NCBI RefSeq assembly: GCF_000374805.1
Contig: NZ_KB895336.1
Span: 1 to 64,000 of the forward strand
From: Chitiniphilus shinanonensis DSM 23277
Lineage (GTDB): Bacteria; Pseudomonadota; Gammaproteobacteria; Burkholderiales; Chitinibacteraceae
DNA length: 64,000 nucleotides
Reading direction: 5' to 3'
Below are positions 1 through 64,000 of the stretch, piece by piece (position 1 is the stretch's first letter; every line of letters begins with the position of its first letter). The notes beneath the pieces are model-generated. The model made no database searches. It saw only the letters and a program-made list of their open reading frames with translations, and had not been told where the DNA came from. Made by a program: the position numbers and the translations under genes.

Positions 1-876
1 CAGGGGCAGGCCAGCCAGGTCGTCGCTCCCGATGGCCGGATCCTGGGCGAAGCCAGCAGCTGGGGCCGCATCGTCGGGGCCGCCTCGCGCGCCGACGGGG
101 CGGGCAACCTGCGCCATCGCAGCCAGGACACCCTGATCCACCTCGGGAGCGATCTGCTGCGGGTGTCGGACGGCGGTCAGGGCAGCGTGCGCCTGGGGGT
201 GATGGGCGCGTTCGGCCGCAGCGAAGGCAAGTCGGAAGGCGGCTACAGCACCGCGCGCAGCAGCGTGCAGGGCTACAGCGGCGGCGTGTACGGCACCTGG
301 TTCGGCCAGGAGGACGCCCGCACGGGGCCCTATGTGGATAGCTGGGTGATGTTCGGCAGCTACCAGAACCGGGTGGACGGCGACGGCCTGCCCACCGAGC
401 ACTACCGCTCCCGCGAGCTGAGCACGTCGCTGGAAGGCGGCTACGCCTGGTCCTTCGAAGGTACGGCGGGCGCCCGCTACCTGGTGGTGCCCCAGGCGCA
501 GGTGATCTGGTCCGACTATCGCGCGTCGGACCACACCGAGCAGACCGGTACCGTGGTGCGGGAGATCTCCGACCGGACGGTGACCACGCGGGTGGGGCTG
601 CGCTGGGAACAGACCGCCGCCACGCTGGCGGACGGGGTCACGCCCTTGCAGCCGTTTGCCGAACTGAACTGGTGGCACGGGCCGGGCTCGCACCGCATGG
701 TGTTCGATGGCGACGTGGTCACCGAGGCGTTGCCGGCGAACCGTGGCGAGCTGAGGCTGGGCGCGCGCGGCGAGGTGGCGAAGGATGTGAGCGTCTGGCT
801 CACGCTGGGCGCGGAGGTCGGCGGGCAGGACTATGTGCGCGGATCGGCGCAGGTGGGGGTCAAGACCCGCTGGTAG
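1..876 (+). CDS. Autotransporter outer-membrane beta-barrel domain protein, 5' partial
   Basis: The reading frame is open from base 1 to a TAG at 874-876, giving about 291 residues of the C-terminal end of a larger protein whose beginning lies outside the window. The segment is made of alternating short amphipathic strands rich in Gly, Tyr and Trp, and it ends in QVGVKTRW. A terminal aromatic residue is usual for barrels inserted by the Bam machinery. The pattern fits the translocator domain of type V autotransporters, which anchors an exported passenger in the outer membrane. The passenger cannot be judged from what is visible. An internal ATG at 163 is probably not the true start. Confidence 0.85.
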   Translation, partial: QGQASQVVAPDGRILGEASSWGRIVGAASRADGAGNLRHRSQDTLIHLGSDLLRVSDGGQGSVRLGVMGAFGRSEGKSEGGYSTARSSVQGYSGGVYGTWFGQEDARTGPYVDSWVMFGSYQNRVDGDGLPTEHYRSRELSTSLEGGYAWSFEGTAGARYLVVPQAQVIWSDYRASDHTEQTGTVVREISDRTVTTRVGLRWEQTAATLADGVTPLQPFAELNWWHGPGSHRMVFDGDVVTEALPANRGELRLGARGEVAKDVSVWLTLGAEVGGQDYVRGSAQVGVKTRW

Positions 877-949
877 TCGGATAGGGAAGACTGCCCTCTG
901 TGAGGCCTGATTGCGGGACAGCTCTACGTTGCAGGAGCAATTTTGCTGC

Positions 950-977
950 GGGGCCAGCACCTTGCCATGCTGGCCCC
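950..977. repeat. Perfect hairpin downstream of the autotransporter
   Basis: Arms GGGGCCAGCA (950-959) and TGCTGGCCCC (968-977) are exactly complementary with an 8-nt loop. No T-run follows on the plus strand, so it does not look like a classical intrinsic terminator. Just upstream lies a smaller dyad, AGCAA-TT-TTGCT. The pair resembles REP-type intergenic elements and could stabilise or end the autotransporter mRNA. Confidence 0.55.
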
Positions 978-1082
978 AACGCAAAAAAAACGCGGCCACA
1001 AAGACGTGGACTGCCCCGACTCAAGTAGGCATTCCGGCTCTATGACTTGAGCATGGGAGGATGTCCAGTCTACGGGGCGTAG

Positions 1083-1256
1083 TGTCTGAACGCGCATTGG
1101 CTCCTGTCGCTGGATGATGCGCGTGAGAAGACCGAGCACTGGCAAGTGGATTACAACGAATCCAGGCCGCACAGTTCGCTGGGTGACCTGACCCCGAGCG
1201 AGTTCCGACTCGCCCACCTTGAAGCCGGAAATCTCCAACTTCGACCGCTCGGTTAG
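1083..1256 (+). pseudogene. IS3-family transposase (orfB) 3' remnant
   Basis: The frame reads CLNAHWLLSLDDAREK, then WQVDYNESRPHSSLGDLTP, and stops at TAG 1254-1256. This is the characteristic C-terminal end of IS3-group integrase-type transposases, where the DYNxxRPHSxLG motif lies just after the catalytic Glu region. Upstream the frame is broken by TAG at 1080-1082, roughly where a Glu codon is expected. The DDE catalytic core and inverted ends are missing. It is a dead scar between the autotransporter gene and the tRNA-Thr gene, indicating past insertion activity here. Bases 1257-1448 hold nothing I can recognise. Confidence 0.8.
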
Positions 1257-1448
1257 TCGGGAGGAGGTCAAGGGCGGGGCGAGCGCACGCCACGACGTGG
1301 ACTGCGAGGTGATGGCAAACGGGTATCGCGACTGGTCCCGGGTGGCGAGCAGCGCTGAAGAGGCGTGTTCACCATCGGTGCGACGGTGGCCGACAAGCGT
1401 CTGCAGGGAATGTGGATTGGAGAAACTTAAGGGAAATGGCGCAAATAA

Positions 1449-1481
1449 AATGACCCCCTGATGATGAATCAGGGGGTCATT
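1449..1481 (-). terminator. Intrinsic terminator of tRNA-Thr
   Basis: A perfect 14-bp stem (1449-1462 with 1468-1481) has a 5-nt loop. Read on the minus strand it is followed by TTTATTTG, so it terminates transcription coming from the tRNA-Thr gene. Its arm shares the 11-mer GACCCCCTGAT with the anticodon arm of that tRNA. Confidence 0.8.
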
Positions 1482-1535
1482 GTGGCGTAAATCAATCGAT
1501 ACGAATTTCGTAATCCATTGATTTGACGTGAGAAT

Positions 1536-1611
1536 TGGTGCCGGCGGCAGGAATCGAACTCGCGACCCCCTGATTACAAGTCAGGTGCTCTACCAACTGA
1601 GCTACACCGGC
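1536..1611 (-). tRNA. tRNA-Thr (anticodon TGT)
   Basis: The minus strand folds as a complete 76-nt cloverleaf. The acceptor GCCGGTG pairs with CGCCGGC, followed by an A discriminator and an encoded CCA end. The D arm contains AGCTCAGTTGGTAGAGC, the anticodon stem CCTGA/TCAGG carries the loop with TGT, and the T arm is GTTCGATTC. TGT reads ACA and related threonine codons. It sits alone, followed by its own terminator. Confidence 0.95.
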
Positions 1612-1666
1612 GAAGCCCGGGATTCTACGTCAAGCGGGCGAAGTCGCCAACCGCCGGCGGGCTCGT

Positions 1667-1978
1667 TCAGGCGGCGACCAGGCGTACAGCCAGCGCCTTG
1701 CCTGCTGCACGCAGTTCGAACAGGCGATCGATGTTGGGATGTTTGCCCGGATGGGCTTCGGCGTCGTCGGTGTGCTCGGCATAGAGGCGCAGGCCACGGT
1801 CGGCGGCGATGGCGTCGAGCGCGCCGAATTCCTGGTACAGCGCGTGGTAGACGCGCAGGCTGCCGGCCTGGCCGGGCTTGTTCTCGATGCGTGCCACCAC
1901 GGTGTCGCCGTCGAGCAGCTCCAGAGCGCTCAGGTGGTCGACGGTGGGCAGGGTGGCGAGCTGTTCGCTGAACTTCAT
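1667..1978 (-). CDS. DUF2322 family protein
   Basis: This 103-aa soluble protein begins MKFSEQLATLPTVDHL and contains the stretch AEHTDDAEAHPGKHPNIDRL, which I recognise as the conserved end of the DUF2322 family found mainly in betaproteobacteria. No enzyme motif, signal peptide or membrane segment is visible, and the function of the family is unknown. It stands alone between tRNA-Thr on the same strand and a divergent EF-hand gene. Family assignment is from memory of the motif rather than a search. Confidence 0.75.
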   Translation of the reverse strand: MKFSEQLATLPTVDHLSALELLDGDTVVARIENKPGQAGSLRVYHALYQEFGALDAIAADRGLRLYAEHTDDAEAHPGKHPNIDRLFELRAAGKALAVRLVAA

Positions 1979-2098
1979 GGGGTTCCTTGGCAGTGGTGAT
2001 TTGTCGCGGTGTTGTAACGGGTGTCAACCCTGGGGACAGCCTGGCGTTATTGCCAGGGTGCCGGCCGCGAGCCGGATTCTGCTACGAAGGAGCGAAAC

Positions 2099-2623
2099 AT
2101 GAAACGTTGGACGATCGGTGTGGTGGCGATGGCATTGGCAGCTGGCGCCGTGATGGCGGCCGACGGCTGGGGCGGCAAGGATGGCGCACCGCGCGATATC
2201 AGCCGCGCGGATTTCGTCAAGGGTGCCGAGGCCCGCTTCGATGCGATGGATGCCAACAAGGATGGCGTGGTCACCCAGGCGGAACGCCAGGCTGCGTGGA
2301 AGACGCGCGCCGAGCACTTTCGGCAAATGCGCGGCGACGTGACCGAAGCCCAGTACCTGGAGGCGGCCAAGGCGCGCTTCCAGCGGCTGGATAGCGACAA
2401 GAACGGCGTGCTGAGTGCCGACGAGCGTGGTCACCATGGTCAGCGTGGCAACTTCCGCCATGCCGGGATGATGATGCCGCGCGGCGATATGACCCGCGCC
2501 GACTTCGTCAAGCACGCGGAAGCCCGCTTCGACGCGCTCGATACCGACAAGAATGGCGTGGTGACCGTGGCCGAATTCCAGGCCGCGCACCCGCACTGGA
2601 AGGGCGGCGCCAAAGCGCGCTGA
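2099..2623 (+). CDS. Secreted EF-hand calcium-binding protein
   Basis: The 174-aa product starts at ATG 2099 behind AAGGAG. It has a clear signal peptide (MKRWTIGVVAMALAAGAVMA) with cleavage near residue 20. Three EF-hand loops follow: DANKDGVVTQAE near residue 59, DSDKNGVLSADE near 106 and DTDKNGVVTVAE near 156. Each is preceded by the helix pattern ADFVKxAEARFDA. It should be a periplasmic or exported Ca2+-binding protein acting as buffer or sensor; no enzymatic domain is present. An upstream in-frame ATG at 2021 would destroy the signal peptide and lacks a ribosome site. A strong terminator follows. Confidence 0.85.
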   Translation: MKRWTIGVVAMALAAGAVMAADGWGGKDGAPRDISRADFVKGAEARFDAMDANKDGVVTQAERQAAWKTRAEHFRQMRGDVTEAQYLEAAKARFQRLDSDKNGVLSADERGHHGQRGNFRHAGMMMPRGDMTRADFVKHAEARFDALDTDKNGVVTVAEFQAAHPHWKGGAKAR

Positions 2624-2658
2624 GCATGATGCGCCGGCCCGGGCCGGCCTGCCGGAAC

Positions 2659-2689
2659 GAAAACAGCCCCGCGTTGCGGGGCTGTTTTC
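2659..2689. terminator. Bidirectional intrinsic terminator
   Basis: A 14-bp perfect stem (GAAAACAGCCCCGC, 3-nt loop, reverse complement) is flanked by A and T runs that serve both directions. It separates the convergent EF-hand gene and the HD-GYP-like gene. Confidence 0.9.
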
Positions 2690-2703
2690 ATTGGGGGGCG
2701 ATC

Positions 2704-3684
2704 TCAGTGTCGCAACTGCGCGCCGGAAGCCTCGTCGGCCCACACTTCGGTCAGGCGGAAGTAGCGCGCCACCTTTTGCGAATCGAGCACGCCGGTGACG
2801 GTGTTTTCCTCGTGTCGGGTATCACGCTCGGTGCGGTTGACCAGGATGCGTCCGTGCGAATCGAACAACGACATCACCAGCGGCGCGCTCTCGATCAGGC
2901 CGGGGCGCTTGACCACGGCGATCTCGCCGCGCAGCAGTTGCACCACGGCACCGGGCGGGTAGACGCCCAGCGTCTGGGTCAGCAGGCGGCCCAGCTTGCT
3001 GTCGATGTCGCCCTGGGCCAGCGTCTGCTGCAAGGCGCTGTCCGGGCGCAGCGCGTTGCGCCAGGCGCTCTGGGTGAGCAACGCGCAGTAGCGGTCGGCC
3101 AGCCCGATCAGCCGGGCTTCAAACAGGATCTGCTCGCCGCTCAGGTGATTGGGATAGCCGCTGCCGTCGGGAATTTCGTGGTGCTGCAATACGCAATCCA
3201 GCCAGAGGGTGTCGGCGACGCCCATGGCGCGCAGCAGGTCGCGGCCGTGCTGCGGGTGCAACTGGATCTGCTGGCGCTGGTCCGGCGTGGGCGGGAAATC
3301 CTGGTGCGTCAGCTGATCCTGCAATTCGGTCATGCCCAGGTTCATGGTCAGCGCGGCGGCGACCACCGAGCGGCGCACGCTGGCGCCGTGGCCGACGCGG
3401 CGCAACGCCAGCTCCACCACCAGGGCCACGTCGACGGCGTGGCGCACGGCGTAGGGTTCTTCCTGGCACAGCAGGATCATGGCGATGGCGACATCGGGGC
3501 TGCGGTCGCAGGCGGCCTGAACCTGTTCGACCAACTGGCTCATGCGCTGGACGAAGTCGCCGGCTCCCCGGTCGTGGACGGTGACCAGCGCGGCGGCCAG
3601 CCCGGCGCGGATGGCGCGGACCAGGCGGCCGGCGGTGACGACGGCCGGGTCATCGGATTGTTCGGGTGGTTGGGCGGATTGCAT
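2704..3684 (-). CDS. Degenerate HD-GYP domain protein
   Basis: This 326-aa cytoplasmic protein has no membrane segments. The second half of an HD-GYP phosphodiesterase domain is well preserved, with HHEIPDGSGYPNHLSG near residue 190 matching the HHExxDGxGYP signature. The first half is altered: where the catalytic HD pair (LLHDIGK type) is expected, the protein reads AALTMNLGM. HD-GYP enzymes hydrolyse cyclic-di-GMP using metals bound by HD and HHE ligands, so loss of HD suggests a receptor or regulatory role rather than hydrolysis. There is no receiver domain. A GGDEF cyclase lies at 25.1-26.9 kb. Confidence 0.8.
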   Translation of the reverse strand: MQSAQPPEQSDDPAVVTAGRLVRAIRAGLAAALVTVHDRGAGDFVQRMSQLVEQVQAACDRSPDVAIAMILLCQEEPYAVRHAVDVALVVELALRRVGHGASVRRSVVAAALTMNLGMTELQDQLTHQDFPPTPDQRQQIQLHPQHGRDLLRAMGVADTLWLDCVLQHHEIPDGSGYPNHLSGEQILFEARLIGLADRYCALLTQSAWRNALRPDSALQQTLAQGDIDSKLGRLLTQTLGVYPPGAVVQLLRGEIAVVKRPGLIESAPLVMSLFDSHGRILVNRTERDTRHEENTVTGVLDSQKVARYFRLTEVWADEASGAQLRH

Positions 3685-4018
3685 CGCGCGGTCTACGGAA
3701 GCGGTTCATGCGTTATGCAACAGATGGTGGATTCGGGTCAATCCGGCGCTTTCCGAGCCGGCCAGGAGGGCAGGGCGGGCGAAACGGCGCGGGGCCAGCT
3801 CACTGGCGGGTTCCGTCCTGCACGGGCCGCCTGTCCCGCTCGTCGGTGTAAATGCGGCTGGCAAAACCTTCGGCCGCGTCGCATTCATTTGGCATAAATC
3901 TTGTACTGCCCGCGTTTCGCATTCCTGGCCAGAACCGCTGCGCTGGGTTTTGCTGGCTGCTCAAAATGCTGCGGTGAGCAAGTCGGCGGCGTCGCCGGGC
4001 CGGTGCGCGCGGGCAAGC
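3685..4018. other. Intergenic region with dispersed repeat
   Basis: No credible gene was found here. The right part holds one copy of a dispersed repeat (3860-3968, described separately). The left part should contain the promoter of the HD-GYP-like gene, but no clear -35/-10 pair stands out. Confidence 0.5.
3860..3968. repeat. Dispersed intergenic repeat, copy 1
   Basis: The 68-nt core 3901-3968 aligns without gaps to 47957-48024 at 52 of 68 positions, including the exact run CGCTGCGCTGGGTTTTG. Further similarity extends left to about 3860 with indels. A third diverged member lies at 29138-29299. None of the copies is in a gene. The shared translated frame (KPSAA.LAR.A) is probably a by-product of the repeat. 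Confidence 0.7.
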
Positions 4019-4213
4019 CTATTCGGCCTCGTCGATCCAGCACATCTGGATCGCTTCGAGGATCTTCTCCCCGCTGTGCTTGGGATCGTCGTCGAAGCCC
4101 GGCAGCGCCAGCACCCAGTTGCGCAGGTCGACGAAATTGATGCGGGTCGGGTCCACGTCGGGGTGGGCTTCGGCCAGTTCGATGGCGATCTCTCGGCTGT
4201 CGGTCCATTTCAT
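4019..4213 (-). CDS. iscX: Fe-S cluster assembly protein IscX
   Basis: The 64-aa acidic protein starts MKWTDSREIAIELAEAHPD and ends EAIQMCWIDEAE, the hallmarks of IscX (YfhJ). IscX binds IscS and iron and modulates sulfur transfer to IscU. Its length matches the family. It is the last gene of the isc operon here, and its ATG overlaps the stop of the preceding YbaK-type gene (ATGA), implying translational coupling. A ribosome site (AAGGAGG) lies inside the end of that gene. Confidence 0.95.
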   Translation of the reverse strand: MKWTDSREIAIELAEAHPDVDPTRINFVDLRNWVLALPGFDDDPKHSGEKILEAIQMCWIDEAE

Positions 4214-4698
4214 GGCTGGGGTTCCTCCTTGACGCGGGTGACCTGGCCGGCGGTCAGCGTCAGCAATTGGGCGGGGGTCAGGCGGAAGACGCTGTTGGGC
4301 GTGCCGGCGGCGGCCCAGATGGCGTCGTATTGCAGCAGGTCTTCATCCACGAACACGATGGGATCTTCGGCGTGCGCCACCGGCGACACACCGCCGATGA
4401 CGTAGCCGGTCTTGGCGCGCACGAAGTCGGCGTCGGCGCGGCCGATCTTTTCGCCCACCAGTTGCGCCACGGTCTTTTCGCAGACGCGGTTGGCGCCGCT
4501 GGCCACCACCAGGACGTGACGCTCGCTCTGCTTGGCGCGCAGGATCACCGACTTGGCGATCTGCGCCACGGTGCAGCCGATGGCGGCGGCCGCGTCGGCG
4601 CTGGTGCGGGTGGAGGCGTCGAACTCGACGATCTCGGCGGCGACGCCGGCGGCATCGAGCGCGGCGACCACGCGCTGCTGGCTGTCGGAGGCGGCCAT
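4210..4698 (-). CDS. YbaK/prolyl-tRNA editing-domain deacylase
   Basis: The 162-aa protein is a single YbaK/EbsC-type domain, a family that removes mischarged amino acids from tRNA in trans, typically Cys- or Ala-tRNA(Pro). Characteristic segments are CTVAQIAKSVILRA near residue 43 and TGYVIGGVSPVAH near 105, the latter including the GGVSP loop of the active site. The start at 4698 overlaps the fdx stop codon by one base, and the end overlaps iscX, so it is translationally embedded in the isc operon. E. coli has no gene between fdx and iscX. A longer frame starting at 4902 overlaps fdx and is rejected. Confidence 0.85.
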   Translation of the reverse strand: MAASDSQQRVVAALDAAGVAAEIVEFDASTRTSADAAAAIGCTVAQIAKSVILRAKQSERHVLVVASGANRVCEKTVAQLVGEKIGRADADFVRAKTGYVIGGVSPVAHAEDPIVFVDEDLLQYDAIWAAAGTPNSVFRLTPAQLLTLTAGQVTRVKEEPQP

Positions 4699-5036
4699 CA
4701 GTGGTTCTCCCGGGCGTGGTTGATGGTGTACTTCGGGATCTCGACCACCAGTTCGTCGTCGGCGACCACGGCCTGGCACGACAGGCGCGACACCGAGGTC
4801 AGGCCCCATGCCTTGTCCAGCAGATCTTCTTCTTCCTCCTCGGCCGGCTCCAGGCTGTCGAAGCCCTTGCGCACGATCACGTGGCAGGTGGTGCAGGCAC
4901 ACGACTGCTCACAGGCGTGCTCGATGAAGATGTCGTTGTACAGCAGGGCGTTGCAGATCGAGGTGCCCGGCTCGACGTCCAGTTCCTTGCCTTCGGGGCA
5001 CAGGTCGGGATGCGGCAGCACGGTGATTTTGGTCAT
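4698..5036 (-). CDS. fdx: ISC system [2Fe-2S] ferredoxin
   Basis: The 112-aa ferredoxin has ligands C42, C48, C51 and C87 in the motif CEQSCACTTCHV plus SRLSCQ. Numbering is the same as I recall for E. coli Fdx, including the extra conserved Cys at 46. It supplies electrons during cluster assembly on IscU and binds IscS. The acidic patch EPAEEEEEDLLDKAWGL, which mediates partner binding, is intact. It lies 58 nt after hscA. Confidence 0.97.
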   Translation of the reverse strand: MTKITVLPHPDLCPEGKELDVEPGTSICNALLYNDIFIEHACEQSCACTTCHVIVRKGFDSLEPAEEEEEDLLDKAWGLTSVSRLSCQAVVADDELVVEIPKYTINHARENH

Positions 5037-5094
5037 GGCGTTCTGTTCCTGGATGACGGTCGCCGTTCGGGCCCGGAGCCGGGCCGTCGCGGGT

Positions 5095-6951
<1,857 letters not shown>

Positions 6952-7003
6952 TGGGGATTGTGTGTTTTATGACGCGGGCCGCGACGGCGCGCGCCGGTTC
7001 GGA

Positions 7004-7534
7004 TCAAAACAGCGCCGCCTCGATGGCGTCGCCGATTTCCTGGTCCAGTTTTTCCAGGAAGCGCAGCTTGCGCACGGCGACGGCGGCCTCGGCCAGTCTG
7101 TCCGCGTCCAGCAGGTCGCCCAGTTCGGCTTCCAGATCGCCGATCTCGCCGCGCAGTTCGGTGTTCAGCGCTTCCAGGCGCTCGACGTTGCCGCTGGCGC
7201 GGGCTTCGGCGATCTGCTCGCGCCATTCCATCTGCCCCATCAGGAAATCCATCGGCATCGCCGTGTTGGTTTCCTCCTGGGTGTCCACGCCGGCCAGCGT
7301 CAGCAGGTAGCGGCCGCGCGCCAGCGGGGATTTGAGGATCTGGTACGCCTCGTTCACCCGGGTGGCGATCTGTAGCGCGAGGCGCTTTTCGGCGTCGCCG
7401 GCGCTGGCATAGCGGTCGGGATGGTACTGGGCTTGCAGGGCGCGGTAGCGCGCATCCAGGGCGCGCGCATCGATGGCGAAACGGGCGGGTTGTTCGAACA
7501 GGTCGAAATGGGAGGCGGCGAAGTCGAAGGTCAT
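7004..7534 (-). CDS. hscB: J-domain co-chaperone HscB
   Basis: The 176-aa protein has an N-terminal J domain with the HPD tripeptide at residues 38-40 (YHPDRYA) and a C-terminal helical domain (residues 90-170) that binds IscU. The typical HscB linker TNTAMPMDFLMGQMEWRE is present. It delivers IscU to HscA and stimulates ATP hydrolysis. It sits between iscA and hscA as in the standard operon. Confidence 0.96.
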   Translation of the reverse strand: MTFDFAASHFDLFEQPARFAIDARALDARYRALQAQYHPDRYASAGDAEKRLALQIATRVNEAYQILKSPLARGRYLLTLAGVDTQEETNTAMPMDFLMGQMEWREQIAEARASGNVERLEALNTELRGEIGDLEAELGDLLDADRLAEAAVAVRKLRFLEKLDQEIGDAIEAALF

Positions 7535-7618
7535 GGGTCGGCGTGGCTGGAAAGGGGGCTGGTCGCCCGGACACCCGCGGGGCGCGCCGGAACGGTGGAC
7601 CGTTCCGGCGTCACGTCG

Positions 7619-7942
7619 TCAGACGTGGAAGCTTTCGCCGCAGCCGCACTCGTTCTTGACGTTGGGGTTGTTGAAGCGGAAGCCTTCGTTCAACCCTTCC
7701 TTGGCGTAGTCCAGTTCGGTGCCGTCCAGGTAGGGCAGCGACTTGGCGTCGGTGTAGATGCGCACGCCGTGGCTTTCGAACACCAGGTCGTCGTCGCTGG
7801 CCACGTCGACGAACTCCAGCTTGTACGCCATGCCGGAGCAACCGGCTGTCTTGACCGCCAGCCGCACGCCCAGGCCCTTGCCGCGACGGGCGAGGAAACC
7901 GGCGACGTGGTTGGCGGCGCGCTCGGAAAGGGTGAGTGCCAT
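7619..7942 (-). CDS. iscA: Iron-sulfur cluster assembly protein IscA
   Basis: The 107-aa A-type carrier has the three conserved cysteines C35, C99 and C101 (TAGCSGMAY and ECGCGESF). It receives clusters or iron from IscU and passes them to apoproteins, especially [4Fe-4S] targets. The start at 7942 gives the canonical [13 protein letters not shown]; a longer frame reaching 8143 would overlap iscU and is rejected. Confidence 0.96.
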
Positions 7943-7986
7943 GGGCGGGTTCCTTGTCGGGTGCGGGGCGGGCCCCGCGAAAACGA

Positions 7987-8367
7987 TCAACCGTGCTTCT
8001 TGCGATAGTCCTCGACCGCCGCCTTGATGGCGTCCTCGGCGAGGATCGAGCAGTGGATCTTCACCGGCGGCAGCGCCAGTTCCTCGGCGATCTGGGTGTT
8101 CTTGATCGACAGCGCTTCGTCCAGCGTCTTGCCCTTCACCCATTCGGTGATCAGCGACGACGAGGCGATGGCCGAGCCACAGCCGTAGGTCTTGAACTTG
8201 GCGTCCTGGATCACGCCATCGGCGCCGACCTTGATCTGCAGTTTCATCACGTCGCCACAGGCCGGCGCGCCGACCATGCCGGTGCCGATCGTCTCGTCGC
8301 CCTTCTCGAAGGAACCGACGTTGCGGGGATGCTCGTAGTGGTCCAGGACCTTTTCGCTGTATGCCAT
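7987..8367 (-). CDS. iscU: Fe-S cluster scaffold IscU
   Basis: The 126-aa scaffold carries the ligands C37, C63 and C106 together with D39 and H105, and the HscA-binding motif LPPVK at residues 99-103. Clusters are assembled on it from IscS-derived sulfur. It is preceded by a ribosome site (AAGGAGC) and by an unusually long 163-nt spacer after iscS that contains a large inverted repeat. Confidence 0.98.
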
Positions 8368-8396
8368 GTGTGTGCTCCTTGTGGAGCGGGAAGGGA

Positions 8397-8518
8397 GAAG
8401 AGGGAAGGGAGAAGGGTATCTTCCGCCGGCTCTTCAGTTCTCGCCGCCAAAACTTGTTTCTATTGCGGGAGGCGACAAGGTGGCGGTTTTACCCTTCCCC
8501 CTTCTCCCTTCCCTCTTC
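8397..8518. repeat. 20-bp perfect inverted repeat between iscS and iscU
   Basis: A polypurine arm (8397-8416, GAAGAGGG then AAGGGAGAAGGG) is exactly complementary to the polypyrimidine arm 8499-8518. The arms are separated by 82 nt. In the mRNA this would join the end of iscS to the leader of iscU. There is no T-run for a simple terminator. Confidence 0.8.
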
Positions 8519-8530
8519 ACATTCAGTAAA

Positions 8531-9739
8531 TCAGTGCGCTGCCCACTCGATGGTGTTCAGGTCGATGCCGTCCTTGTACATCTCCCACAGCGGCGACAGT
8601 TCGCGCAGCTTGCCGATCTTTTCGTGGATCAGCTTGATGGTGAAATCGATGTCCTCGACCGTGGTGAAGCGGCCGATGGTGAAGCGGATCGACGAGTGCG
8701 CCAGTTCGTCCGAACGGCCCAGCGCGCGCAGCACGTAGGAGGGCTCCAGCGAGGCGGAGGTACAGGCGGAGCCGCTCGACACCGCCAGATCCTTCAGCGC
8801 CATGATCAGGCTTTCGCCCTCGACGAAGTTGAAGCTGACGTTGAGGTTGTGCGGCACGCGGCGCTCCAGGTCGCCGTTCAGGTGCACTTCCTCGATGTCC
8901 GACAGGCCCGCCCACAGCCGGTCGCGCAGCATGCGCACGCGCTCCAGCTCGGTGCCCATGTCCTCGCGGGCGATGCGGTAGGCCTCGCCCATGCCGACGA
9001 TCTGGTGGGTGGCCAGCGTGCCGGAGCGGAAGCCGCGTTCGTGGCCGCCGCCATGCATCTGCGCCTCCAGGCGCACGCGCGGCTTGCGGCGGATGTACAG
9101 CGCGCCGATGCCCTTGGGGCCGTAGGTCTTGTGCGCCGACAGCGCCAGCAGATCGACCTTCACCTTGGACAGGTCGATGGCGATCTTGCCGGTGGCCTGG
9201 GCGGCGTCCACATGGAAGATGATGCCCTTGGCACGGCACAGCTCGCCGATGGCCTCGATGTCCTGCACCACGCCGATTTCATTGTTCACCCACATCACCG
9301 ACACCAGGATGGTATCCGGGCGGATGGCGGCTTCCAGTTCGGCCAGGTCGAGCAGGCCGTCTTCGCGGACATTCAGATAGGTGACCTCGAAGCCTTCGCG
9401 CTCCAGCTCGCGCATGGTGTCCAGCACGGCCTTGTGCTCGGTCTTCACCGTGATCAGGTGACGGCCCTTGTCCTGGTAGAAGTGCGCGGCGCCCTTCAGC
9501 GCCAGGTTGTCCGACTCGGTGGCGCCGGAGGTCCAGACGATTTCCTTGGCGTCGCAGTTGAGCAGTGCCGCAACCTGTTCGCGCGCTTCCTCGACCGCGG
9601 CCTCGGCTTCCCAGCCGAAGGCGTGCGAGCGGCTCGCCGGGTTGCCGAAATGCTCGGTCAGCCAGGGGATCATCTGCTGCGCCACGCGCGGGTCGACCGG
9701 CGTGGTGGCGGAGTAATCGAGGTAGATCGGGGTCTTCAT
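8531..9739 (-). CDS. iscS: Cysteine desulfurase IscS
   Basis: The 402-aa PLP enzyme starts [19 protein letters not shown]. It has the PLP lysine in [10 protein letters not shown] near residue 206 and the catalytic cysteine in [10 protein letters not shown] near residue 328, on the mobile loop that hands persulfide to partners. It takes sulfur from L-cysteine and supplies IscU and other acceptors. Length and motifs match the group I desulfurases. It lies 67 nt after iscR. Confidence 0.98.
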
Positions 9740-9806
9740 GTGGCGGATGGCTCCAATTTTGCGTCCCGGCCCGTGGGGCCGTTCCCTATGCCTTGCGTGG
9801 CTGCGA

Positions 9807-10301
9807 CTACAACGTGGTGGTCGCGCCGCTGCGTTCGGTGTTCTTGTGGCGCTGGTCGTGCAGCACGCCCGCGCATTCCGCCTTGCGGCGCTGCTTTTCC
9901 TGTTGCTCGGCCAGCAGTTGCGCCAGCGTGATGCCCGACAGGTAGTCGTAGATGGTGCGGTTCAGGCTGGCCCACAGGTCGTGCGTCATGCAGCGACGGT
10001 CGTCCAGACAGTTTTCCTTGCCGCCGCACTGGGTGGCGTCCAGCGGTTCATCCACCGCGCAGATGATGGCGGCGACGGTGATGTCGGCGGCCGGACGGGC
10101 CAGGCAGTAACCGCCACCGGGGCCGCGCACGCTGTCCACCAGTTCGCGTCGGCGCAGCTTGCCGAACAACTGTTCGAGGTAGGACAGCGAGATGTGCTGG
10201 CGCTCGCTGATCCCGGCCAGCGTCACGGGGCCGCTGGCTTCGCGCAGGGCGAGGTCCAGCATGGCGGTGACGGCAAAACGGCCCTTGGTGGTGAGGCGCA
10301 T
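9807..10301 (-). CDS. iscR: Fe-S responsive transcriptional regulator IscR
   Basis: The 164-aa Rrf2-family winged-helix repressor carries the cluster ligands C92, C98, C104 and H107 ([14 protein letters not shown]). The recognition helix region is [16 protein letters not shown]. Holo-IscR represses the isc operon and de-represses it under iron limitation or oxidative stress. It is the first gene of the operon, and a matching operator lies over its promoter. Confidence 0.97.
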
Positions 10302-10334
10302 CGCGTAGTTCTCGGGTGGCTCGGTTCGGGACGA

Positions 10335-10367
10335 ATCGTAAAATAACCTAGTGTTTTAGTCAACTAA
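10335..10367 (-). promoter_or_regulatory. iscR promoter with IscR type 1 operator
   Basis: On the minus strand a -35 box TTGACT (10358-10363) and a -10 box TACGAT (10335-10340) are separated by exactly 17 nt. Transcription would start near 10328, about 27 nt before the iscR ATG. The 25-nt stretch 10343-10367 matches the E. coli type 1 IscR consensus, as I recall it, at 21 of 25 positions and covers the -35 box. This predicts direct autorepression by [2Fe-2S] IscR. Confidence 0.75.
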
Positions 10368-10432
10368 AAACCTGACTGGTTCGGTCGGGTTTTCCACCGA
10401 CGGATCGCGGGCCCGGCAGCCCGCCGCGACGC

Positions 10433-11188
10433 TCAGTCGACGATCTTGTTCAGGTAGTTGGGGTCGAAGCGGTCGGCCGTCGCGCGCTCCTCGGCGCAGT
10501 CGATGCCCAGTTGTTCCAGCTTCTTGAGGATGGCGTCGATCTTGTGGTCGGTGGTGACCGAATGATCGAGCATGCCGTGGATGGCCTTGACCACCGGGTC
10601 GTTCATGTCGCCCGAGATGCCGTAGGCGGAGAACCCCAGCGCCTCGGCCTTTTCCTCGCGCGCGATCTGTTGCTCGTCGGCCTCGATCACCCGCGCCGGG
10701 ATGCCGACGGCGGTGGCCCCGGCGGGCACCGGCTTGACCACCACGGCGTTGGAACCGATCTTGGCGCCCTTGCCGATGACGATGGGGCCGAGCACCTTGG
10801 CGCCGGCGCCGATGATCACGCCCGCTTCCAGCGTCGGATGGCGCTTGCCGTGGTTCCACGAGGTGCCGCCCAGCGTGACGCCGTGATACAGCGTGCAGTC
10901 GTCGCCGATCTCGGCGGTCTCGCCGATGACGATGCCCATGCCGTGGTCGATGAACACGCGGCGGCCGATGGTGGCGCCGGGGTGGATCTCGATGCCGGTG
11001 AAGAAGCGGCCCAGGTGCGAGACGAAGCGCGCCAGCCACTTGCAGTCGCGCCGCCACAGGCCGTTGGAGACCAGATGCAGGCTGAGCGCGTGAAAACCGG
11101 GGTAACAGGTGACCACTTCCCATACGGTGCGGGCGGCGGGGTCGCGGTCGAAGACCACACTGATGTTTTCACGCAAGCGGTCGAGCAT
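10433..11188 (-). CDS. cysE: Serine O-acetyltransferase
   Basis: The 251-aa enzyme transfers acetyl from acetyl-CoA to L-serine, the step before cysteine synthesis. The core is a left-handed beta-helix of hexapeptide repeats (residues 65-175) containing [17 protein letters not shown] and [15 protein letters not shown], with catalytic His and Asp. The N-terminal helical extension is shorter than in E. coli CysE, so it is the compact EpsC-like form. It lies upstream of iscR on the same strand, linking cysteine supply to the desulfurase. The iscR promoter between them lets the two be regulated separately. Confidence 0.95.
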
Positions 11189-11251
11189 GGCGCACAGGGG
11201 AGGGGCGGGGAAAGGCTGAGTATTTTACTCGACTTCTCGCCCACTGTGTAA

Positions 11252-11281
11252 GGATGTGCGCCCGCGGCAGGGCGCACATCC
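11252..11281 (-). terminator. Strong hairpin after the alpha-glucosidase gene
   Basis: A 12-bp stem GGATGTGCGCCC with its complement encloses a 6-nt loop. It lies 13 nt beyond the stop of the minus-strand alpha-glucosidase gene, and TTACACAGTGGG follows on that strand. The T-run is weak, but placement fits a terminator insulating cysE. Confidence 0.7.
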
Positions 11282-11294
11282 AGTAGGGGAGCGC

Positions 11295-12926
11295 TTACCC
11301 CTGGACCGTCCAGAAGCCGCCGCCCCACGGCGCCAGTTGCAAGCCCTTGTCGTCGATGGTCGCGCCCGACAGCCCGTGACCTTCGAGCGGCGTGGCGCCG
11401 CGCAGCACCTTGGGCAGCGACCAGCGCTGCGGCGCGCCGCTCAGGTTGAACACCGCGCCGACGCGTTGCTTGCCCAGGGTGCGGACGAAGATCAGCAGCG
11501 GCTCGGGCGCGCGGATGAACTCGATCTCGCCCTGGCGCAGCGTCAGCTGTTGCTGGCGCCACGCCAGGAAGTGCCGCACGAAGTTGAGGATGGAGTCGGG
11601 CGGCGCCTCCTGGGTGTCCGCGGCGCGGGCCAGGTGCGCCGCGGGCACCGGCAGCCAGGGCTGGCCGTTGGTGAAGCCGCCCGCCGTCGCGTCCTTGTGC
11701 CACGGCATTGGGGTGCGGCACCCGTCGCGCCCCTTGAAGTCGGGCCAGAACGCCTTGCCGTAGGGGTCTTGCAGCAGTTCGTAGGGGATGTCGGCCTCGG
11801 GCAGTCCCAGCTCGTCGCCCTGGTACAGACAGGCGGAGCCGCGCAGCGTGGTGGCCAGGGCTGTCAGCAGCTTGGGGCAGGCGGGGTCCTGCGTGTCCTT
11901 GCCCCAGCGCGTCAGCACCCGGGGAACGTCATGGTTGCCGATCGACCAGCAGACCCAGCCCGGCTTCTGGTAGCGGCGGAACGCGCGCTCCATGTGCGCC
12001 ACCTGCGCCTGGATGAAGCCGGCGGAGAATTCCTCGGTCAGCAGGGTGAAGCTGTACGCCTGGTTCAGCTTGTCGTCGCCGCCGGTGTATTCGGCCAGGC
12101 GCCCCAGCGAATCGTCGTCGCCGATTTCGCCCATGCTGCAGGCGCCGTAGCGGTCGAGCAGTTCGCGCAGCCGTTGCAGGAACACCAGGTTCTGCGGGCG
12201 CGATTTGTCGTAGCGGTGGCGCTGCATGCCGTAGGGGTTCACGTCGGAGACATTGGTGTGATCCGCGTGCTCGGCCGGCGGGTTGCTGCGCAGCTTCCGG
12301 TCGTGGAAGTGGTAGTTGCAGGCATCGAAGCGGAAGCCGTCCACGCCGCGTTTGAGCCAGAACTCCACCGCATCGAGCAGCGCCTGCTGCACCTCGGGGT
12401 TGTGAAAGTTCAGATCGGGCTGGCTGGCCAGGAAGTTGTGCATGTAGTACTGGCGGCGCCGACTGTCCCATTGCCAGGCGCTGCCGCCGAACACCGACAG
12501 CCAGTTGTTCGGCGGGGTGCCATCGGGATTGGGGTCGGCCCAGACGTACCAGTCGGCCTTGGGGTTGTCGCGGCTGGAGCGCGATTCGACGAACCATGGA
12601 TGCAGGTCGGAACTGTGCGACAGCACCTGGTCGATGATCAGCTTCAGGCCGTGGCGGTGCACTTCGGCCAGTAGCGCGTCGAAATCGGCCAGCGTGCCGA
12701 ACAACGGATCGACGTCGCAATAGTCGGCCACGTCGTAGCCGAAATCCTTCATCGGCGATTTGAAGAACGGTGAAATCCAGATCGCATCGATGTTCAGCGA
12801 TTTCAGGTAGCCCACCTTCTCGGTAATTCCGGGCAGGTCGCCGACACCGTCACCATTGCTGTCCATGAAGCTGCGCGGGTAGATCTGATAGATGACCCCG
12901 CCGCGCCACCATTGCGTCTTTTTCAC
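11295..12926 (-). CDS. GH13 alpha-glucosidase / oligosaccharide hydrolase
   Basis: The 543-aa (beta/alpha)8 enzyme of glycoside hydrolase family 13 is of the alpha-glucosidase type (GH13_23-like). The catalytic residues are the Asp nucleophile in GFRFDACNYHF, the Glu acid in SMGEIGDDDS and the Asp in IGNHDVPRV. The N-terminus WWRGGVIYQIYPRSFMDSNG is typical. I chose GTG at 12926 because AAGGAGGA lies 6 nt before it; the longer frame to 13088 runs through the intergenic region. It probably cleaves short maltodextrins or other alpha-glucosides. It is divergent from the glycogen operon. Confidence 0.88.
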   Translation of the reverse strand: MKKTQWWRGGVIYQIYPRSFMDSNGDGVGDLPGITEKVGYLKSLNIDAIWISPFFKSPMKDFGYDVADYCDVDPLFGTLADFDALLAEVHRHGLKLIIDQVLSHSSDLHPWFVESRSSRDNPKADWYVWADPNPDGTPPNNWLSVFGGSAWQWDSRRRQYYMHNFLASQPDLNFHNPEVQQALLDAVEFWLKRGVDGFRFDACNYHFHDRKLRSNPPAEHADHTNVSDVNPYGMQRHRYDKSRPQNLVFLQRLRELLDRYGACSMGEIGDDDSLGRLAEYTGGDDKLNQAYSFTLLTEEFSAGFIQAQVAHMERAFRRYQKPGWVCWSIGNHDVPRVLTRWGKDTQDPACPKLLTALATTLRGSACLYQGDELGLPEADIPYELLQDPYGKAFWPDFKGRDGCRTPMPWHKDATAGGFTNGQPWLPVPAAHLARAADTQEAPPDSILNFVRHFLAWRQQQLTLRQGEIEFIRAPEPLLIFVRTLGKQRVGAVFNLSGAPQRWSLPKVLRGATPLEGHGLSGATIDDKGLQLAPWGGGFWTVQG

Positions 12927-12946
12927 CAACGTCCTCCTTGAATTGA

Positions 12947-12988
12947 CGCTTAAGCTGACCTCGCTTTGATTGCGGTTGTCGCTTAAGC
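12947..12988. promoter_or_regulatory. Tandem GCTTAAGC palindromes in the alpha-glucosidase leader
   Basis: The palindrome GCTTAAGC occurs at 12948-12955 and 12981-12988, each preceded by C, exactly 33 bp apart (about three helical turns). They sit 22-55 bp upstream of the alpha-glucosidase GTG and 118-159 bp before glgB. Paired dyads on one DNA face suggest an operator for a dimeric sugar-responsive repressor. Confidence 0.45.
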
Positions 12989-13105
12989 CACGACGAGATA
13001 ATGTGGCACTGATGTTGTAATGCAGCAAATATCCATTTGCATCCAAGTCTATAAAACAATGTCGGGTCGTCAGCCGATTCCATACCAAGTTCCCCGGATT
13101 TCGAC

Positions 13106-15295
13106 ATGCCTTATTACCTTCCCGCAGCCACCGTCGATGCGCTAATGCGCGCCAATCATTCCGACCCGTTCTCCGTGCTCGGCATGCACGAGGTGGACGG
13201 AAAACTGACGGTGGCCACCGTGCAGCCGGGGGCGTCGGCGGTGGCGGTGGTCGACGCCAGGACCGGCCGGCGCGTGGTCGAGCTGGACTGCACCGATCCG
13301 CGCGGCTTCTTCGAGGGTGTGGTGCCGCGCCGCAAGCAGCGCTTCGCCTATCGCCTGGCCGTCACCTGGGATGGCAACGAGGTCGAGCTGGAAGACCCGT
13401 ACCGCTTCCCGCCGGTGCTCGGCGACCAGGACGTGTGGCTGTTGTCCGAAGGCACCCACCTGCGGCCGTTCGAGCGCCTGGGCGCCCACTGGCGCGAGCT
13501 GGAAGGCATCGGCGGCACCGCGTTCGCAGTCTGGGCGCCGAATGCGCGCCGGGTATCGGTGGTGGGCGACTTCAACCAGTGGGACGGCCGGCGCAACGTG
13601 ATGAGGTTGCGCCGCGAATGCGGGGTGTGGGAGATCTTCATCCCCAACCTGCCGCCCGGCCTGCACTACAAGTTCGAGATCGCCGACCGCCACGGCGCCA
13701 TCTTCCAGAAAGCCGACCCCTACGCCTTCGCCGCCGAGATGCGACCCGGCACCGCCTCGCGCATCAACGGCCTGCCCGATTGGGTGGCGCCATCCGACGA
13801 GCGCCGCCGCGCCAACGCGCTGGATGCGCCGATCTCCATCTACGAAGTGCACCTCGGCTCCTGGCGACGCGTGCCGGAGGACGGCAATCGCTGGCTCAGT
13901 TACCGCGAGCTGGCCGACACCCTGGTGCCCTACGCGGTGGACCTGGGTTTCACCCACCTGGAGCTGTTGCCGGTCAGCGAGCATCCATTCGACGGCTCTT
14001 GGGGCTACCAGCCACTGGGCCTGTACGCCCCGACCAGCCGCTTCGGCTCGCCGGAGGATTTCCGCTACTTCATCGAGCGCGCCCACGCCGCCGGCCTGGG
14101 CGTGTTGCTGGACTGGGTGCCGGGGCACTTCCCCAGCGATCCGTTCGGCCTGGCGTATTTCGACGGCTCGCACCTGTTCGAGCACGCCGACCCGCGTGAG
14201 GGCTTCCACCAGGACTGGAACACCCTGATCTACAACTTCGGCCGCAACGAGGTGCGCAACTTCCTGATCGGCAACGCGCTGTACTGGATCGAGCGCTACG
14301 GCATCGACGGCCTGCGGGTGGATGCGGTGGCGTCGATGCTCTACCGCGACTATTCGCGCCAGGAAGGCGAATGGGTGCCCAACGAGTTCGGTGGGCGCGA
14401 GAACCTCGAAGCCATCGATTTCCTGCGCCGCATGAACCAGACCGTCGGCGTGGAGCGGCCCGAGGCCACCACCATCGCCGAGGAATCGACCGCCTTCCCC
14501 GCGGTCAGCCGGCCGCCCGACATGGGCGGGCTGGGCTTCCACTTCAAGTGGAACATGGGCTGGATGCACGACACGTTGAACTACCTGGCCAAGGATCCGG
14601 TGTACCGCCAGCACCATCATCACCAGATGACCTTCGGCATGATGTACGCCTTCAGCGAGAACTTCGTGCTGCCGCTGTCGCACGACGAAGTGGTGCACGG
14701 CAAGGGCTCGCTGCTGTCGCGCATGCCCGGCGACGCCTGGCAACAGTTCGCCAACCTGCGCGCCTACTACGCCTTCATGTGGGCGCACCCCGGCAAGAAG
14801 CTGCTGTTCATGGGCGGCGAATTCGCCCAGGGCCGCGAGTGGAACCACGACGACAGCCTGGATTGGCACCTGCTGGGCCAGGAAGGCGGCGGGCCGTGGC
14901 ACGTCGGCGTGCAGTCGCTGGTGCGCGACCTCAACCGCGTCTACCGCGGCAACCGCGCGCTCCATGCGCTCGATTTCGACGCGCGTGGCTTCCAGTGGCT
15001 GATCGCCGACGACGCCGCCAATTCGGTGTACGCCTTCGTGCGTTACCCGGATGACGACAGCGAGCCGGTGGTGGTGGTCTGCAACTTCACCCCGGTGCCG
15101 CGCGACGGCTATCGCGTCGGCGTGCCGCTGCCGGGGCGCTATCTGGAACTGCTGAATACCGATTCCGGCTACTACGCCGGCAGCAACCTCGGCAACGTCG
15201 CGGCGGAAACCGAGGCGGTGCCCGCGCACCAGCAGGCCCAATCGCTGGTGCTGACCTTGCCGCCGCTGGCCACGCTCTATCTGCGCCGAGGCTGA
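13106..15295 (+). CDS. glgB: 1,4-alpha-glucan branching enzyme
   Basis: The 729-aa GH13 enzyme introduces alpha-1,6 branches into glycogen. An N-terminal CBM48 region is followed by a second one ([22 protein letters not shown] near residue 140). The catalytic barrel has the Asp nucleophile in [10 protein letters not shown] near 400, Glu in IAEESTAFP near 455 and Asp in [10 protein letters not shown] near 525. It is the first gene of the glycogen operon, and glgX starts one base after its stop. The length is standard for the long form. Confidence 0.97.
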
Positions 15296-15296
15296 C

Positions 15297-18985
<3,689 letters not shown>

Positions 18986-19011
18986 ACCCCGCCGTCACGA
19001 CACCATCGCAT

Positions 19012-19038
19012 GGTCCGGCGGCAACGTACCGCCGGACC
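19012..19038 (+). terminator. Hairpin between pgm and glgC
   Basis: A 10-bp stem GGTCCGGCGG with its complement encloses a 7-nt loop. Only CAAATC follows, without a T-run, so it may pause or stabilise the transcript rather than fully terminate it. It could adjust glgC expression relative to glgBX-pgm. Confidence 0.5.
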
Positions 19039-19083
19039 CAAATCTAGAGCCCGGTGCAATGGGCTGAAATGGGAGAAGGTCGC

Positions 19084-20367
19084 ATGGAAGAATCTCAACT
19101 GATCGACAAGGCCACCCTGGCGCGGCAACTGCCGAACAAGGCGGTGGCACTGGTGTTGGCCGGGGGGCGCGGTTCGCGGCTCAAGGCGCTGACCGATCAT
19201 CGCGCCAAGCCGGCGGTGTATTTCGGCGGCAAGTTCCGCATCATCGATTTCGCGCTGTCCAACTGCCTGAACTCGGGCATCCGCCGCATCGGCGTGGTCA
19301 CCCAGTACAAGTCGCACTCGCTGCTGCGCCACCTGCAAAAGGGCTGGTCGTTCCTGCGCAACGAGATGAACGAGTTCGTCGACCTGCTGCCGGCGCAGCA
19401 GCGGGTGGACGAGGAACACTGGTATCGCGGCACCGCCGACGCGGTGTACCAGAACATGGACATCATCCGCAGCTATCGCCCGGAATACGTGGTGATCCTG
19501 GCCGGCGACCACATCTACAAGATGGATTACGCACGGATGCTGGTGGACCACGTGATGTCCGGTGCGCAGTGCACGGTGGCGTGCATCGAGGTGCCGCGCA
19601 TGGAGGCCACCGCCTTCGGCGTGATGCACATCGACGAGGAACGCCGCATCACCGACTTCCTGGAAAAGCCGGCCGATCCGCCCGCGATGCCGGGCAAGCC
19701 GGAGAGCGCGCTGGCGTCGATGGGCGTCTACGTGTTCAACGCCGACTATCTCTACCGCCATCTCGACGAAGACCTGGCCAACGATGCCTCCGACCACGAC
19801 TTCGGCAAGAACATCATCCCCAAGGTGGTGCAGGAAGGCGGCGCGCTGGCGCACCCGTTCTCGCTCTCGTGCGTGAAATCCGATCCCAACGGCCACGACT
19901 ACTGGCGCGACGTCGGCACGGTGGACGCCTACTGGGCCGCCAACCTCGACCTGGCGTCGGTCACGCCGGAACTGGACGTCTACGACCAGGACTGGCCGAT
20001 CCGCACCTACCAGGAACAACTGCCGCCGGCCAAGTTCGTGCAGGACCACAACGGCAGCCACGGCATGACGCTGAACTCGCTGGTGTCGGGCGGCAGCATC
20101 GTCTCCGGCTCGCTGGTGATCAACTCGGTGCTGTTCTCGCAGGTGCGGGTGCATTCGTTCTGTACCATCGATTCCTCGGTGATCCTGCCGCAGGTGACCA
20201 TCGGCCGTAACTGCCGGCTGCGCCGCTGCGTGATCGACCGCGCCTGCGAAATCCCCGAGGGCACGGTGATCGGCGAAAACGCCGAGGAGGACAGCCGCCG
20301 CTTCTACCGCAGCGAAGGCGGCGTGGTGCTGGTGACCCGCGACATGCTGGCGCGGCTGCAAAAGTAG
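19084..20367 (+). CDS. glgC: Glucose-1-phosphate adenylyltransferase
   Basis: The 427-aa enzyme makes ADP-glucose from Glc-1-P and ATP, the committed step of glycogen synthesis. The nucleotidyltransferase signature is [20 protein letters not shown] with [18 protein letters not shown]; a C-terminal hexapeptide-repeat beta-helix begins around residue 320. The start at 19084 was chosen because GGGAGAAGG precedes it; an in-frame ATG at 19054 lacks such a site. Allosteric control by glycolytic intermediates is usual for the family. Confidence 0.96.
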
Positions 20368-20378
20368 CAAGGCTGGTC

Positions 20379-20400
20379 GCCCCGCCTGCAACGGCGGGGC
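20379..20400 (+). terminator. Intrinsic terminator after glgC
   Basis: GCCCCGCC pairs with GGCGGGGC over a 6-nt loop, followed by ATCGTTTTCC. It lies 12 nt after the glgC stop and partly separates glgC from glgA. Confidence 0.8.
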
Positions 20401-20498
20401 ATCGTTTTCCCCACGGCGGGCCATGCCCGCCGCATTTCATACGGCTGACAAGCGCATTGGCCACACTGCGCGCAAGTCTTCTCGTCAGGATGCTTCCC

Positions 20499-21923
20499 AT
20501 GCGCGTGTTGCACGTCTGCTCCGAACTCTATCCGCTGCTCAAGACCGGCGGGCTGGCCGATGTCACCGGCGCCCTGCCGCCCCAGCTCAGCCGCCTGGGC
20601 GTCGATGTCCGGGTGCTGGTGCCGGGCTTCCCCGCCATCAATGCCGCGCTGGAGGGCGAAGGCGACGTCGCCGACGTCGATACTCCGTTCGGCCGTGTCC
20701 ACCTGTGGTTCGCGCACCTGCCGGGCAGCGAGGTCGGGTTGTACGTGATCGATGCGCCCGGCCTGTTCGATCGCCCGGGCAATCCCTACGACGAGCACTA
20801 TGGCGACAACCACCGCCGCTTCGCGCTGCTGGCATGGATCGGCGCCGAGCTGGCCAGCGGCCTGGATGGCTTCTGGCGTCCCGAGGTGGTCCACGCGCAC
20901 GACTGGCACGCCGGGCTGACGCCGGCCTACCTGGCCGCGCGCGGCCGCCCGGCGCGCAGCGTGTTCACCGTGCACAACCTGGCGTACCAGGGCGTGTTCG
21001 GTGGCTGGACCTTCGGCGAGCTGGGCTTGCCGGCGCATTTCTTCGACGTCAACGGCGTCGAGTTCCACGGCAACGTCTCGTTCATGAAGGCCGGCCTGTT
21101 CTACGCCGACCACGTCACCACCGTGTCGCCCAGCTACGCCCGCGAGATCACCACGCCCGACCAGGGTTGCGGGCTGGACGGCCTGCTGCGCGACCGCGGC
21201 CCCAGCTTGAGCGGCATCCTCAACGGCGTGGACGAGGCGGTGTGGAATCCGGCCGCCGACCCGTTGATCGACGCCGCCTACAGCGCCGACAAGCCCGCCG
21301 GCAAAGCGAAGAACCGCGCCGCACTGCAACGCGACAATGGGCTGGACGTGCAGGAGGACGCCCCGCTGTTCGGCGTGGTCAGCCGTCTGACCGAGCAGAA
21401 AGGGCTGCACCTGGTGCTCGAAGCGTTGCCGCGCCTGATCGCCGGCGGCGGCCAATTCGTGCTGCTGGGTAGCGGCGATCCGCACCTGGAGGCGGCGTTC
21501 CGTTCCAACGTCGCGGCGTATCCGGGGCGGGTGGCCGTCACCATCGGCTACGATGAAACGCATTCGCATCGCATCATGGCGGGCGCCGACCTCATCATGG
21601 TGCCCAGCCGCTACGAACCGTGCGGGCTGACCCAGCTCTACGGGTTGAAGTACGGCGCGCTGCCGCTGGTGCGGCGCGTCGGCGGGTTGGGCGACACCGT
21701 GGTGGACAGCAGCCTGGAGAACCTGGCCGACGACAGCGCCACCGGCATCGTGTTCGACGAATTCAGCGTCGCCGGCCTGGAAGCGGGCATTCGCCGCGCC
21801 TACGCGCTGTGGAACCGCCCGCGCGACTGGAAGAACGTGCGGCGCAACGCGATGCGGCAGGATTTCGGTTGGGGCGCCTCGGCGGCGGCCTACGTGGCGC
21901 TGTACCAGCGCCTGGTTGCATAA
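20499..21923 (+). CDS. glgA: Glycogen synthase (ADP-glucose)
   Basis: The 474-aa GT5 glycosyltransferase extends alpha-1,4-glucan from ADP-glucose. The N-terminal KTGGLADV motif (Lys15) binds the donor, HDWHAGLTP lies near residue 130, and the C-terminal nucleotide site reads [18 protein letters not shown] near 370. I took ATG 20499 because CAGGA lies 8 nt upstream; ATG 20490 and an upstream start at 20457 are alternatives. Confidence 0.95.
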
Positions 21924-22010
21924 AAACCGTCGGCACGCCGACAGTACCGGCTGCGGCGCCCGCGAGGCGCCCCCGGAACGGTTTCAGATAACACAAGCGG
22001 AGCTTCCACA

Positions 22011-24458
22011 ATGACCGTCGAATTCGTGCACGACTCCCCCAGTACCGATGTGGCATCGCTCAAGCGCTCCATCGCCAACAAGCTGGTGTTCGCTGTCGGC
22101 AAGGACCCGATCACCGCGCAGCCGCGCGACTGGCTGTTCGCCACCATGCTGGCGGTGCGCGACCGGCTGGTGGAGCGCTGGATGCGCACCACCCGCGCCC
22201 AGTACTCGCAGGAAAGCAAGCGCGTCTACTACCTGTCGATGGAGTTCCTGATGGGGCGGGCGCTGACCAACGCCCTGCTGGCGCTCGGGCTGTACGACGA
22301 AACCCGCACCGCGCTCGATGCGCTGGGCATCGACTACGACGAGATCGACGCCATCGAGCCCGACGCCGCGCTGGGCAACGGCGGCCTGGGCCGGCTGGCC
22401 GCGTGCTTCCTCGACGCGATGGCCACGCTGGGCCTGCCGGGCTACGGCTACGGCATCCGCTACGACTACGGCATGTTCAAGCAGCGCATCATCGAGGGCA
22501 ATCAGATCGAGGCGCCGGACTACTGGCTGGCCAACGGCTACCCGTGGGAATTCCCGCGCTCCGAGGTGCAGTACCTGGTGCGCTTCGGTGGCCGGTTGCA
22601 GGACGAAGGGCGCAAGGTGCGCTGGGTGGAGACCCAGGACGTGTTCGCCATGGCGCACGACCACATCGTGCCGGGCTACGACACCCTGGCCACCAACACG
22701 CTGCGGCTGTGGTCGGCGCGCTCGTCCAACGAGATCAACCTGACCAAGTTCAACCAGGGCGACTACTTCGCCGCGGTCGAGGAAAAGAACCTGTCCGAGA
22801 ACGTGTCGCGCGTGCTGTACCCGGACGACTCCACCTACTCGGGCAAGGAACTGCGGCTGCGCCAGGAGTACTTCTTCGTCTCGGCCAGCCTGCAGGACAT
22901 CATGCACCGGCACATGCGCACCTACGACAACGTGGACAGCCTGCCGGACAAAGTGGCGATCCACCTCAACGACACCCACCCGGTGCTGGCGATCCCCGAG
23001 CTGCTGCGCATGTTGATCGACGACTACGGCGTCGAGTGGGATCGCGCCTGGGGCATCGCCAAGCGGGTGTTCAGCTACACCAACCACACGCTGATGAGCG
23101 AGGCGCTGGAAACCTGGCCGGTGGACATGATGGGCCGCGTGCTGCCGCGCCATCTCAAGCTGATCTTCGACATCAACGACGAATTCCTCGACGAGGTGCG
23201 CGCCAAGTTCGGCAACGACGCCGACCTGATCCGCCGCGTGTCGCTGGTGGACGAGCACGGCGAGCGCCGCGTGCGCATGGCCTACCTGGCGGTGGTCGCC
23301 AGCCACAAGATCAACGGCGTGTCCGCGCTGCACTCCGACCTGATGGTGCAATCGATCTTCGCCGACTTCGCCAAGCTCTATCCCGAGCGTTTCAACAACA
23401 AGACCAACGGCATCACCCCGCGCCGCTGGCTGGCGCAGGCCAACCCCGCGTTGTCGTCGGTGATCGACCACTACATCGGCAAGACCTGGCGCAGCAACCT
23501 GGACGAACTGGCCGAACTGAAGCAGCACATGGATTACCCGGCCTTCGTCAAGGCGGTGGCCGAGGCCAAGTTCGACAACAAGCAGCGCCTGGCGCAATTC
23601 GTGGCACGGCGCCTGGGCGGCGTGATCGACCCGCACGCGCTGTTCGACGTGCAGGTGAAGCGCATCCACGAGTACAAGCGCCAGTTGCTCAACGTGCTGC
23701 ACGTGATCACCCGCTACAACCGCATCCTCAAGCACCCGGAGAAGGATTGGGTGCCGCGCGTGGTGATCTTCGCCGGCAAGGCCGCCAGCGCCTATCGCAT
23801 GGCCAAGCTGATCATCAAGCTGATCAACGACATCGGCGTGAAGATCAACAACGACCCGCGTGTGGGCGACAAGCTGAAGGTGGTGTTCATCCCCAACTAC
23901 GGCGTGTCGCTGGCCGAGATCATCATCCCGGCCGCCGATCTGTCGGAGCAGATCTCCACCGCCGGCACCGAGGCATCGGGCACCGGCAACATGAAGTTCG
24001 CGCTCAACGGCGCGCTGACCATCGGCACCCTCGACGGCGCCAACGTCGAGATCCGCGAGCAGGTGGGCGAAGACAACATCTTCATCTTCGGCAACACCAC
24101 CGAGCAGGTCGAGGCGCTGCGCCGCGACGGCTACAACCCGCGCGCCTTCTACGAGCAGGATCTGGAGCTGCACGAAGTGCTGAACATGCTGGCGTCCGGC
24201 TATTTCAGCCCGGAGGACCCGGAGCGTTTCCGCCTGGTGTTCGACGTGCTGGTGAACTGGGGCGACCACTACCAGCTGCTGGCCGACTACCGCAGCTACG
24301 TCGATACCCAGGACAAGGTGGACGCGCTGTACCGCAAGCAGGACGAATGGACGCGCCGCACCATCCTCAACATCGCCGGCATGGGCAAGTTCAGCGCCGA
24401 CCGCACCATCCGCGAGTACGCCGAGGATATCTGGAACGTATCACCGGTCCGGCTGTAA
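22011..24458 (+). CDS. glgP: Glycogen/maltodextrin phosphorylase
   Basis: The 815-aa GT35 enzyme releases glucose-1-phosphate from glucan ends. Conserved blocks include [20 protein letters not shown] near residue 120 and the PLP site [17 protein letters not shown], with the Schiff-base Lys at 662. It starts behind AGCGGAGC. The 87-nt gap after glgA contains small GC-rich dyads but no strong terminator, so it is probably co-transcribed, with GlgX and Pgm completing breakdown. Confidence 0.96.
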
Positions 24459-24470
24459 TCTTCGGCAGTC

Positions 24471-24493
24471 GGGGGCGGCATCCGGCCGCCCCC
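24471..24493 (+). terminator. Intrinsic terminator after glgP
   Basis: GGGGGCGGC pairs with GCCGCCCCC over a 5-nt loop and is followed by TTTTT. It closes the glycogen operon 13 nt after glgP. Confidence 0.92.
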
Positions 24494-24516
24494 TTTTTCC
24501 TTCCGCCCCTCATTCC

Positions 24517-25068
24517 ATGTCCCAAGACGACCATCTGATCGAAACCCGAATCGACGGCGAGCGCGTATTCGACGGCGCGCTGCTGCACATCAACCGCGAC
24601 AGCGTGCGCCTGCCCGACGGCGGCAGCGCCACCCGCGAATACGTGGTCCATCCCGGCGCCGTGATGGTGATGCCGGTGCTGGACGACGGCCGCCTGCTGA
24701 TGGAACGGCAGTTCCGTTATCCGCTGCATCGGGTGTTCCTGGAGTTCCCGGCCGGCAAGCTCGATCCGGGCGAGACGCCGCTCGCCTGCGGCCAGCGCGA
24801 ACTGCTGGAGGAAACCGGCTACAGCGCGCGCGAATGGGAATACCTGGGCGTGCTGCATCCGCTGATCAGCTATTCCGACGAGGAAATCCACTTCTTCCTG
24901 GCGCGCGGCCTGACCGAGGGCGAGGCGCAGCTGGACGAGGGCGAATTCGTCGAGACCGTGGCGGTGTCGCTGGATGAACTGGTCGCCGGTGTGCTCGACG
25001 GCCACATCACCGACGGCAAGACCATCTCCGGCATCTTCTGGCTGGAACGGAAGCTCGGCCGGCGCTGA
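24517..25068 (+). CDS. NUDIX hydrolase, ADP-sugar pyrophosphatase type
   Basis: The 183-aa protein contains a full Nudix box, GKLDPGETPLACGQRELLEETGY, at about residues 85-107, the metal site for pyrophosphate hydrolysis. The overall pattern (VMVMPVLDDGRLLMERQFRYP, EFPAGKLDPGE) matches ADP-ribose/ADP-sugar diphosphatases of the NudF group. The position right after the glycogen operon suggests possible turnover of ADP-glucose, but this is inference; substrate cannot be read from sequence. Confidence 0.88.
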   Translation: MSQDDHLIETRIDGERVFDGALLHINRDSVRLPDGGSATREYVVHPGAVMVMPVLDDGRLLMERQFRYPLHRVFLEFPAGKLDPGETPLACGQRELLEETGYSAREWEYLGVLHPLISYSDEEIHFFLARGLTEGEAQLDEGEFVETVAVSLDELVAGVLDGHITDGKTISGIFWLERKLGRR

Positions 25069-25100
25069 ACGGCGTCAGTCGCCGCCGGCTGCGCGGCGTG

Positions 25101-26918
25101 TCATGCCGGGGGCCGCGGCGAGGCGGATGGCGATCCTTCGCTCGGGGAAGGCGATTCGCCGTGGTCCGGCGAGGGCTCGTCCTCCACCCGGTTGCGACCC
25201 AGGTGTTTGGCGCGGTACAGCGCGATGTCGGCGCGTTCGATCAATGCCGGCCAATCCGGTCCCGGCTGCGGATCGCTGAGCGCCACCCCGAAGCTGGCCG
25301 TGACGTGCAGCGTGAGCTGGTCGTCCACCATGACCGGCTGCTGGGCGATGGCGTTGCGCACCTTCTCGGCCACGTGGTGCAGGGTGGAGAGATCCAGCCC
25401 CTCCACCACGATCATGAATTCCTCGCCACCGAAGCGCCCGACGACGTCGTTGGTGCGGCACAGCGTGCGCACGCAATACGCCACTGCGCGCAGCACCTGG
25501 TCGCCCACCAGGTGGCCGTAGCGATCGTTGACCTGCTTGAAATAGTCGATGTCGAACAGGATCAGCCCCGCCGGGCGGCCCAGCAGCGCGGCGCGGGCCA
25601 GCAATTGCTCGCTCTGGATCTCCAGGCCGCGCCGGTTGATCAGGCCGGTCAGCCCGTCGGTTTCCGCCTGCTGCCGCAACTGCGCGGTCAGGATCTCGCG
25701 TTCGGTCTCCAGCGCGTGCCGCCGCCGCTGGTGGCGGCGCAGCGTATCGATGGCCTCGAACAGGGCGCGCATCTCCGGGCCGCTGGGCCGGCGTTCGTCG
25801 CTGCATTGGGTGTTGTCGCGGGCCAGTTCGATGATGTCGCGGCGGGCGCGCAGCAGGGGTGAGATCAGCGAACGGCGGATGAGCAGCAGCTGCCATAGCA
25901 GCACCAGCGCCATCGCGCCGCCCAGCACCATGGTCTGCAACGCCTTCCGCCACGCGCTGTCGCGTTGTCTGGCGATGCCTTCGCTGGCGGTGCCGACGAT
26001 GGCTTCGCGCAGGGTTTCCAGCGATTGCACCTTGGGATGCAGGTCGCGCAGCAGTTGGTCGGGCGCCGCCTGCTTCGCCGCCGACGCCTGCCGGCACAGC
26101 AGTTCGGTTTCCAGCAGCTTGGCGTAGGCCTCGTTGAAGTAGCGCAGGTTGACCTCGGCCTTGGCCTTGCGGATGCGCGGCACATGCAGGTAGGTGGCGA
26201 GCTGGCTGTCGAGCAGGGTATGCAACTGGTCGATGCGTCCCAGCAACTGTTCCAGCCGCGTGCGGCGGGAGGCGTCCAGCGGTTGCCGCTCCAGCATGGG
26301 GGCCGCCAGCAGGATGGCCCCACGGCCGGCGTAGTCCCGCAGATCCTCGATGGTGCGCGCGCTCAACACCACCCGCGCCATGCGCATGTCCTGGTTGATG
26401 GTCTGCCCGCCGATGGCGTCCACCACGGGGCGCAGCGACTCGATGGCGTTGATCATTCCTTGCAGCGCGGCTTCGGATTCATCGCTGCCGCGCGTGGCGC
26501 GCGGCAGGAGGGCCAGCCGATCCACCCTGGCCCGCGACAGCGCCAGCGAGCGCCGCACCTGCGCCAGCCGGGCCTTATGATCGACCGGCATCGCGAAACG
26601 AAAGCGATGCAGCGTGATATCGAACTGGGTCAGCAACTGATCGCTGCGGACCCGCTCCGCGGTCAACAGCCGGCGCGCGGCAATACTGTCGGCGCCACTG
26701 GCGCTGATCAGCGCCATCGAGATGCCGCGCTCGTTGGAGATCACGTTGGTGGTCTGCAGCCCCAGGCGGTAAGCCGTCAGGTTGTCCAGGTTGCGCTGTT
26801 CGATCCGCGACTCCCGGATGTTCTGCCACACCAACTGACCCGTGGGGATGCCCGCCGCGCCGACGATCAGCAACGCTCCGAGCCAGAGTTTCTGATTGAG
26901 CGTGAACTTGATGGGCAT
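25101..26918 (-). CDS. Membrane-bound diguanylate cyclase with periplasmic sensor
   Basis: The 605-aa protein has a membrane helix at residues 10-30, a periplasmic region of about 300 residues, a second helix near 330 and a C-terminal GGDEF domain. The active loop is GRFGGEEFMI, and five residues upstream RTND forms the inhibitory I-site, so it should make c-di-GMP and be product-inhibited. The sensor segment NERGISMALISASG with AERVRSDQLL resembles nitrate/nitrite-sensing NIT domains, but only weakly. The tail is rich in Ser and Pro. The start at 26918 places the first helix correctly; the longer frame to 27029 adds only a Cys/Arg-rich leader. Confidence 0.88.
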   Translation of the reverse strand: MPIKFTLNQKLWLGALLIVGAAGIPTGQLVWQNIRESRIEQRNLDNLTAYRLGLQTTNVISNERGISMALISASGADSIAARRLLTAERVRSDQLLTQFDITLHRFRFAMPVDHKARLAQVRRSLALSRARVDRLALLPRATRGSDESEAALQGMINAIESLRPVVDAIGGQTINQDMRMARVVLSARTIEDLRDYAGRGAILLAAPMLERQPLDASRRTRLEQLLGRIDQLHTLLDSQLATYLHVPRIRKAKAEVNLRYFNEAYAKLLETELLCRQASAAKQAAPDQLLRDLHPKVQSLETLREAIVGTASEGIARQRDSAWRKALQTMVLGGAMALVLLWQLLLIRRSLISPLLRARRDIIELARDNTQCSDERRPSGPEMRALFEAIDTLRRHQRRRHALETEREILTAQLRQQAETDGLTGLINRRGLEIQSEQLLARAALLGRPAGLILFDIDYFKQVNDRYGHLVGDQVLRAVAYCVRTLCRTNDVVGRFGGEEFMIVVEGLDLSTLHHVAEKVRNAIAQQPVMVDDQLTLHVTASFGVALSDPQPGPDWPALIERADIALYRAKHLGRNRVEDEPSPDHGESPSPSEGSPSASPRPPA

Positions 26919-27209
26919 GAGGCGGCTGGCGGTCGGACAACGAAGGGAGTGAGGGATGACTTGGCGGCCTGCCTCGCCGGAGCGGGCTTGAGCCGTGTTG
27001 CCATGCCAGGGCGCAAACCTTGCCAGCATTGCCCTGGGGCATGCCGCCTACAACCATCCGCTGGAATGGCCCTCCCCACCGGGCCGCCAGGCGGGGCCTG
27101 TGCTGCCAGCAGGGCACGTGCCTGGGCCCTGGGTCGATTGGTGCTGGCGCCTGGGTGGCGCCCGCGGATCAATGAGGCCGATGGCGCGGGTGGCGCCCCA
27201 GCTTCAATG

Positions 27210-27707
27210 TCACACCTGCCGTTCCAGCGGCAGCCACAACTCGGTGAGCCAGGCATCCGGCGACGGCTGGGCGGGAGGAAAGACGCGGCACCATTCGAAG
27301 GACGGCATCCGGCGCAACCGCTCGCCGCTGCGTGGCAGCCACTCCAGGTACAGCGCCTTCCAGGTGTCGCCCATGGTTTCGTAGGCACCGTGGTGGCGTA
27401 TGACGGCGTAGCGGCCGCCGCAGATATTGCCCAGTGTCAGCCCCGGGGCGGGGGGCAGCGCCAGCGGTTCCACCACGCAGGCTTCGTAGCAACAATCCGG
27501 CGGTGCCACTTCGAAGTGATTGTTGCGATACAAACCGATGAAGCTGGTGTCCGGGCCGAGCAGTTTATGGTCTTCCACGTAGGTGCTGATGGCCTGCCAG
27601 GCACTTTGCGCCGCGCCCAGGCTGTTACCCAGGGGATGGTCGCGACCGAAGCGCTGGAAGAACGCGACGGGGAACGGCTGGATGACGCAGATCTCCACGG
27701 CGGGCAT
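27210..27707 (-). CDS. GyrI-like small-molecule-binding domain protein
   Basis: The 165-aa stand-alone domain is of the SbmC/GyrI (AraC effector-binding) superfamily. Typical features are the start VEICVIQPFPVAFFQRFG, the central AVIRHHGAYETMGDTWKALY near residue 102 and the end WLTELWLPLERQV. Such proteins bind hydrophobic or cationic ligands or inhibit gyrase. It has no DNA-binding domain; a related domain is fused to an AraC regulator at 59.3-60.1 kb. It stands alone. Confidence 0.8.
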   Translation of the reverse strand: MPAVEICVIQPFPVAFFQRFGRDHPLGNSLGAAQSAWQAISTYVEDHKLLGPDTSFIGLYRNNHFEVAPPDCCYEACVVEPLALPPAPGLTLGNICGGRYAVIRHHGAYETMGDTWKALYLEWLPRSGERLRRMPSFEWCRVFPPAQPSPDAWLTELWLPLERQV

Positions 27708-27854
27708 GGCTGGCTCCTGCTGGACTCCCGATCCGGGAGGGACTCAACCAGCATTTGCCGGCCAGCCGACCCTCGCAAATGGCCCGAGTAAGGGCCGCCT
27801 CCACGGGTTGGCCGGCCTCGTCGCGCCGGCCGTGGCGTACCCGATGCGCCTGCA

Positions 27855-27890
27855 AACGACCGGGGCGGCCGTCAGGCCGCCCCGGTCGTT
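27855..27890 (-). terminator. Intrinsic terminator of the small secreted protein gene
   Basis: A perfect 16-bp stem (27855-27870 with 27875-27890) has a 4-nt loop. On the minus strand it ends in CGGTCGTT and is followed by TGCAGGCG. It lies 15 nt past the stop of the 81-aa gene. Confidence 0.8.
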
Positions 27891-27905
27891 GAACCACATC
27901 GCCGC

Positions 27906-28151
27906 TCAGCGATTGATATCGCTGTCCAGCGTATCGTCGCCGCGCGGGCTGGCCGCGTTGCGGTCGCGGTCGGCGTCCCACGGACCCCAGTTGCCGAAGC
28001 TGCGATCCACTTGCAGATCGGTGCCCGGGTCCACCGCCTGCGGCGTGGCCGAGCCCTGTTCCGAGCGGTAGGTATTGGCGTCGTTGGCCAGCGCGGTGGT
28101 GCCGGCCAGCAGGGCGGACGCGGCGACGAGCGAAGTGACGAGATGCTTCAT
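27906..28151 (-). CDS. Small exported protein of unknown function
   Basis: The 81-aa protein starts at ATG 28151 behind AAGGAGAAC. A signal peptide (MKHLVTSLVAASALLAGTTALA) should be cleaved near residue 22, leaving a mature acidic peptide of about 59 residues rich in Asp, Asn and Arg with no cysteine. I recognise no family. The ribosome site, signal peptide and dedicated terminator make it a convincing gene. Larger overlapping frames on the same strand are rejected. Confidence 0.75.
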   Translation of the reverse strand: MKHLVTSLVAASALLAGTTALANDANTYRSEQGSATPQAVDPGTDLQVDRSFGNWGPWDADRDRNAASPRGDDTLDSDINR

Positions 28152-28255
28152 GACGTTCTCCTTGGCAAATACGCAGCGTCCATGGTGCAAGGAGCGTGCC
28201 AGGCCATGAGGCAGAGCTTTGCGCCGGTGCCGCATGGCAGGCGGGTAAAGCTTAC

Positions 28256-28708
28256 CTACCGGCCTTGTAAATCGCACATTCGGGACATGAAGCCCAGGCG
28301 CTCCCGGTGTTCGAAACCCCGGCCCAGGTAAAAGCGTTCGGCGGCACTGTCGCGCTCGGTCAGCAGGGTCAGCGCCGCGATGCCTTCGGCCGCCAACAGG
28401 TGTTCCGCACCGTCCACCAGCGCCCGCCCCAGCCCGCGTCCCTGATGAGCCGGTGCGATGAACAGCTCGTCGATGAAACATTCGGAGCCGGTCCACCAGT
28501 GACGTATCTGCCCGATCAGCCCACCGCACGGGATGTCGTGGTCGAAGATGCCGAACAGCCGGGCGGCGGGATTGGCGGCAAAGCCGCCCAGGTAGCGCTG
28601 CGCCGATGCTTCGGTCCACTGGTCGTGCCAGGGCGGACCGTTGAAGGCGTCGAGGAAAGCGGGGATCAGAATCCGCACATCGGCGGGAACAAGGGGGCGG
28701 ACCTGCAT
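28256..28708 (-). CDS. GNAT family N-acetyltransferase
   Basis: The 150-aa protein is a single GNAT domain. The acetyl-CoA loop appears as IDELFIAPAHQGRGLGRALV at about residues 78-97, matching the V-x-x-xxRGxG/A pattern, followed by LLTERDSAAERFYLGRGF. Substrate is unknown. The start at 28708 (MQVRPLVPADVRI) is the natural beginning of the fold; a longer frame to 28759 adds non-domain residues. Confidence 0.85.
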   Translation of the reverse strand: MQVRPLVPADVRILIPAFLDAFNGPPWHDQWTEASAQRYLGGFAANPAARLFGIFDHDIPCGGLIGQIRHWWTGSECFIDELFIAPAHQGRGLGRALVDGAEHLLAAEGIAALTLLTERDSAAERFYLGRGFEHRERLGFMSRMCDLQGR

Positions 28709-28781
28709 GGCGGCTCCGACTGGAAAACGGATCGCCACTGTAGCGGCGTGGCGGGCCACATGACCAGTCGCGCCGGCAGGA

Positions 28782-29057
28782 TCAGTCTTGCATCGGTGCG
28801 CCGGTCCGGGCGTGGCGGCTGGCGACGTCCAGTGCGGTCTCCAGGGTTTCTTCGGCGGTGCGCAGCAGCGCCAGCGTGTTGCGCAGTACGAAGCGCATCT
28901 GCTGTTCGGAGCCTTCCTCCAAGGCCAGCGCGCTGACCAGCAGGCTTTGAGAATCGGCGATGGAACTCAGCACTAGGATGCCGGGCGACACCAGATCGGC
29001 GAAGGGAATCGGCGCATCGGGATCGATATCCGCGATGTGGCGCAGTTCGAGCATCAT
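28782..29057 (-). CDS. Small hypothetical protein
   Basis: The 91-aa acidic, helical protein begins MMLELRHIADIDPDAP. The middle ADSQSLLVSALALEEGSEQ and later LRTAEETLETALDVAS look like two amphipathic helices. There is no signal peptide, membrane segment or known motif; a faint similarity to DUF3077-type proteins is not strong enough to name it. A weak AGGATT precedes the start. It lies next to the GNAT gene on the same strand with a 73-nt gap. Confidence 0.55.
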   Translation of the reverse strand: MMLELRHIADIDPDAPIPFADLVSPGILVLSSIADSQSLLVSALALEEGSEQQMRFVLRNTLALLRTAEETLETALDVASRHARTGAPMQD

Positions 29058-29137
29058 GGGAGCAATCCTGTGAGGAAACGGGGCGTTGCCCGTGTGGCTG
29101 GTCGCAGCCATGCCCTGCCGTGGGCCAGCCGGCTGAA

Positions 29138-29299
29138 CAAGCGCGGTTGGCAACATCCTGCTGGCTGCGTTATGCGGGGCGCCGGGCCTCCCTGGCCGTA
29201 CGCGTTGTGCTGTGGGTGAGTGGTCGGCTTGCCGCCGCTCAGGGCGTTTCGTACCCCTTGCCGGAACTGCTTCGCTGGTTTGTCAGCGGCTTCAAATTG
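29138..29299. repeat. Dispersed intergenic repeat, copy 3 (diverged)
   Basis: The left part (ACAAGCGCGG, GGCTGCGT, GCGCCGGGC, GCCGTAC) matches the left flank of copy 2 near 47889-47955. The right part, 29244-29299, follows the core of copies 1 and 2 (GCGTTTCG, CTGCTTCGCTGG, TTTGTC, TTCAAATTG). An extra ~35 nt separates them compared with copy 2. Confidence 0.55.
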
Positions 29300-29435
29300 C
29301 CGGCGATGGCGCTTATTCATGCGCTAGGGTAAAACCTATGGTTTTCACTTGGCCGGATCGCAGGCGTGCCGTCCCTGCCGGGCGCGGGCCACACGGATGC
29401 TATGATCGCCGACGATCGATGAATCCTCGCATTTT

Positions 29436-29453
29436 TGAGCACAAAAGTGCTCA
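29436..29453. promoter_or_regulatory. Palindromic operator upstream of the XRE regulator
   Basis: TGAGCAC-AAAA-GTGCTCA is a perfect 7+4+7 dyad ending 21 nt before the ATG of the XRE gene. Size and placement are typical of the site bound by a lambda-repressor-like dimer, so autoregulation is likely. The T-run just before it could be part of a promoter element. Confidence 0.6.
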
Positions 29454-29474
29454 TGTCAATGTTTTCGAGAACGA

Positions 29475-29879
29475 ATGAATACAATCGGCGAGCGCCTCAA
29501 GATCGAGCGTCTGCGCCTGGGTTTGAGCCAGGAGGACTTCGCCGCCAGGGCGGGCGTGGTCCGGCGGACCCAGACCAACTACGAAACCGGGGAGCGCGTG
29601 CCCGATGCCGCGTTCCTCGCTACCGTGGCCCGATTCGGCGTGGACATTCATTTCGTGGTGCTGGGCGAGCGGCATCCCGGCCAGCTCAGTCCCGAGCAAC
29701 ATGATGTGCTCGACGCCTACGCCGCGGCCTCGCCGCCGGTGCGCGCCGCCGCCCTGGCCGCGCTGCGTTCCGAAAGCCATCCACAGCCCGCCCCGGCGCC
29801 CGCTGCCGGCGCCATGCGCCTGTCGCCCGACGCCGTTCCGTTGCATGGGCCGGTGGAACAGGTGCGCAAGAAATCCTGA
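29475..29879 (+). CDS. XRE family transcriptional regulator
   Basis: The 134-aa protein has an N-terminal lambda-repressor-type helix-turn-helix, ERLKIERLRLGLSQEDFA then AGVVRRTQTNYETGERVP (residues 5-45), then VARFGVDIHFVVLGER, which resembles the short phage-type repressors common in Neisseriales and relatives. The C-terminal part is Ala/Pro-rich with no peptidase motif, so it is not a LexA/CI-type cleavable repressor. It is monocistronic, with a terminator behind it. Confidence 0.85.
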   Translation: MNTIGERLKIERLRLGLSQEDFAARAGVVRRTQTNYETGERVPDAAFLATVARFGVDIHFVVLGERHPGQLSPEQHDVLDAYAAASPPVRAAALAALRSESHPQPAPAPAAGAMRLSPDAVPLHGPVEQVRKKS

Positions 29880-29903
29880 GCGCCCGTGCGGCACGGCAAG
29901 CGG

Positions 29904-29923
29904 AACGCGGCAGAGGCCGCGTT
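29904..29923 (+). terminator. Intrinsic terminator after the XRE regulator
   Basis: AACGCGGC pairs with GCCGCGTT over a 4-nt loop, followed by TTTTG, 25 nt past the stop. Confidence 0.88.
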
Positions 29924-30246
29924 TTTTGTTGCCCGCCCCCAGATGCATACCTTCGGCCAGCGTGGACATGGTGGCGTCGAAGGGAATGAGCCGTCGTGCC
30001 TGCCGGCTTCGATGCGAGTGCCGGGCACGATTGTGCGCATTCGCCGCCAACAAATCGTTATCACCCCATGAAGAAGATTGGCAATGCGCCGTCGCTCGAA
30101 GGGACGGCCGCACGGCGCGGTAGGTCCTGGCAGCGCCGGGGCCGGCGGGTGATCGCTCTCACGCGGCGCCCGGGGCCGGATGCCGCGGGCGGGGGACGTT
30201 GTTACAATCCGGACACAAAAATGACAATGCCATCGAGAGGAGTCCC
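29924..30246 (+). other. Leader region of the acyltransferase gene
   Basis: No gene was found. An extended -10 box TGTTACAAT (30200-30208) stands 38 nt before the ATG of the acyltransferase gene. No convincing -35 is visible, as expected for extended -10 promoters. Confidence 0.45.
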
Positions 30247-31305
30247 ATGCAAAGCCGTTATTTCACCGCGCTCGAGGGTCTGCGCGGCGTGGTGGCCATC
30301 GCCATCATCTATTTCCATACCACCTACAGCTGGCCCGGCTACCTCGGGGTCGAGTTCTTCATGATGCTGTCGGGCTTCGTGATGGCGCACAGCTGTCTCG
30401 ATCGGCCCGCACGGCCCGAAGGCGGATTGTTCGTGCTGCAACGCCTGGCGCGGCTTTATCCGCTGCACCTGCTGGGCCTGGCGCTGTTCGCCGCCAGCTA
30501 CCTGCTGCGCTACGGGCAATGGCCCAGCTACGCCGACGGCACGCTGTTCACGCTGATCCAGCAATTGCTGTTGCTGCACAACGTGGGCTTCAACCCGCAA
30601 GGGCTGACCTGGAACTTCCCCGCGTGGAGCATCAGCATCGAAGTGTGGGTCAACCTGATCGTGTTCTTCGTGATCCCGCAACGGGTACGCAGCGTGCAAT
30701 TGCTGCTGGGTGCGCTGGCGTGCTACCTGGTGATCTACAACCTGAGCCACCACCTGGACGTCCATCACACCTTGTACTGGGGTTGGCTGGCGGCCGGCAT
30801 GGTGCGCGGCATGGCCGGCTTCCTGCTCGGCTGGTTCGCCTACCGCGTCAGCGGCCGGCTGGATCGCGTGGCCGGCCACGCCGTGGGCTGGAACCTGTTC
30901 GAACTGCTGCCGTTGCTGGCCCTGACGCCGATCCTGATGGGGCCGGTGCGCAACGCGCCGCTGGATTTCGTCGCGGTGATCCTGATCTTCGCCCTGATGC
31001 TGAGCCTGGCCCAGCAGCGCGGCCTGCTCAGCCGGCTGTTGTCGATCGCGCCGCTACAGTACCTCGGCCGCATCTCCTACGCCGTCTACCTGGTGCACAT
31101 CCCCATCCAGAACGTGCTGTACGGCAACGAGATCGACATCCCGCACCTGGGCGCGTTGCCGTACCTGCTGTTGTTCAGCGGCTGCGTGCTGGTGGTGGCG
31201 TCGCTGGCGCATTTCTGGGTGGAACAGCCGGCGCGGCGCTGGTTCAAGGCGTGGCAGGCGCGCAGCGCCCAAGCCGGCAGCCTGGCGGTGACCGCCGGCG
31301 CCTGA
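30247..31305 (+). CDS. Membrane acyltransferase (acyltransferase 3 / OafA family)
   Basis: The 352-aa integral membrane protein has about ten hydrophobic segments. The family signature is at the N-terminus, RYFTALEGLRGVVAIAIIYFH, where the Arg and the later His take part in acyl transfer; GVEFFMMLSGFVMAHS follows. The end ISYAVYLVHIPIQNVLYG is also typical. Members O-acetylate or acylate polysaccharides, LPS or other lipids; the acceptor is unknown. AGGAG stands before ATG 30247. No glycosyltransferase neighbours hint at a surface polymer. Confidence 0.88.
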   Translation: MQSRYFTALEGLRGVVAIAIIYFHTTYSWPGYLGVEFFMMLSGFVMAHSCLDRPARPEGGLFVLQRLARLYPLHLLGLALFAASYLLRYGQWPSYADGTLFTLIQQLLLLHNVGFNPQGLTWNFPAWSISIEVWVNLIVFFVIPQRVRSVQLLLGALACYLVIYNLSHHLDVHHTLYWGWLAAGMVRGMAGFLLGWFAYRVSGRLDRVAGHAVGWNLFELLPLLALTPILMGPVRNAPLDFVAVILIFALMLSLAQQRGLLSRLLSIAPLQYLGRISYAVYLVHIPIQNVLYGNEIDIPHLGALPYLLLFSGCVLVVASLAHFWVEQPARRWFKAWQARSAQAGSLAVTAGA

Positions 31306-31471
31306 GCGGGCGGGCGGCGTGTTTGCCGCCGCCCGTTGCCGGGTTCGTTTGCCGATCCAGGAAGCTTGTTTGTATGTATTACGAACGCTGGCGCCAGAAC
31401 GTTTAGAAGACACCGGGAGGTTGCTGTGGTAATCAAGTCGCTGGCGCTACACCACCTATCCAGGCAGATGG

Positions 31472-31936
31472 CTAACGCACTTGGTCACACGGCGCAGCTC
31501 CTGGTATTGGCTGCCAGCGCTTGAACCAATCATCAGCCTCGTTCTCCCAAGGCCATACGCCGGATGTGTTCGGGTACACGATTTGATACGCGCGGAAGTT
31601 GGCGCCTTTGTACAGCCACAAAGCCCAGCCCAAATACGCCTTGTACGCGTCTTTAGGGAATTCCACGATCTTGCAATCGAAGCCTTCCAGCAGACCGCTG
31701 ACCGAATCGCCTGGCTCGATCAACTCGCCCGATTGCAGCTTTGCGTAGCATTCATTGACCATAAATTGAGCCAGCTCCGGCTGGAGCCCAATCACAATCA
31801 ATTCAGCATGTCCTATCGTTTGCTCGATCCCAATCGAGTAAGTAAATGGAGGCAGATCTTCCTCCTCCAGTACATGCAGGATGTGGAGCCCATATTGCTC
31901 TATGTCCGACAGCGCCTTTTCTTCCGTCGCATCCAT
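31472..31936 (-). CDS. DUF4262 domain protein
   Basis: The 154-aa soluble protein contains YGLHILHVLEEEDLPPFTYSIGI and LGWALWLYKGANFRAYQIVYP, which match the DUF4262 pattern (short stress- or toxin-context proteins of unknown function). The base composition is visibly poorer in GC than its neighbours and codon use is less biased, consistent with recent acquisition. Together with the next membrane protein it forms a small islet before tRNA-Leu. Confidence 0.75.
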   Translation of the reverse strand: MDATEEKALSDIEQYGLHILHVLEEEDLPPFTYSIGIEQTIGHAELIVIGLQPELAQFMVNECYAKLQSGELIEPGDSVSGLLEGFDCKIVEFPKDAYKAYLGWALWLYKGANFRAYQIVYPNTSGVWPWENEADDWFKRWQPIPGAAPCDQVR

Positions 31937-31958
31937 TCCGATTCCGTAGATTTACGAG

Positions 31959-32210
31959 CTATAAGACGATGGCTGCTGAAATGCCAGTCAGCAAAAAGGA
32001 AACCAAGCCCCCTAAAAAGAAGTTGCTGGCATATTTCGTTTTCCGATAATTCAGGAGGCAAACAATCGGGACGATTACGGGAAAGAAAATGCATACCAAG
32101 CCCAGCTTTTCGTTAATCGTTGGCGCAGCCATCAAACCAAATATAAAACCGACAACGCTTAACATCAGCGCTGTTAAGCCAAGTACCAATGGAATCCAAA
32201 TCATTTTCAT
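31959..32210 (-). CDS. Small membrane protein of unknown function
   Basis: The 83-aa protein has three hydrophobic stretches, about residues 3-27, 37-53 and 62-82, with RKTKYASN between the last two. I recognise no family. It precedes the DUF4262 gene by 22 nt on the same strand, so the two probably form an operon. Composition is AT-richer than the rest of the window. An alternative start at 32234 would add eight residues. Confidence 0.6.
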   Translation of the reverse strand: MKMIWIPLVLGLTALMLSVVGFIFGLMAAPTINEKLGLVCIFFPVIVPIVCLLNYRKTKYASNFFLGGLVSFLLTGISAAIVL

Positions 32211-32554
32211 ACCTAAACAATGGTTTTTGGACAACGATTGACAGACGAATACTTAAAGTCATCCCCAATATCATTCAACCATATTGCCAGACTGCCCACC
32301 ATCCCGACTACCCACAAGCCCTACCAGAATCACCATATGGGGGTTGTTGCCATTTCATTGACGTTGCGGGCCAGGGCAGGCACCGAGGCCGATGACCAAA
32401 AGGCGAAGCTGCGGCACAACGCTTGCTTGCTCATACCACGCCACAGATGATCGGGCGCTACATCCGAAACCGCCCCGGCAAGCTGGCCAAGTCCCCGTGC
32501 TGAGGACGTTTTGCGGAACGGGGTGGAATTTGCGGGATACTCCGCCAGAAAGCA
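32211..32554. other. Intergenic region without recognisable gene
   Basis: The left half is AT-richer, like the adjoining islet, and the right half returns to normal composition. Apparent frames here run into the tRNA gene and have no coding signature. The promoter of the small membrane protein gene should lie near 32220-32290, but no clear boxes are evident. Confidence 0.4.
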
Positions 32555-32581
32555 AAAAACGCGGCTGGAAGCCGCGTTTTT
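32555..32581 (-). terminator. Intrinsic terminator of tRNA-Leu
   Basis: AAAAACGCGGC pairs with GCCGCGTTTTT over a 5-nt loop. On the minus strand it lies 5 nt after the tRNA-Leu 3' end. Confidence 0.92.
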
Positions 32582-32586
32582 CTTGA

Positions 32587-32671
32587 TGGTGCCCGGGGTC
32601 GGACTCGAACCGACACGCCTTGCGGCGGGGGATTTTGAATCCCCTGCGTCTACCGATTTCGCCACCCGGGC
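32587..32671 (-). tRNA. tRNA-Leu (anticodon CAA)
   Basis: On the minus strand the 85-nt sequence has acceptor GCCCGGG pairing with CCCGGGC, an encoded CCA, a D arm with GGCGAAATCGGTAGACGC, the anticodon stem GGGGA/TCCCC with loop TTCAAAA, a long class II variable arm (CGCCGCAAGGCG) and the T arm GTTCGAGTC. CAA reads UUG. Confidence 0.96.
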
Positions 32672-32734
32672 AGGGAAGGGCGCAATTATGGCCGAAGCGC
32701 CCGACGGCTGGCAAGCCGGCCGGCCTTCATCCCG

Positions 32735-33628
32735 TTAGCTCGATTCGTCCTCGCCCTGGTCTTCGCCTTGCTTGAGGATCAGCGCCCGGGCGTAGAGGGT
32801 GTTGCGCGGGGCGCCGGTGATGGACTGGGCGAGGGCGACGGCCTGCTTCACCGGCAGCTCGGCTACCAGCGGCGCCAGCACGCGGTCGTGTTCGCCGGCT
32901 TCGCCGCTGTCGGCGGTCGCGGCCGGCGCGGCGTCGATCAGCAGCACGAATTCGCCGCGCTGCTGGTTGGCGTCGCCTTCGGCGAAGGCGGTCAGCTCGG
33001 CCAGCGGGGCGCGGCGGATGGTTTCGAAGGTCTTGGTCAGTTCGCGCGCCAGCACGACGGTGCGATCGCCACCGAACGCCTCGACCAGATCGGCCAGCGT
33101 TTCCAGGATGCGGTGCGGCGCTTCGTAGAACACCACCACGTAGGGCAGCGCGGCCAGCGGGGCGAGGGCGTCCTGGCGCTGTTTGCGCTTGGGCGGCAAA
33201 AATCCGTAGAACAGGGTGTGCGGGCAGGTGAAACCGGCGGCGGACAGCGCGGTGGTCAGCGCGCTGGCGCCGGGCACCGGCACCACCGGGTAGCCGGCGG
33301 CGTGCACCGCGGCCACCAGTTGCGCGCCGGGGTCGGAGATCGCGGGCGTGCCGGCGTCCGATACCTGGGCGACGGCCTCGCCGGCGGCCAGACGGGCGAT
33401 CAGCTTGTCGGCCATGGCGCGTTCGTTGTGCTCGCGCAGGCTGACCATCGGGGTGCCGATGCCGAAGTGCTTGAGCAACTGCCCGGTGACGCGGGTGTCC
33501 TCGGCGGCGATCACGTCGGCCTGGGCCAGCACCTCGCGCGCGCGGGCCGAGAAATCCCGCAGGTTCCCGATGGGAGTGGCCACCACATATAATGCAGGCC
33601 TTGTGATTTGGAAGGGCTCGTTATGCAC
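32735..33628 (-). CDS. rsmI: 16S rRNA (cytidine-1402-2'-O)-methyltransferase
   Basis: The 297-aa tetrapyrrole-methylase-fold enzyme methylates the ribose of C1402 in 16S rRNA. Key segments are [18 protein letters not shown] near residue 13, [17 protein letters not shown] near 88 and [17 protein letters not shown] near 117. The only plausible start is GTG at 33628, which lies head-to-head with and slightly overlaps the lpoA start. Divergence from lpoA is the E. coli arrangement too. Confidence 0.95.
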
Positions 33629-34873
33629 GCTCTCGGTCTCCTCGCGCGGCGCTGTCGGCGCCTGATGGCGTTCGCACTATACGGCGCGGTCCTGGTGGCG
33701 GCCAGCGGTTGCGCCTCGTCGCCCGCCCCGCAGGCGAGCACGCCGCCGATCCTCCAGCCGGTGCCGACGCCGATGCCCACCCCGGTGGTGGAACTGCGAC
33801 CGTTGCAGGACGAAGCGCCCGCGCAGTCCGCACCGCTGCCCGAAGCCGGCGCGACGCCGACCCCCGCGCCGCAGCGCGGCCCGGCCTTCATCGCGCTGCT
33901 GCTGCCGACCCAGTCCAAGGCGTGGCGCGCCGCCGCCGAGACCATCCGCGCCGGCGCGATGTCGGCCGAACGCACCCTGGCCGCGCCGGGCACGCCGCCG
34001 CTGCGCACCATCGATACCTCGGACAACGAGCAGGACATCCTGGCCGCGTTCCAGCGTGCCCAGGCCGAAGGCGCGGTGGCGGTGATCGGTCCGCTGACCA
34101 AGACGGCGGTGGCCTATGTGGCCGACAACGCACAGTTCGACTTCCCGGTGATCGCGCTGAACAGCTTTTCCGAGGAGACGCTGCGCCGCCCCCATCTCTA
34201 CAGCTTCAGCCTGTCGGTCGAAGCCGAGGCGCAGCAGGCCGCGCGCTTCGTCGCCGAGCAGGGCGTGAACCGCCCGGTGGTGATCCTGGGCGACGGCGTG
34301 CTGGCGCGGCGCATGGGGCAGGGCTTCATCGACGGCTGGCGCGCCGACCGCAACGCCGCGCCGAGCACGCTGACGGTGGAAGGCACCGACTACGCGGGCC
34401 TGCGCGCCCAGCTGGACGCCAGCGGCGCCGACGGCATCTTCCTCGCCACCGACACCCGCGCCGCGCGGCGCATCCGCCCGTTCCTGGGCAACATGCTGCC
34501 GGTGTTCGCCACCAGCCAGATCGATCCGGGCGGCCTGGGCGCGACGACGCTGGTGGATCTGGCCGGCATCCGCTTCCTCGATATCCCGTGGCTGGCCGAT
34601 CCGGACAACCCGACCTACGACTTCTACAAGCGCGCCCGCGGCAAATCCAACGACCTGGAGCGTCTGTTCGCGCTGGGCGTGGACGCGTGGCGGCTGGCGA
34701 TCGTGCTGCGCGATACCCAGCCCGCCGCGGTGCGTATCGACGACGGCCTGACCGGGCGCCTGACCATCGGTGCCGACGGCGTGGTTCAGCGCACGCTGGT
34801 GCCGCGCACCCTGACCGCCGCCCGTGCCGACGCGGTGCCCGAGGCGCCGCCGGTGGAGCCGCTGCCGCAGTGA
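33623..34873 (+). CDS. Penicillin-binding-protein activator LpoA-like lipoprotein (short form)
   Basis: The 416-aa lipoprotein has an N-terminal signal with lipobox VAASGC (Cys30). It continues with a Pro-rich linker and a periplasmic-binding-protein-like domain from about residue 90 ([47 protein letters not shown]). This equals the C-terminal LppC domain of E. coli LpoA, the outer-membrane activator of PBP1a. The N-terminal TPR-like domain of the 678-aa E. coli protein is missing. Context (rsmI, yraN, diaA, BON lipoprotein) supports the assignment. ATG 33623 overlaps the divergent rsmI GTG; ATG 33665 would leave a poor signal peptide. Confidence 0.85.
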
Positions 34874-35208
34874 GCGGACGTGGCGCGGCGGCCGAAGCGC
34901 AGGCCGCCGACTACCTGGCGCGTCATGGCCTGAAGATCGTGGCGCGCAACTGGCGCTGCCGCCAGGGCGAGATCGACCTGATCGCGCGCGATGGCGACAC
35001 GCTGGTGTTCGTCGAGGTGCGCGCCAGGGCGCAAAGCCGCTTCGGCGGTGCCGCCGCCAGCATCACCGCCGCCAAGCAGGCCCGCGTGGTCAACGCCGCC
35101 CGGCACTACCTGCAAACCGTCTCCCCGCTGCCGCCCTGCCGCTTCGATGCCGTGTGCATCGACGGCGAGCGGCTGCAATGGTTGAAAGCGTGTTTCGACG
35201 CGGGCTGA
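34870..35208 (+). CDS. yraN: YraN family protein (UPF0102, endonuclease-like fold)
   Basis: The 112-aa protein starts at GTG 34870, overlapping the lpoA stop (GTGA). The motif [21 protein letters not shown] resembles the D-ExK core of Holliday-junction/restriction-type nucleases. Function is not established in the family. Position between lpoA and diaA is the same as in E. coli. Confidence 0.9.
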
Positions 35209-35251
35209 GTCGCGTCGCCGCTCATCAAGCCTTTTCACAAGGATCGTTGGA

Positions 35252-35842
35252 ATGGAATTGACCGAACGGGTGCGTCAGCACTTCTTCGACAGCATTGCCG
35301 CCAAGGAGGCCGCGATGGAGCTGCTGTCGCCCGCCATCGCCGCGGCGGCGGAAAAAATGATGCAGTCGCTGATCATGGACGGCAAGCTGCTGGCTTGCGG
35401 CAACGGCGGCTCGGCGGCCGATTCGCAGCACTTCGCCTCGGAGATGGTGGGGCGCTTCGAGCGCGAGCGGCCGGGCCTGGCCGCGCTGGCGCTGTCCACC
35501 GATTGCTCGTCGCTGACCGCCATCGGCAACGACTACGACTTCGACCTGGTGTTCTCCAAGCAGGTGCATGCGCTGGGCCGCGCCGGCGACTTGCTGCTGG
35601 CGATCTCGCCGTCGGGCAACGCGGCCAACGTGATCGCCGCCATCCACGCCGCGCACGACCGGCAGATGGGCGTGGTGGCGCTGACCGGGCGCGACGGCGG
35701 CCAGATCGGGGAACTGCTGGCGGGCGACGATATCCATCTGTGCGTGCCCTCCAACCGGACGGCGCGCATCCAGGAAGTGCACATCACCATCATCCATGCC
35801 CTGTGCGATGCGGTGGATTACTTGTTGTTGGGAGGCGAATAA
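35252..35842 (+). CDS. diaA: SIS-domain DnaA-associating protein DiaA
   Basis: The 196-aa sugar-isomerase fold protein includes KLLACGNGGSAADSQHFASEMVGR near residue 47 and LLLAISPSGNAANVIAAI near 112, matching DiaA and the GmhA phosphoheptose isomerase family. DiaA tetramers bind DnaA and help load it at oriC. Context next to yraN and the BON lipoprotein favours DiaA over GmhA. The stop directly abuts the next ATG. Confidence 0.88.
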   Translation: MELTERVRQHFFDSIAAKEAAMELLSPAIAAAAEKMMQSLIMDGKLLACGNGGSAADSQHFASEMVGRFERERPGLAALALSTDCSSLTAIGNDYDFDLVFSKQVHALGRAGDLLLAISPSGNAANVIAAIHAAHDRQMGVVALTGRDGGQIGELLAGDDIHLCVPSNRTARIQEVHITIIHALCDAVDYLLLGGE

Positions 35843-36436
35843 ATGAAACGGAAGCTGGTTGCCCTGGCGTTGGCGGGCGTGGTGGGGTTGTCGGCGTGCG
35901 TGCCGATGGTGTTCGTGGCCGGCGCCGCGGTCGGCGCGCTGGTCGGCTCCGATCCGCGCAATGCGCAGACCATCAAGGGCGACGTGGACCTGGGGGCCAA
36001 TATCTCCGCCAAAGTGATCGACACCTATCGCGAGCGCGCCCACGTCAACGTCAATGTGTTCAACGCCCACGTGCTGCTCACCGGCGAACTGCCGGACGAC
36101 GCGGCGCGGCAGAACGTGGCGCAGATCGCCGCCACCTGGCCCGGCGTGCGCGCGGTGTACAACGAGACGGTGGTCGCGCCGCCGTCGTCCAGCACCGACC
36201 GGCTCAACGACACCCAGCTCACCGCGCGGGTGAAGACCGCCATCCTGACCGAGGCGGGCGACGTGACCTCGATCCATTTCCTGATCACCACCGAGCGCAA
36301 GGTGGTCTACCTGATGGGCCTGGCCACCCCCGACCTGACCGAGCGTGCGGCGCGCGCCGCCAGCTTTGTCGGCGGCGTCGAGCGCGTGGTGAAATACGTG
36401 GAAGTGCTGCCGGAAGCCAAGAACAAGGCCAAGTGA
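35843..36436 (+). CDS. Dual BON-domain outer-membrane lipoprotein (DolP/YraP-like)
   Basis: The 197-aa lipoprotein has lipobox GLSAC (Cys19). Two BON domains follow: about residues 50-110 (KVIDTYRERAHVNVNVFNAHVLLTGELP) and 125-190 (VKTAILTEAGDVTSIHFLITTERKV). DolP-type proteins support envelope integrity and Bam function. It begins immediately after the diaA stop codon (TAAATG), so it is coupled, and ends at a strong terminator. Confidence 0.9.
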   Translation: MKRKLVALALAGVVGLSACVPMVFVAGAAVGALVGSDPRNAQTIKGDVDLGANISAKVIDTYRERAHVNVNVFNAHVLLTGELPDDAARQNVAQIAATWPGVRAVYNETVVAPPSSSTDRLNDTQLTARVKTAILTEAGDVTSIHFLITTERKVVYLMGLATPDLTERAARAASFVGGVERVVKYVEVLPEAKNKAK

Positions 36437-36450
36437 CATTGGCGAGAGGG

Positions 36451-36490
36451 CCAACGAAAAACGGCGCAGTCATGCGCCGTTTTTCGTTGG
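36451..36490. terminator. Bidirectional intrinsic terminator
   Basis: A perfect 18-bp stem (36451-36468 with 36473-36490) has loop GTCA, with A/T runs inside the stem on both sides. It separates the BON lipoprotein gene from the convergent tesA. Confidence 0.93.
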
Positions 36491-36532
36491 AGCTGATCGC
36501 CGAGGGCCGCGGTTTATAGCGGCTACCCGGAG

Positions 36533-37174
36533 TCACGGCCTGGCGAGCAACGGCTTCAGGTCGGCGGCGATCATCTTCGCCAGCAGCGGCTGCGCCTCGG
36601 CGGTGGGGTGCAGCTGGTCGTTCTGGAACATCGTCGGCCGCTCGATCACCGGCGCCAGCAGGAACGGCGTCAGGCCGGTGCGGTATTGCCGGGCCAGCGC
36701 GGGATAGATCTGCGCGAACGCGGCGGTGTAGTCGGGGCCGTAGTTGGGCGGCATCTGCATGCCCACCAGGTGCACCTTGGCGCCGGCGCGCTGCGCCGCC
36801 GCGATCATCGCCGCCAGGTTGTCGCGCGCCGCGTTCACCGGCAGCCCGCGCAGGCCGTCGTTGGCGCCCAGTTCGAGGATGACGATACTCGGGCTATGCT
36901 GTTTCAAGGCGGTGGGGAACCGGGTACGCCCGCCGGCGGTCGTTTCGCCGGAGACACTGGCGTTCACCACCCGGTAGTGCTTGCCCTGGCGGGCCAGTTC
37001 CGTGCCCAGCAGATTGGGCCAGGCCGCCTTGGCCTCGATGCCGTAGCCGGCGGACAGGCTGTCGCCGAACACCAGCAGAACCGGGTCCGCCGCGCGCGCG
37101 GCGGGCACCGCCGCAACCATAAGCAGGGCCAACAGCCCCATCCAGAAACGCCAACACCCGCGAAGGCCAGTCAT
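36533..37174 (-). CDS. tesA: Periplasmic GDSL esterase / thioesterase I (TesA)
   Basis: The 213-aa SGNH hydrolase has an N-terminal signal peptide (residues 1-28, ending AARA). The catalytic Ser lies in VFGDSLSAGYG near residue 37, the oxyanion Asn in LELGANDGLRG and the Asp/His pair in DQLHPTAEAQ. It is a periplasmic lysophospholipase/arylesterase/thioesterase. It is divergent from an ABC pair as in E. coli tesA-ybbA. ATG at 37186 would add four residues. A much longer frame running to 40552 is antisense to the permease and not real. Confidence 0.92.
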   Translation of the reverse strand: MTGLRGCWRFWMGLLALLMVAAVPAARAADPVLLVFGDSLSAGYGIEAKAAWPNLLGTELARQGKHYRVVNASVSGETTAGGRTRFPTALKQHSPSIVILELGANDGLRGLPVNAARDNLAAMIAAAQRAGAKVHLVGMQMPPNYGPDYTAAFAQIYPALARQYRTGLTPFLLAPVIERPTMFQNDQLHPTAEAQPLLAKMIAADLKPLLARP

Positions 37175-37175
37175 A

Positions 37176-37877
37176 GTGAATTCCATTGCCGATCGTTCTT
37201 CCTTCATGCTCGAGGCGCAGGGCCTGGGCAAGCATGTCGTTGCCGCCAACGAGGCACTCGACATCCTTGCCGACGTTTCGTTCGGCCTGCCGGCGGGGGC
37301 CAGCCTGGCCATCGTCGGCGCCAGCGGCTCCGGCAAGTCTACCCTGTTGTCGCTGCTGGCTGGCCTGGACGCCCCCAGCCGCGGCACGGTGCGGCTGGCC
37401 GGCGAGGAGCTGGGCACGCTCGACGAAGATGGCCGCGCCTTGCTGCGCGGGCGCGTGGCCGGTTTCGTGTTCCAGTCGTTCCAGCTGTTGCCGGAATTGA
37501 GCGCGCTGGAGAACGTGATGCTGCCGCTGGAACTCGCCGGACGTCGTGACGCGGCGCAGGTGGCCGGGCAATGGCTGGATCGGGTGGGGCTGGCGGCGCG
37601 GCGCGACCACACGCCGCGCACGCTGTCGGGCGGCGAGCAGCAGCGCGTGGCGCTGGCGCGCGCCTTCGCCCCGGGGCCGCAGGTGCTGTTCGCCGACGAG
37701 CCCACCGGCAGCCTGGATACCCACACCGGCGAGCGCGTCGCCGACCTGCTGTTCGAGCTGAACGCGGCCAGCGGCACCACGCTGGTGCTGGTCACCCACG
37801 ACGAGCGGCTGGCGGCGCGCTGCGGCGCGCGGTTGCGGTTGGCGGCGGGCCGCGTGATCGAGCAGGTGAATGCATGA
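37176..37877 (+). CDS. ABC transporter ATP-binding protein (YbbA family)
   Basis: The 233-aa ATPase has Walker A GASGSGKSTL near residue 48, signature LSGGEQQRVALARA near 150 and Walker B VLFADEPTGS. It belongs to the LolD/MacB-like group that energises FtsX-type permeases. GTG 37176 has GAAGG 9 nt upstream; ATG 37206 is the alternative start. Its end overlaps the permease start (ATGA). The divergent tesA neighbour matches E. coli ybbA-ybbP. Confidence 0.92.
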   Translation: MNSIADRSSFMLEAQGLGKHVVAANEALDILADVSFGLPAGASLAIVGASGSGKSTLLSLLAGLDAPSRGTVRLAGEELGTLDEDGRALLRGRVAGFVFQSFQLLPELSALENVMLPLELAGRRDAAQVAGQWLDRVGLAARRDHTPRTLSGGEQQRVALARAFAPGPQVLFADEPTGSLDTHTGERVADLLFELNAASGTTLVLVTHDERLAARCGARLRLAAGRVIEQVNA

Positions 37878-40342
37878 AGACCGCCACCCTGGTGCTGGCA
37901 TGGCGGCAGTTCCTGCGCGGCCTGCGCGCCGGCGAGCACCGCACCCTGATCGCCGCGCTGACGGTGACCATCGCCGCGCTGACCGCGGTCGGGCTGTTCG
38001 CCGGGCGCGTCAGCGGCCTGCTCAACTCCGAAGCCAACAACCTGCTGGCCGCCGACGCCGTGGTCTCCGCCGACCAGCCGCTGCCGGCGGCGCTGCGCCA
38101 AGCCGCCGAGGCGCGCGGCCTGACCACCAGCCAGACCCAGACCTTCCCGTCGATGGTGTCGGCCAACGGCGACGCCGCGCTGTCCACGCTCAAGGCCATC
38201 GCCGGACCGTACCCGCTGCGCGGCACACTGACGCTGAACGCCGGTCGCGGCGACTACACGGTCGACGCGGCACCGGCGCCGGACGTGGTGTGGGTGGACG
38301 ATCGCCTCGCCAACCGGCTGCGGCTCAAGGTGGGCGACGCAGTGCGCGTCGGCCGGCTGGAGATGAAGGTGGGCGCGCTGATCGTGCGCGAGCCCGACAT
38401 CGCCGTCGATTTCGCCGGCTTGCAGCCGCGCCTGATCATGAACGCCGAGCAGTTGCCGCAATCCGGCCTGATCGGCTTCGGCAGCCGCATCCGCTATCGC
38501 CTGCTGGTGGCCGGCGAGGCGCCGGCGGTGGCGCAGTGGCGCGCCGAGGTGGACCAGCAATTGACGCGCGGCCAGCGGCTGGAGGACGTGCGCGAATCGC
38601 AGCCGCAGGTGCGCCGCGCGCTGGAACGCGCCGAGACCTTCCTGCGGCTGGTCACGCTGCTGGCCGCCACCCTGGCCGGCACGGCGGTGCTGCTGGCGGC
38701 GCGGCGCTACAGCGCCAAGCAGGCCGACGCGGTGGCGCTGTTCGTCACCCTGGGCGCCACCCGCGCGCGCATCCGTGGCCTGCTGCTGGCCGAACTGGCG
38801 CTGATCTTCGGTCTGGCGGCGGCGTTGGGCGGAGCCATAGGCTGGCTCACCCAGGAAGCGCTGGCGCTGCTGGTCCGCGACAACCTGCCCGACGCGCTGC
38901 CCTTGCCCACGCCGTGGCCGTGGCTGGCCGCGTGCGCGCTCGGGCTGGTGCTGCTGGCGGGCGTGGCCGGGCCGACGCTGATGCAGCTGGCGCGCACCCC
39001 GCCGGCGCGGGTGCTGCGGCGCGAGCTGACCGCGCCGGCGCGGCTGTGGCTCAGCCTGCTGGTCACCCTGGGTGCGGCGGCCGCCGTGTTCCTGTGGGTG
39101 GCGGGCGACGCGCGGCTGGCGCTGTACGTGGCGGGCGGCATCGTCGGCGCGGTGGCGGTGTCCGGGCTGGTGGGCTGGCTGCTGCTGTGGCTGGTGTCGC
39201 GCTTCGCCAACGGCTTCGCCGCGCGCATCGCATTGCGGCAACTGGCGCGGCGCATCTGGCTGTCGGCGGCGCAACTGGGCGCGCTGGCGGTCGGGCTGCT
39301 GGGGCTGTGGCTGCTGACCGCGGTCGAGCGCGATCTGCTGTCGGCGTGGGAGCGGCGCCTGCCGGCGGACGCGCCCAACGTCTTCGCCTTCAATATCCAG
39401 CCGGATCAGGCGCGCGCCTTCCAGGATGCGCTGACGGCGGGGCAGGTGAAGGACGCGGTGCTGCAACCGATGATCCGTGGGCGCTGGGTGGAGCGGAACG
39501 GCCAGCCGGTGCAGCCGCGCGGCTACGACGACGAGCGCGCGCGGCGACTGGCCGAGCGCGAGTTCAACCTGTCGTGGGGCGAGATGCTGCGCGAGGACAA
39601 CCGGCTCACCGCCGGCAAGCCGCTGGCGGGCGAGGGCTGGTCGGTCGAGGCCGGGCTGGCGGAAACGCTGGGCATCCGCCTGGGCGACACACTGACCTTC
39701 GACGTGGCCGGCACCCGGGTCGCCGGCAAGGTGGTCAACCTGCGCACCGTCGAGTGGGATTCGTTCCGGGTGAACTTCTTCGTGGTCGGCACGCCCGCGA
39801 TGTTCGCCGACGCGCCGACCAGCCTGATCACCAGCTTCCATCTGCCGCCCGAGCGTCGCGCCGAGGTGGCGCAGTGGTCGCGTGCCTTTCCCAACGTGAC
39901 CTTCATCGATGTCGGCGAGGTGCTGGGCGAGGTGCGGCGGGTGCTGGGCCTGTCGGCCAGCGTGCTGCGGCTGGTGTTCGTGTTCTGCCTGGCCGCTGGC
40001 GTGGTGGTGCTGCTGGCCGCGCTGGAAACCTCTGCCCCCGAGCGACGGCGCGAAGCGGCGGTGCTGCGCGCGCTGGGCGCGCACAGCCGGCAGATCGCCG
40101 CCATCCAGTGGTGGGAAGGCGCGCTGATCGGCGCCACCGCCGGGCTGGTCGCCGGCCTGGCCGCCAGCGTCACCGGCTGGGCGGTGGGGCGGCAGGTACT
40201 GGAACTGCCGGTTTCCTTCAACGCCTGGCTGCCGCTGGCCAGCCTGCTGGCCGGCCTGGTGCTCGCCGGCGGCGTGACGCTGTGGGAACGACGCCGGCTG
40301 TCGCGCGAATCGGCGCTGGGGTTGCTGCGCGATCCTTCGTAG
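37874..40342 (+). CDS. FtsX-like ABC permease (YbbP family)
   Basis: The 822-aa membrane protein has a first helix near residue 25, a periplasmic region, then clusters of helices (about 255-460) with two FtsX domains, the second near 690-815. The internal duplication is typical of YbbP. FtsX signatures are VALFVTLGATRARIRGLLL and REAAVLRALGAHSRQIAAI. It forms a complex with the preceding ATPase, probably working on envelope lipids or lipoproteins; the true substrate is unknown. Confidence 0.9.
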   Translation: MKTATLVLAWRQFLRGLRAGEHRTLIAALTVTIAALTAVGLFAGRVSGLLNSEANNLLAADAVVSADQPLPAALRQAAEARGLTTSQTQTFPSMVSANGDAALSTLKAIAGPYPLRGTLTLNAGRGDYTVDAAPAPDVVWVDDRLANRLRLKVGDAVRVGRLEMKVGALIVREPDIAVDFAGLQPRLIMNAEQLPQSGLIGFGSRIRYRLLVAGEAPAVAQWRAEVDQQLTRGQRLEDVRESQPQVRRALERAETFLRLVTLLAATLAGTAVLLAARRYSAKQADAVALFVTLGATRARIRGLLLAELALIFGLAAALGGAIGWLTQEALALLVRDNLPDALPLPTPWPWLAACALGLVLLAGVAGPTLMQLARTPPARVLRRELTAPARLWLSLLVTLGAAAAVFLWVAGDARLALYVAGGIVGAVAVSGLVGWLLLWLVSRFANGFAARIALRQLARRIWLSAAQLGALAVGLLGLWLLTAVERDLLSAWERRLPADAPNVFAFNIQPDQARAFQDALTAGQVKDAVLQPMIRGRWVERNGQPVQPRGYDDERARRLAEREFNLSWGEMLREDNRLTAGKPLAGEGWSVEAGLAETLGIRLGDTLTFDVAGTRVAGKVVNLRTVEWDSFRVNFFVVGTPAMFADAPTSLITSFHLPPERRAEVAQWSRAFPNVTFIDVGEVLGEVRRVLGLSASVLRLVFVFCLAAGVVVLLAALETSAPERRREAAVLRALGAHSRQIAAIQWWEGALIGATAGLVAGLAASVTGWAVGRQVLELPVSFNAWLPLASLLAGLVLAGGVTLWERRRLSRESALGLLRDPS

Positions 40343-40354
40343 CTGGCAGACAAA

Positions 40355-40497
40355 CCCCAAATCTTGGACCACAGAGAACACAGAGGACACGGAGTTACAC
40401 AGAGAAAGGCAAGACAGAGAAAACGCTTCATCACCCATGAAGGTTTTCTCCGTGATGCTCTGTGTTCTCAGTGTTCTCTGTGTTTCAAGACTTGGGG
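40355..40497. repeat. Long palindromic repeat, copy A
   Basis: This 143-bp imperfect inverted repeat begins CCCCAAATCTTGGACC and ends CAAGACTTGGGG. The arms are built of CAGAGAACAC-type units (ACAGAGGACACGGAG on the left, CTCCGTGATGCTCTGTG on the right) around a core TTCATCACCCATGAA. It lies 12 bp after the permease gene. It is in opposite orientation to copy B. Confidence 0.88.
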
Positions 40498-40605
40498 TTT
40501 CAACCACCCCCATGCGCCCCAGGCATATCGGCCATGCACAATCGCGGAACAATGGGCGGGGCCGGTTTGATTTATGCTGCCGTCACAGAGCGACGGAGAA
40601 CGACA

Positions 40606-40929
40606 ATGCCCAATTGGTACGTGGATAACGTGGTGCCGCTGTTGGTGGCGGCGGCGGTGGTCTGCCTGGTGTGCTACACGCTGCTGGCGCGGCTGCTGTT
40701 CGACTATATCTCGCGCAACTATGGCGACCTGCTGCCCAAGCGCGAAAGCTGGGTGCACGGCGACGACATCGCCATGGGCTTCGTCACCACGCTGGGCGAC
40801 ATCAGCCGCAGCGGCAACTGGCGCCGCATCGAAAGCGCCTTCTGGCGCCGCCTGTTCGTCGCCAACAAAGTGATTGGCTGGACAGGCGTGCTGTCGCTGA
40901 CGGTGTTTCTGGCGGGGTTCTTCGTTTAG
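40606..40929 (+). CDS. Small membrane protein of unknown function
   Basis: The 107-aa protein starts at ATG 40606 behind CGGAGAA. It has two membrane helices, residues 9-30 (VVPLLVAAAVVCLVCYTLL) and 88-107. The loop between is polar and basic (ISRNYGDLLPKRESWVHGDD, SRSGNWRRIESAFWRRL). I recognise no family. It is bracketed by inverted copies of the palindromic repeat, 108 bp upstream and 11 bp downstream. An upstream frame beginning at 40462 runs inside the repeat and is rejected. Confidence 0.7.
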   Translation: MPNWYVDNVVPLLVAAAVVCLVCYTLLARLLFDYISRNYGDLLPKRESWVHGDDIAMGFVTTLGDISRSGNWRRIESAFWRRLFVANKVIGWTGVLSLTVFLAGFFV

Positions 40930-40940
40930 CGGGGCTGGAA

Positions 40941-41094
40941 CCCCAAATCTTGGACCACAGAGAACACGAAGAACACAGAGCATCACGGAGAAAACCTTCA
41001 TGGGGATGAAGTGTTCTCTCCTTGTTTTGCCTTCCTCTGTGAAACTCCGTGTCCTCTGTGTTCTCTGTGGTCCAAGATTTGGGGTTTCAACCCC
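40941..41094. repeat. Long palindromic repeat, copy B
   Basis: This 154-bp imperfect inverted repeat has ends CCCCAAATCTTGGACC and GGTCCAAGATTTGGGG, exact complements over 16 bp. Its reverse complement matches copy A closely along the full length, including ACAGAGGACACGGAGTT and AAGGTTTTCTCCGTGATG. It lies between the 107-aa gene and recQ. Confidence 0.9.
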
Positions 41095-41117
41095 GCAAAC
41101 AGTCTCCCGCCCCGCCG

Positions 41118-42914
<1,797 letters not shown>

Positions 42915-42931
42915 GCGGCCAGGAAGGATGA

Positions 42932-44995
<2,064 letters not shown>

Positions 44996-45037
44996 TCCGG
45001 CGGCCGGCGATCCGGTGGCCGGCGCTCCGGCGAGAAG

Positions 45038-45060
45038 GCCCGCGGCGACGCGGGCTTTTT
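45038..45060 (+). terminator. Intrinsic terminator of argS
   Basis: GCCCGCG pairs with CGCGGGC over GCGA and is followed by TTTTTT, 42 nt past the argS stop. Confidence 0.9.
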
Positions 45061-45066
45061 TGCGGG

Positions 45067-45095
45067 CAAAAAAAGTGGCCCCGGGGAGGGGCCAC
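45067..45095 (-). terminator. Intrinsic terminator of the Do-type protease gene
   Basis: GTGGCCCC (45075-45082) pairs with GGGGCCAC (45088-45095) over GGGGA. On the minus strand it is followed by a run of seven T. It lies about 100 nt past the end of the protease gene and back-to-back with the argS terminator. Confidence 0.85.
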
Positions 45096-45196
45096 AACCA
45101 CGATGCCTTGCGTCGATTCAAGGGTCGAGGGGGATGAAGGAGTGTCGGCACTGCGTACCGGGCAACCCGCCGACCGGGGCTGCCCGGGTGAAGCAA

Positions 45197-46699
45197 CTAA
45201 CCGAGGTCGAGCGGGATGAAGATTTGCGCTTCGCCGCGTTGCACCAGCAAGGCAATGTGTTCGCCGGCCTTGCCGATCAACTGGCGCAGCTGCGACATGT
45301 CCTTGACCGTGGCGCCGTTCACCGCCAGCACCACGTCGCCCGGCTCGATACCGGCGCGCGCGGCGGGGCCGGTCGCGTCCTGCACCACCAGCCCGCCGTT
45401 CAGGCCGCTGCTGTTGCGCTCCTGCGGCGACAGCGGCCGCAGCGACAGGCCGAGCTTGCCGGCGGCGGTCGGCGCGGCATTGCTGGCCACCTGGTCGGTC
45501 TTCATCTCGCCGACGCGCACATTCAGATCCTGTTCCTTGCCGTTGCGCCAGATGCGCAGCGTGGCGCTGCTGCCGGGGGCGGTGTTGGCCACCAGCGGCG
45601 GCAGGTCGGCGGAGCCGTCGATCTGGCGCTCGTTGAACTTGAGGATGATGTCGCCGGGCTTGAGGCCGGCCTTGGCGCCCGCGCCCTGGTCGTCCACGCC
45701 GGACACCAGCGCGCCGTGCGGCGATTTCAGGCCGAACGACTGCGCCAGCGACTGGTTCACGTCCTGGATCGCCACACCGAGCTGGCCACGCGTGACCTTG
45801 CCCTTGCTGACGATCTGCGCCTGCACGTTGCGCGCCACGTCGATGGGAATGGCGAACGACAGGCCCTGGAAGCCGCCGCTGCGCGAGTAGATCTGCGAAT
45901 TGATGCCGACCACTTCGCCGTTCATGTTGAACAGCGGGCCGCCGGAATTGCCCGGATTGACCGCGGCGTCGGTCTGGATGAAGGGCACATAGCCGTCGTC
46001 GGGCAGCGAGCGCGACTTGGCCGAGACGATGCCGGCGGTGACCGAGTTCTCGAAGCCGAACGGCGAGCCGATGGCCAGCACCCAGTCGCCGACGCGGGTG
46101 CTGTCGGGGTTGCCGAGCTTCACGGTGGGCAGATCCTTGGCCTGGATGCGCAGCACGGCGATGTCGCTGACCTTGTCCAGGCCCAGCACCTTGGCCTTGA
46201 ACTCGCGCTTGTCGGTGAGCTTGACCGTGACTTCGTCGGCGTCGGCCACCACGTGCGCATTGGTCAGGATCAGGCCGTCGGCGCTGACGATGAAGCCGGA
46301 GCCCAGGCCGCGGATCGGCGTCGGCCGTTGCAGGCGCGGGCCGAAATGGCGGAAGAACTGCGACAGCGGATCGTCGTCGTCCAGGTCGGGCAAGCCGCCG
46401 CCGGCGGCGGTCTTGGTCATGCCGGTGACGCTGATGTTGACCACGGCCGGGCCGTAGCGCGCCACGATGTCGCCGAACTGCGGCAGGCCGGCGCGGGCGC
46501 CGGCGATCGGCGGCGCGGCCGGTGCGGGGGGCGCGGCCACGGCGGGCGCCAGGGCGGCAGCGGGTTCCACCGAAGCGTCGGCACGGGGCAGGAAGCGGTC
46601 GCCCATCACCGCCACCGCGCCGCCGAGCACGGCGGCCAGGGTCAGAGCCAGCAGCTTCTGGCTGAAAGCCAGGCCGGAACGGGTCGTCGATTGGACCAT
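45197..46699 (-). CDS. Do family periplasmic serine endoprotease (DegP/MucD type)
   Basis: The 500-aa protease has an N-terminal membrane signal (residues 14-36, LAFSQKLLALTLAAVLGGAV) and a trypsin-like domain. The triad is His in TNAHVVADADEV, Asp in KVSDIAVLRI and Ser in NPGNSGGPLF. Two PDZ domains follow (about 285-370 and 395-490). It degrades or refolds misfolded envelope proteins. ATG 46699 follows GGAGG at 5 nt. Nothing visible distinguishes DegP, DegQ and MucD with certainty. Confidence 0.94.
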   Translation of the reverse strand: MVQSTTRSGLAFSQKLLALTLAAVLGGAVAVMGDRFLPRADASVEPAAALAPAVAAPPAPAAPPIAGARAGLPQFGDIVARYGPAVVNISVTGMTKTAAGGGLPDLDDDDPLSQFFRHFGPRLQRPTPIRGLGSGFIVSADGLILTNAHVVADADEVTVKLTDKREFKAKVLGLDKVSDIAVLRIQAKDLPTVKLGNPDSTRVGDWVLAIGSPFGFENSVTAGIVSAKSRSLPDDGYVPFIQTDAAVNPGNSGGPLFNMNGEVVGINSQIYSRSGGFQGLSFAIPIDVARNVQAQIVSKGKVTRGQLGVAIQDVNQSLAQSFGLKSPHGALVSGVDDQGAGAKAGLKPGDIILKFNERQIDGSADLPPLVANTAPGSSATLRIWRNGKEQDLNVRVGEMKTDQVASNAAPTAAGKLGLSLRPLSPQERNSSGLNGGLVVQDATGPAARAGIEPGDVVLAVNGATVKDMSQLRQLIGKAGEHIALLVQRGEAQIFIPLDLG

Positions 46700-46801
46700 G
46701 TGGACCTCCACGGGGAATGGATGGGGTCCAGCATAAGCGGCACAGACTTAAGCCTTCCTTAAGAGCATTCCGTACTCGGCGCCGGGCGGCGCCAAAGAAA
46801 A

Positions 46802-46821
46802 ACGGCTGCCGAAGCAGCCGT
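46802..46821 (-). terminator. Intrinsic terminator of the PIG-L gene
   Basis: ACGGCTGC pairs with GCAGCCGT over a 4-nt loop. On the minus strand it is followed by TTTTTCTTTGG, 29 nt past the deacetylase stop. Confidence 0.88.
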
Positions 46822-46850
46822 GTTTCCGTCGAGCCGGTGTGGATCGAATG

Positions 46851-47711
46851 TCAGGCCAGCACGGCCTTGATGTCGTCCTGCTCGGCGATGGTGTACTTGC
46901 GGTCGTTGTCGGCGATGGCGCGGCCGTCGAACTGGGCCACCTTGTAGATGGTGCCGAAGCTGAATTCCGGCGCGGCGACACCCTGGCCGCCACACACTTC
47001 GGCGCCGCGACGCACGTTGTCGGCCATCCAGCCGGTCAGGCGCAGGTGGTACGGGTTGCGTTCCACTTCGCCCACGTGGCAGGCCAGCGCGGCGATCAGG
47101 TCGGCGGTGTCGGTGACAGTGGTGGCGATCAGCGCGTTGGGCGCATCCATCTGGCGCCAGAACTCGCTCAGCGCCACGGTGCAGCGATGGTTGACCTGCT
47201 TGAGCGCATCGACCACCAGGAAGTGGGTGCCGATGTGCGCCGAGTGGTAGTCGTTGTCGTGCGGGAACACGCAGACGGCGGGTTGGTATTCCTCGATCAG
47301 CTTGGCGACGGCGTTGACCTTCTCGGCCCAGGCGGTCGGATCGTCGTTGCGGGTCTTGAGGCCGACGCTCATCAGGCCGCCGGGGATGGTCTCGCGCAGA
47401 TCCCAGCCCAGGTAGTCGCAGGCGTTCTTCAGTTCGACCCAGCGTTCCGGCTGGCGCTTCAGGTTGGAGCCCTGGGTCACCGCCACGTTGACCACGCGAT
47501 AGCCCGCTTCGCGCGCCAGGCGCAGCGGCAGCGCGCCGATGATGCATTCGTCGTCCGGGTGCGGTGCGAAGATCATGACCACGGGCGCGTCGTCGGCCAC
47601 CGGGGCGCGGGCGGGCAGGTTGAGGCCGTCCAGGCTGGAGAACAACGGCGCATCCTTGCTTTGCAGGATCTTGTCGTGGTCGGCGACGATGTCGAGGTAG
47701 GGGTTGCTCAT
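46851..47711 (-). CDS. PIG-L family deacetylase
   Basis: The 286-aa LmbE/PIG-L enzyme has the zinc site PHPDDECIIGALPLRLA near residue 49 and the third ligand in SAHIGTHFLVVDAL near 158. These metalloenzymes remove N-acetyl groups from glucosamine-containing compounds; the substrate here is unknown. ATG 47711 is preceded by CCGGAGT. A longer frame to 47927 enters the intergenic repeat. Confidence 0.9.
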   Translation of the reverse strand: MSNPYLDIVADHDKILQSKDAPLFSSLDGLNLPARAPVADDAPVVMIFAPHPDDECIIGALPLRLAREAGYRVVNVAVTQGSNLKRQPERWVELKNACDYLGWDLRETIPGGLMSVGLKTRNDDPTAWAEKVNAVAKLIEEYQPAVCVFPHDNDYHSAHIGTHFLVVDALKQVNHRCTVALSEFWRQMDAPNALIATTVTDTADLIAALACHVGEVERNPYHLRLTGWMADNVRRGAEVCGGQGVAAPEFSFGTIYKVAQFDGRAIADNDRKYTIAEQDDIKAVLA

Positions 47712-48163
47712 GAATACTCCGGGTGAAAGTGGGCGGATTTCGCCCGTCGGAAACAGGGGGAGTATAGGCGCTTTGCCCAGCGCGCCCAAGCGTCGGGAGC
47801 CGGCCTGCTTGATCTTCGGCAAGCCAGTCGGGGCGCGGCTTGCGGGCCGGGTGGCCGCGATGCCGGACGGGGTGTGCCGGGCCCGCGGACAAGCGCGGCC
47901 GACAAAGCCCTCCAGGCTGCGTCGCACGCGGCGCCGGGCTGAACCTGCCGTACCACTTGCACTGTCTGCGTTGCGCGCTTCGTGCCAGGAGCGCTGCGCT
48001 GGGTTTTGTCCGCCGCTCCAAATGAACCGGGTGGCGCCGGGGTTTTCGTCTTATCCTGCCCAAGGCAGTCATGGCACGGCGCGGGCGCGGCCCGCGGGAC
48101 GGAGGAACCGATGACGGGATGCAGGCGGTGGAACGCGACGACGCGATGCGTGGAGGGCGGCTG
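47712..48163. other. Intergenic region with dispersed repeat copy 2
   Basis: The 452 bases contain no credible gene. About 47868-48024 is the repeat. The segment 48060-48163 leads into the DUF475 gene, where in-frame starts at 48071 and 48146 are possible but unlikely. Confidence 0.5.
47868..48024. repeat. Dispersed intergenic repeat, copy 2
   Basis: The core 47957-48024 matches copy 1 at 52 of 68 positions. The left flank (GGACAAGCGCGG, GACAAAGCC, GGCTGCGTCGCA, GCGCCGGGC) matches copy 3 and, in part, copy 1. It is the longest copy in the window. Confidence 0.7.
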
Positions 48164-49231
48164 ATGTGGCGCTATTTCCGGGCGTCGGCCATCGTCGCGG
48201 TGCTGGGGTTGGCGGCGGCGTGGCTGATCGGTGGCTGGGCCGGTTTGCTGGTGGCATTCAACCTGGCGCTGCTGGAAACCAGCCTGTCGTTCGACAACGC
48301 GGTGGTCAACGCCTCGATCCTCAAGGATTGGGACGAGCGCTGGCGCCAGCGCTTTCTGCTGTGGGGCATGCTGGTGGCGGTGTTCGGCATGCGCATGCTG
48401 TTCCCGCTGGTGATCGTCGGCACCATCGCCGGCATGGCGCCGCTGCCGGGGCCGGTGGCGCTGTACCAGTGGCTGGGCAGCGACGCCTGGCCGGCGAGCG
48501 ACGTGTTGTCGATGGCGATCATGCAACCGGGCCGCTACGCGCAGTTGCTGCAATCGGCGCACATCGAGGTGATGGCGTTCGGCGGCGCCTTCCTGCTGAT
48601 GGTGTTCCTCGACTTCTTCATCGACCACGAGAAGCACACCCACTGGTTCAAGCCGGTGGAGCGCCTGCTGGCGCGGCTGGGGCGGTTGCAGATGGCCGGC
48701 ATCGTGCTGTCGATCCTGGCGCTGCTCGGCATGGCGCATGCGTTGCCGGGCGAGCAGGGCTATCGCTTCCTGATCGCCGGGCTGTGGGGGGTGATCGTGC
48801 ACGTGATCGTCTCCAGCCTGGGCAGCCTGATGGGCGACGACCAGGCCGCGGCCAGGACCGGCTGGAGTGGCTTCATCTATCTGGAGGTGCTCGACGCCTC
48901 GTTCTCCTTCGATGGCGTGCTGGGGGCGTTCGCGCTGACGCGCAATATCTTCCTGATCGCCATCGGCCTGGGCATCGGCGCGATGTTCGTGCGCTCGTTC
49001 ACGCTGCTGCTGGTGTATCGCGGCACGCTGGCGTCGTTCAAGTACCTGGAGCACGGCGCGTTCTGGGCCATCGGCGCGCTGGCGCTGGTGATGCTGGCGG
49101 CGGCGCGCTGGCATGTGCACGAAGCGCTGGTCGGCAGCGTGGCGGCGGTGCTGATCCTCAGCGCCGGTTTCCATTCGTGGTGGATCAAGCGGCGGCGCGA
49201 GGGCGCCACGGCGTCGCGCGCCGCACCATGA
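48164..49231 (+). CDS. DUF475 / TerC-superfamily membrane protein
   Basis: The 355-aa protein has about nine membrane helices. Two related acidic motifs in helices, ETSLSFDNAVVNASIL near residue 37 and DASFSFDGVLGAFALT near 245, are the metal-site repeats of the TerC/DUF475 group. Relatives export manganese or other metals, or are linked to tellurite stress; which applies here is inference. The start at 48164 follows GGAGG by 8 nt. It converges on the second TerC gene. Confidence 0.85.
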   Translation: MWRYFRASAIVAVLGLAAAWLIGGWAGLLVAFNLALLETSLSFDNAVVNASILKDWDERWRQRFLLWGMLVAVFGMRMLFPLVIVGTIAGMAPLPGPVALYQWLGSDAWPASDVLSMAIMQPGRYAQLLQSAHIEVMAFGGAFLLMVFLDFFIDHEKHTHWFKPVERLLARLGRLQMAGIVLSILALLGMAHALPGEQGYRFLIAGLWGVIVHVIVSSLGSLMGDDQAAARTGWSGFIYLEVLDASFSFDGVLGAFALTRNIFLIAIGLGIGAMFVRSFTLLLVYRGTLASFKYLEHGAFWAIGALALVMLAAARWHVHEALVGSVAAVLILSAGFHSWWIKRRREGATASRAAP

Positions 49232-49232
49232 A

Positions 49233-49256
49233 CAACGCCCCCGGCCGGGGGCGTTG
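49233..49256 (+). terminator. Terminator-like palindrome after the DUF475 gene
   Basis: CAACGCCCCCGG is followed directly by its complement, a 24-bp perfect palindrome one base past the stop. No T-run follows on the plus strand. It lies between the two convergent metal-transport-like genes. Confidence 0.65.
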
Positions 49257-49279
49257 CCTGACGATGCGGACGAAGTCGC

Positions 49280-50221
49280 CTATTCGGGCAACGGTTCGTT
49301 GCGCGTCTTGTGCAGCGAGTACAGCACGCCGGCCAGCAGCAGGCCGAAGGTGACCGCCAGCGATACCGGCGACGGAATCTTGATGTTCAGGTAGACCAGG
49401 CCGATCTTGGCGCCGATGAACACCAGCACGATGGCCAGCGCGTACTTCAGGTAATGGAAGCGATGCACCATCGCCGCCAGCGCGAAGTACAGCGCCCGCA
49501 GGCCCAGGATGGCGAAGATGTTCGAGGTGTAGACGATGAACGGATCCTGGGTGATGGCGAAGATCGCCGGAATGCTGTCCACCGCGAAGATCAGGTCGGC
49601 GGCCTCCACCATCAGCAGCGCCAGGAACAGCGGCGTGGCGTAGCGACCGGCGGCCAGGCCCACCTTGGTGCCTTCGACGAAGAAGTCGTGGCCGTGCATC
49701 TGCGGCGTCATCTTGAGGTGGCCCTTCAGGTAGCGGAACACCCGGTTCTGTTCGATGTCCGGATCTTCATCCTTGGCCAGCAACATCTTCACGCCGGTGA
49801 AGATCAGGAAGGCGCCGAAAATCAGCAGGATCCAGCTGAATTCGTGTACCAGCGCCGCGCCCAGGCCGATCATGACCGCCCGCATCACGATGGCGCCCAG
49901 GATGCCCCAGAACAGCACGCGGTGCTGGTACTGGCGCGGGATCGCCAGACTGGTGAAGATCAGCGAGATGATGAACACGTTGTCCATCGACAGCGATTTC
50001 TCGACCAGGAAGCCGGTGTAGTAATCCATGCCCGCGGCGGCGCCCTTGTGCCACCAGACGAAGCCGCCGAAGGCGAGGCCGGCCGTGATGTAGAACGCCG
50101 ACAGCTTCAGGCTTTCCTTCACGCCGATTTCGTGGTCGTCCTTGTGCAGGACGCCGAGGTCGAACACCAGCAGGGCGATCACCACCGCGGCGAATAGACC
50201 CCATACCCATAGTTCCGTCAT
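49280..50221 (-). CDS. TerC family integral membrane protein (Alx-like)
   Basis: The 313-aa protein has about nine membrane helices. It starts MTELWVWGLFAAVVIALLVFDLGVLHK, carries the conserved EKSLSMDNVFIISLIF near residue 68 and ADLIFAVDSIPAIFAIT near 198, the two acidic helices of the TerC fold. E. coli Alx in this group exports Mn2+ and is induced by alkali. The 5' leader on the minus strand holds two strong hairpins, which could form a regulatory leader. Confidence 0.9.
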   Translation of the reverse strand: MTELWVWGLFAAVVIALLVFDLGVLHKDDHEIGVKESLKLSAFYITAGLAFGGFVWWHKGAAAGMDYYTGFLVEKSLSMDNVFIISLIFTSLAIPRQYQHRVLFWGILGAIVMRAVMIGLGAALVHEFSWILLIFGAFLIFTGVKMLLAKDEDPDIEQNRVFRYLKGHLKMTPQMHGHDFFVEGTKVGLAAGRYATPLFLALLMVEAADLIFAVDSIPAIFAITQDPFIVYTSNIFAILGLRALYFALAAMVHRFHYLKYALAIVLVFIGAKIGLVYLNIKIPSPVSLAVTFGLLLAGVLYSLHKTRNEPLPE

Positions 50222-50240
50222 GCTTGATCCCATTGTGTAG

Positions 50241-50290
50241 GTCGCCGAGGCGGCGACTCGTATTGGTATAGGCCGCGCGATCGGCGCGGC
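50241..50290 (-). promoter_or_regulatory. Structured leader of the TerC gene
   Basis: Two hairpins occupy the 106-nt gap to tatD: GTCGCC-GAGGC-GGCGAC (50241-50257) and GCCGCGC-GATCG-GCGCGGC (50272-50290). TerC/Alx genes elsewhere can be governed by the yybP-ykoY Mn2+ riboswitch. I cannot align this leader to that consensus, so only the structure is claimed. Confidence 0.4.
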
Positions 50291-50327
50291 ATAGCACTGA
50301 GAGCAGCCCGAGAAAAGAGTTCCCAAG

Positions 50328-51110
50328 ATGCTGATCGATAGTCATTGTCATCTCGATGCCAGCGAATTCGACGCCGATCGCGATCAGGTGTCGCAGCGTG
50401 CACGAGCCGCCGGTGTGATGCAACTGGTGGTGCCGGCGATCACCGCCGCCACCTTCGACCTGACGCTGGCCATGCGTGAACGCTACGGCTGCGCGGTGGC
50501 GCTGGGATTGCATCCCATCTACCTGGCCGAGCACCGCGACCAGCACCTGGCGCAACTGGACGACGCGCTGTCGCGCCACGCGCCGGTGGCGGTCGGCGAG
50601 ATCGGGCTGGATTTCTTCGTGCCGGGGCTGGATGCCGCGCGGCAGGTGGCGCTATTCGAGGCGCAGCTGAAGCTGGCGCGCGAGCACGACCTGCCGGTGA
50701 TCGTGCATATCCGCCGCAGCCAGGACCAGGTGCTCAAGTACCTGCGCAAGTGGCGGGTGCGCGGCGGCATCGCCCATGCGTTCAACGGCAGCCGGCAGCA
50801 GGCGGACGAATTCCTCAAGCTGGGGTTCAAGCTGGGTTTCGGCGGCGCGATGACCTATAGCGGCTCGCAGCGTATCCGCCGGCTGGCGGCCGAATTGCCG
50901 CTGGAGGCCATCGTGCTGGAGACCGATTCCCCCGACATCGCCCCCGCCTGGCTGGCCGGGCCGCCGCAGCAGCGCAACGAGCCGGCCGAATTGCCGCGCA
51001 TCGCGGCGGTGCTGGCGGAACTGCGCGGGCTGGGCGTGGACGAGGTGGCCGCCGCCACGGTGGCGAACACCCATGCGGCGCTGCCGGCGCTGGCGCGCAT
51101 CGACTCCTGA
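50328..51110 (+). CDS. TatD family metal-dependent hydrolase
   Basis: The 260-aa TIM-barrel hydrolase opens with the metal motif DSHCHLDASEFD. It has GEIGLDFF near residue 90, VIVHIRRSQ near 125, HAFNGSR near 150 and ETDSPDIAP near 205, the characteristic TatD ligands. Family members are 3'-5' exonucleases or deoxyribonucleases. It is divergent from the TerC gene. Confidence 0.93.
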   Translation: MLIDSHCHLDASEFDADRDQVSQRARAAGVMQLVVPAITAATFDLTLAMRERYGCAVALGLHPIYLAEHRDQHLAQLDDALSRHAPVAVGEIGLDFFVPGLDAARQVALFEAQLKLAREHDLPVIVHIRRSQDQVLKYLRKWRVRGGIAHAFNGSRQQADEFLKLGFKLGFGGAMTYSGSQRIRRLAAELPLEAIVLETDSPDIAPAWLAGPPQQRNEPAELPRIAAVLAELRGLGVDEVAAATVANTHAALPALARIDS

Positions 51111-51143
51111 GCCAGGGCTTGGAGGGTTCTGGCCGGAGCAGGG

Positions 51144-52001
51144 TCAGGCGGCCAGCACGCCGTTCACCTGCGCCAGCGCATGACGTGCCGCCCGGCGAGC
51201 CTGGGCGGTGCCGGCATCCAGCACGCGATCGAGCAGCGCGCGGTCGGCGGCCAGTTCGGCGCGACGTTCGCGCACCGGCGCCAGGAAGCGCTCGGCGCAA
51301 TCGGCCAGATGCGCCTTGACCACGCGCTCGGACAGGCCGCCGCGGCGGAACTTGGATTTGAGATCGTCCAGGAACGGCAGGTCGTGCTCGAACACATCCA
51401 GCAACTGGAACAGCGGGTGCCCTTCGGTCTCCCGCGCGGGCAGGCCCAGCATCGTGCCTTCGGGCAGCGCGTCGATGGCGGCGGCCAGCGTGGCGGCGTC
51501 GGCGCAGAACGGCACGTCCAGCGGCACCTTGGGCGCGGCGAACGGGCTGCGCAGGCTGAGCATCGGCTGTGCTTCGCGCAACAGCGCGCCACCGGCGCGG
51601 TCGTTGATCTGGCGTACCACGGCGTTGGCCGCGGCCACCTGGCCGGCGCGTGCCGCGTGCGGCGAGACCAGGGTGGGGCTGAGCGCGGCCAGCACGGCGG
51701 CGGTGCCGAGGGTGGGCGCGTCGTCGTCGCTGGGCAGGGTGGCCAGGGCGTCGCGCAGTTGCGCCAGCTCCGGCACGCGGGTAGGCACGATCAGTGCCAC
51801 GCGCTCGGGATCGATGCCGACGGCCAGGTGATCGGCCGCAGCGGCCAGCGAACTGGCTTCGCTGGCGCTGTCCAGCAGCAGGAACTGGCTGTGACGCGGC
51901 TGGAAGTGCAGGCGCTGGCGCAGGCCGCCGACGAGCTGGCCCAGCGACAGCGGGCCGGAGACGCGTTCGGCGCAGAGGATGGTGGCAGTGGATGCTTGCA
52001 T
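51144..52001 (-). CDS. Catalytically degenerate tryptophanyl-tRNA synthetase homologue
   Basis: The 285-aa protein aligns collinearly with TrpRS, by eye against remembered E. coli TrpS. SGPLSLGQLVGGLRQRLHFQ (residues 15-34) corresponds to SGELTIGNYMGALRQ, VGIDPERVALIVPTRVPELA to GIDPEKSTIFVQSHVPEHA, and the C-terminal QLLDVFEHD, ERFLAPVRERRAEL and DAGTAQARRAARHAL to the anticodon-binding helices. The HIGH-type motif reads SLGQ. The KMSKS loop is replaced by APKVPLDVP, and GEDQ has become RAGQ. It is about 50 residues shorter than TrpRS. Aminoacylation is improbable; a role in tRNA or tryptophan sensing is possible. AAGGA precedes the start. Confidence 0.8.
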   Translation of the reverse strand: MQASTATILCAERVSGPLSLGQLVGGLRQRLHFQPRHSQFLLLDSASEASSLAAAADHLAVGIDPERVALIVPTRVPELAQLRDALATLPSDDDAPTLGTAAVLAALSPTLVSPHAARAGQVAAANAVVRQINDRAGGALLREAQPMLSLRSPFAAPKVPLDVPFCADAATLAAAIDALPEGTMLGLPARETEGHPLFQLLDVFEHDLPFLDDLKSKFRRGGLSERVVKAHLADCAERFLAPVRERRAELAADRALLDRVLDAGTAQARRAARHALAQVNGVLAA

Positions 52002-52139
52002 GATCGGGGTCCTTTTTTTTTGACCACCGATCCGGGGAGATGCGGGCTGAGTACCCTACATGACAGTGCCGCCTGGATCGGCGGCACTGGTTGAAGCTAA
52101 CGTTCCTGTGTCCGCCCTCTAGAGATAGGAGCGGTACCA
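52002..52139 (-). promoter_or_regulatory. Leader of the TrpRS-like gene with hairpin
   Basis: On the minus strand the leader contains a perfect 10-bp stem (52064-52073 with 52080-52089, 6-nt loop). There is an A8 run next to the ribosome site, but no T-run behind the hairpin. I see no T-box motif. It may be a translational control element or just an intergenic hairpin. Confidence 0.45.
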
Positions 52140-52362
52140 AAACGCTTGGTGGCGAACGAGGGAGGAACGGTCAGCGGAGTTCATGGGGCGACTGTGCACG
52201 CAGCGCGGGGTGACGGCCTATTGGGGATTACCCCTAGGACGAAGGCCGGGCGCATGGCTGCGTTGCGCCTCGTTCGTAGGGATCACCCCCACTTCACTCG
52301 GCACGCCTTGCCCTGCATCCCGGCCTTCGCCCTTCCCACCCGCGTTTGAAGGCCGATTCGCC
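52140..52362. repeat. Intergenic element with nested inverted repeats
   Basis: CGAACGAGG (52153-52161) is complementary to CCTCGTTCG (52268-52276), and CGAAGGCCGGG (52240-52250) to CCCGGCCTTCG (52319-52329). The block also contains GGGGATTACCCCTAGG. No gene signature is evident. It resembles a non-coding repeat element; no second copy was found in the window. Confidence 0.5.
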
Positions 52363-53160
52363 CTAATCCGCCCGATGCGCGGTGCCGCAAACCGGGCAGG
52401 ACGGATCCTTGCGATAACGCATTTCGCGCCATTGCATGCTGCGGGCGTCGAGCAGTTGCAGCCGTCCGGTCAAGGGTTCGCCCAGGCCGACGATCAGCTT
52501 GAGCGCCTCTGCCGCCTGGGCGGTGCCGATCAGGCCGGTGAGTGGCGCGAACACGCCGAACGTGGCGCAGGGCCCGTCGGTGGCGTCGCCGTCCTCGCCG
52601 AACAGGCAGTGGTAGCAGGGCTGGGCCGGGTCGCGCAGGTCGAAGGTGGTGAGCTGGCCGTCGAAGCGCACCGCCGCGCCGGACACCAGCGGCCTGGCGG
52701 CGGCGACGCAGGCGCGGTTGATCGCGTGGCGCGTGGCGAAGTTGTCCGAGCAATCGAGCACCACGTCGGCGGCTTCGACCAGCGCTTGCAGGCGCTCGCC
52801 TGCGATGCGCTCGGCGATCTGTACCACCTCGACTTCCGGATTGAGCGTCGCCAGCGTGCGCGCGGCCGACGCCACCTTGTAGTCGCCGACGGCGGCTGTG
52901 GCGTGGGCGATCTGGCGTTGCAGGTTGGTGAGGTCGACGCGGTCGTCGTCCACCAGCGTCAGCGTGCCGACCCCGGCCGCGGCCAGATACAGCGCCGCCG
53001 GGCAGCCCAGGCCGCCGGCGCCGATCACCAGCACCCGCGCCGCGGCGATGCGGGCCTGGCCCTCCACGCCGATCTCGTCGAGCAGGATGTGGCGGCTGTA
53101 GCGCAGCAGTTGGGTGTCGTCGAGGTCGGGCAGGGCGTGGGGATTGGTGCAGGCGGTCAT
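52363..53160 (-). CDS. HesA/MoeB/ThiF family adenylyltransferase
   Basis: The 265-aa E1-like enzyme adenylates the C-terminus of a ubiquitin-like sulfur carrier (MoaD or ThiS). The nucleotide site is VLVIGAGGLGCPAALYLA near residue 42, with DDDRVDLTNLQRQ near 70 and VLDCSDNFATRHAIN near 125. Zinc-binding pairs CYHC and CPVC are near 180 and 257. MoeB and ThiF cannot be separated on sequence alone. ATG 53160 gives the usual N-terminus. Confidence 0.9.
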   Translation of the reverse strand: MTACTNPHALPDLDDTQLLRYSRHILLDEIGVEGQARIAAARVLVIGAGGLGCPAALYLAAAGVGTLTLVDDDRVDLTNLQRQIAHATAAVGDYKVASAARTLATLNPEVEVVQIAERIAGERLQALVEAADVVLDCSDNFATRHAINRACVAAARPLVSGAAVRFDGQLTTFDLRDPAQPCYHCLFGEDGDATDGPCATFGVFAPLTGLIGTAQAAEALKLIVGLGEPLTGRLQLLDARSMQWREMRYRKDPSCPVCGTAHRAD

Positions 53161-53235
53161 GGCTGGGCGAGAGGGGGGCAACGGGCCGATTATAGCTGGC
53201 CGGCGCGGCTGTCCCTTGCGCCAGCACAGCGCCTG

Positions 53236-53628
53236 TCACAGGTAGCGCCGCAGTTCCTCGGGGGTGTCGTCGTGGTCGCCGTGCGGATGATGTTCCCACA
53301 CCCGGGCATAGACATCGCGGGCCTTGAGCTGGTGCTCCGGGATCACGTTGTTGTCGCGTGCCACCTGTTCGGCGTAGCGGCGGATGGCGCGGGCCAGCCG
53401 GGCCAGCGGACCGTCGGCGAGCGCGTGGCCGTGGGCTTGCAGCAGTGCTTCCAGTTCCTGGTGCGAATGCAGCGCCAGCGAGTAGCGCACGATCAAGCCG
53501 TGGCGGTCGCGCCGGAGGTGCACCGTGACTTCGGCTTGTGCCGCCAGCAGCGCGGCGGCCGCCTGCGCATCGGTGTCGGGCGCGAGGCGGATGCGGGTTT
53601 CGTGCAGATGGACGCGGACGACGGGCAT
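53236..53628 (-). CDS. Small hypothetical protein
   Basis: The 130-aa protein begins MPVVRVHLHETRIRLAPD and ends HHPHGDHDDTPEELRRYL. It is His- and Arg-rich, with an N-terminal strand-helix-strand pattern and a central amphipathic helix. I recognise no family; the His/Asp-rich C-terminus could bind metal. GGAGGT lies directly before ATG 53628. It sits between ctpA and the ThiF/MoeB gene on the same strand. Confidence 0.6.
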   Translation of the reverse strand: MPVVRVHLHETRIRLAPDTDAQAAAALLAAQAEVTVHLRRDRHGLIVRYSLALHSHQELEALLQAHGHALADGPLARLARAIRRYAEQVARDNNVIPEHQLKARDVYARVWEHHPHGDHDDTPEELRRYL

Positions 53629-53764
53629 GGCGGACCTCCAGCCTTCAGCTTAGCCCCGCCAGGGTCCGGGCCGAAAGACAAAAAGCCCGAACGAGCCGCC
53701 GCGGAGGTGAGACGGCGTTCGAGCCCGGAAGCGCCCGCGGCATCGCCACGGGGCACCCAAAGCA

Positions 53765-53790
53765 AAACCCCCGCATCGCTGCGGGGGTTT
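53765..53790 (-). terminator. Intrinsic terminator of ctpA
   Basis: AAACCCCCGCA pairs with TGCGGGGGTTT over TCGC, 3 nt past the ctpA stop, with a T-run on the minus strand. Confidence 0.9.
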
Positions 53791-53793
53791 CGT

Positions 53794-55296
53794 TTACTTG
53801 GCCTTGGCCGGCGCCTTGGGCACCGGGGTGGGCTTGGGGTCCTTCTGCTGCATCAGCAGCTGTTGCACCTTCAGCACCGACAGCGCCTGCTGGAACTGGT
53901 AGTCGCTCTTGGATGCCAGCTCGCGCGGGTTGAGGTTGCCTTCCTCGACACCCGAGGCGTTGACCGCCGGCGGCTCGCTGCGTACGGCGGGCTTGGGGGT
54001 CGGTGCGGGGGTATCCGCCTTGTCGCCACCGTTCGGGTTATCCAGGTGGTGTTGCAGATCCGCTTCGCGCAGCAGGAAGGCGCTGGTGCCTTCCTTGCCG
54101 TTGACGGTGGCTTCCTCGACCACGATGTCCGGGGTGATGCCCTTGGCCTGGATCGAGCGCCCGTTCGGGGTGTAGTAGCGCGCCGTGGTCAGCTTGAGCG
54201 CCGACTTGGCGTCGATCGGCAGGATGGTCTGCACCGAGCCCTTGCCGAAGGTCTGCGTGCCCACGATCAGCGCGCGCTTGTGGTCCTGCAACGCGCCGGC
54301 GACGATCTCGGAAGCCGAGGCCGAACCGCCGTTCACCAGCACCACCAGCGGCACGGTCTTGACCTCTGCCGGCACGTTCTTGAAGAAGTCGTCGCGACCG
54401 CCGCGCTGGTAATTGTCGCGGGTGGCGGTCAGGCGGATCTTGGCGTCCGAGGTACGGCCATCGGTGTAGACCACCAGCGCATCCTTGGGCAGGAAGGCGG
54501 CGGACACGCCCACGGCGCCGTTCAGCAGGCCGCCCGGGTCGTTGCGCAGGTCCAGCACCAGGCCCTTGAGCGGCGTCTTGTTTTCCTTGTACAGCGCCTG
54601 CAACGCGCTGGCGAGGTTCTCGGTGGTGCGTTCCTGGAACTGGGTGATGCGGATGTAGCCGTAGCCGGGCTCGGCCAGCTTGGACTTCACGCTCTGCACC
54701 TTGATGATGGCGCGCTTGAGCGTCAGCACGATCGGCTTGCCCTCGCCCTTGCGCAGCAGGGTGAGCCGCACGTTGGAGCCGGGCTTGCCGCGCATCTTGT
54801 TCACCGCTTCGGACAGCGACAGCCCCTGCACCTGGGTGTCGTCGATCTTGACGATGTAATCGCCGGCCTTCACGCCGGCGCGGAAGGCGGGGGTGTCCTC
54901 GATCGGCGAGACCACGCGCACCAGGCCGTCTTCCATGTTCACTTCCAGGCCCAGGCCGCCGAATTCGCCCTGGGTGTTTTCCTGGAGATCCTTGAAGGCA
55001 TCCTCGTCCAGGTAGGACGAGTGCGGGTCCAGCCCCGCGACCATGCCTTTGATCGCTTCGGAGATCAGCTTCTTGTCGTCCACCGGTTCGACGTAGTTCT
55101 GCTTGATCAGGCCGAATACGGCGGAGAAGGCGCGCAGCTCTTCGATCGGCAGCGGGGTGCCCGCCGAATCCTTGTCGGCCAGCACGTTGAACGACAGGCT
55201 GATCGCCACGCCCAGGCCGGCACCGGCCGCGAGCAGGGCGAACTTCTGGAATTTCCCGGATTTCTTCGGGGAATAAGCGGGGTACTGGCTGCTCAT
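53794..55296 (-). CDS. C-terminal processing peptidase (S41, CtpA/Prc type)
   Basis: The 500-aa periplasmic protease has a signal anchor (residues 18-40) and a PDZ domain (about 100-180, GLGLEVNMEDGLVRVVSPIEDTP). The S41 domain has Ser in NGGSASASEIVAGAL and Lys in FGKGSVQTILP. The C-terminal region is Pro/Lys-rich. It trims envelope proteins and murein hydrolases. It lies 29 nt after envC in the same direction, suggesting a shared operon for cell-wall remodelling. Confidence 0.93.
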   Translation of the reverse strand: MSSQYPAYSPKKSGKFQKFALLAAGAGLGVAISLSFNVLADKDSAGTPLPIEELRAFSAVFGLIKQNYVEPVDDKKLISEAIKGMVAGLDPHSSYLDEDAFKDLQENTQGEFGGLGLEVNMEDGLVRVVSPIEDTPAFRAGVKAGDYIVKIDDTQVQGLSLSEAVNKMRGKPGSNVRLTLLRKGEGKPIVLTLKRAIIKVQSVKSKLAEPGYGYIRITQFQERTTENLASALQALYKENKTPLKGLVLDLRNDPGGLLNGAVGVSAAFLPKDALVVYTDGRTSDAKIRLTATRDNYQRGGRDDFFKNVPAEVKTVPLVVLVNGGSASASEIVAGALQDHKRALIVGTQTFGKGSVQTILPIDAKSALKLTTARYYTPNGRSIQAKGITPDIVVEEATVNGKEGTSAFLLREADLQHHLDNPNGGDKADTPAPTPKPAVRSEPPAVNASGVEEGNLNPRELASKSDYQFQQALSVLKVQQLLMQQKDPKPTPVPKAPAKAK

Positions 55297-55325
55297 CGGG
55301 GATTGAAGCTCCGTGTTCTGTCTCG

Positions 55326-56618
55326 TCAGCCGGTCCAGCCGAGAGGGTCAAGGGGCTGGCCGTTTTTTCTGATCTCGAAGTATACGCCCGAATCCGCCAT
55401 GCCACCGCTGTTGCCGCTGGTGGCGATGGTGTCGCCCGAACGTACCGCATCGCCCACCTGCTTGAGCAGGCTTTCGTTGGCGGCGTACAGGCTGAGATAG
55501 CCGCCGCCGTGGTCGACGATGATCAGGTTGCCGAAGCCGCGCAGCCAGTCCGCGAACACCACCTCGCCCCCGGCGACGGCCTTGACCGGCTGGCCGGAGG
55601 CGGCGCGGATGAACACGCCCTTCCACAGCGTGCCTTCGGCGCGCGGGCTGCCGAAGCGGCCGATCACCTCGCCGCGCAGCGGCAGGCGCAGGCGGCCTTT
55701 CAGCGCGGCGAACTGCTGGCCGTTGAAGCTGCTGTCCGGCTCGTCGCGGTTGACCTGGCGCACCGGCTCGGTGGCCGGCTTGGTGTCGGTCTTGCCATCG
55801 CGCCTGGCCTGCGCGGCGCGCTCGGCCTGTTCGCGCTTGGCGGCCTCGGCGCGGCGGCGCGCCGCTTCCTTGGCCCGACGCGCTTCCTGTTGGCGGATGA
55901 TGGCGTCCAGCCGAGCCACCAGCGTGCTCAGGCGCTTTTCGTCCGCGGTCAGCTTCTGTAGTTGGGTGCGCTGGGCGGTGAGCTCGCGGGTGAGCTTGTT
56001 CACCAATTCCTGCTTTTCGGCCTGTTCGCTTTCCAGCGCGGCCTTCTGCCGCACCTTGGCCTGGGCGATCTGCTTGAGCTGGTCGTTGCGGACGCGGATT
56101 TCCTCGGCCAGCCGGCTGAGTTCGCGCAGTTGCCGCTCCAGCGAGGCGACGAGCTGCTGCTGCGCGGTGGCGAGGTAGCGGTAGTAGGTGAGGTCGCGGC
56201 TGGCGGTGGTCGGGTCCTGGGCATCCAGGATCAGCCGCCAGGCTTCGAGGTTGCGTGTCTTGTAGCGCAGGCGCAGCAGCTCGCCGATGCGGTTCTGGCT
56301 GGCGGAGATATTGGCGCGGGCGGCGGAGATGTCGGCGCTGAGGCGATCCAGTTCGGTCTCGGTCAGCTGGCGTTCCTCGGCCAGCGAGGCCAGCACGCGG
56401 TTCGCGTCGGAGATGGCGACCTCGGATTCCTTCAGCGCGTCGGCGGCCTCGCGGCGATCCGATTCACTTTCGGCGATTTCCTTCTTCAGGTCGCCCAGCT
56501 TGCCGCGCAGGTCGCGCAATTCGTTCTGCCGCGCCTTGCTGTCGGCGCGAGACACCTCCGGGGCGGCCAAGGCCGCCCCGGAGATCCACATCAGGCAGAG
56601 GCAGAGCGCGGCGCGCAA
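55326..56618 (-). CDS. envC: Murein hydrolase activator EnvC
   Basis: The 430-aa periplasmic protein has an N-terminal signal (RAALCLCLMWISGAALA), two long coiled coils (about residues 30-120 and 140-250), a basic linker (about 260-300) and a degenerate LytM domain in the last 120 residues. Metal ligands are lost (VDHGGGYLSLYA instead of the HxH motif), as in EnvC proteins that activate AmiA/B rather than cut murein. TTG 56618, two bases after the gpmI stop, is the only start giving a full signal peptide; a frame running back to 56900 overlaps gpmI. Confidence 0.88.
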   Translation of the reverse strand: MRAALCLCLMWISGAALAAPEVSRADSKARQNELRDLRGKLGDLKKEIAESESDRREAADALKESEVAISDANRVLASLAEERQLTETELDRLSADISAARANISASQNRIGELLRLRYKTRNLEAWRLILDAQDPTTASRDLTYYRYLATAQQQLVASLERQLRELSRLAEEIRVRNDQLKQIAQAKVRQKAALESEQAEKQELVNKLTRELTAQRTQLQKLTADEKRLSTLVARLDAIIRQQEARRAKEAARRRAEAAKREQAERAAQARRDGKTDTKPATEPVRQVNRDEPDSSFNGQQFAALKGRLRLPLRGEVIGRFGSPRAEGTLWKGVFIRAASGQPVKAVAGGEVVFADWLRGFGNLIIVDHGGGYLSLYAANESLLKQVGDAVRSGDTIATSGNSGGMADSGVYFEIRKNGQPLDPLGWTG

Positions 56619-56620
56619 CG

Positions 56621-58174
56621 TCAGCTGAAACGGACGAGCGAATGGCCGGTCATTTCTTCCGGCTGCGGCAGGCCCATCATCGCCAGCAGGGTGGGCGCGA
56701 TGTCCTTGAGCGAGCCTTCGCCGCGCGCGGCGAGCTGGGCCGGGCGGCCGACGTAGACGAAAGGCACCACGTCGGTGGTGTGCTGGGTATGCGGCTGGCT
56801 GACCGCGTGGTCGTACATCAGTTCGGCGTTGCCGTGGTCGGCGGTGATCAGCACTTCGCCACCGGCCTTGGTCATGGCGGCGACGCAGCGACCGACGCAT
56901 TCGTCCAGCGCCTCGATCGCCTTCACCGCGGCATCGAACACACCGGTGTGGCCGACCATGTCGCCATTGGCGTAGTTGCAGATGATGGCGCCGTACTGGC
57001 CGGATTCGATGGCGGCGACGATCTTGTCGGTGACCTCGCGCGCACTCATTTCCGGTTGCAGGTCATAGGTGGCCACCTTGGGCGAAGGCACCAGGATGCG
57101 ATCCTCGCCGGGGAATTCCTTTTCCTCGCCGCCGGAGAAGAAGTAGGTCACGTGCGGATACTTCTCGGTTTCGGCGATGCGCAGCTGCTTGATGCCCAGG
57201 CTGCCGATGTATTCGCCGAAGCTGTTGCTCACCTTGGCCTTGTCGTAGGCGACCGGGTAGGGATAGTCGGCGGCGTAGCGGGTGGCGGTGACGAAGCGGG
57301 CCAGCTTGACCACGCGCTGGCGGGCGAAGCCGTCGAACGCCGGGTCGTTCAGCGCGGTGGCGATCTGGCGGGCGCGGTCGGCGCGGAAGTTCATGAACAC
57401 CGCGACGTCGCCGTCCTCCATGCGGGCCGGGGCGCCGATGCTGGTGGCGCCGACGAATTCGTCGTTCTCGTCGCGGGCATAGGCGGCTTCCAGGCCGGCG
57501 ATCACGTCGTCGGCGTGATGCAGGCCCTTGCCGTCGACCACCAGGTTGTAGGCGGGCTCGACGCGCTCCCAGCGCTTGTCGCGGTCCATCGCCCAATAGC
57601 GGCCGACGATGCCGACGATGCGGGCATTGCCCGCGGCGCGACAGACGGCATCCAGCTTTTCCAGATATTGCTTGGCGCTGCGCGGCGGCGTGTCGCGGCC
57701 GTCGAGGAAGGCATGGACATGAATGCTTTGCACGCCGGCACGGGCGGCGTCCTGCACCAGGGCCGCGATGTGCGAATCGTGGCTGTGCACGCCGCCATCC
57801 GAGATCAGGCCCAGCACATGCAGCGTCTTGCCGCTGGACTTGGCCAGCTCGATGCTGGCCTTCAGCTCGGGGTTCTCGCCGATCCGGCCCTCGGCCACGT
57901 CGACGTCGATGCGGCTGATATCCTGCAACAGCACGCGGCCGGCGCCGATGTTCAGGTGACCGACCTCCGAGTTGCCGAACTGGCCGTCCGGCAGGCCCAC
58001 GTAATGTTCACTGGCGTTGATGGTCGTCCACGGGTGTTGGGCGAGGATGCGGTCGATGTTCGGCTTGTGGGCCGCGGCGATCGCGTTGTCCTCGGTTTCC
58101 TCGCGGTAGCCGAAGCCATCGAGAATCAACAGCAATACGGGTTTGATCTGGGAGGGGGTCGCAGCATGGGTCAT
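56621..58174 (-). CDS. gpmI: 2,3-bisphosphoglycerate-independent phosphoglycerate mutase
   Basis: The 517-aa metalloenzyme converts 3-PG to 2-PG in glycolysis and gluconeogenesis. The phosphoserine nucleophile is Ser69 in GQFGNSEVGHLNIGAGR, LLLILDGFGYRE marks the first metal site, and SDGGVHSHDSH, NYANGDMVGHTG and ITADHGNAE carry other Mn ligands. ATG 58174 is followed by THAATPSQIKPVL. A gpmI-envC order is also found in E. coli. Confidence 0.97.
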   Translation of the reverse strand: MTHAATPSQIKPVLLLILDGFGYREETEDNAIAAAHKPNIDRILAQHPWTTINASEHYVGLPDGQFGNSEVGHLNIGAGRVLLQDISRIDVDVAEGRIGENPELKASIELAKSSGKTLHVLGLISDGGVHSHDSHIAALVQDAARAGVQSIHVHAFLDGRDTPPRSAKQYLEKLDAVCRAAGNARIVGIVGRYWAMDRDKRWERVEPAYNLVVDGKGLHHADDVIAGLEAAYARDENDEFVGATSIGAPARMEDGDVAVFMNFRADRARQIATALNDPAFDGFARQRVVKLARFVTATRYAADYPYPVAYDKAKVSNSFGEYIGSLGIKQLRIAETEKYPHVTYFFSGGEEKEFPGEDRILVPSPKVATYDLQPEMSAREVTDKIVAAIESGQYGAIICNYANGDMVGHTGVFDAAVKAIEALDECVGRCVAAMTKAGGEVLITADHGNAELMYDHAVSQPHTQHTTDVVPFVYVGRPAQLAARGEGSLKDIAPTLLAMMGLPQPEEMTGHSLVRFS

Positions 58175-58252
58175 GGGGTGGGGAGGCCTTCGTGGAAACC
58201 GCTGGAATGCTGTGAAGCGCACCGTTGCGGTGGGGTTCCAAAGATGGGTAGT

Positions 58253-58258
58253 ATTCTA
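58253..58258 (-). promoter_or_regulatory. Possible -10 box for gpmI
   Basis: TAGAAT on the minus strand, about 80 nt before the gpmI ATG. No clear -35 hexamer is placed upstream, so this is tentative. Confidence 0.3.
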
Positions 58259-58330
58259 CCGCAAGGACTAGGCGTTGCCTTGTCCCAATTCAAAGAACGG
58301 CGCCTTGCGCAAGACAAGGTGGATAAAAAA

Positions 58331-58654
58331 GTGCAGAGGATGATGCTTCCCCCCGATGAACTGATGAGCGATGAGCACATCCAGCAGGCGTCACGCGCCA
58401 TGAAAGCGATGTCCCATCCGCTGCGATTGAAGATCCTATGCGTTTTGGGGGAACACGAGGTCAGCGTCCAGGACATCGTGGAGCAGGTCGGCACCACCCA
58501 ATCCAATATCTCTCAACATCTGGCGTTGATGCGCGAAAAGGGCGTACTGCGTACCCGCAAGGACGCCAATCGCGTCTATTACCGCGTGGGCGACACCCGC
58601 ACCCTCGAGGTGATCGCCATGCTGCGCGACGTGTTCTGCGCCTTCTCCAAGTAA
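58331..58654 (+). CDS. ArsR/SmtB family transcriptional regulator
   Basis: The 107-aa winged-helix regulator contains ASRAMKAMSHPLRLKILCVLGEHE near residue 20 and the recognition helix VGTTQSNISQHLALMREKGVL, then RKDANRVYYRV for the wing. Only one Cys (in LCVLGEHE) lies near the helix used for metals, so the canonical CxC metal site is absent and the inducer is unclear. GTG 58331 has AAGGTGG 8 nt upstream; ATG 58340 and an upstream ATG 58244 are alternatives. Confidence 0.88.
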   Translation: MQRMMLPPDELMSDEHIQQASRAMKAMSHPLRLKILCVLGEHEVSVQDIVEQVGTTQSNISQHLALMREKGVLRTRKDANRVYYRVGDTRTLEVIAMLRDVFCAFSK

Positions 58655-59033
58655 TAGCGGTTCCTCCACGATTTGCCGCGTCCGGGCGCCTGCCCGGCGC
58701 TGTCCGGTATCCCTCTCGCTGCTGGCCGTCTTGTTCTGCCAGCGCTTTCAAAAAGCAGGTTCCTGCCTGCATCCGATCCTCTAAGTAGCTGTTTTTTCGA
58801 TGGACTGCCCGCCCGCGGCGGTTTGACCTTGCTGCTGAGCCAGTGCTAGATTGCCTGGGCCGCCTCGACAATCCGGTCGTGGCGGACGTTCGGTTGTGTT
58901 AACAGGCCGGCGAGTCCTTACGGGCCGCCGCGCGGTCGGAGACGACACTCCGGCAACGGTCGCACGCCGCCAGGCAGCGACACCTGTCAGCAAAATCTGC
59001 GACGTAGATAGTGAAACCTTGTAGGAGATCGCA
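58655..59033 (+). promoter_or_regulatory. Promoter and long leader of the 47-aa gene
   Basis: Apart from the promoter no gene is seen. TTGACC (58823-58828) and TAGATT (58847-58852) are 18 nt apart, and TGC before the -10 makes it an extended box. Transcription would start near 58859, leaving a leader of about 175 nt before the ATG, with dyads such as CCGCC/GGCGG (58861-58886). Confidence 0.55.
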
Positions 59034-59177
59034 ATGCGATTCGACTTCCTGGAAGGCTTAGCGAGTACGGTCAACGATGCGTTGATGAACTTGTTCCGGG
59101 CCTTCAAAACCCCTGCCAGACTGGATCACGATGATTCGAGGAATCTCGCCCTCGAAATCGCGGAACCATTCCGGTAG
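59034..59177 (+). CDS. Small protein (47 aa) of unknown function
   Basis: The frame starts at ATG 59034 behind TAGGAGATCGCA and ends at TAG 59175-59177. The N-terminal half, MRFDFLEGLASTVNDALMNL, looks like an amphipathic helix and could sit at the membrane; the C-terminal half is acidic (LDHDDSRNLALEIAEPFR). No family is recognised. A good ribosome site, an upstream promoter and a strong terminator support it as a real gene despite its size. Too short to appear in ordinary gene calls. Confidence 0.6.
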   Translation: MRFDFLEGLASTVNDALMNLFRAFKTPARLDHDDSRNLALEIAEPFR

Positions 59178-59208
59178 CGATGAACGCCTGAAGATCGATT
59201 CTTGAAGG

Positions 59209-59243
59209 GCAAAAGGCGCGTGCAAACGCGCCTTTTGCTTTTT
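59209..59243 (+). terminator. Intrinsic terminator of the 47-aa gene
   Basis: A perfect 13-bp stem, GCAAAAGGCGCGT with its complement over GCAA, is followed by TTTTT, 31 nt past the stop. It may also serve the convergent AraC gene. Confidence 0.92.
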
Positions 59244-59254
59244 CCGCGGCGCGT

Positions 59255-60097
59255 CTACCGGGCGAGCGGGACCAGTGGCAGGTAGATGTCCGTCAGCAGT
59301 TGCTGCTGCGGTGTCGAGCCCGGATCGTTCAGGTAATCCTCGAACGGACTGATCGCGGGTTGCTCGCCGCTCTGCGGCAGCCAGTGCCCGAACAGCCAGT
59401 GGTAGGCGTCGTGCAGGGTGGAGTAGGGGCCGGTGTGGCGCAGCACCGCGCAACGCGCTGCCGGAATGGTCATCGCCTCGAACGGTGGTTCCACCATGAT
59501 CGTGTGGCTGACGCTGGCCGCGGCGTGCGAGCGCAGTTCGTTCTCCGGCGTGGTCGCCGGATCATCGTAATAGAAGCCCAGCCAGCGGGTGCTTTCGTCG
59601 AGCCAGCCTTCGCTCCGGCACTTGAGCATCAGCTTGTCGAAGGCTTCGCCGATTTTCATGTAGTTGCCCTGGTGGGCGAGGGCGACGATATGAAAAGCGG
59701 GGCATTCGCGGATGGTGACGGGATACATGTTCGACTCCTGAGGGTTGAGGGCGAGGAGACGATGATTGCGAAAGCGTCCCGGCGACGTGCCGAACTGCTG
59801 CTGGAACGCGCGGCTGAATGCCGCCAGCGAGCCATAGCCGGCGCGTTGCGCCACGTCCGGCAGCGGGCGATTGCTGCGCGTCAGCTCGCCGGACGCCAGG
59901 TGGATGCGTGCGCGTCGTACCGTCTGCGCCACCGATTCGCCCATCAGCGCGCGATAGATGCGGTGGAAGTGATAGGGCGACAGGCAGGCGATATCGGCGA
60001 GCCGGTACAGATCGGGTTCCTGGTCCAGATGATCGTACAGGTAGTCGAGTACCTGGCCGATCCGGGTGGCGTAGCGGGCGCGGGTGGCGGGTTTCAC
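59255..60097 (-). CDS. AraC family regulator with GyrI-like effector domain
   Basis: The 280-aa protein has an N-terminal double helix-turn-helix (residues 12-110; LYRLADIACLSPYHFHRIYRALMGE and DVAQRAGYGSLAAFSRAFQQQFG) and a C-terminal GyrI/SbmC-type ligand domain (about 125-278). The layout is that of Rob/TipA-like multidrug-sensing activators. GTG 60097 follows AGGAG at 7 nt; a TTG at 60118 is less likely. Divergent target genes are not apparent; ynfA lies upstream on the same strand. Confidence 0.9.
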   Translation of the reverse strand: MKPATRARYATRIGQVLDYLYDHLDQEPDLYRLADIACLSPYHFHRIYRALMGESVAQTVRRARIHLASGELTRSNRPLPDVAQRAGYGSLAAFSRAFQQQFGTSPGRFRNHRLLALNPQESNMYPVTIRECPAFHIVALAHQGNYMKIGEAFDKLMLKCRSEGWLDESTRWLGFYYDDPATTPENELRSHAAASVSHTIMVEPPFEAMTIPAARCAVLRHTGPYSTLHDAYHWLFGHWLPQSGEQPAISPFEDYLNDPGSTPQQQLLTDIYLPLVPLAR

Positions 60098-60161
60098 GTT
60101 CGTTCTCCTCGGCGCCAAGGTAGCCGGGGGACGTTGATCCGGTTTGCGGTTTTGGGCGTGC

Positions 60162-60506
60162 TCAGCCGCGCGGCGCGAACATGATGATGGCCATGCCCGT
60201 CAGCGCCACCGCGCCGCCGGCGAGATCCCAGCCGGTCGGGCGGATGCCGTCCACCAGCCACAGCCAGAGCAGCGCCATGCCGATGTAGACCCCGCCATAG
60301 GCGGCGTAGACCCGCCCGGCGGCGGTGGGGTGCAGCGTGAGCAGCCAGGCGAACAGCGCCAGCGAGGCCGCGGCCGGCAGCAGTAGCCACGGCGTGGCGC
60401 CGCGCTTGAGCACCAGCCACGGCAGGTAGCAGCCGACGATTTCCGCCAGGGCGGTCAGCGCGAACAGTGCGGCAACGCGCAGGGACTCGCCCATCGGCCA
60501 GCTCAT
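60162..60506 (-). CDS. YnfA/UPF0060 family membrane protein
   Basis: The 114-aa protein has four membrane helices typical of the SMR-like YnfA family: residues 10-28 ([19 protein letters not shown]), 35-57, 67-88 and 93-110. The motifs EIVGCYLPW and [12 protein letters not shown] match UPF0060. Some relatives behave as drug/metabolite exporters; function here is unknown. It begins 7 nt after the argJ stop, so the two are probably co-transcribed. Confidence 0.92.
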
Positions 60507-60513
60507 CGCCGGA

Positions 60514-61743
60514 TCAGCTGCGGTAGTCCGCGTTGATCTTCACGTAGTCGTAGCTGAAGTCGCAGGTCCAGACCGTCGCCGTCTCGCTGCCGCGGTTGAG
60601 CTTCACCGTGACGGTGATCTCGGCCTGCTGCATCACGCGCTGGCCCTGTTCCTCGGTGTAGCTGGCGGCGCGGCCGCCTTTTTCGGCGACCAGCACGTCG
60701 CCCAGCCACACTTCGAGCCGGTCCACGTCGAGGTCGTCCACCGCCGAATAGCCGATGGCGCACAGGATACGGCCCAGGTTGGGGTCGCTGGCGAAGAACG
60801 CGGTCTTGATCAGCGGGCTCCTGGCGATGGCGTAGCCCACGGCCTTGCACTCGTCCCAGCTCTTGCCGCCTTCCACCTTCACCGTCATGAACTTGGTCGC
60901 GCCCTCGCCGTCGCGGATGATGGCCTGCGCCAGCGTCTGCGCCACCGCCAGCAAGGCGTCGCGGAAGGCGATGAAGTCGGCGCCGGTTTCGTCGGCGATC
61001 TCGGCGTTACCGGCCGCGCCGGTGGCGATCAGGATGTAGCTGTCGTTGGTGCTGGTGTCGCCGTCGACGGTGATCGAGTTGAACGAGCGGTCGGCGGTCC
61101 ACTTCGCCAGCTTTTGCAGCACCGCCTGCGACACCGCCGCGTCGGTCGCCACGTAGCCCAGCATGGTCGCCATATTGGGATGGATCATCCCGGCGCCCTT
61201 GCTGATGCCGGTGATGGTCACGGTCTTGCCGCCGATCTGCACCTGGCGGCTGGCGGCCTTGGGGGCGACGTCGGTGGTCATGATGGCGCGGGCGGCCTCG
61301 GCCCAGTGGGTGGGCGCCAGATCGGCGGCCGCGTCCGGCAGCGCGCCGACGATCTTGTCGGCCGGCAGCGGCTCCAGGATCACCCCGGTGGAGAACGGCA
61401 GCACCTGTTGCGGCTGGATGCCGAACTGGCCGGCCAGCGCGTCGCAGATGCGTTGCGCGCGCGCCAGGCCGTCCAGCCCGGTGCCGGCGTTGGCGTTGCC
61501 GGTGTTGACCACCAGCGCGCGGATGTCGCTGCGCGCGGCCAGATGTTCGCGGCACAGCCGCACCGGCGCCGCGCAGAACTTGTTCAGCGTGAACACACCC
61601 GCCACCCGGCTGCCTTCGGCCAGTCGCATCACCAGCACATCGCGTCGGCCCGGTGTCTTCACACCGGCGGAGGCGATGCCAAGCTCCACGCCGGCGACCG
61701 GGTGCAGTTGGCTGGGATCGAGTTCTGGCAGATTCACGGGCAT
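60514..61743 (-). CDS. argJ: Bifunctional glutamate N-acetyltransferase / amino-acid acetyltransferase
   Basis: The 409-aa enzyme recycles the acetyl group from N-acetylornithine to glutamate in arginine synthesis. The self-cleavage site lies in [16 protein letters not shown] near residue 190, where Thr becomes the N-terminal nucleophile of the beta chain. Other conserved parts are TGNANAGTG near 80 and [17 protein letters not shown] near 225. ArgJ of this length usually performs both ornithine and acetyl-CoA reactions or only the first, which cannot be told from sequence. Confidence 0.96.
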
Positions 61744-61929
61744 GACAGTGATTCCTGGGTGGGTTGAGGGGAAGCCTGAATTCTACCTGTCGCCCATGCG
61801 GGATGGCAGCATGCGTTTCGTCCGATACGGTGACGCTTCGTCCGTCTCTGTTGCACTTTGTCGCAACGCCTGGTGGCCGGTGGGGCCGCGTCATAGATTG
61901 GCGAGGTATTCCCAAAGAGAGAAACCGCC

Positions 61930-62628
61930 ATGCAAGCAGTCGTCCTGGACGGCGTCGGCAAGCAGTATCGGCTGGGGCAGGTGGATGTGCCCGCCCTGAC
62001 CGACATCGGCTTCGAGATCCGCGCCCAACGCTTTACCGTGCTGTCCGGCCCGTCCGGCAGCGGCAAGACCACCCTGCTCAACCTGATCGGCGGCATCGAC
62101 CGGCCCGACAGCGGCAGAGTGCTGATCGACGGCCAGGATCTGGACGCGCTGGACGACGACGCGCTGTCGGATTTCCGCGCCCGCCGCATCGGCTTCATCT
62201 TCCAGAACTTCAACCTGCTGCCGGTGCTGACCGCGTTCGAGAACGTCGAGTATCCGCTGCTGCTGGCGCGGGTGCCCGCCGCTGCGCGCCGCGAGCGGGT
62301 GCGCGAGCTGCTGGACGCCGTGGGCCTGGCCGACAAGGCCGGCAACCTGCCCAACCAGCTTTCGGGGGGGCAGCGCCAGCGCGTCGCCATTGCGCGGGCC
62401 CTGGCCGCCCGCCCGACGCTGGTGCTGGCCGACGAGCCGACCGCCAACCTCGACAGCCACACCGGCGAGGCGATCATCGCACTGATGCGGCGCATCCAGC
62501 GCGAGCAGCAGGCCACCTTCGTGTTCTCGTCGCACGACCCGGCCGTGCTGGCCGAGGCCGACGACGCCGTGCACATCCGCGATGGCGCGATCACCGCCAT
62601 CGAGCGCCGCGACGGGGTGATGGCATGA
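61930..62628 (+). CDS. ABC transporter ATP-binding protein (LolD/MacB type)
   Basis: The 232-aa ATPase has Walker [11 protein letters not shown] near residue 40, signature [16 protein letters not shown] near 145 and Walker [12 protein letters not shown] near 165. It belongs to the group that powers FtsX-type permeases without substrate translocation through a channel (LolD, MacB, FtsE). AGAGAGAAA precedes ATG 61930, and it overlaps the permease gene by ATGA. Confidence 0.93.
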
Positions 62629-64000
62629 ACCTGCTTCCGCTTGCCGCGCGCAACCTGCTGCGCAACCGCCGCCGTTCCGCCACCACCCTGTTCGCCATGA
62701 TGGTGGGCGCGATGGCGATCCTGTTGTTCGGCGGCTACGCCCGCAACATCAACCTGGGTTTGCAGACCGGCTTCGTGCAGCACGCCGGGCACCTGCAGAT
62801 CCAGCACCGCGACTACTTCCTGTTCGGCAACGGCAATCCCGCCGCCTACGGCATCGCCGACTACCGGCGCATCGTCGATCTGGTGGAACACGACCCGGTG
62901 CTGAAACCGATGCTCAAGGTGGCCACACCCACGCTCAGCCTGGGCGGCATCGCCGGCAACTACGCCGCCGGCGTCTCGCGCACCGTGATCGGCGGCGGCG
63001 TGGTGGTGGCCGACCAGAACCGCATGCGGCAATGGAACGACTACGGCTTCCCCATCGTGTTCAAGCCGATGCGCCTGACCGGCACCGCGCCGGACGCGGC
63101 GGTGATCGGCACCGGCGTGGCGCGGGTGCTGCAACTGTGCGGGCCGCTGGCGGTGCGCCATTGCCCGACCCCGCACGTGGAACAGGCCAGCGGCGCCGAC
63201 CTGCCGGGCGACATCGCCGCCCTGGCCGGCGAGGCGCAGGCACAACGCGCGCCGCGCCAGGCGACCACCATCGAACTGCTGGCCGCCAACGCCCACGGCG
63301 CGCCCAACGTGGCCCGCCTGAACGTGGTCGCCGCCGTGCCGCAAGGCGTCAAGGAGCTGGACGACATGATCGTGCAGCTGCATTTCGCCGCCGCGCAGAA
63401 GCTGGTGTACGGCGGCGACACGCCCAAGGCCACCGCCGTGGTGCTGCAACTGGCGCACACCAGCCAGATTCCCGCCGCCCGCGCCCGCCTGGAGCAGTTG
63501 CTGGCGCAGCACTTCCCCGGCCAGCCGCTGACCGTGCTCGACTACGCCACCCTCAATCCGTCCTACGGCCAGATCGTCGGCATGTTCGGCGCCATCTTCG
63601 GCTTCATCGCGCTGCTGATCGGGGTGATCGTGCTGTTCACGGTCAGCAACACCATGAGCATGGCGGTGGTCGAGCGCACCGTGGAGATCGGCACCCTGCG
63701 CGCCATCGGCCTGCGCCGCGCCGGCATCCGCCGCCTGTTCGTGATCGAGGGCCTGCTGCTGGGCCTGGCCGGCAGCATCGCCGGCGTGCTGGCGGCCCTG
63801 GCCGCCGCCTGGGCCATCAACCACGCCGGCCTGAGCTGGATGCCGCCGGGCAACGTCGAGCCGGTACCGCTGACGGTGCGGGTGTGGGGCGAATACACCA
63901 TGATCCTGTCGACGCTGCTGGGCCTGACCCTGGTGGCAGGCATCTCCGCCTGGTGGCCGGCCCGCCGCGCAGCGCGACTGGAGATCGTCGACGCCCTGCG
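62625..64000 (+). CDS. FtsX-like ABC permease, 3' partial
   Basis: The frame begins [21 protein letters not shown] at ATG 62625 and remains open for 458 residues to the edge of the window, so the end is missing. There is one helix near residue 25, a large periplasmic domain, then three helices from about residue 320 ([35 protein letters not shown] and a third near 430). The FtsX signature [20 protein letters not shown] is clear. The last visible residues [14 protein letters not shown] are near the normal C-terminus, so only a few codons are missing. Together with the ATPase it forms a lipoprotein/lipid-type exporter. Confidence 0.92.

Follow-up and report, generated by a model that had tools for sequence, protein, structure and literature searches.

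The DNA analyzed here (the window) is a stretch of 64,000 nucleotides from Chitiniphilus shinanonensis DSM 23277. In the region of interest, an ORF for an FtsX-family permease is followed by a gene for a small predicted membrane protein, by recQ and by argS, and palindromic elements lie between these genes (Table 1). The small protein has no match in Pfam or NCBIfam, and the true start of recQ is probably inside its ORF, at a coordinate lower than 43013.

Table 1. Genes and palindromic elements of the locus, in positions of the window
Feature	Position	Strand	Remarks
FtsX-family ABC permease ORF	37571..40342	+	PF02687, E 1.9e-20; stop lies before copy A; true start near 37868
Palindromic element copy A (AAACCCCAAATCTTGGACCACAGAG...CAAGACTTGGGGTTT)	40352..40500	.	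about 10 nt past the permease stop
107-aa predicted membrane protein gene	40606..40929	+	between A and B, outside the element; vertically inherited
Palindromic element copy B, opposite in orientation to A	40938..41087	.	between the stops of the 107-aa gene and recQ
recQ helicase ORF	41118..43013	-	RQC, HRDC and DEAD domains; stop faces copy B
Element-end fragment (CCCCAAATCTTC) just outside copy C	43000..43011	+
Palindromic element copy C	43028..43187	.	flanked by the 5' ends of recQ (-) and argS (+)

The earlier note on this DNA had described two inverted palindromic repeats of about 150 bp, and these are real: A and the minus strand of B are 91% identical over 143 nt (E 3e-51), and each is an imperfect palindrome with arms of 56-68 nt that are 82-84% complementary. 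The boundaries given there for copy A, 40355-40497, are exact, whereas copy B, which begins at 40941, ends about 10 nt before the proposed 41094, at 41084 (41087 including an AAA/TTT extension), and has a length of about 144-150 nt instead of 154. Copy A also matches its own reverse at 70%, and as every copy is itself palindromic, the orientation of a copy says little. In a covariance model, the scores are E ~1e-34 to 1e-36, with A and B in the training set. The view that palindromic units with ends CCCCAAATCTTG are dispersed is supported as well, but the picture of two repeats had missed both the third copy, C, at 43031-43184, and the genome-wide family described below.

The presence of near-identical inverted copies on both sides of the 107-aa gene could suggest that the gene is the cargo of a mobile cassette, which the earlier note had considered. 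In C. eburneus, however, the gene is 92% identical and the gene order is unchanged with copy A missing, and in Chitinolyticbacter albus the gene sits after the permease with no repeat there. The matching segments of permease end and gene also stay together in three further genomes (the congener G002, G003 and G013), and in the host the copies found elsewhere follow other genes. The conserved synteny lacking repeats thus rules out the cassette for all practical purposes, and by the same comparison the gene and its neighbours are vertically conserved, the gene not being cargo. As A follows the stop codon of the permease and B follows that of the small gene, the apparent bracketing is a product of the habit of these elements to lie behind stop codons. 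In the congener G002, the orthologue of the 107-aa gene is followed in tandem by a second, apparently related small membrane protein gene (L069:1055-1545).

A dispersed hairpin family behind gene ends

A and B are two members of a dispersed non-coding hairpin family behind gene ends. The core CACRGAGRRCACRGAG, (CACRGAGRR)n, has 308 exact matches in the 4.15-Mb host genome, and the reversed pattern has none, a difference that chance does not come near to explaining. Since the 58 elements that were read directly contain 2.5 core matches each, the genome is extrapolated to hold about 120 copies. All 58 are non-coding and palindromic, with lengths of 128-218 bp, and they are built from two inverted arms of about 60 nt that contain a 9-nt periodic core, (CACRGAGRR)3-4, and enclose a copy-specific, fast-changing centre. 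The arms follow the consensus AAACCCCAAATCTTGAAMCACAGAGRRCACRGAGARCACRGAGNNNCACRGAGAAAAC and are capped in the host lineage by AAACCCCAAATCTTGAA. Within units 1-3 most CAC.GAG positions are nearly invariant (95-100%, two at 88%), and the R positions of the core differ mostly by A/G transitions. The centres are unrelated between most copies, exceptions being A/B, L026/L027/L031 and L039/L042/L047. Two elements, L059 and L035, have ends with short tandem extensions (TTCAGGGG three times, and a repeated CAGATTTGGGGTTTGACC end).

The arms are as similar within copies as between copies (identity 0.82), which would be expected if a motif were spread by biased transformation and homogenized by recombination in the manner of DNA uptake sequences (DUS). 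The host is placed in Neisseriales, and inverted uptake-sequence pairs, which in Neisseria and Haemophilus likewise form gene-end hairpins from short words, are reported as terminators in work to which PMC2267715 refers. Yet single units are not scattered in genes (five CACRGAG outside elements in the window, where DUS-like words were not found), the unit is longer, the copy number is far below that of DUS, and the same core occurs in Bacteroidota and Gemmatimonadota. We consider such a drive highly improbable.

With respect to their address, nearly all members of the family come after a stop codon: 62 stop codons adjoin the 58 elements at a median distance of 17.5 nt, as determined by home-made gene calling with the elements masked, and closeness to stop codons is the only positional claim that we make. 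Copy C is the sole case of a placement between divergent genes among these 58. An enrichment between convergent genes appeared suggestive on a first pass and is not claimed, as P was 0.45 once elements were masked; gene-orientation classes around the elements do not differ significantly from the background of the window. Beyond the arms, the flanks are more complementary than mismatched pairs of flanks (P ~0.002), which in part is due to GA-rich outer arms common to some copies. Such outer arms (GGGAAGGGAGAAGGG / CCCTTCTCCCTTCCC) recur at L027, L031, L042, L047, L057 and L062. The elements are frequently located within the loop of another hairpin. Long unique stems enclose the element at L032, L036, L045 and copy B, and in a viral contig as well as in a Gemmatirosa replicon a palindrome of CGCAAAG or CGCAGAG type has a CACAGAG palindrome nested in its loop, which fits a preference for hairpin loops. 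Sister repeat words of the same style (CGCAGAGRRCGCAGAG, CGCAAAGRCGCAAAG, CACGGATTAACACGGATT) occur nearby at L103, L188, L218, L236, L367 and L368, and at times form palindromes around a CACAGAG palindrome.

Orthologous sites, other bacteria and viral contigs

About 1.4 Mb of C. eburneus were compared, and for about 21 sites both flanks could be aligned. Some two thirds of these sites are filled in both species, and recent movement is therefore modest. Between orthologous elements the arms are 0.81 identical and the centres 0.63. Empty sites, which the earlier note had proposed to look for in sister strains, do exist in this species: at seven of the about 21 sites (L116, L120, L137, L145, L147, L154 and copy A) C. 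eburneus has no full element. L119, L130 and L149 do not count among these, as inspection by eye shows a diverged element at each. Absence can mean loss, as at the L145 site both ends are kept and the middle is gone, i.e. a deletion remnant. Folding of the six remnant-free sites is better than that of at least 94% of shuffles in five cases; the site of copy A, which in C. eburneus is the hairpin GAGGGGGGCACCCCCCTC, folds better than about 90%. The slot behind a stop codon is thus occupied by one hairpin or another. Copy B has a diverged orthologue in C. eburneus, and copy C is also found there. Copy B is ancestral in the genus; copy A originated later than B or separately from it, probably by local copying of B in inverted orientation. 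In C. eburneus, GTGTGAGGAGT-type hairpins are seen at the gene ends matching L116, L120 and L137, and a palindromic insert of about 260 bp (CATCCAATGTTTCGCGACAGCG..., L064:4330-4590), possibly a miniature element, lies beside the copy B orthologue.

The wider distribution is patchy. Set against the 308 exact cores of the host, the counts in a set of 61 relatives are 35 in C. eburneus, 48-291 in another genus of the same family, termed g7 (two genomes with 211-291) and 50 in the genome G007. No exact core was found in the congener G002, which has at most three weak elements by covariance model, or in the majority of the remaining genera of the family. Phylum-wide, 44 of 398 genomes have a match, the maximum being 152 in a genome from another class, and many of the single matches may be due to chance. 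Palindromes with the same core also occur outside the phylum, in Gemmatirosa (Gemmatimonadota) and Bacteroides (Bacteroidota). In Bacteroides, 8 of 11 loci (two orthologous) have the element no more than about 10 nt from an annotated stop codon, behind miaB, gmd, dnaN, pheS and others. The Bacteroides 'plasmid' records concerned contain housekeeping genes and probably represent pieces of the chromosome, which leaves the local reading unaffected. The statement of the earlier note that similar sequences occur in scattered bacteria is thus correct, with the reversed word as control.

In viral contigs, a core 16-mer and an 18-mer each occur in at least 120 stretches, versus 2 for the reversed 18-mer. 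By a simple test, an inverted partner is present at 16 of 90 viral occurrences. With crude ORF calling, 34% of the intergenic matches lie at most 30 nt from the 3' end of a gene, compared to 18% of random intergenic positions. Of 43 parsed relatives, 40 have an empty phage junction AACTAACC/ATGGCAAC (TAACC/ATG), and in the other three it is filled, as AATTAACC/ACAGAG.../ATG or a longer form; at another phage junction, 1-8 in-frame units are found just before the older start codon in 23 of 41 relatives. The phage gene starts concerned (L569-L591) have in-frame 9-nt units, (ACAGAGGAC)n, that encode Thr-Glu-Asp repeats. As the viral insertions are single arms and not palindromes, we infer from sequence and address that they are the same element as the chromosomal palindromes. 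Because exact empty sites exist for the single arms in phages, the insertion rule is open to test.

Could all these sequences be tandem 9-nt minisatellites that arose independently by slippage, with palindromes as a secondary outcome? The 9-nt periodicity, the variation in unit number at the phage gene start and tandem runs in L014 and G007 would agree with slippage, but it would not account for one core that recurs in several phyla with specific ends and a degeneracy limited to purines, for the repeated placement behind stop codons, for inverted partner arms, or for arms at unrelated sites that were copied including their ends and centres (A/B, L026/L027/L031). An origin by slippage is thus very unlikely.

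Role in RNA, mobility and relation to known families

The earlier note had also considered processing or termination structures in RNA. Such a function is possible, and position and predicted stability make an involvement in mRNA 3' ends plausible, but neither A nor B has a T-tract terminator, and the terminator count in 36000-46000 equals that of shuffles. In a stronger version, the elements would be selected, functional 3'-UTR RNA hairpins that spread horizontally with genes and have no transposition system of their own; the roles proposed are those of bidirectional terminators, of mRNA 3'-end protectors or of RNase III targets. The tight position at stop codons, the very stable predicted folds, the better conservation of arms than of centres between species and the unrelated hairpins at the element-less sister sites all point in this direction. 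Covariation of the arms, however, is absent (88.3% paired versus 88.5% in shuffles), and without compensatory changes it is the sequence that is conserved, the structure following from it. Rfam covariance models gave only sub-threshold matches to miRNA hairpins. Moreover, apart from the lack of T-tract terminators at A and B, the patchy bursts, the absence from close relatives and the existence of one-arm versions do not fit, and we regard the stronger version as rather unlikely.

If the elements are mobile, REP sequences are an obvious comparison. REP, BIME and REPIN elements are extragenic, of high copy number and made of short conserved units that are paired in inverted orientation around a variable spacer (PMC3733652, PMC2817692). 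The family described here shares these properties, and its inverted pairs at the ends of genes look like REPINs that could be moved by a RAYT (Y1 HUH transposase); most carrier genomes indeed encode a PF01797 protein. The host and C. eburneus, however, have no PF01797 match, non-carrier genomes have RAYTs as well, and the core flanks none of 20 RAYT loci in carrier genomes. Furthermore, the arms are about 60 nt long with a 9-nt periodic core and have no conserved tag (GTAG near the end in 5 of 38, CGTC in 1 of 38). A link to RAYT is therefore rejected for the host genome and weak elsewhere, and a RAYT-driven spread is altogether very improbable.

Two families of Enterobacterales, ERIC/IRU and YPAL, come closer in size, being 127-168-bp non-coding, intergenic, imperfect palindromes that are MITE-like, co-transcribed with their neighbours and proposed to affect mRNA stability (PMC2229807). 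The present elements differ from these in sequence, host range and ends, in the strong stop-codon habit and in the occurrence of the core in several phyla, and they have neither TA ends (TA near the ends in 6 of 38) nor a target duplication. In case of Neisseria, the Correia/NEMIS elements are MITE-like hairpins of about 107/155 bp with TA ends, target duplication and a 24-bp TIR, and they are proposed RNase III targets (PMC2229807). Despite the likeness of MITE-like hairpins within Neisseriales, the family lacks all three of these structural features and is set apart by description. We know of no sequence relation between the two. The family is akin to ERIC, REP and Correia in kind but lacks those defining features of REP, and of MITEs that make duplications, for which it was tested.

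Dispersed, patchily distributed, nested in hairpins, settled behind stop codons, better conserved in arms than in centres, and present or absent at orthologous sites, the elements in our judgement narrowly favour a family of non-autonomous MITE- or REP-like palindromes that settle in gene-end hairpins. Copy number, patchiness, site polymorphism and whole-element duplicates with common centres (A/B and L026/L027/L031) argue for such a spread, and the elements share with MITEs that they are dispersed, non-coding, shorter than 300 bp and bounded by terminal inverted repeats. The non-autonomous reading is weakened by the fact that neither a transposase of the RAYT type nor a target duplication was found; the search for duplications suggested by the earlier note gave no excess of direct repeats at any offset. 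Most centres are, moreover, unrelated between copies, unlike in ordinary MITEs. Mechanistically, spread would be due to a recombinase that works in trans on DNA in hairpin or single-stranded form and leaves no target duplication. The elements would settle a few bases behind stop codons, with a preference for the loops of existing gene-end hairpins, and amplification would occur in bursts in some lineages. Once transcribed, the elements may form long 3'-UTR hairpins that affect 3' ends or mRNA decay.

It is a more tentative idea, which we consider possible but would not presume, that all carriers share a single mobile superfamily with a conserved (CACRGAGRR)n core and lineage-specific ends, found in at least three phyla and in viral contigs, that inserts without target duplication into hairpin loops or stop-start junctions behind stop codons. 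Searches of the literature by sequence words and topic, with incomplete coverage and hence no proof of novelty, gave no paper on the family, and searches with oligonucleotides gave only unrelated papers plus one Bacteroides fragilis primer that contains the core. Dispersed palindromes are well known, but the described families do not usually extend beyond one genus or family, and a transposase is linked to many of them. Here, the same non-coding core lies behind stop codons in Pseudomonadota, Bacteroidota, Gemmatimonadota and viral contigs, and it has the look of a parasitic or regulatory element of DNA that is as yet unnamed. If it is one mobile family, it would be a widespread gene-end parasite or regulatory element that has been overlooked because it is non-coding.
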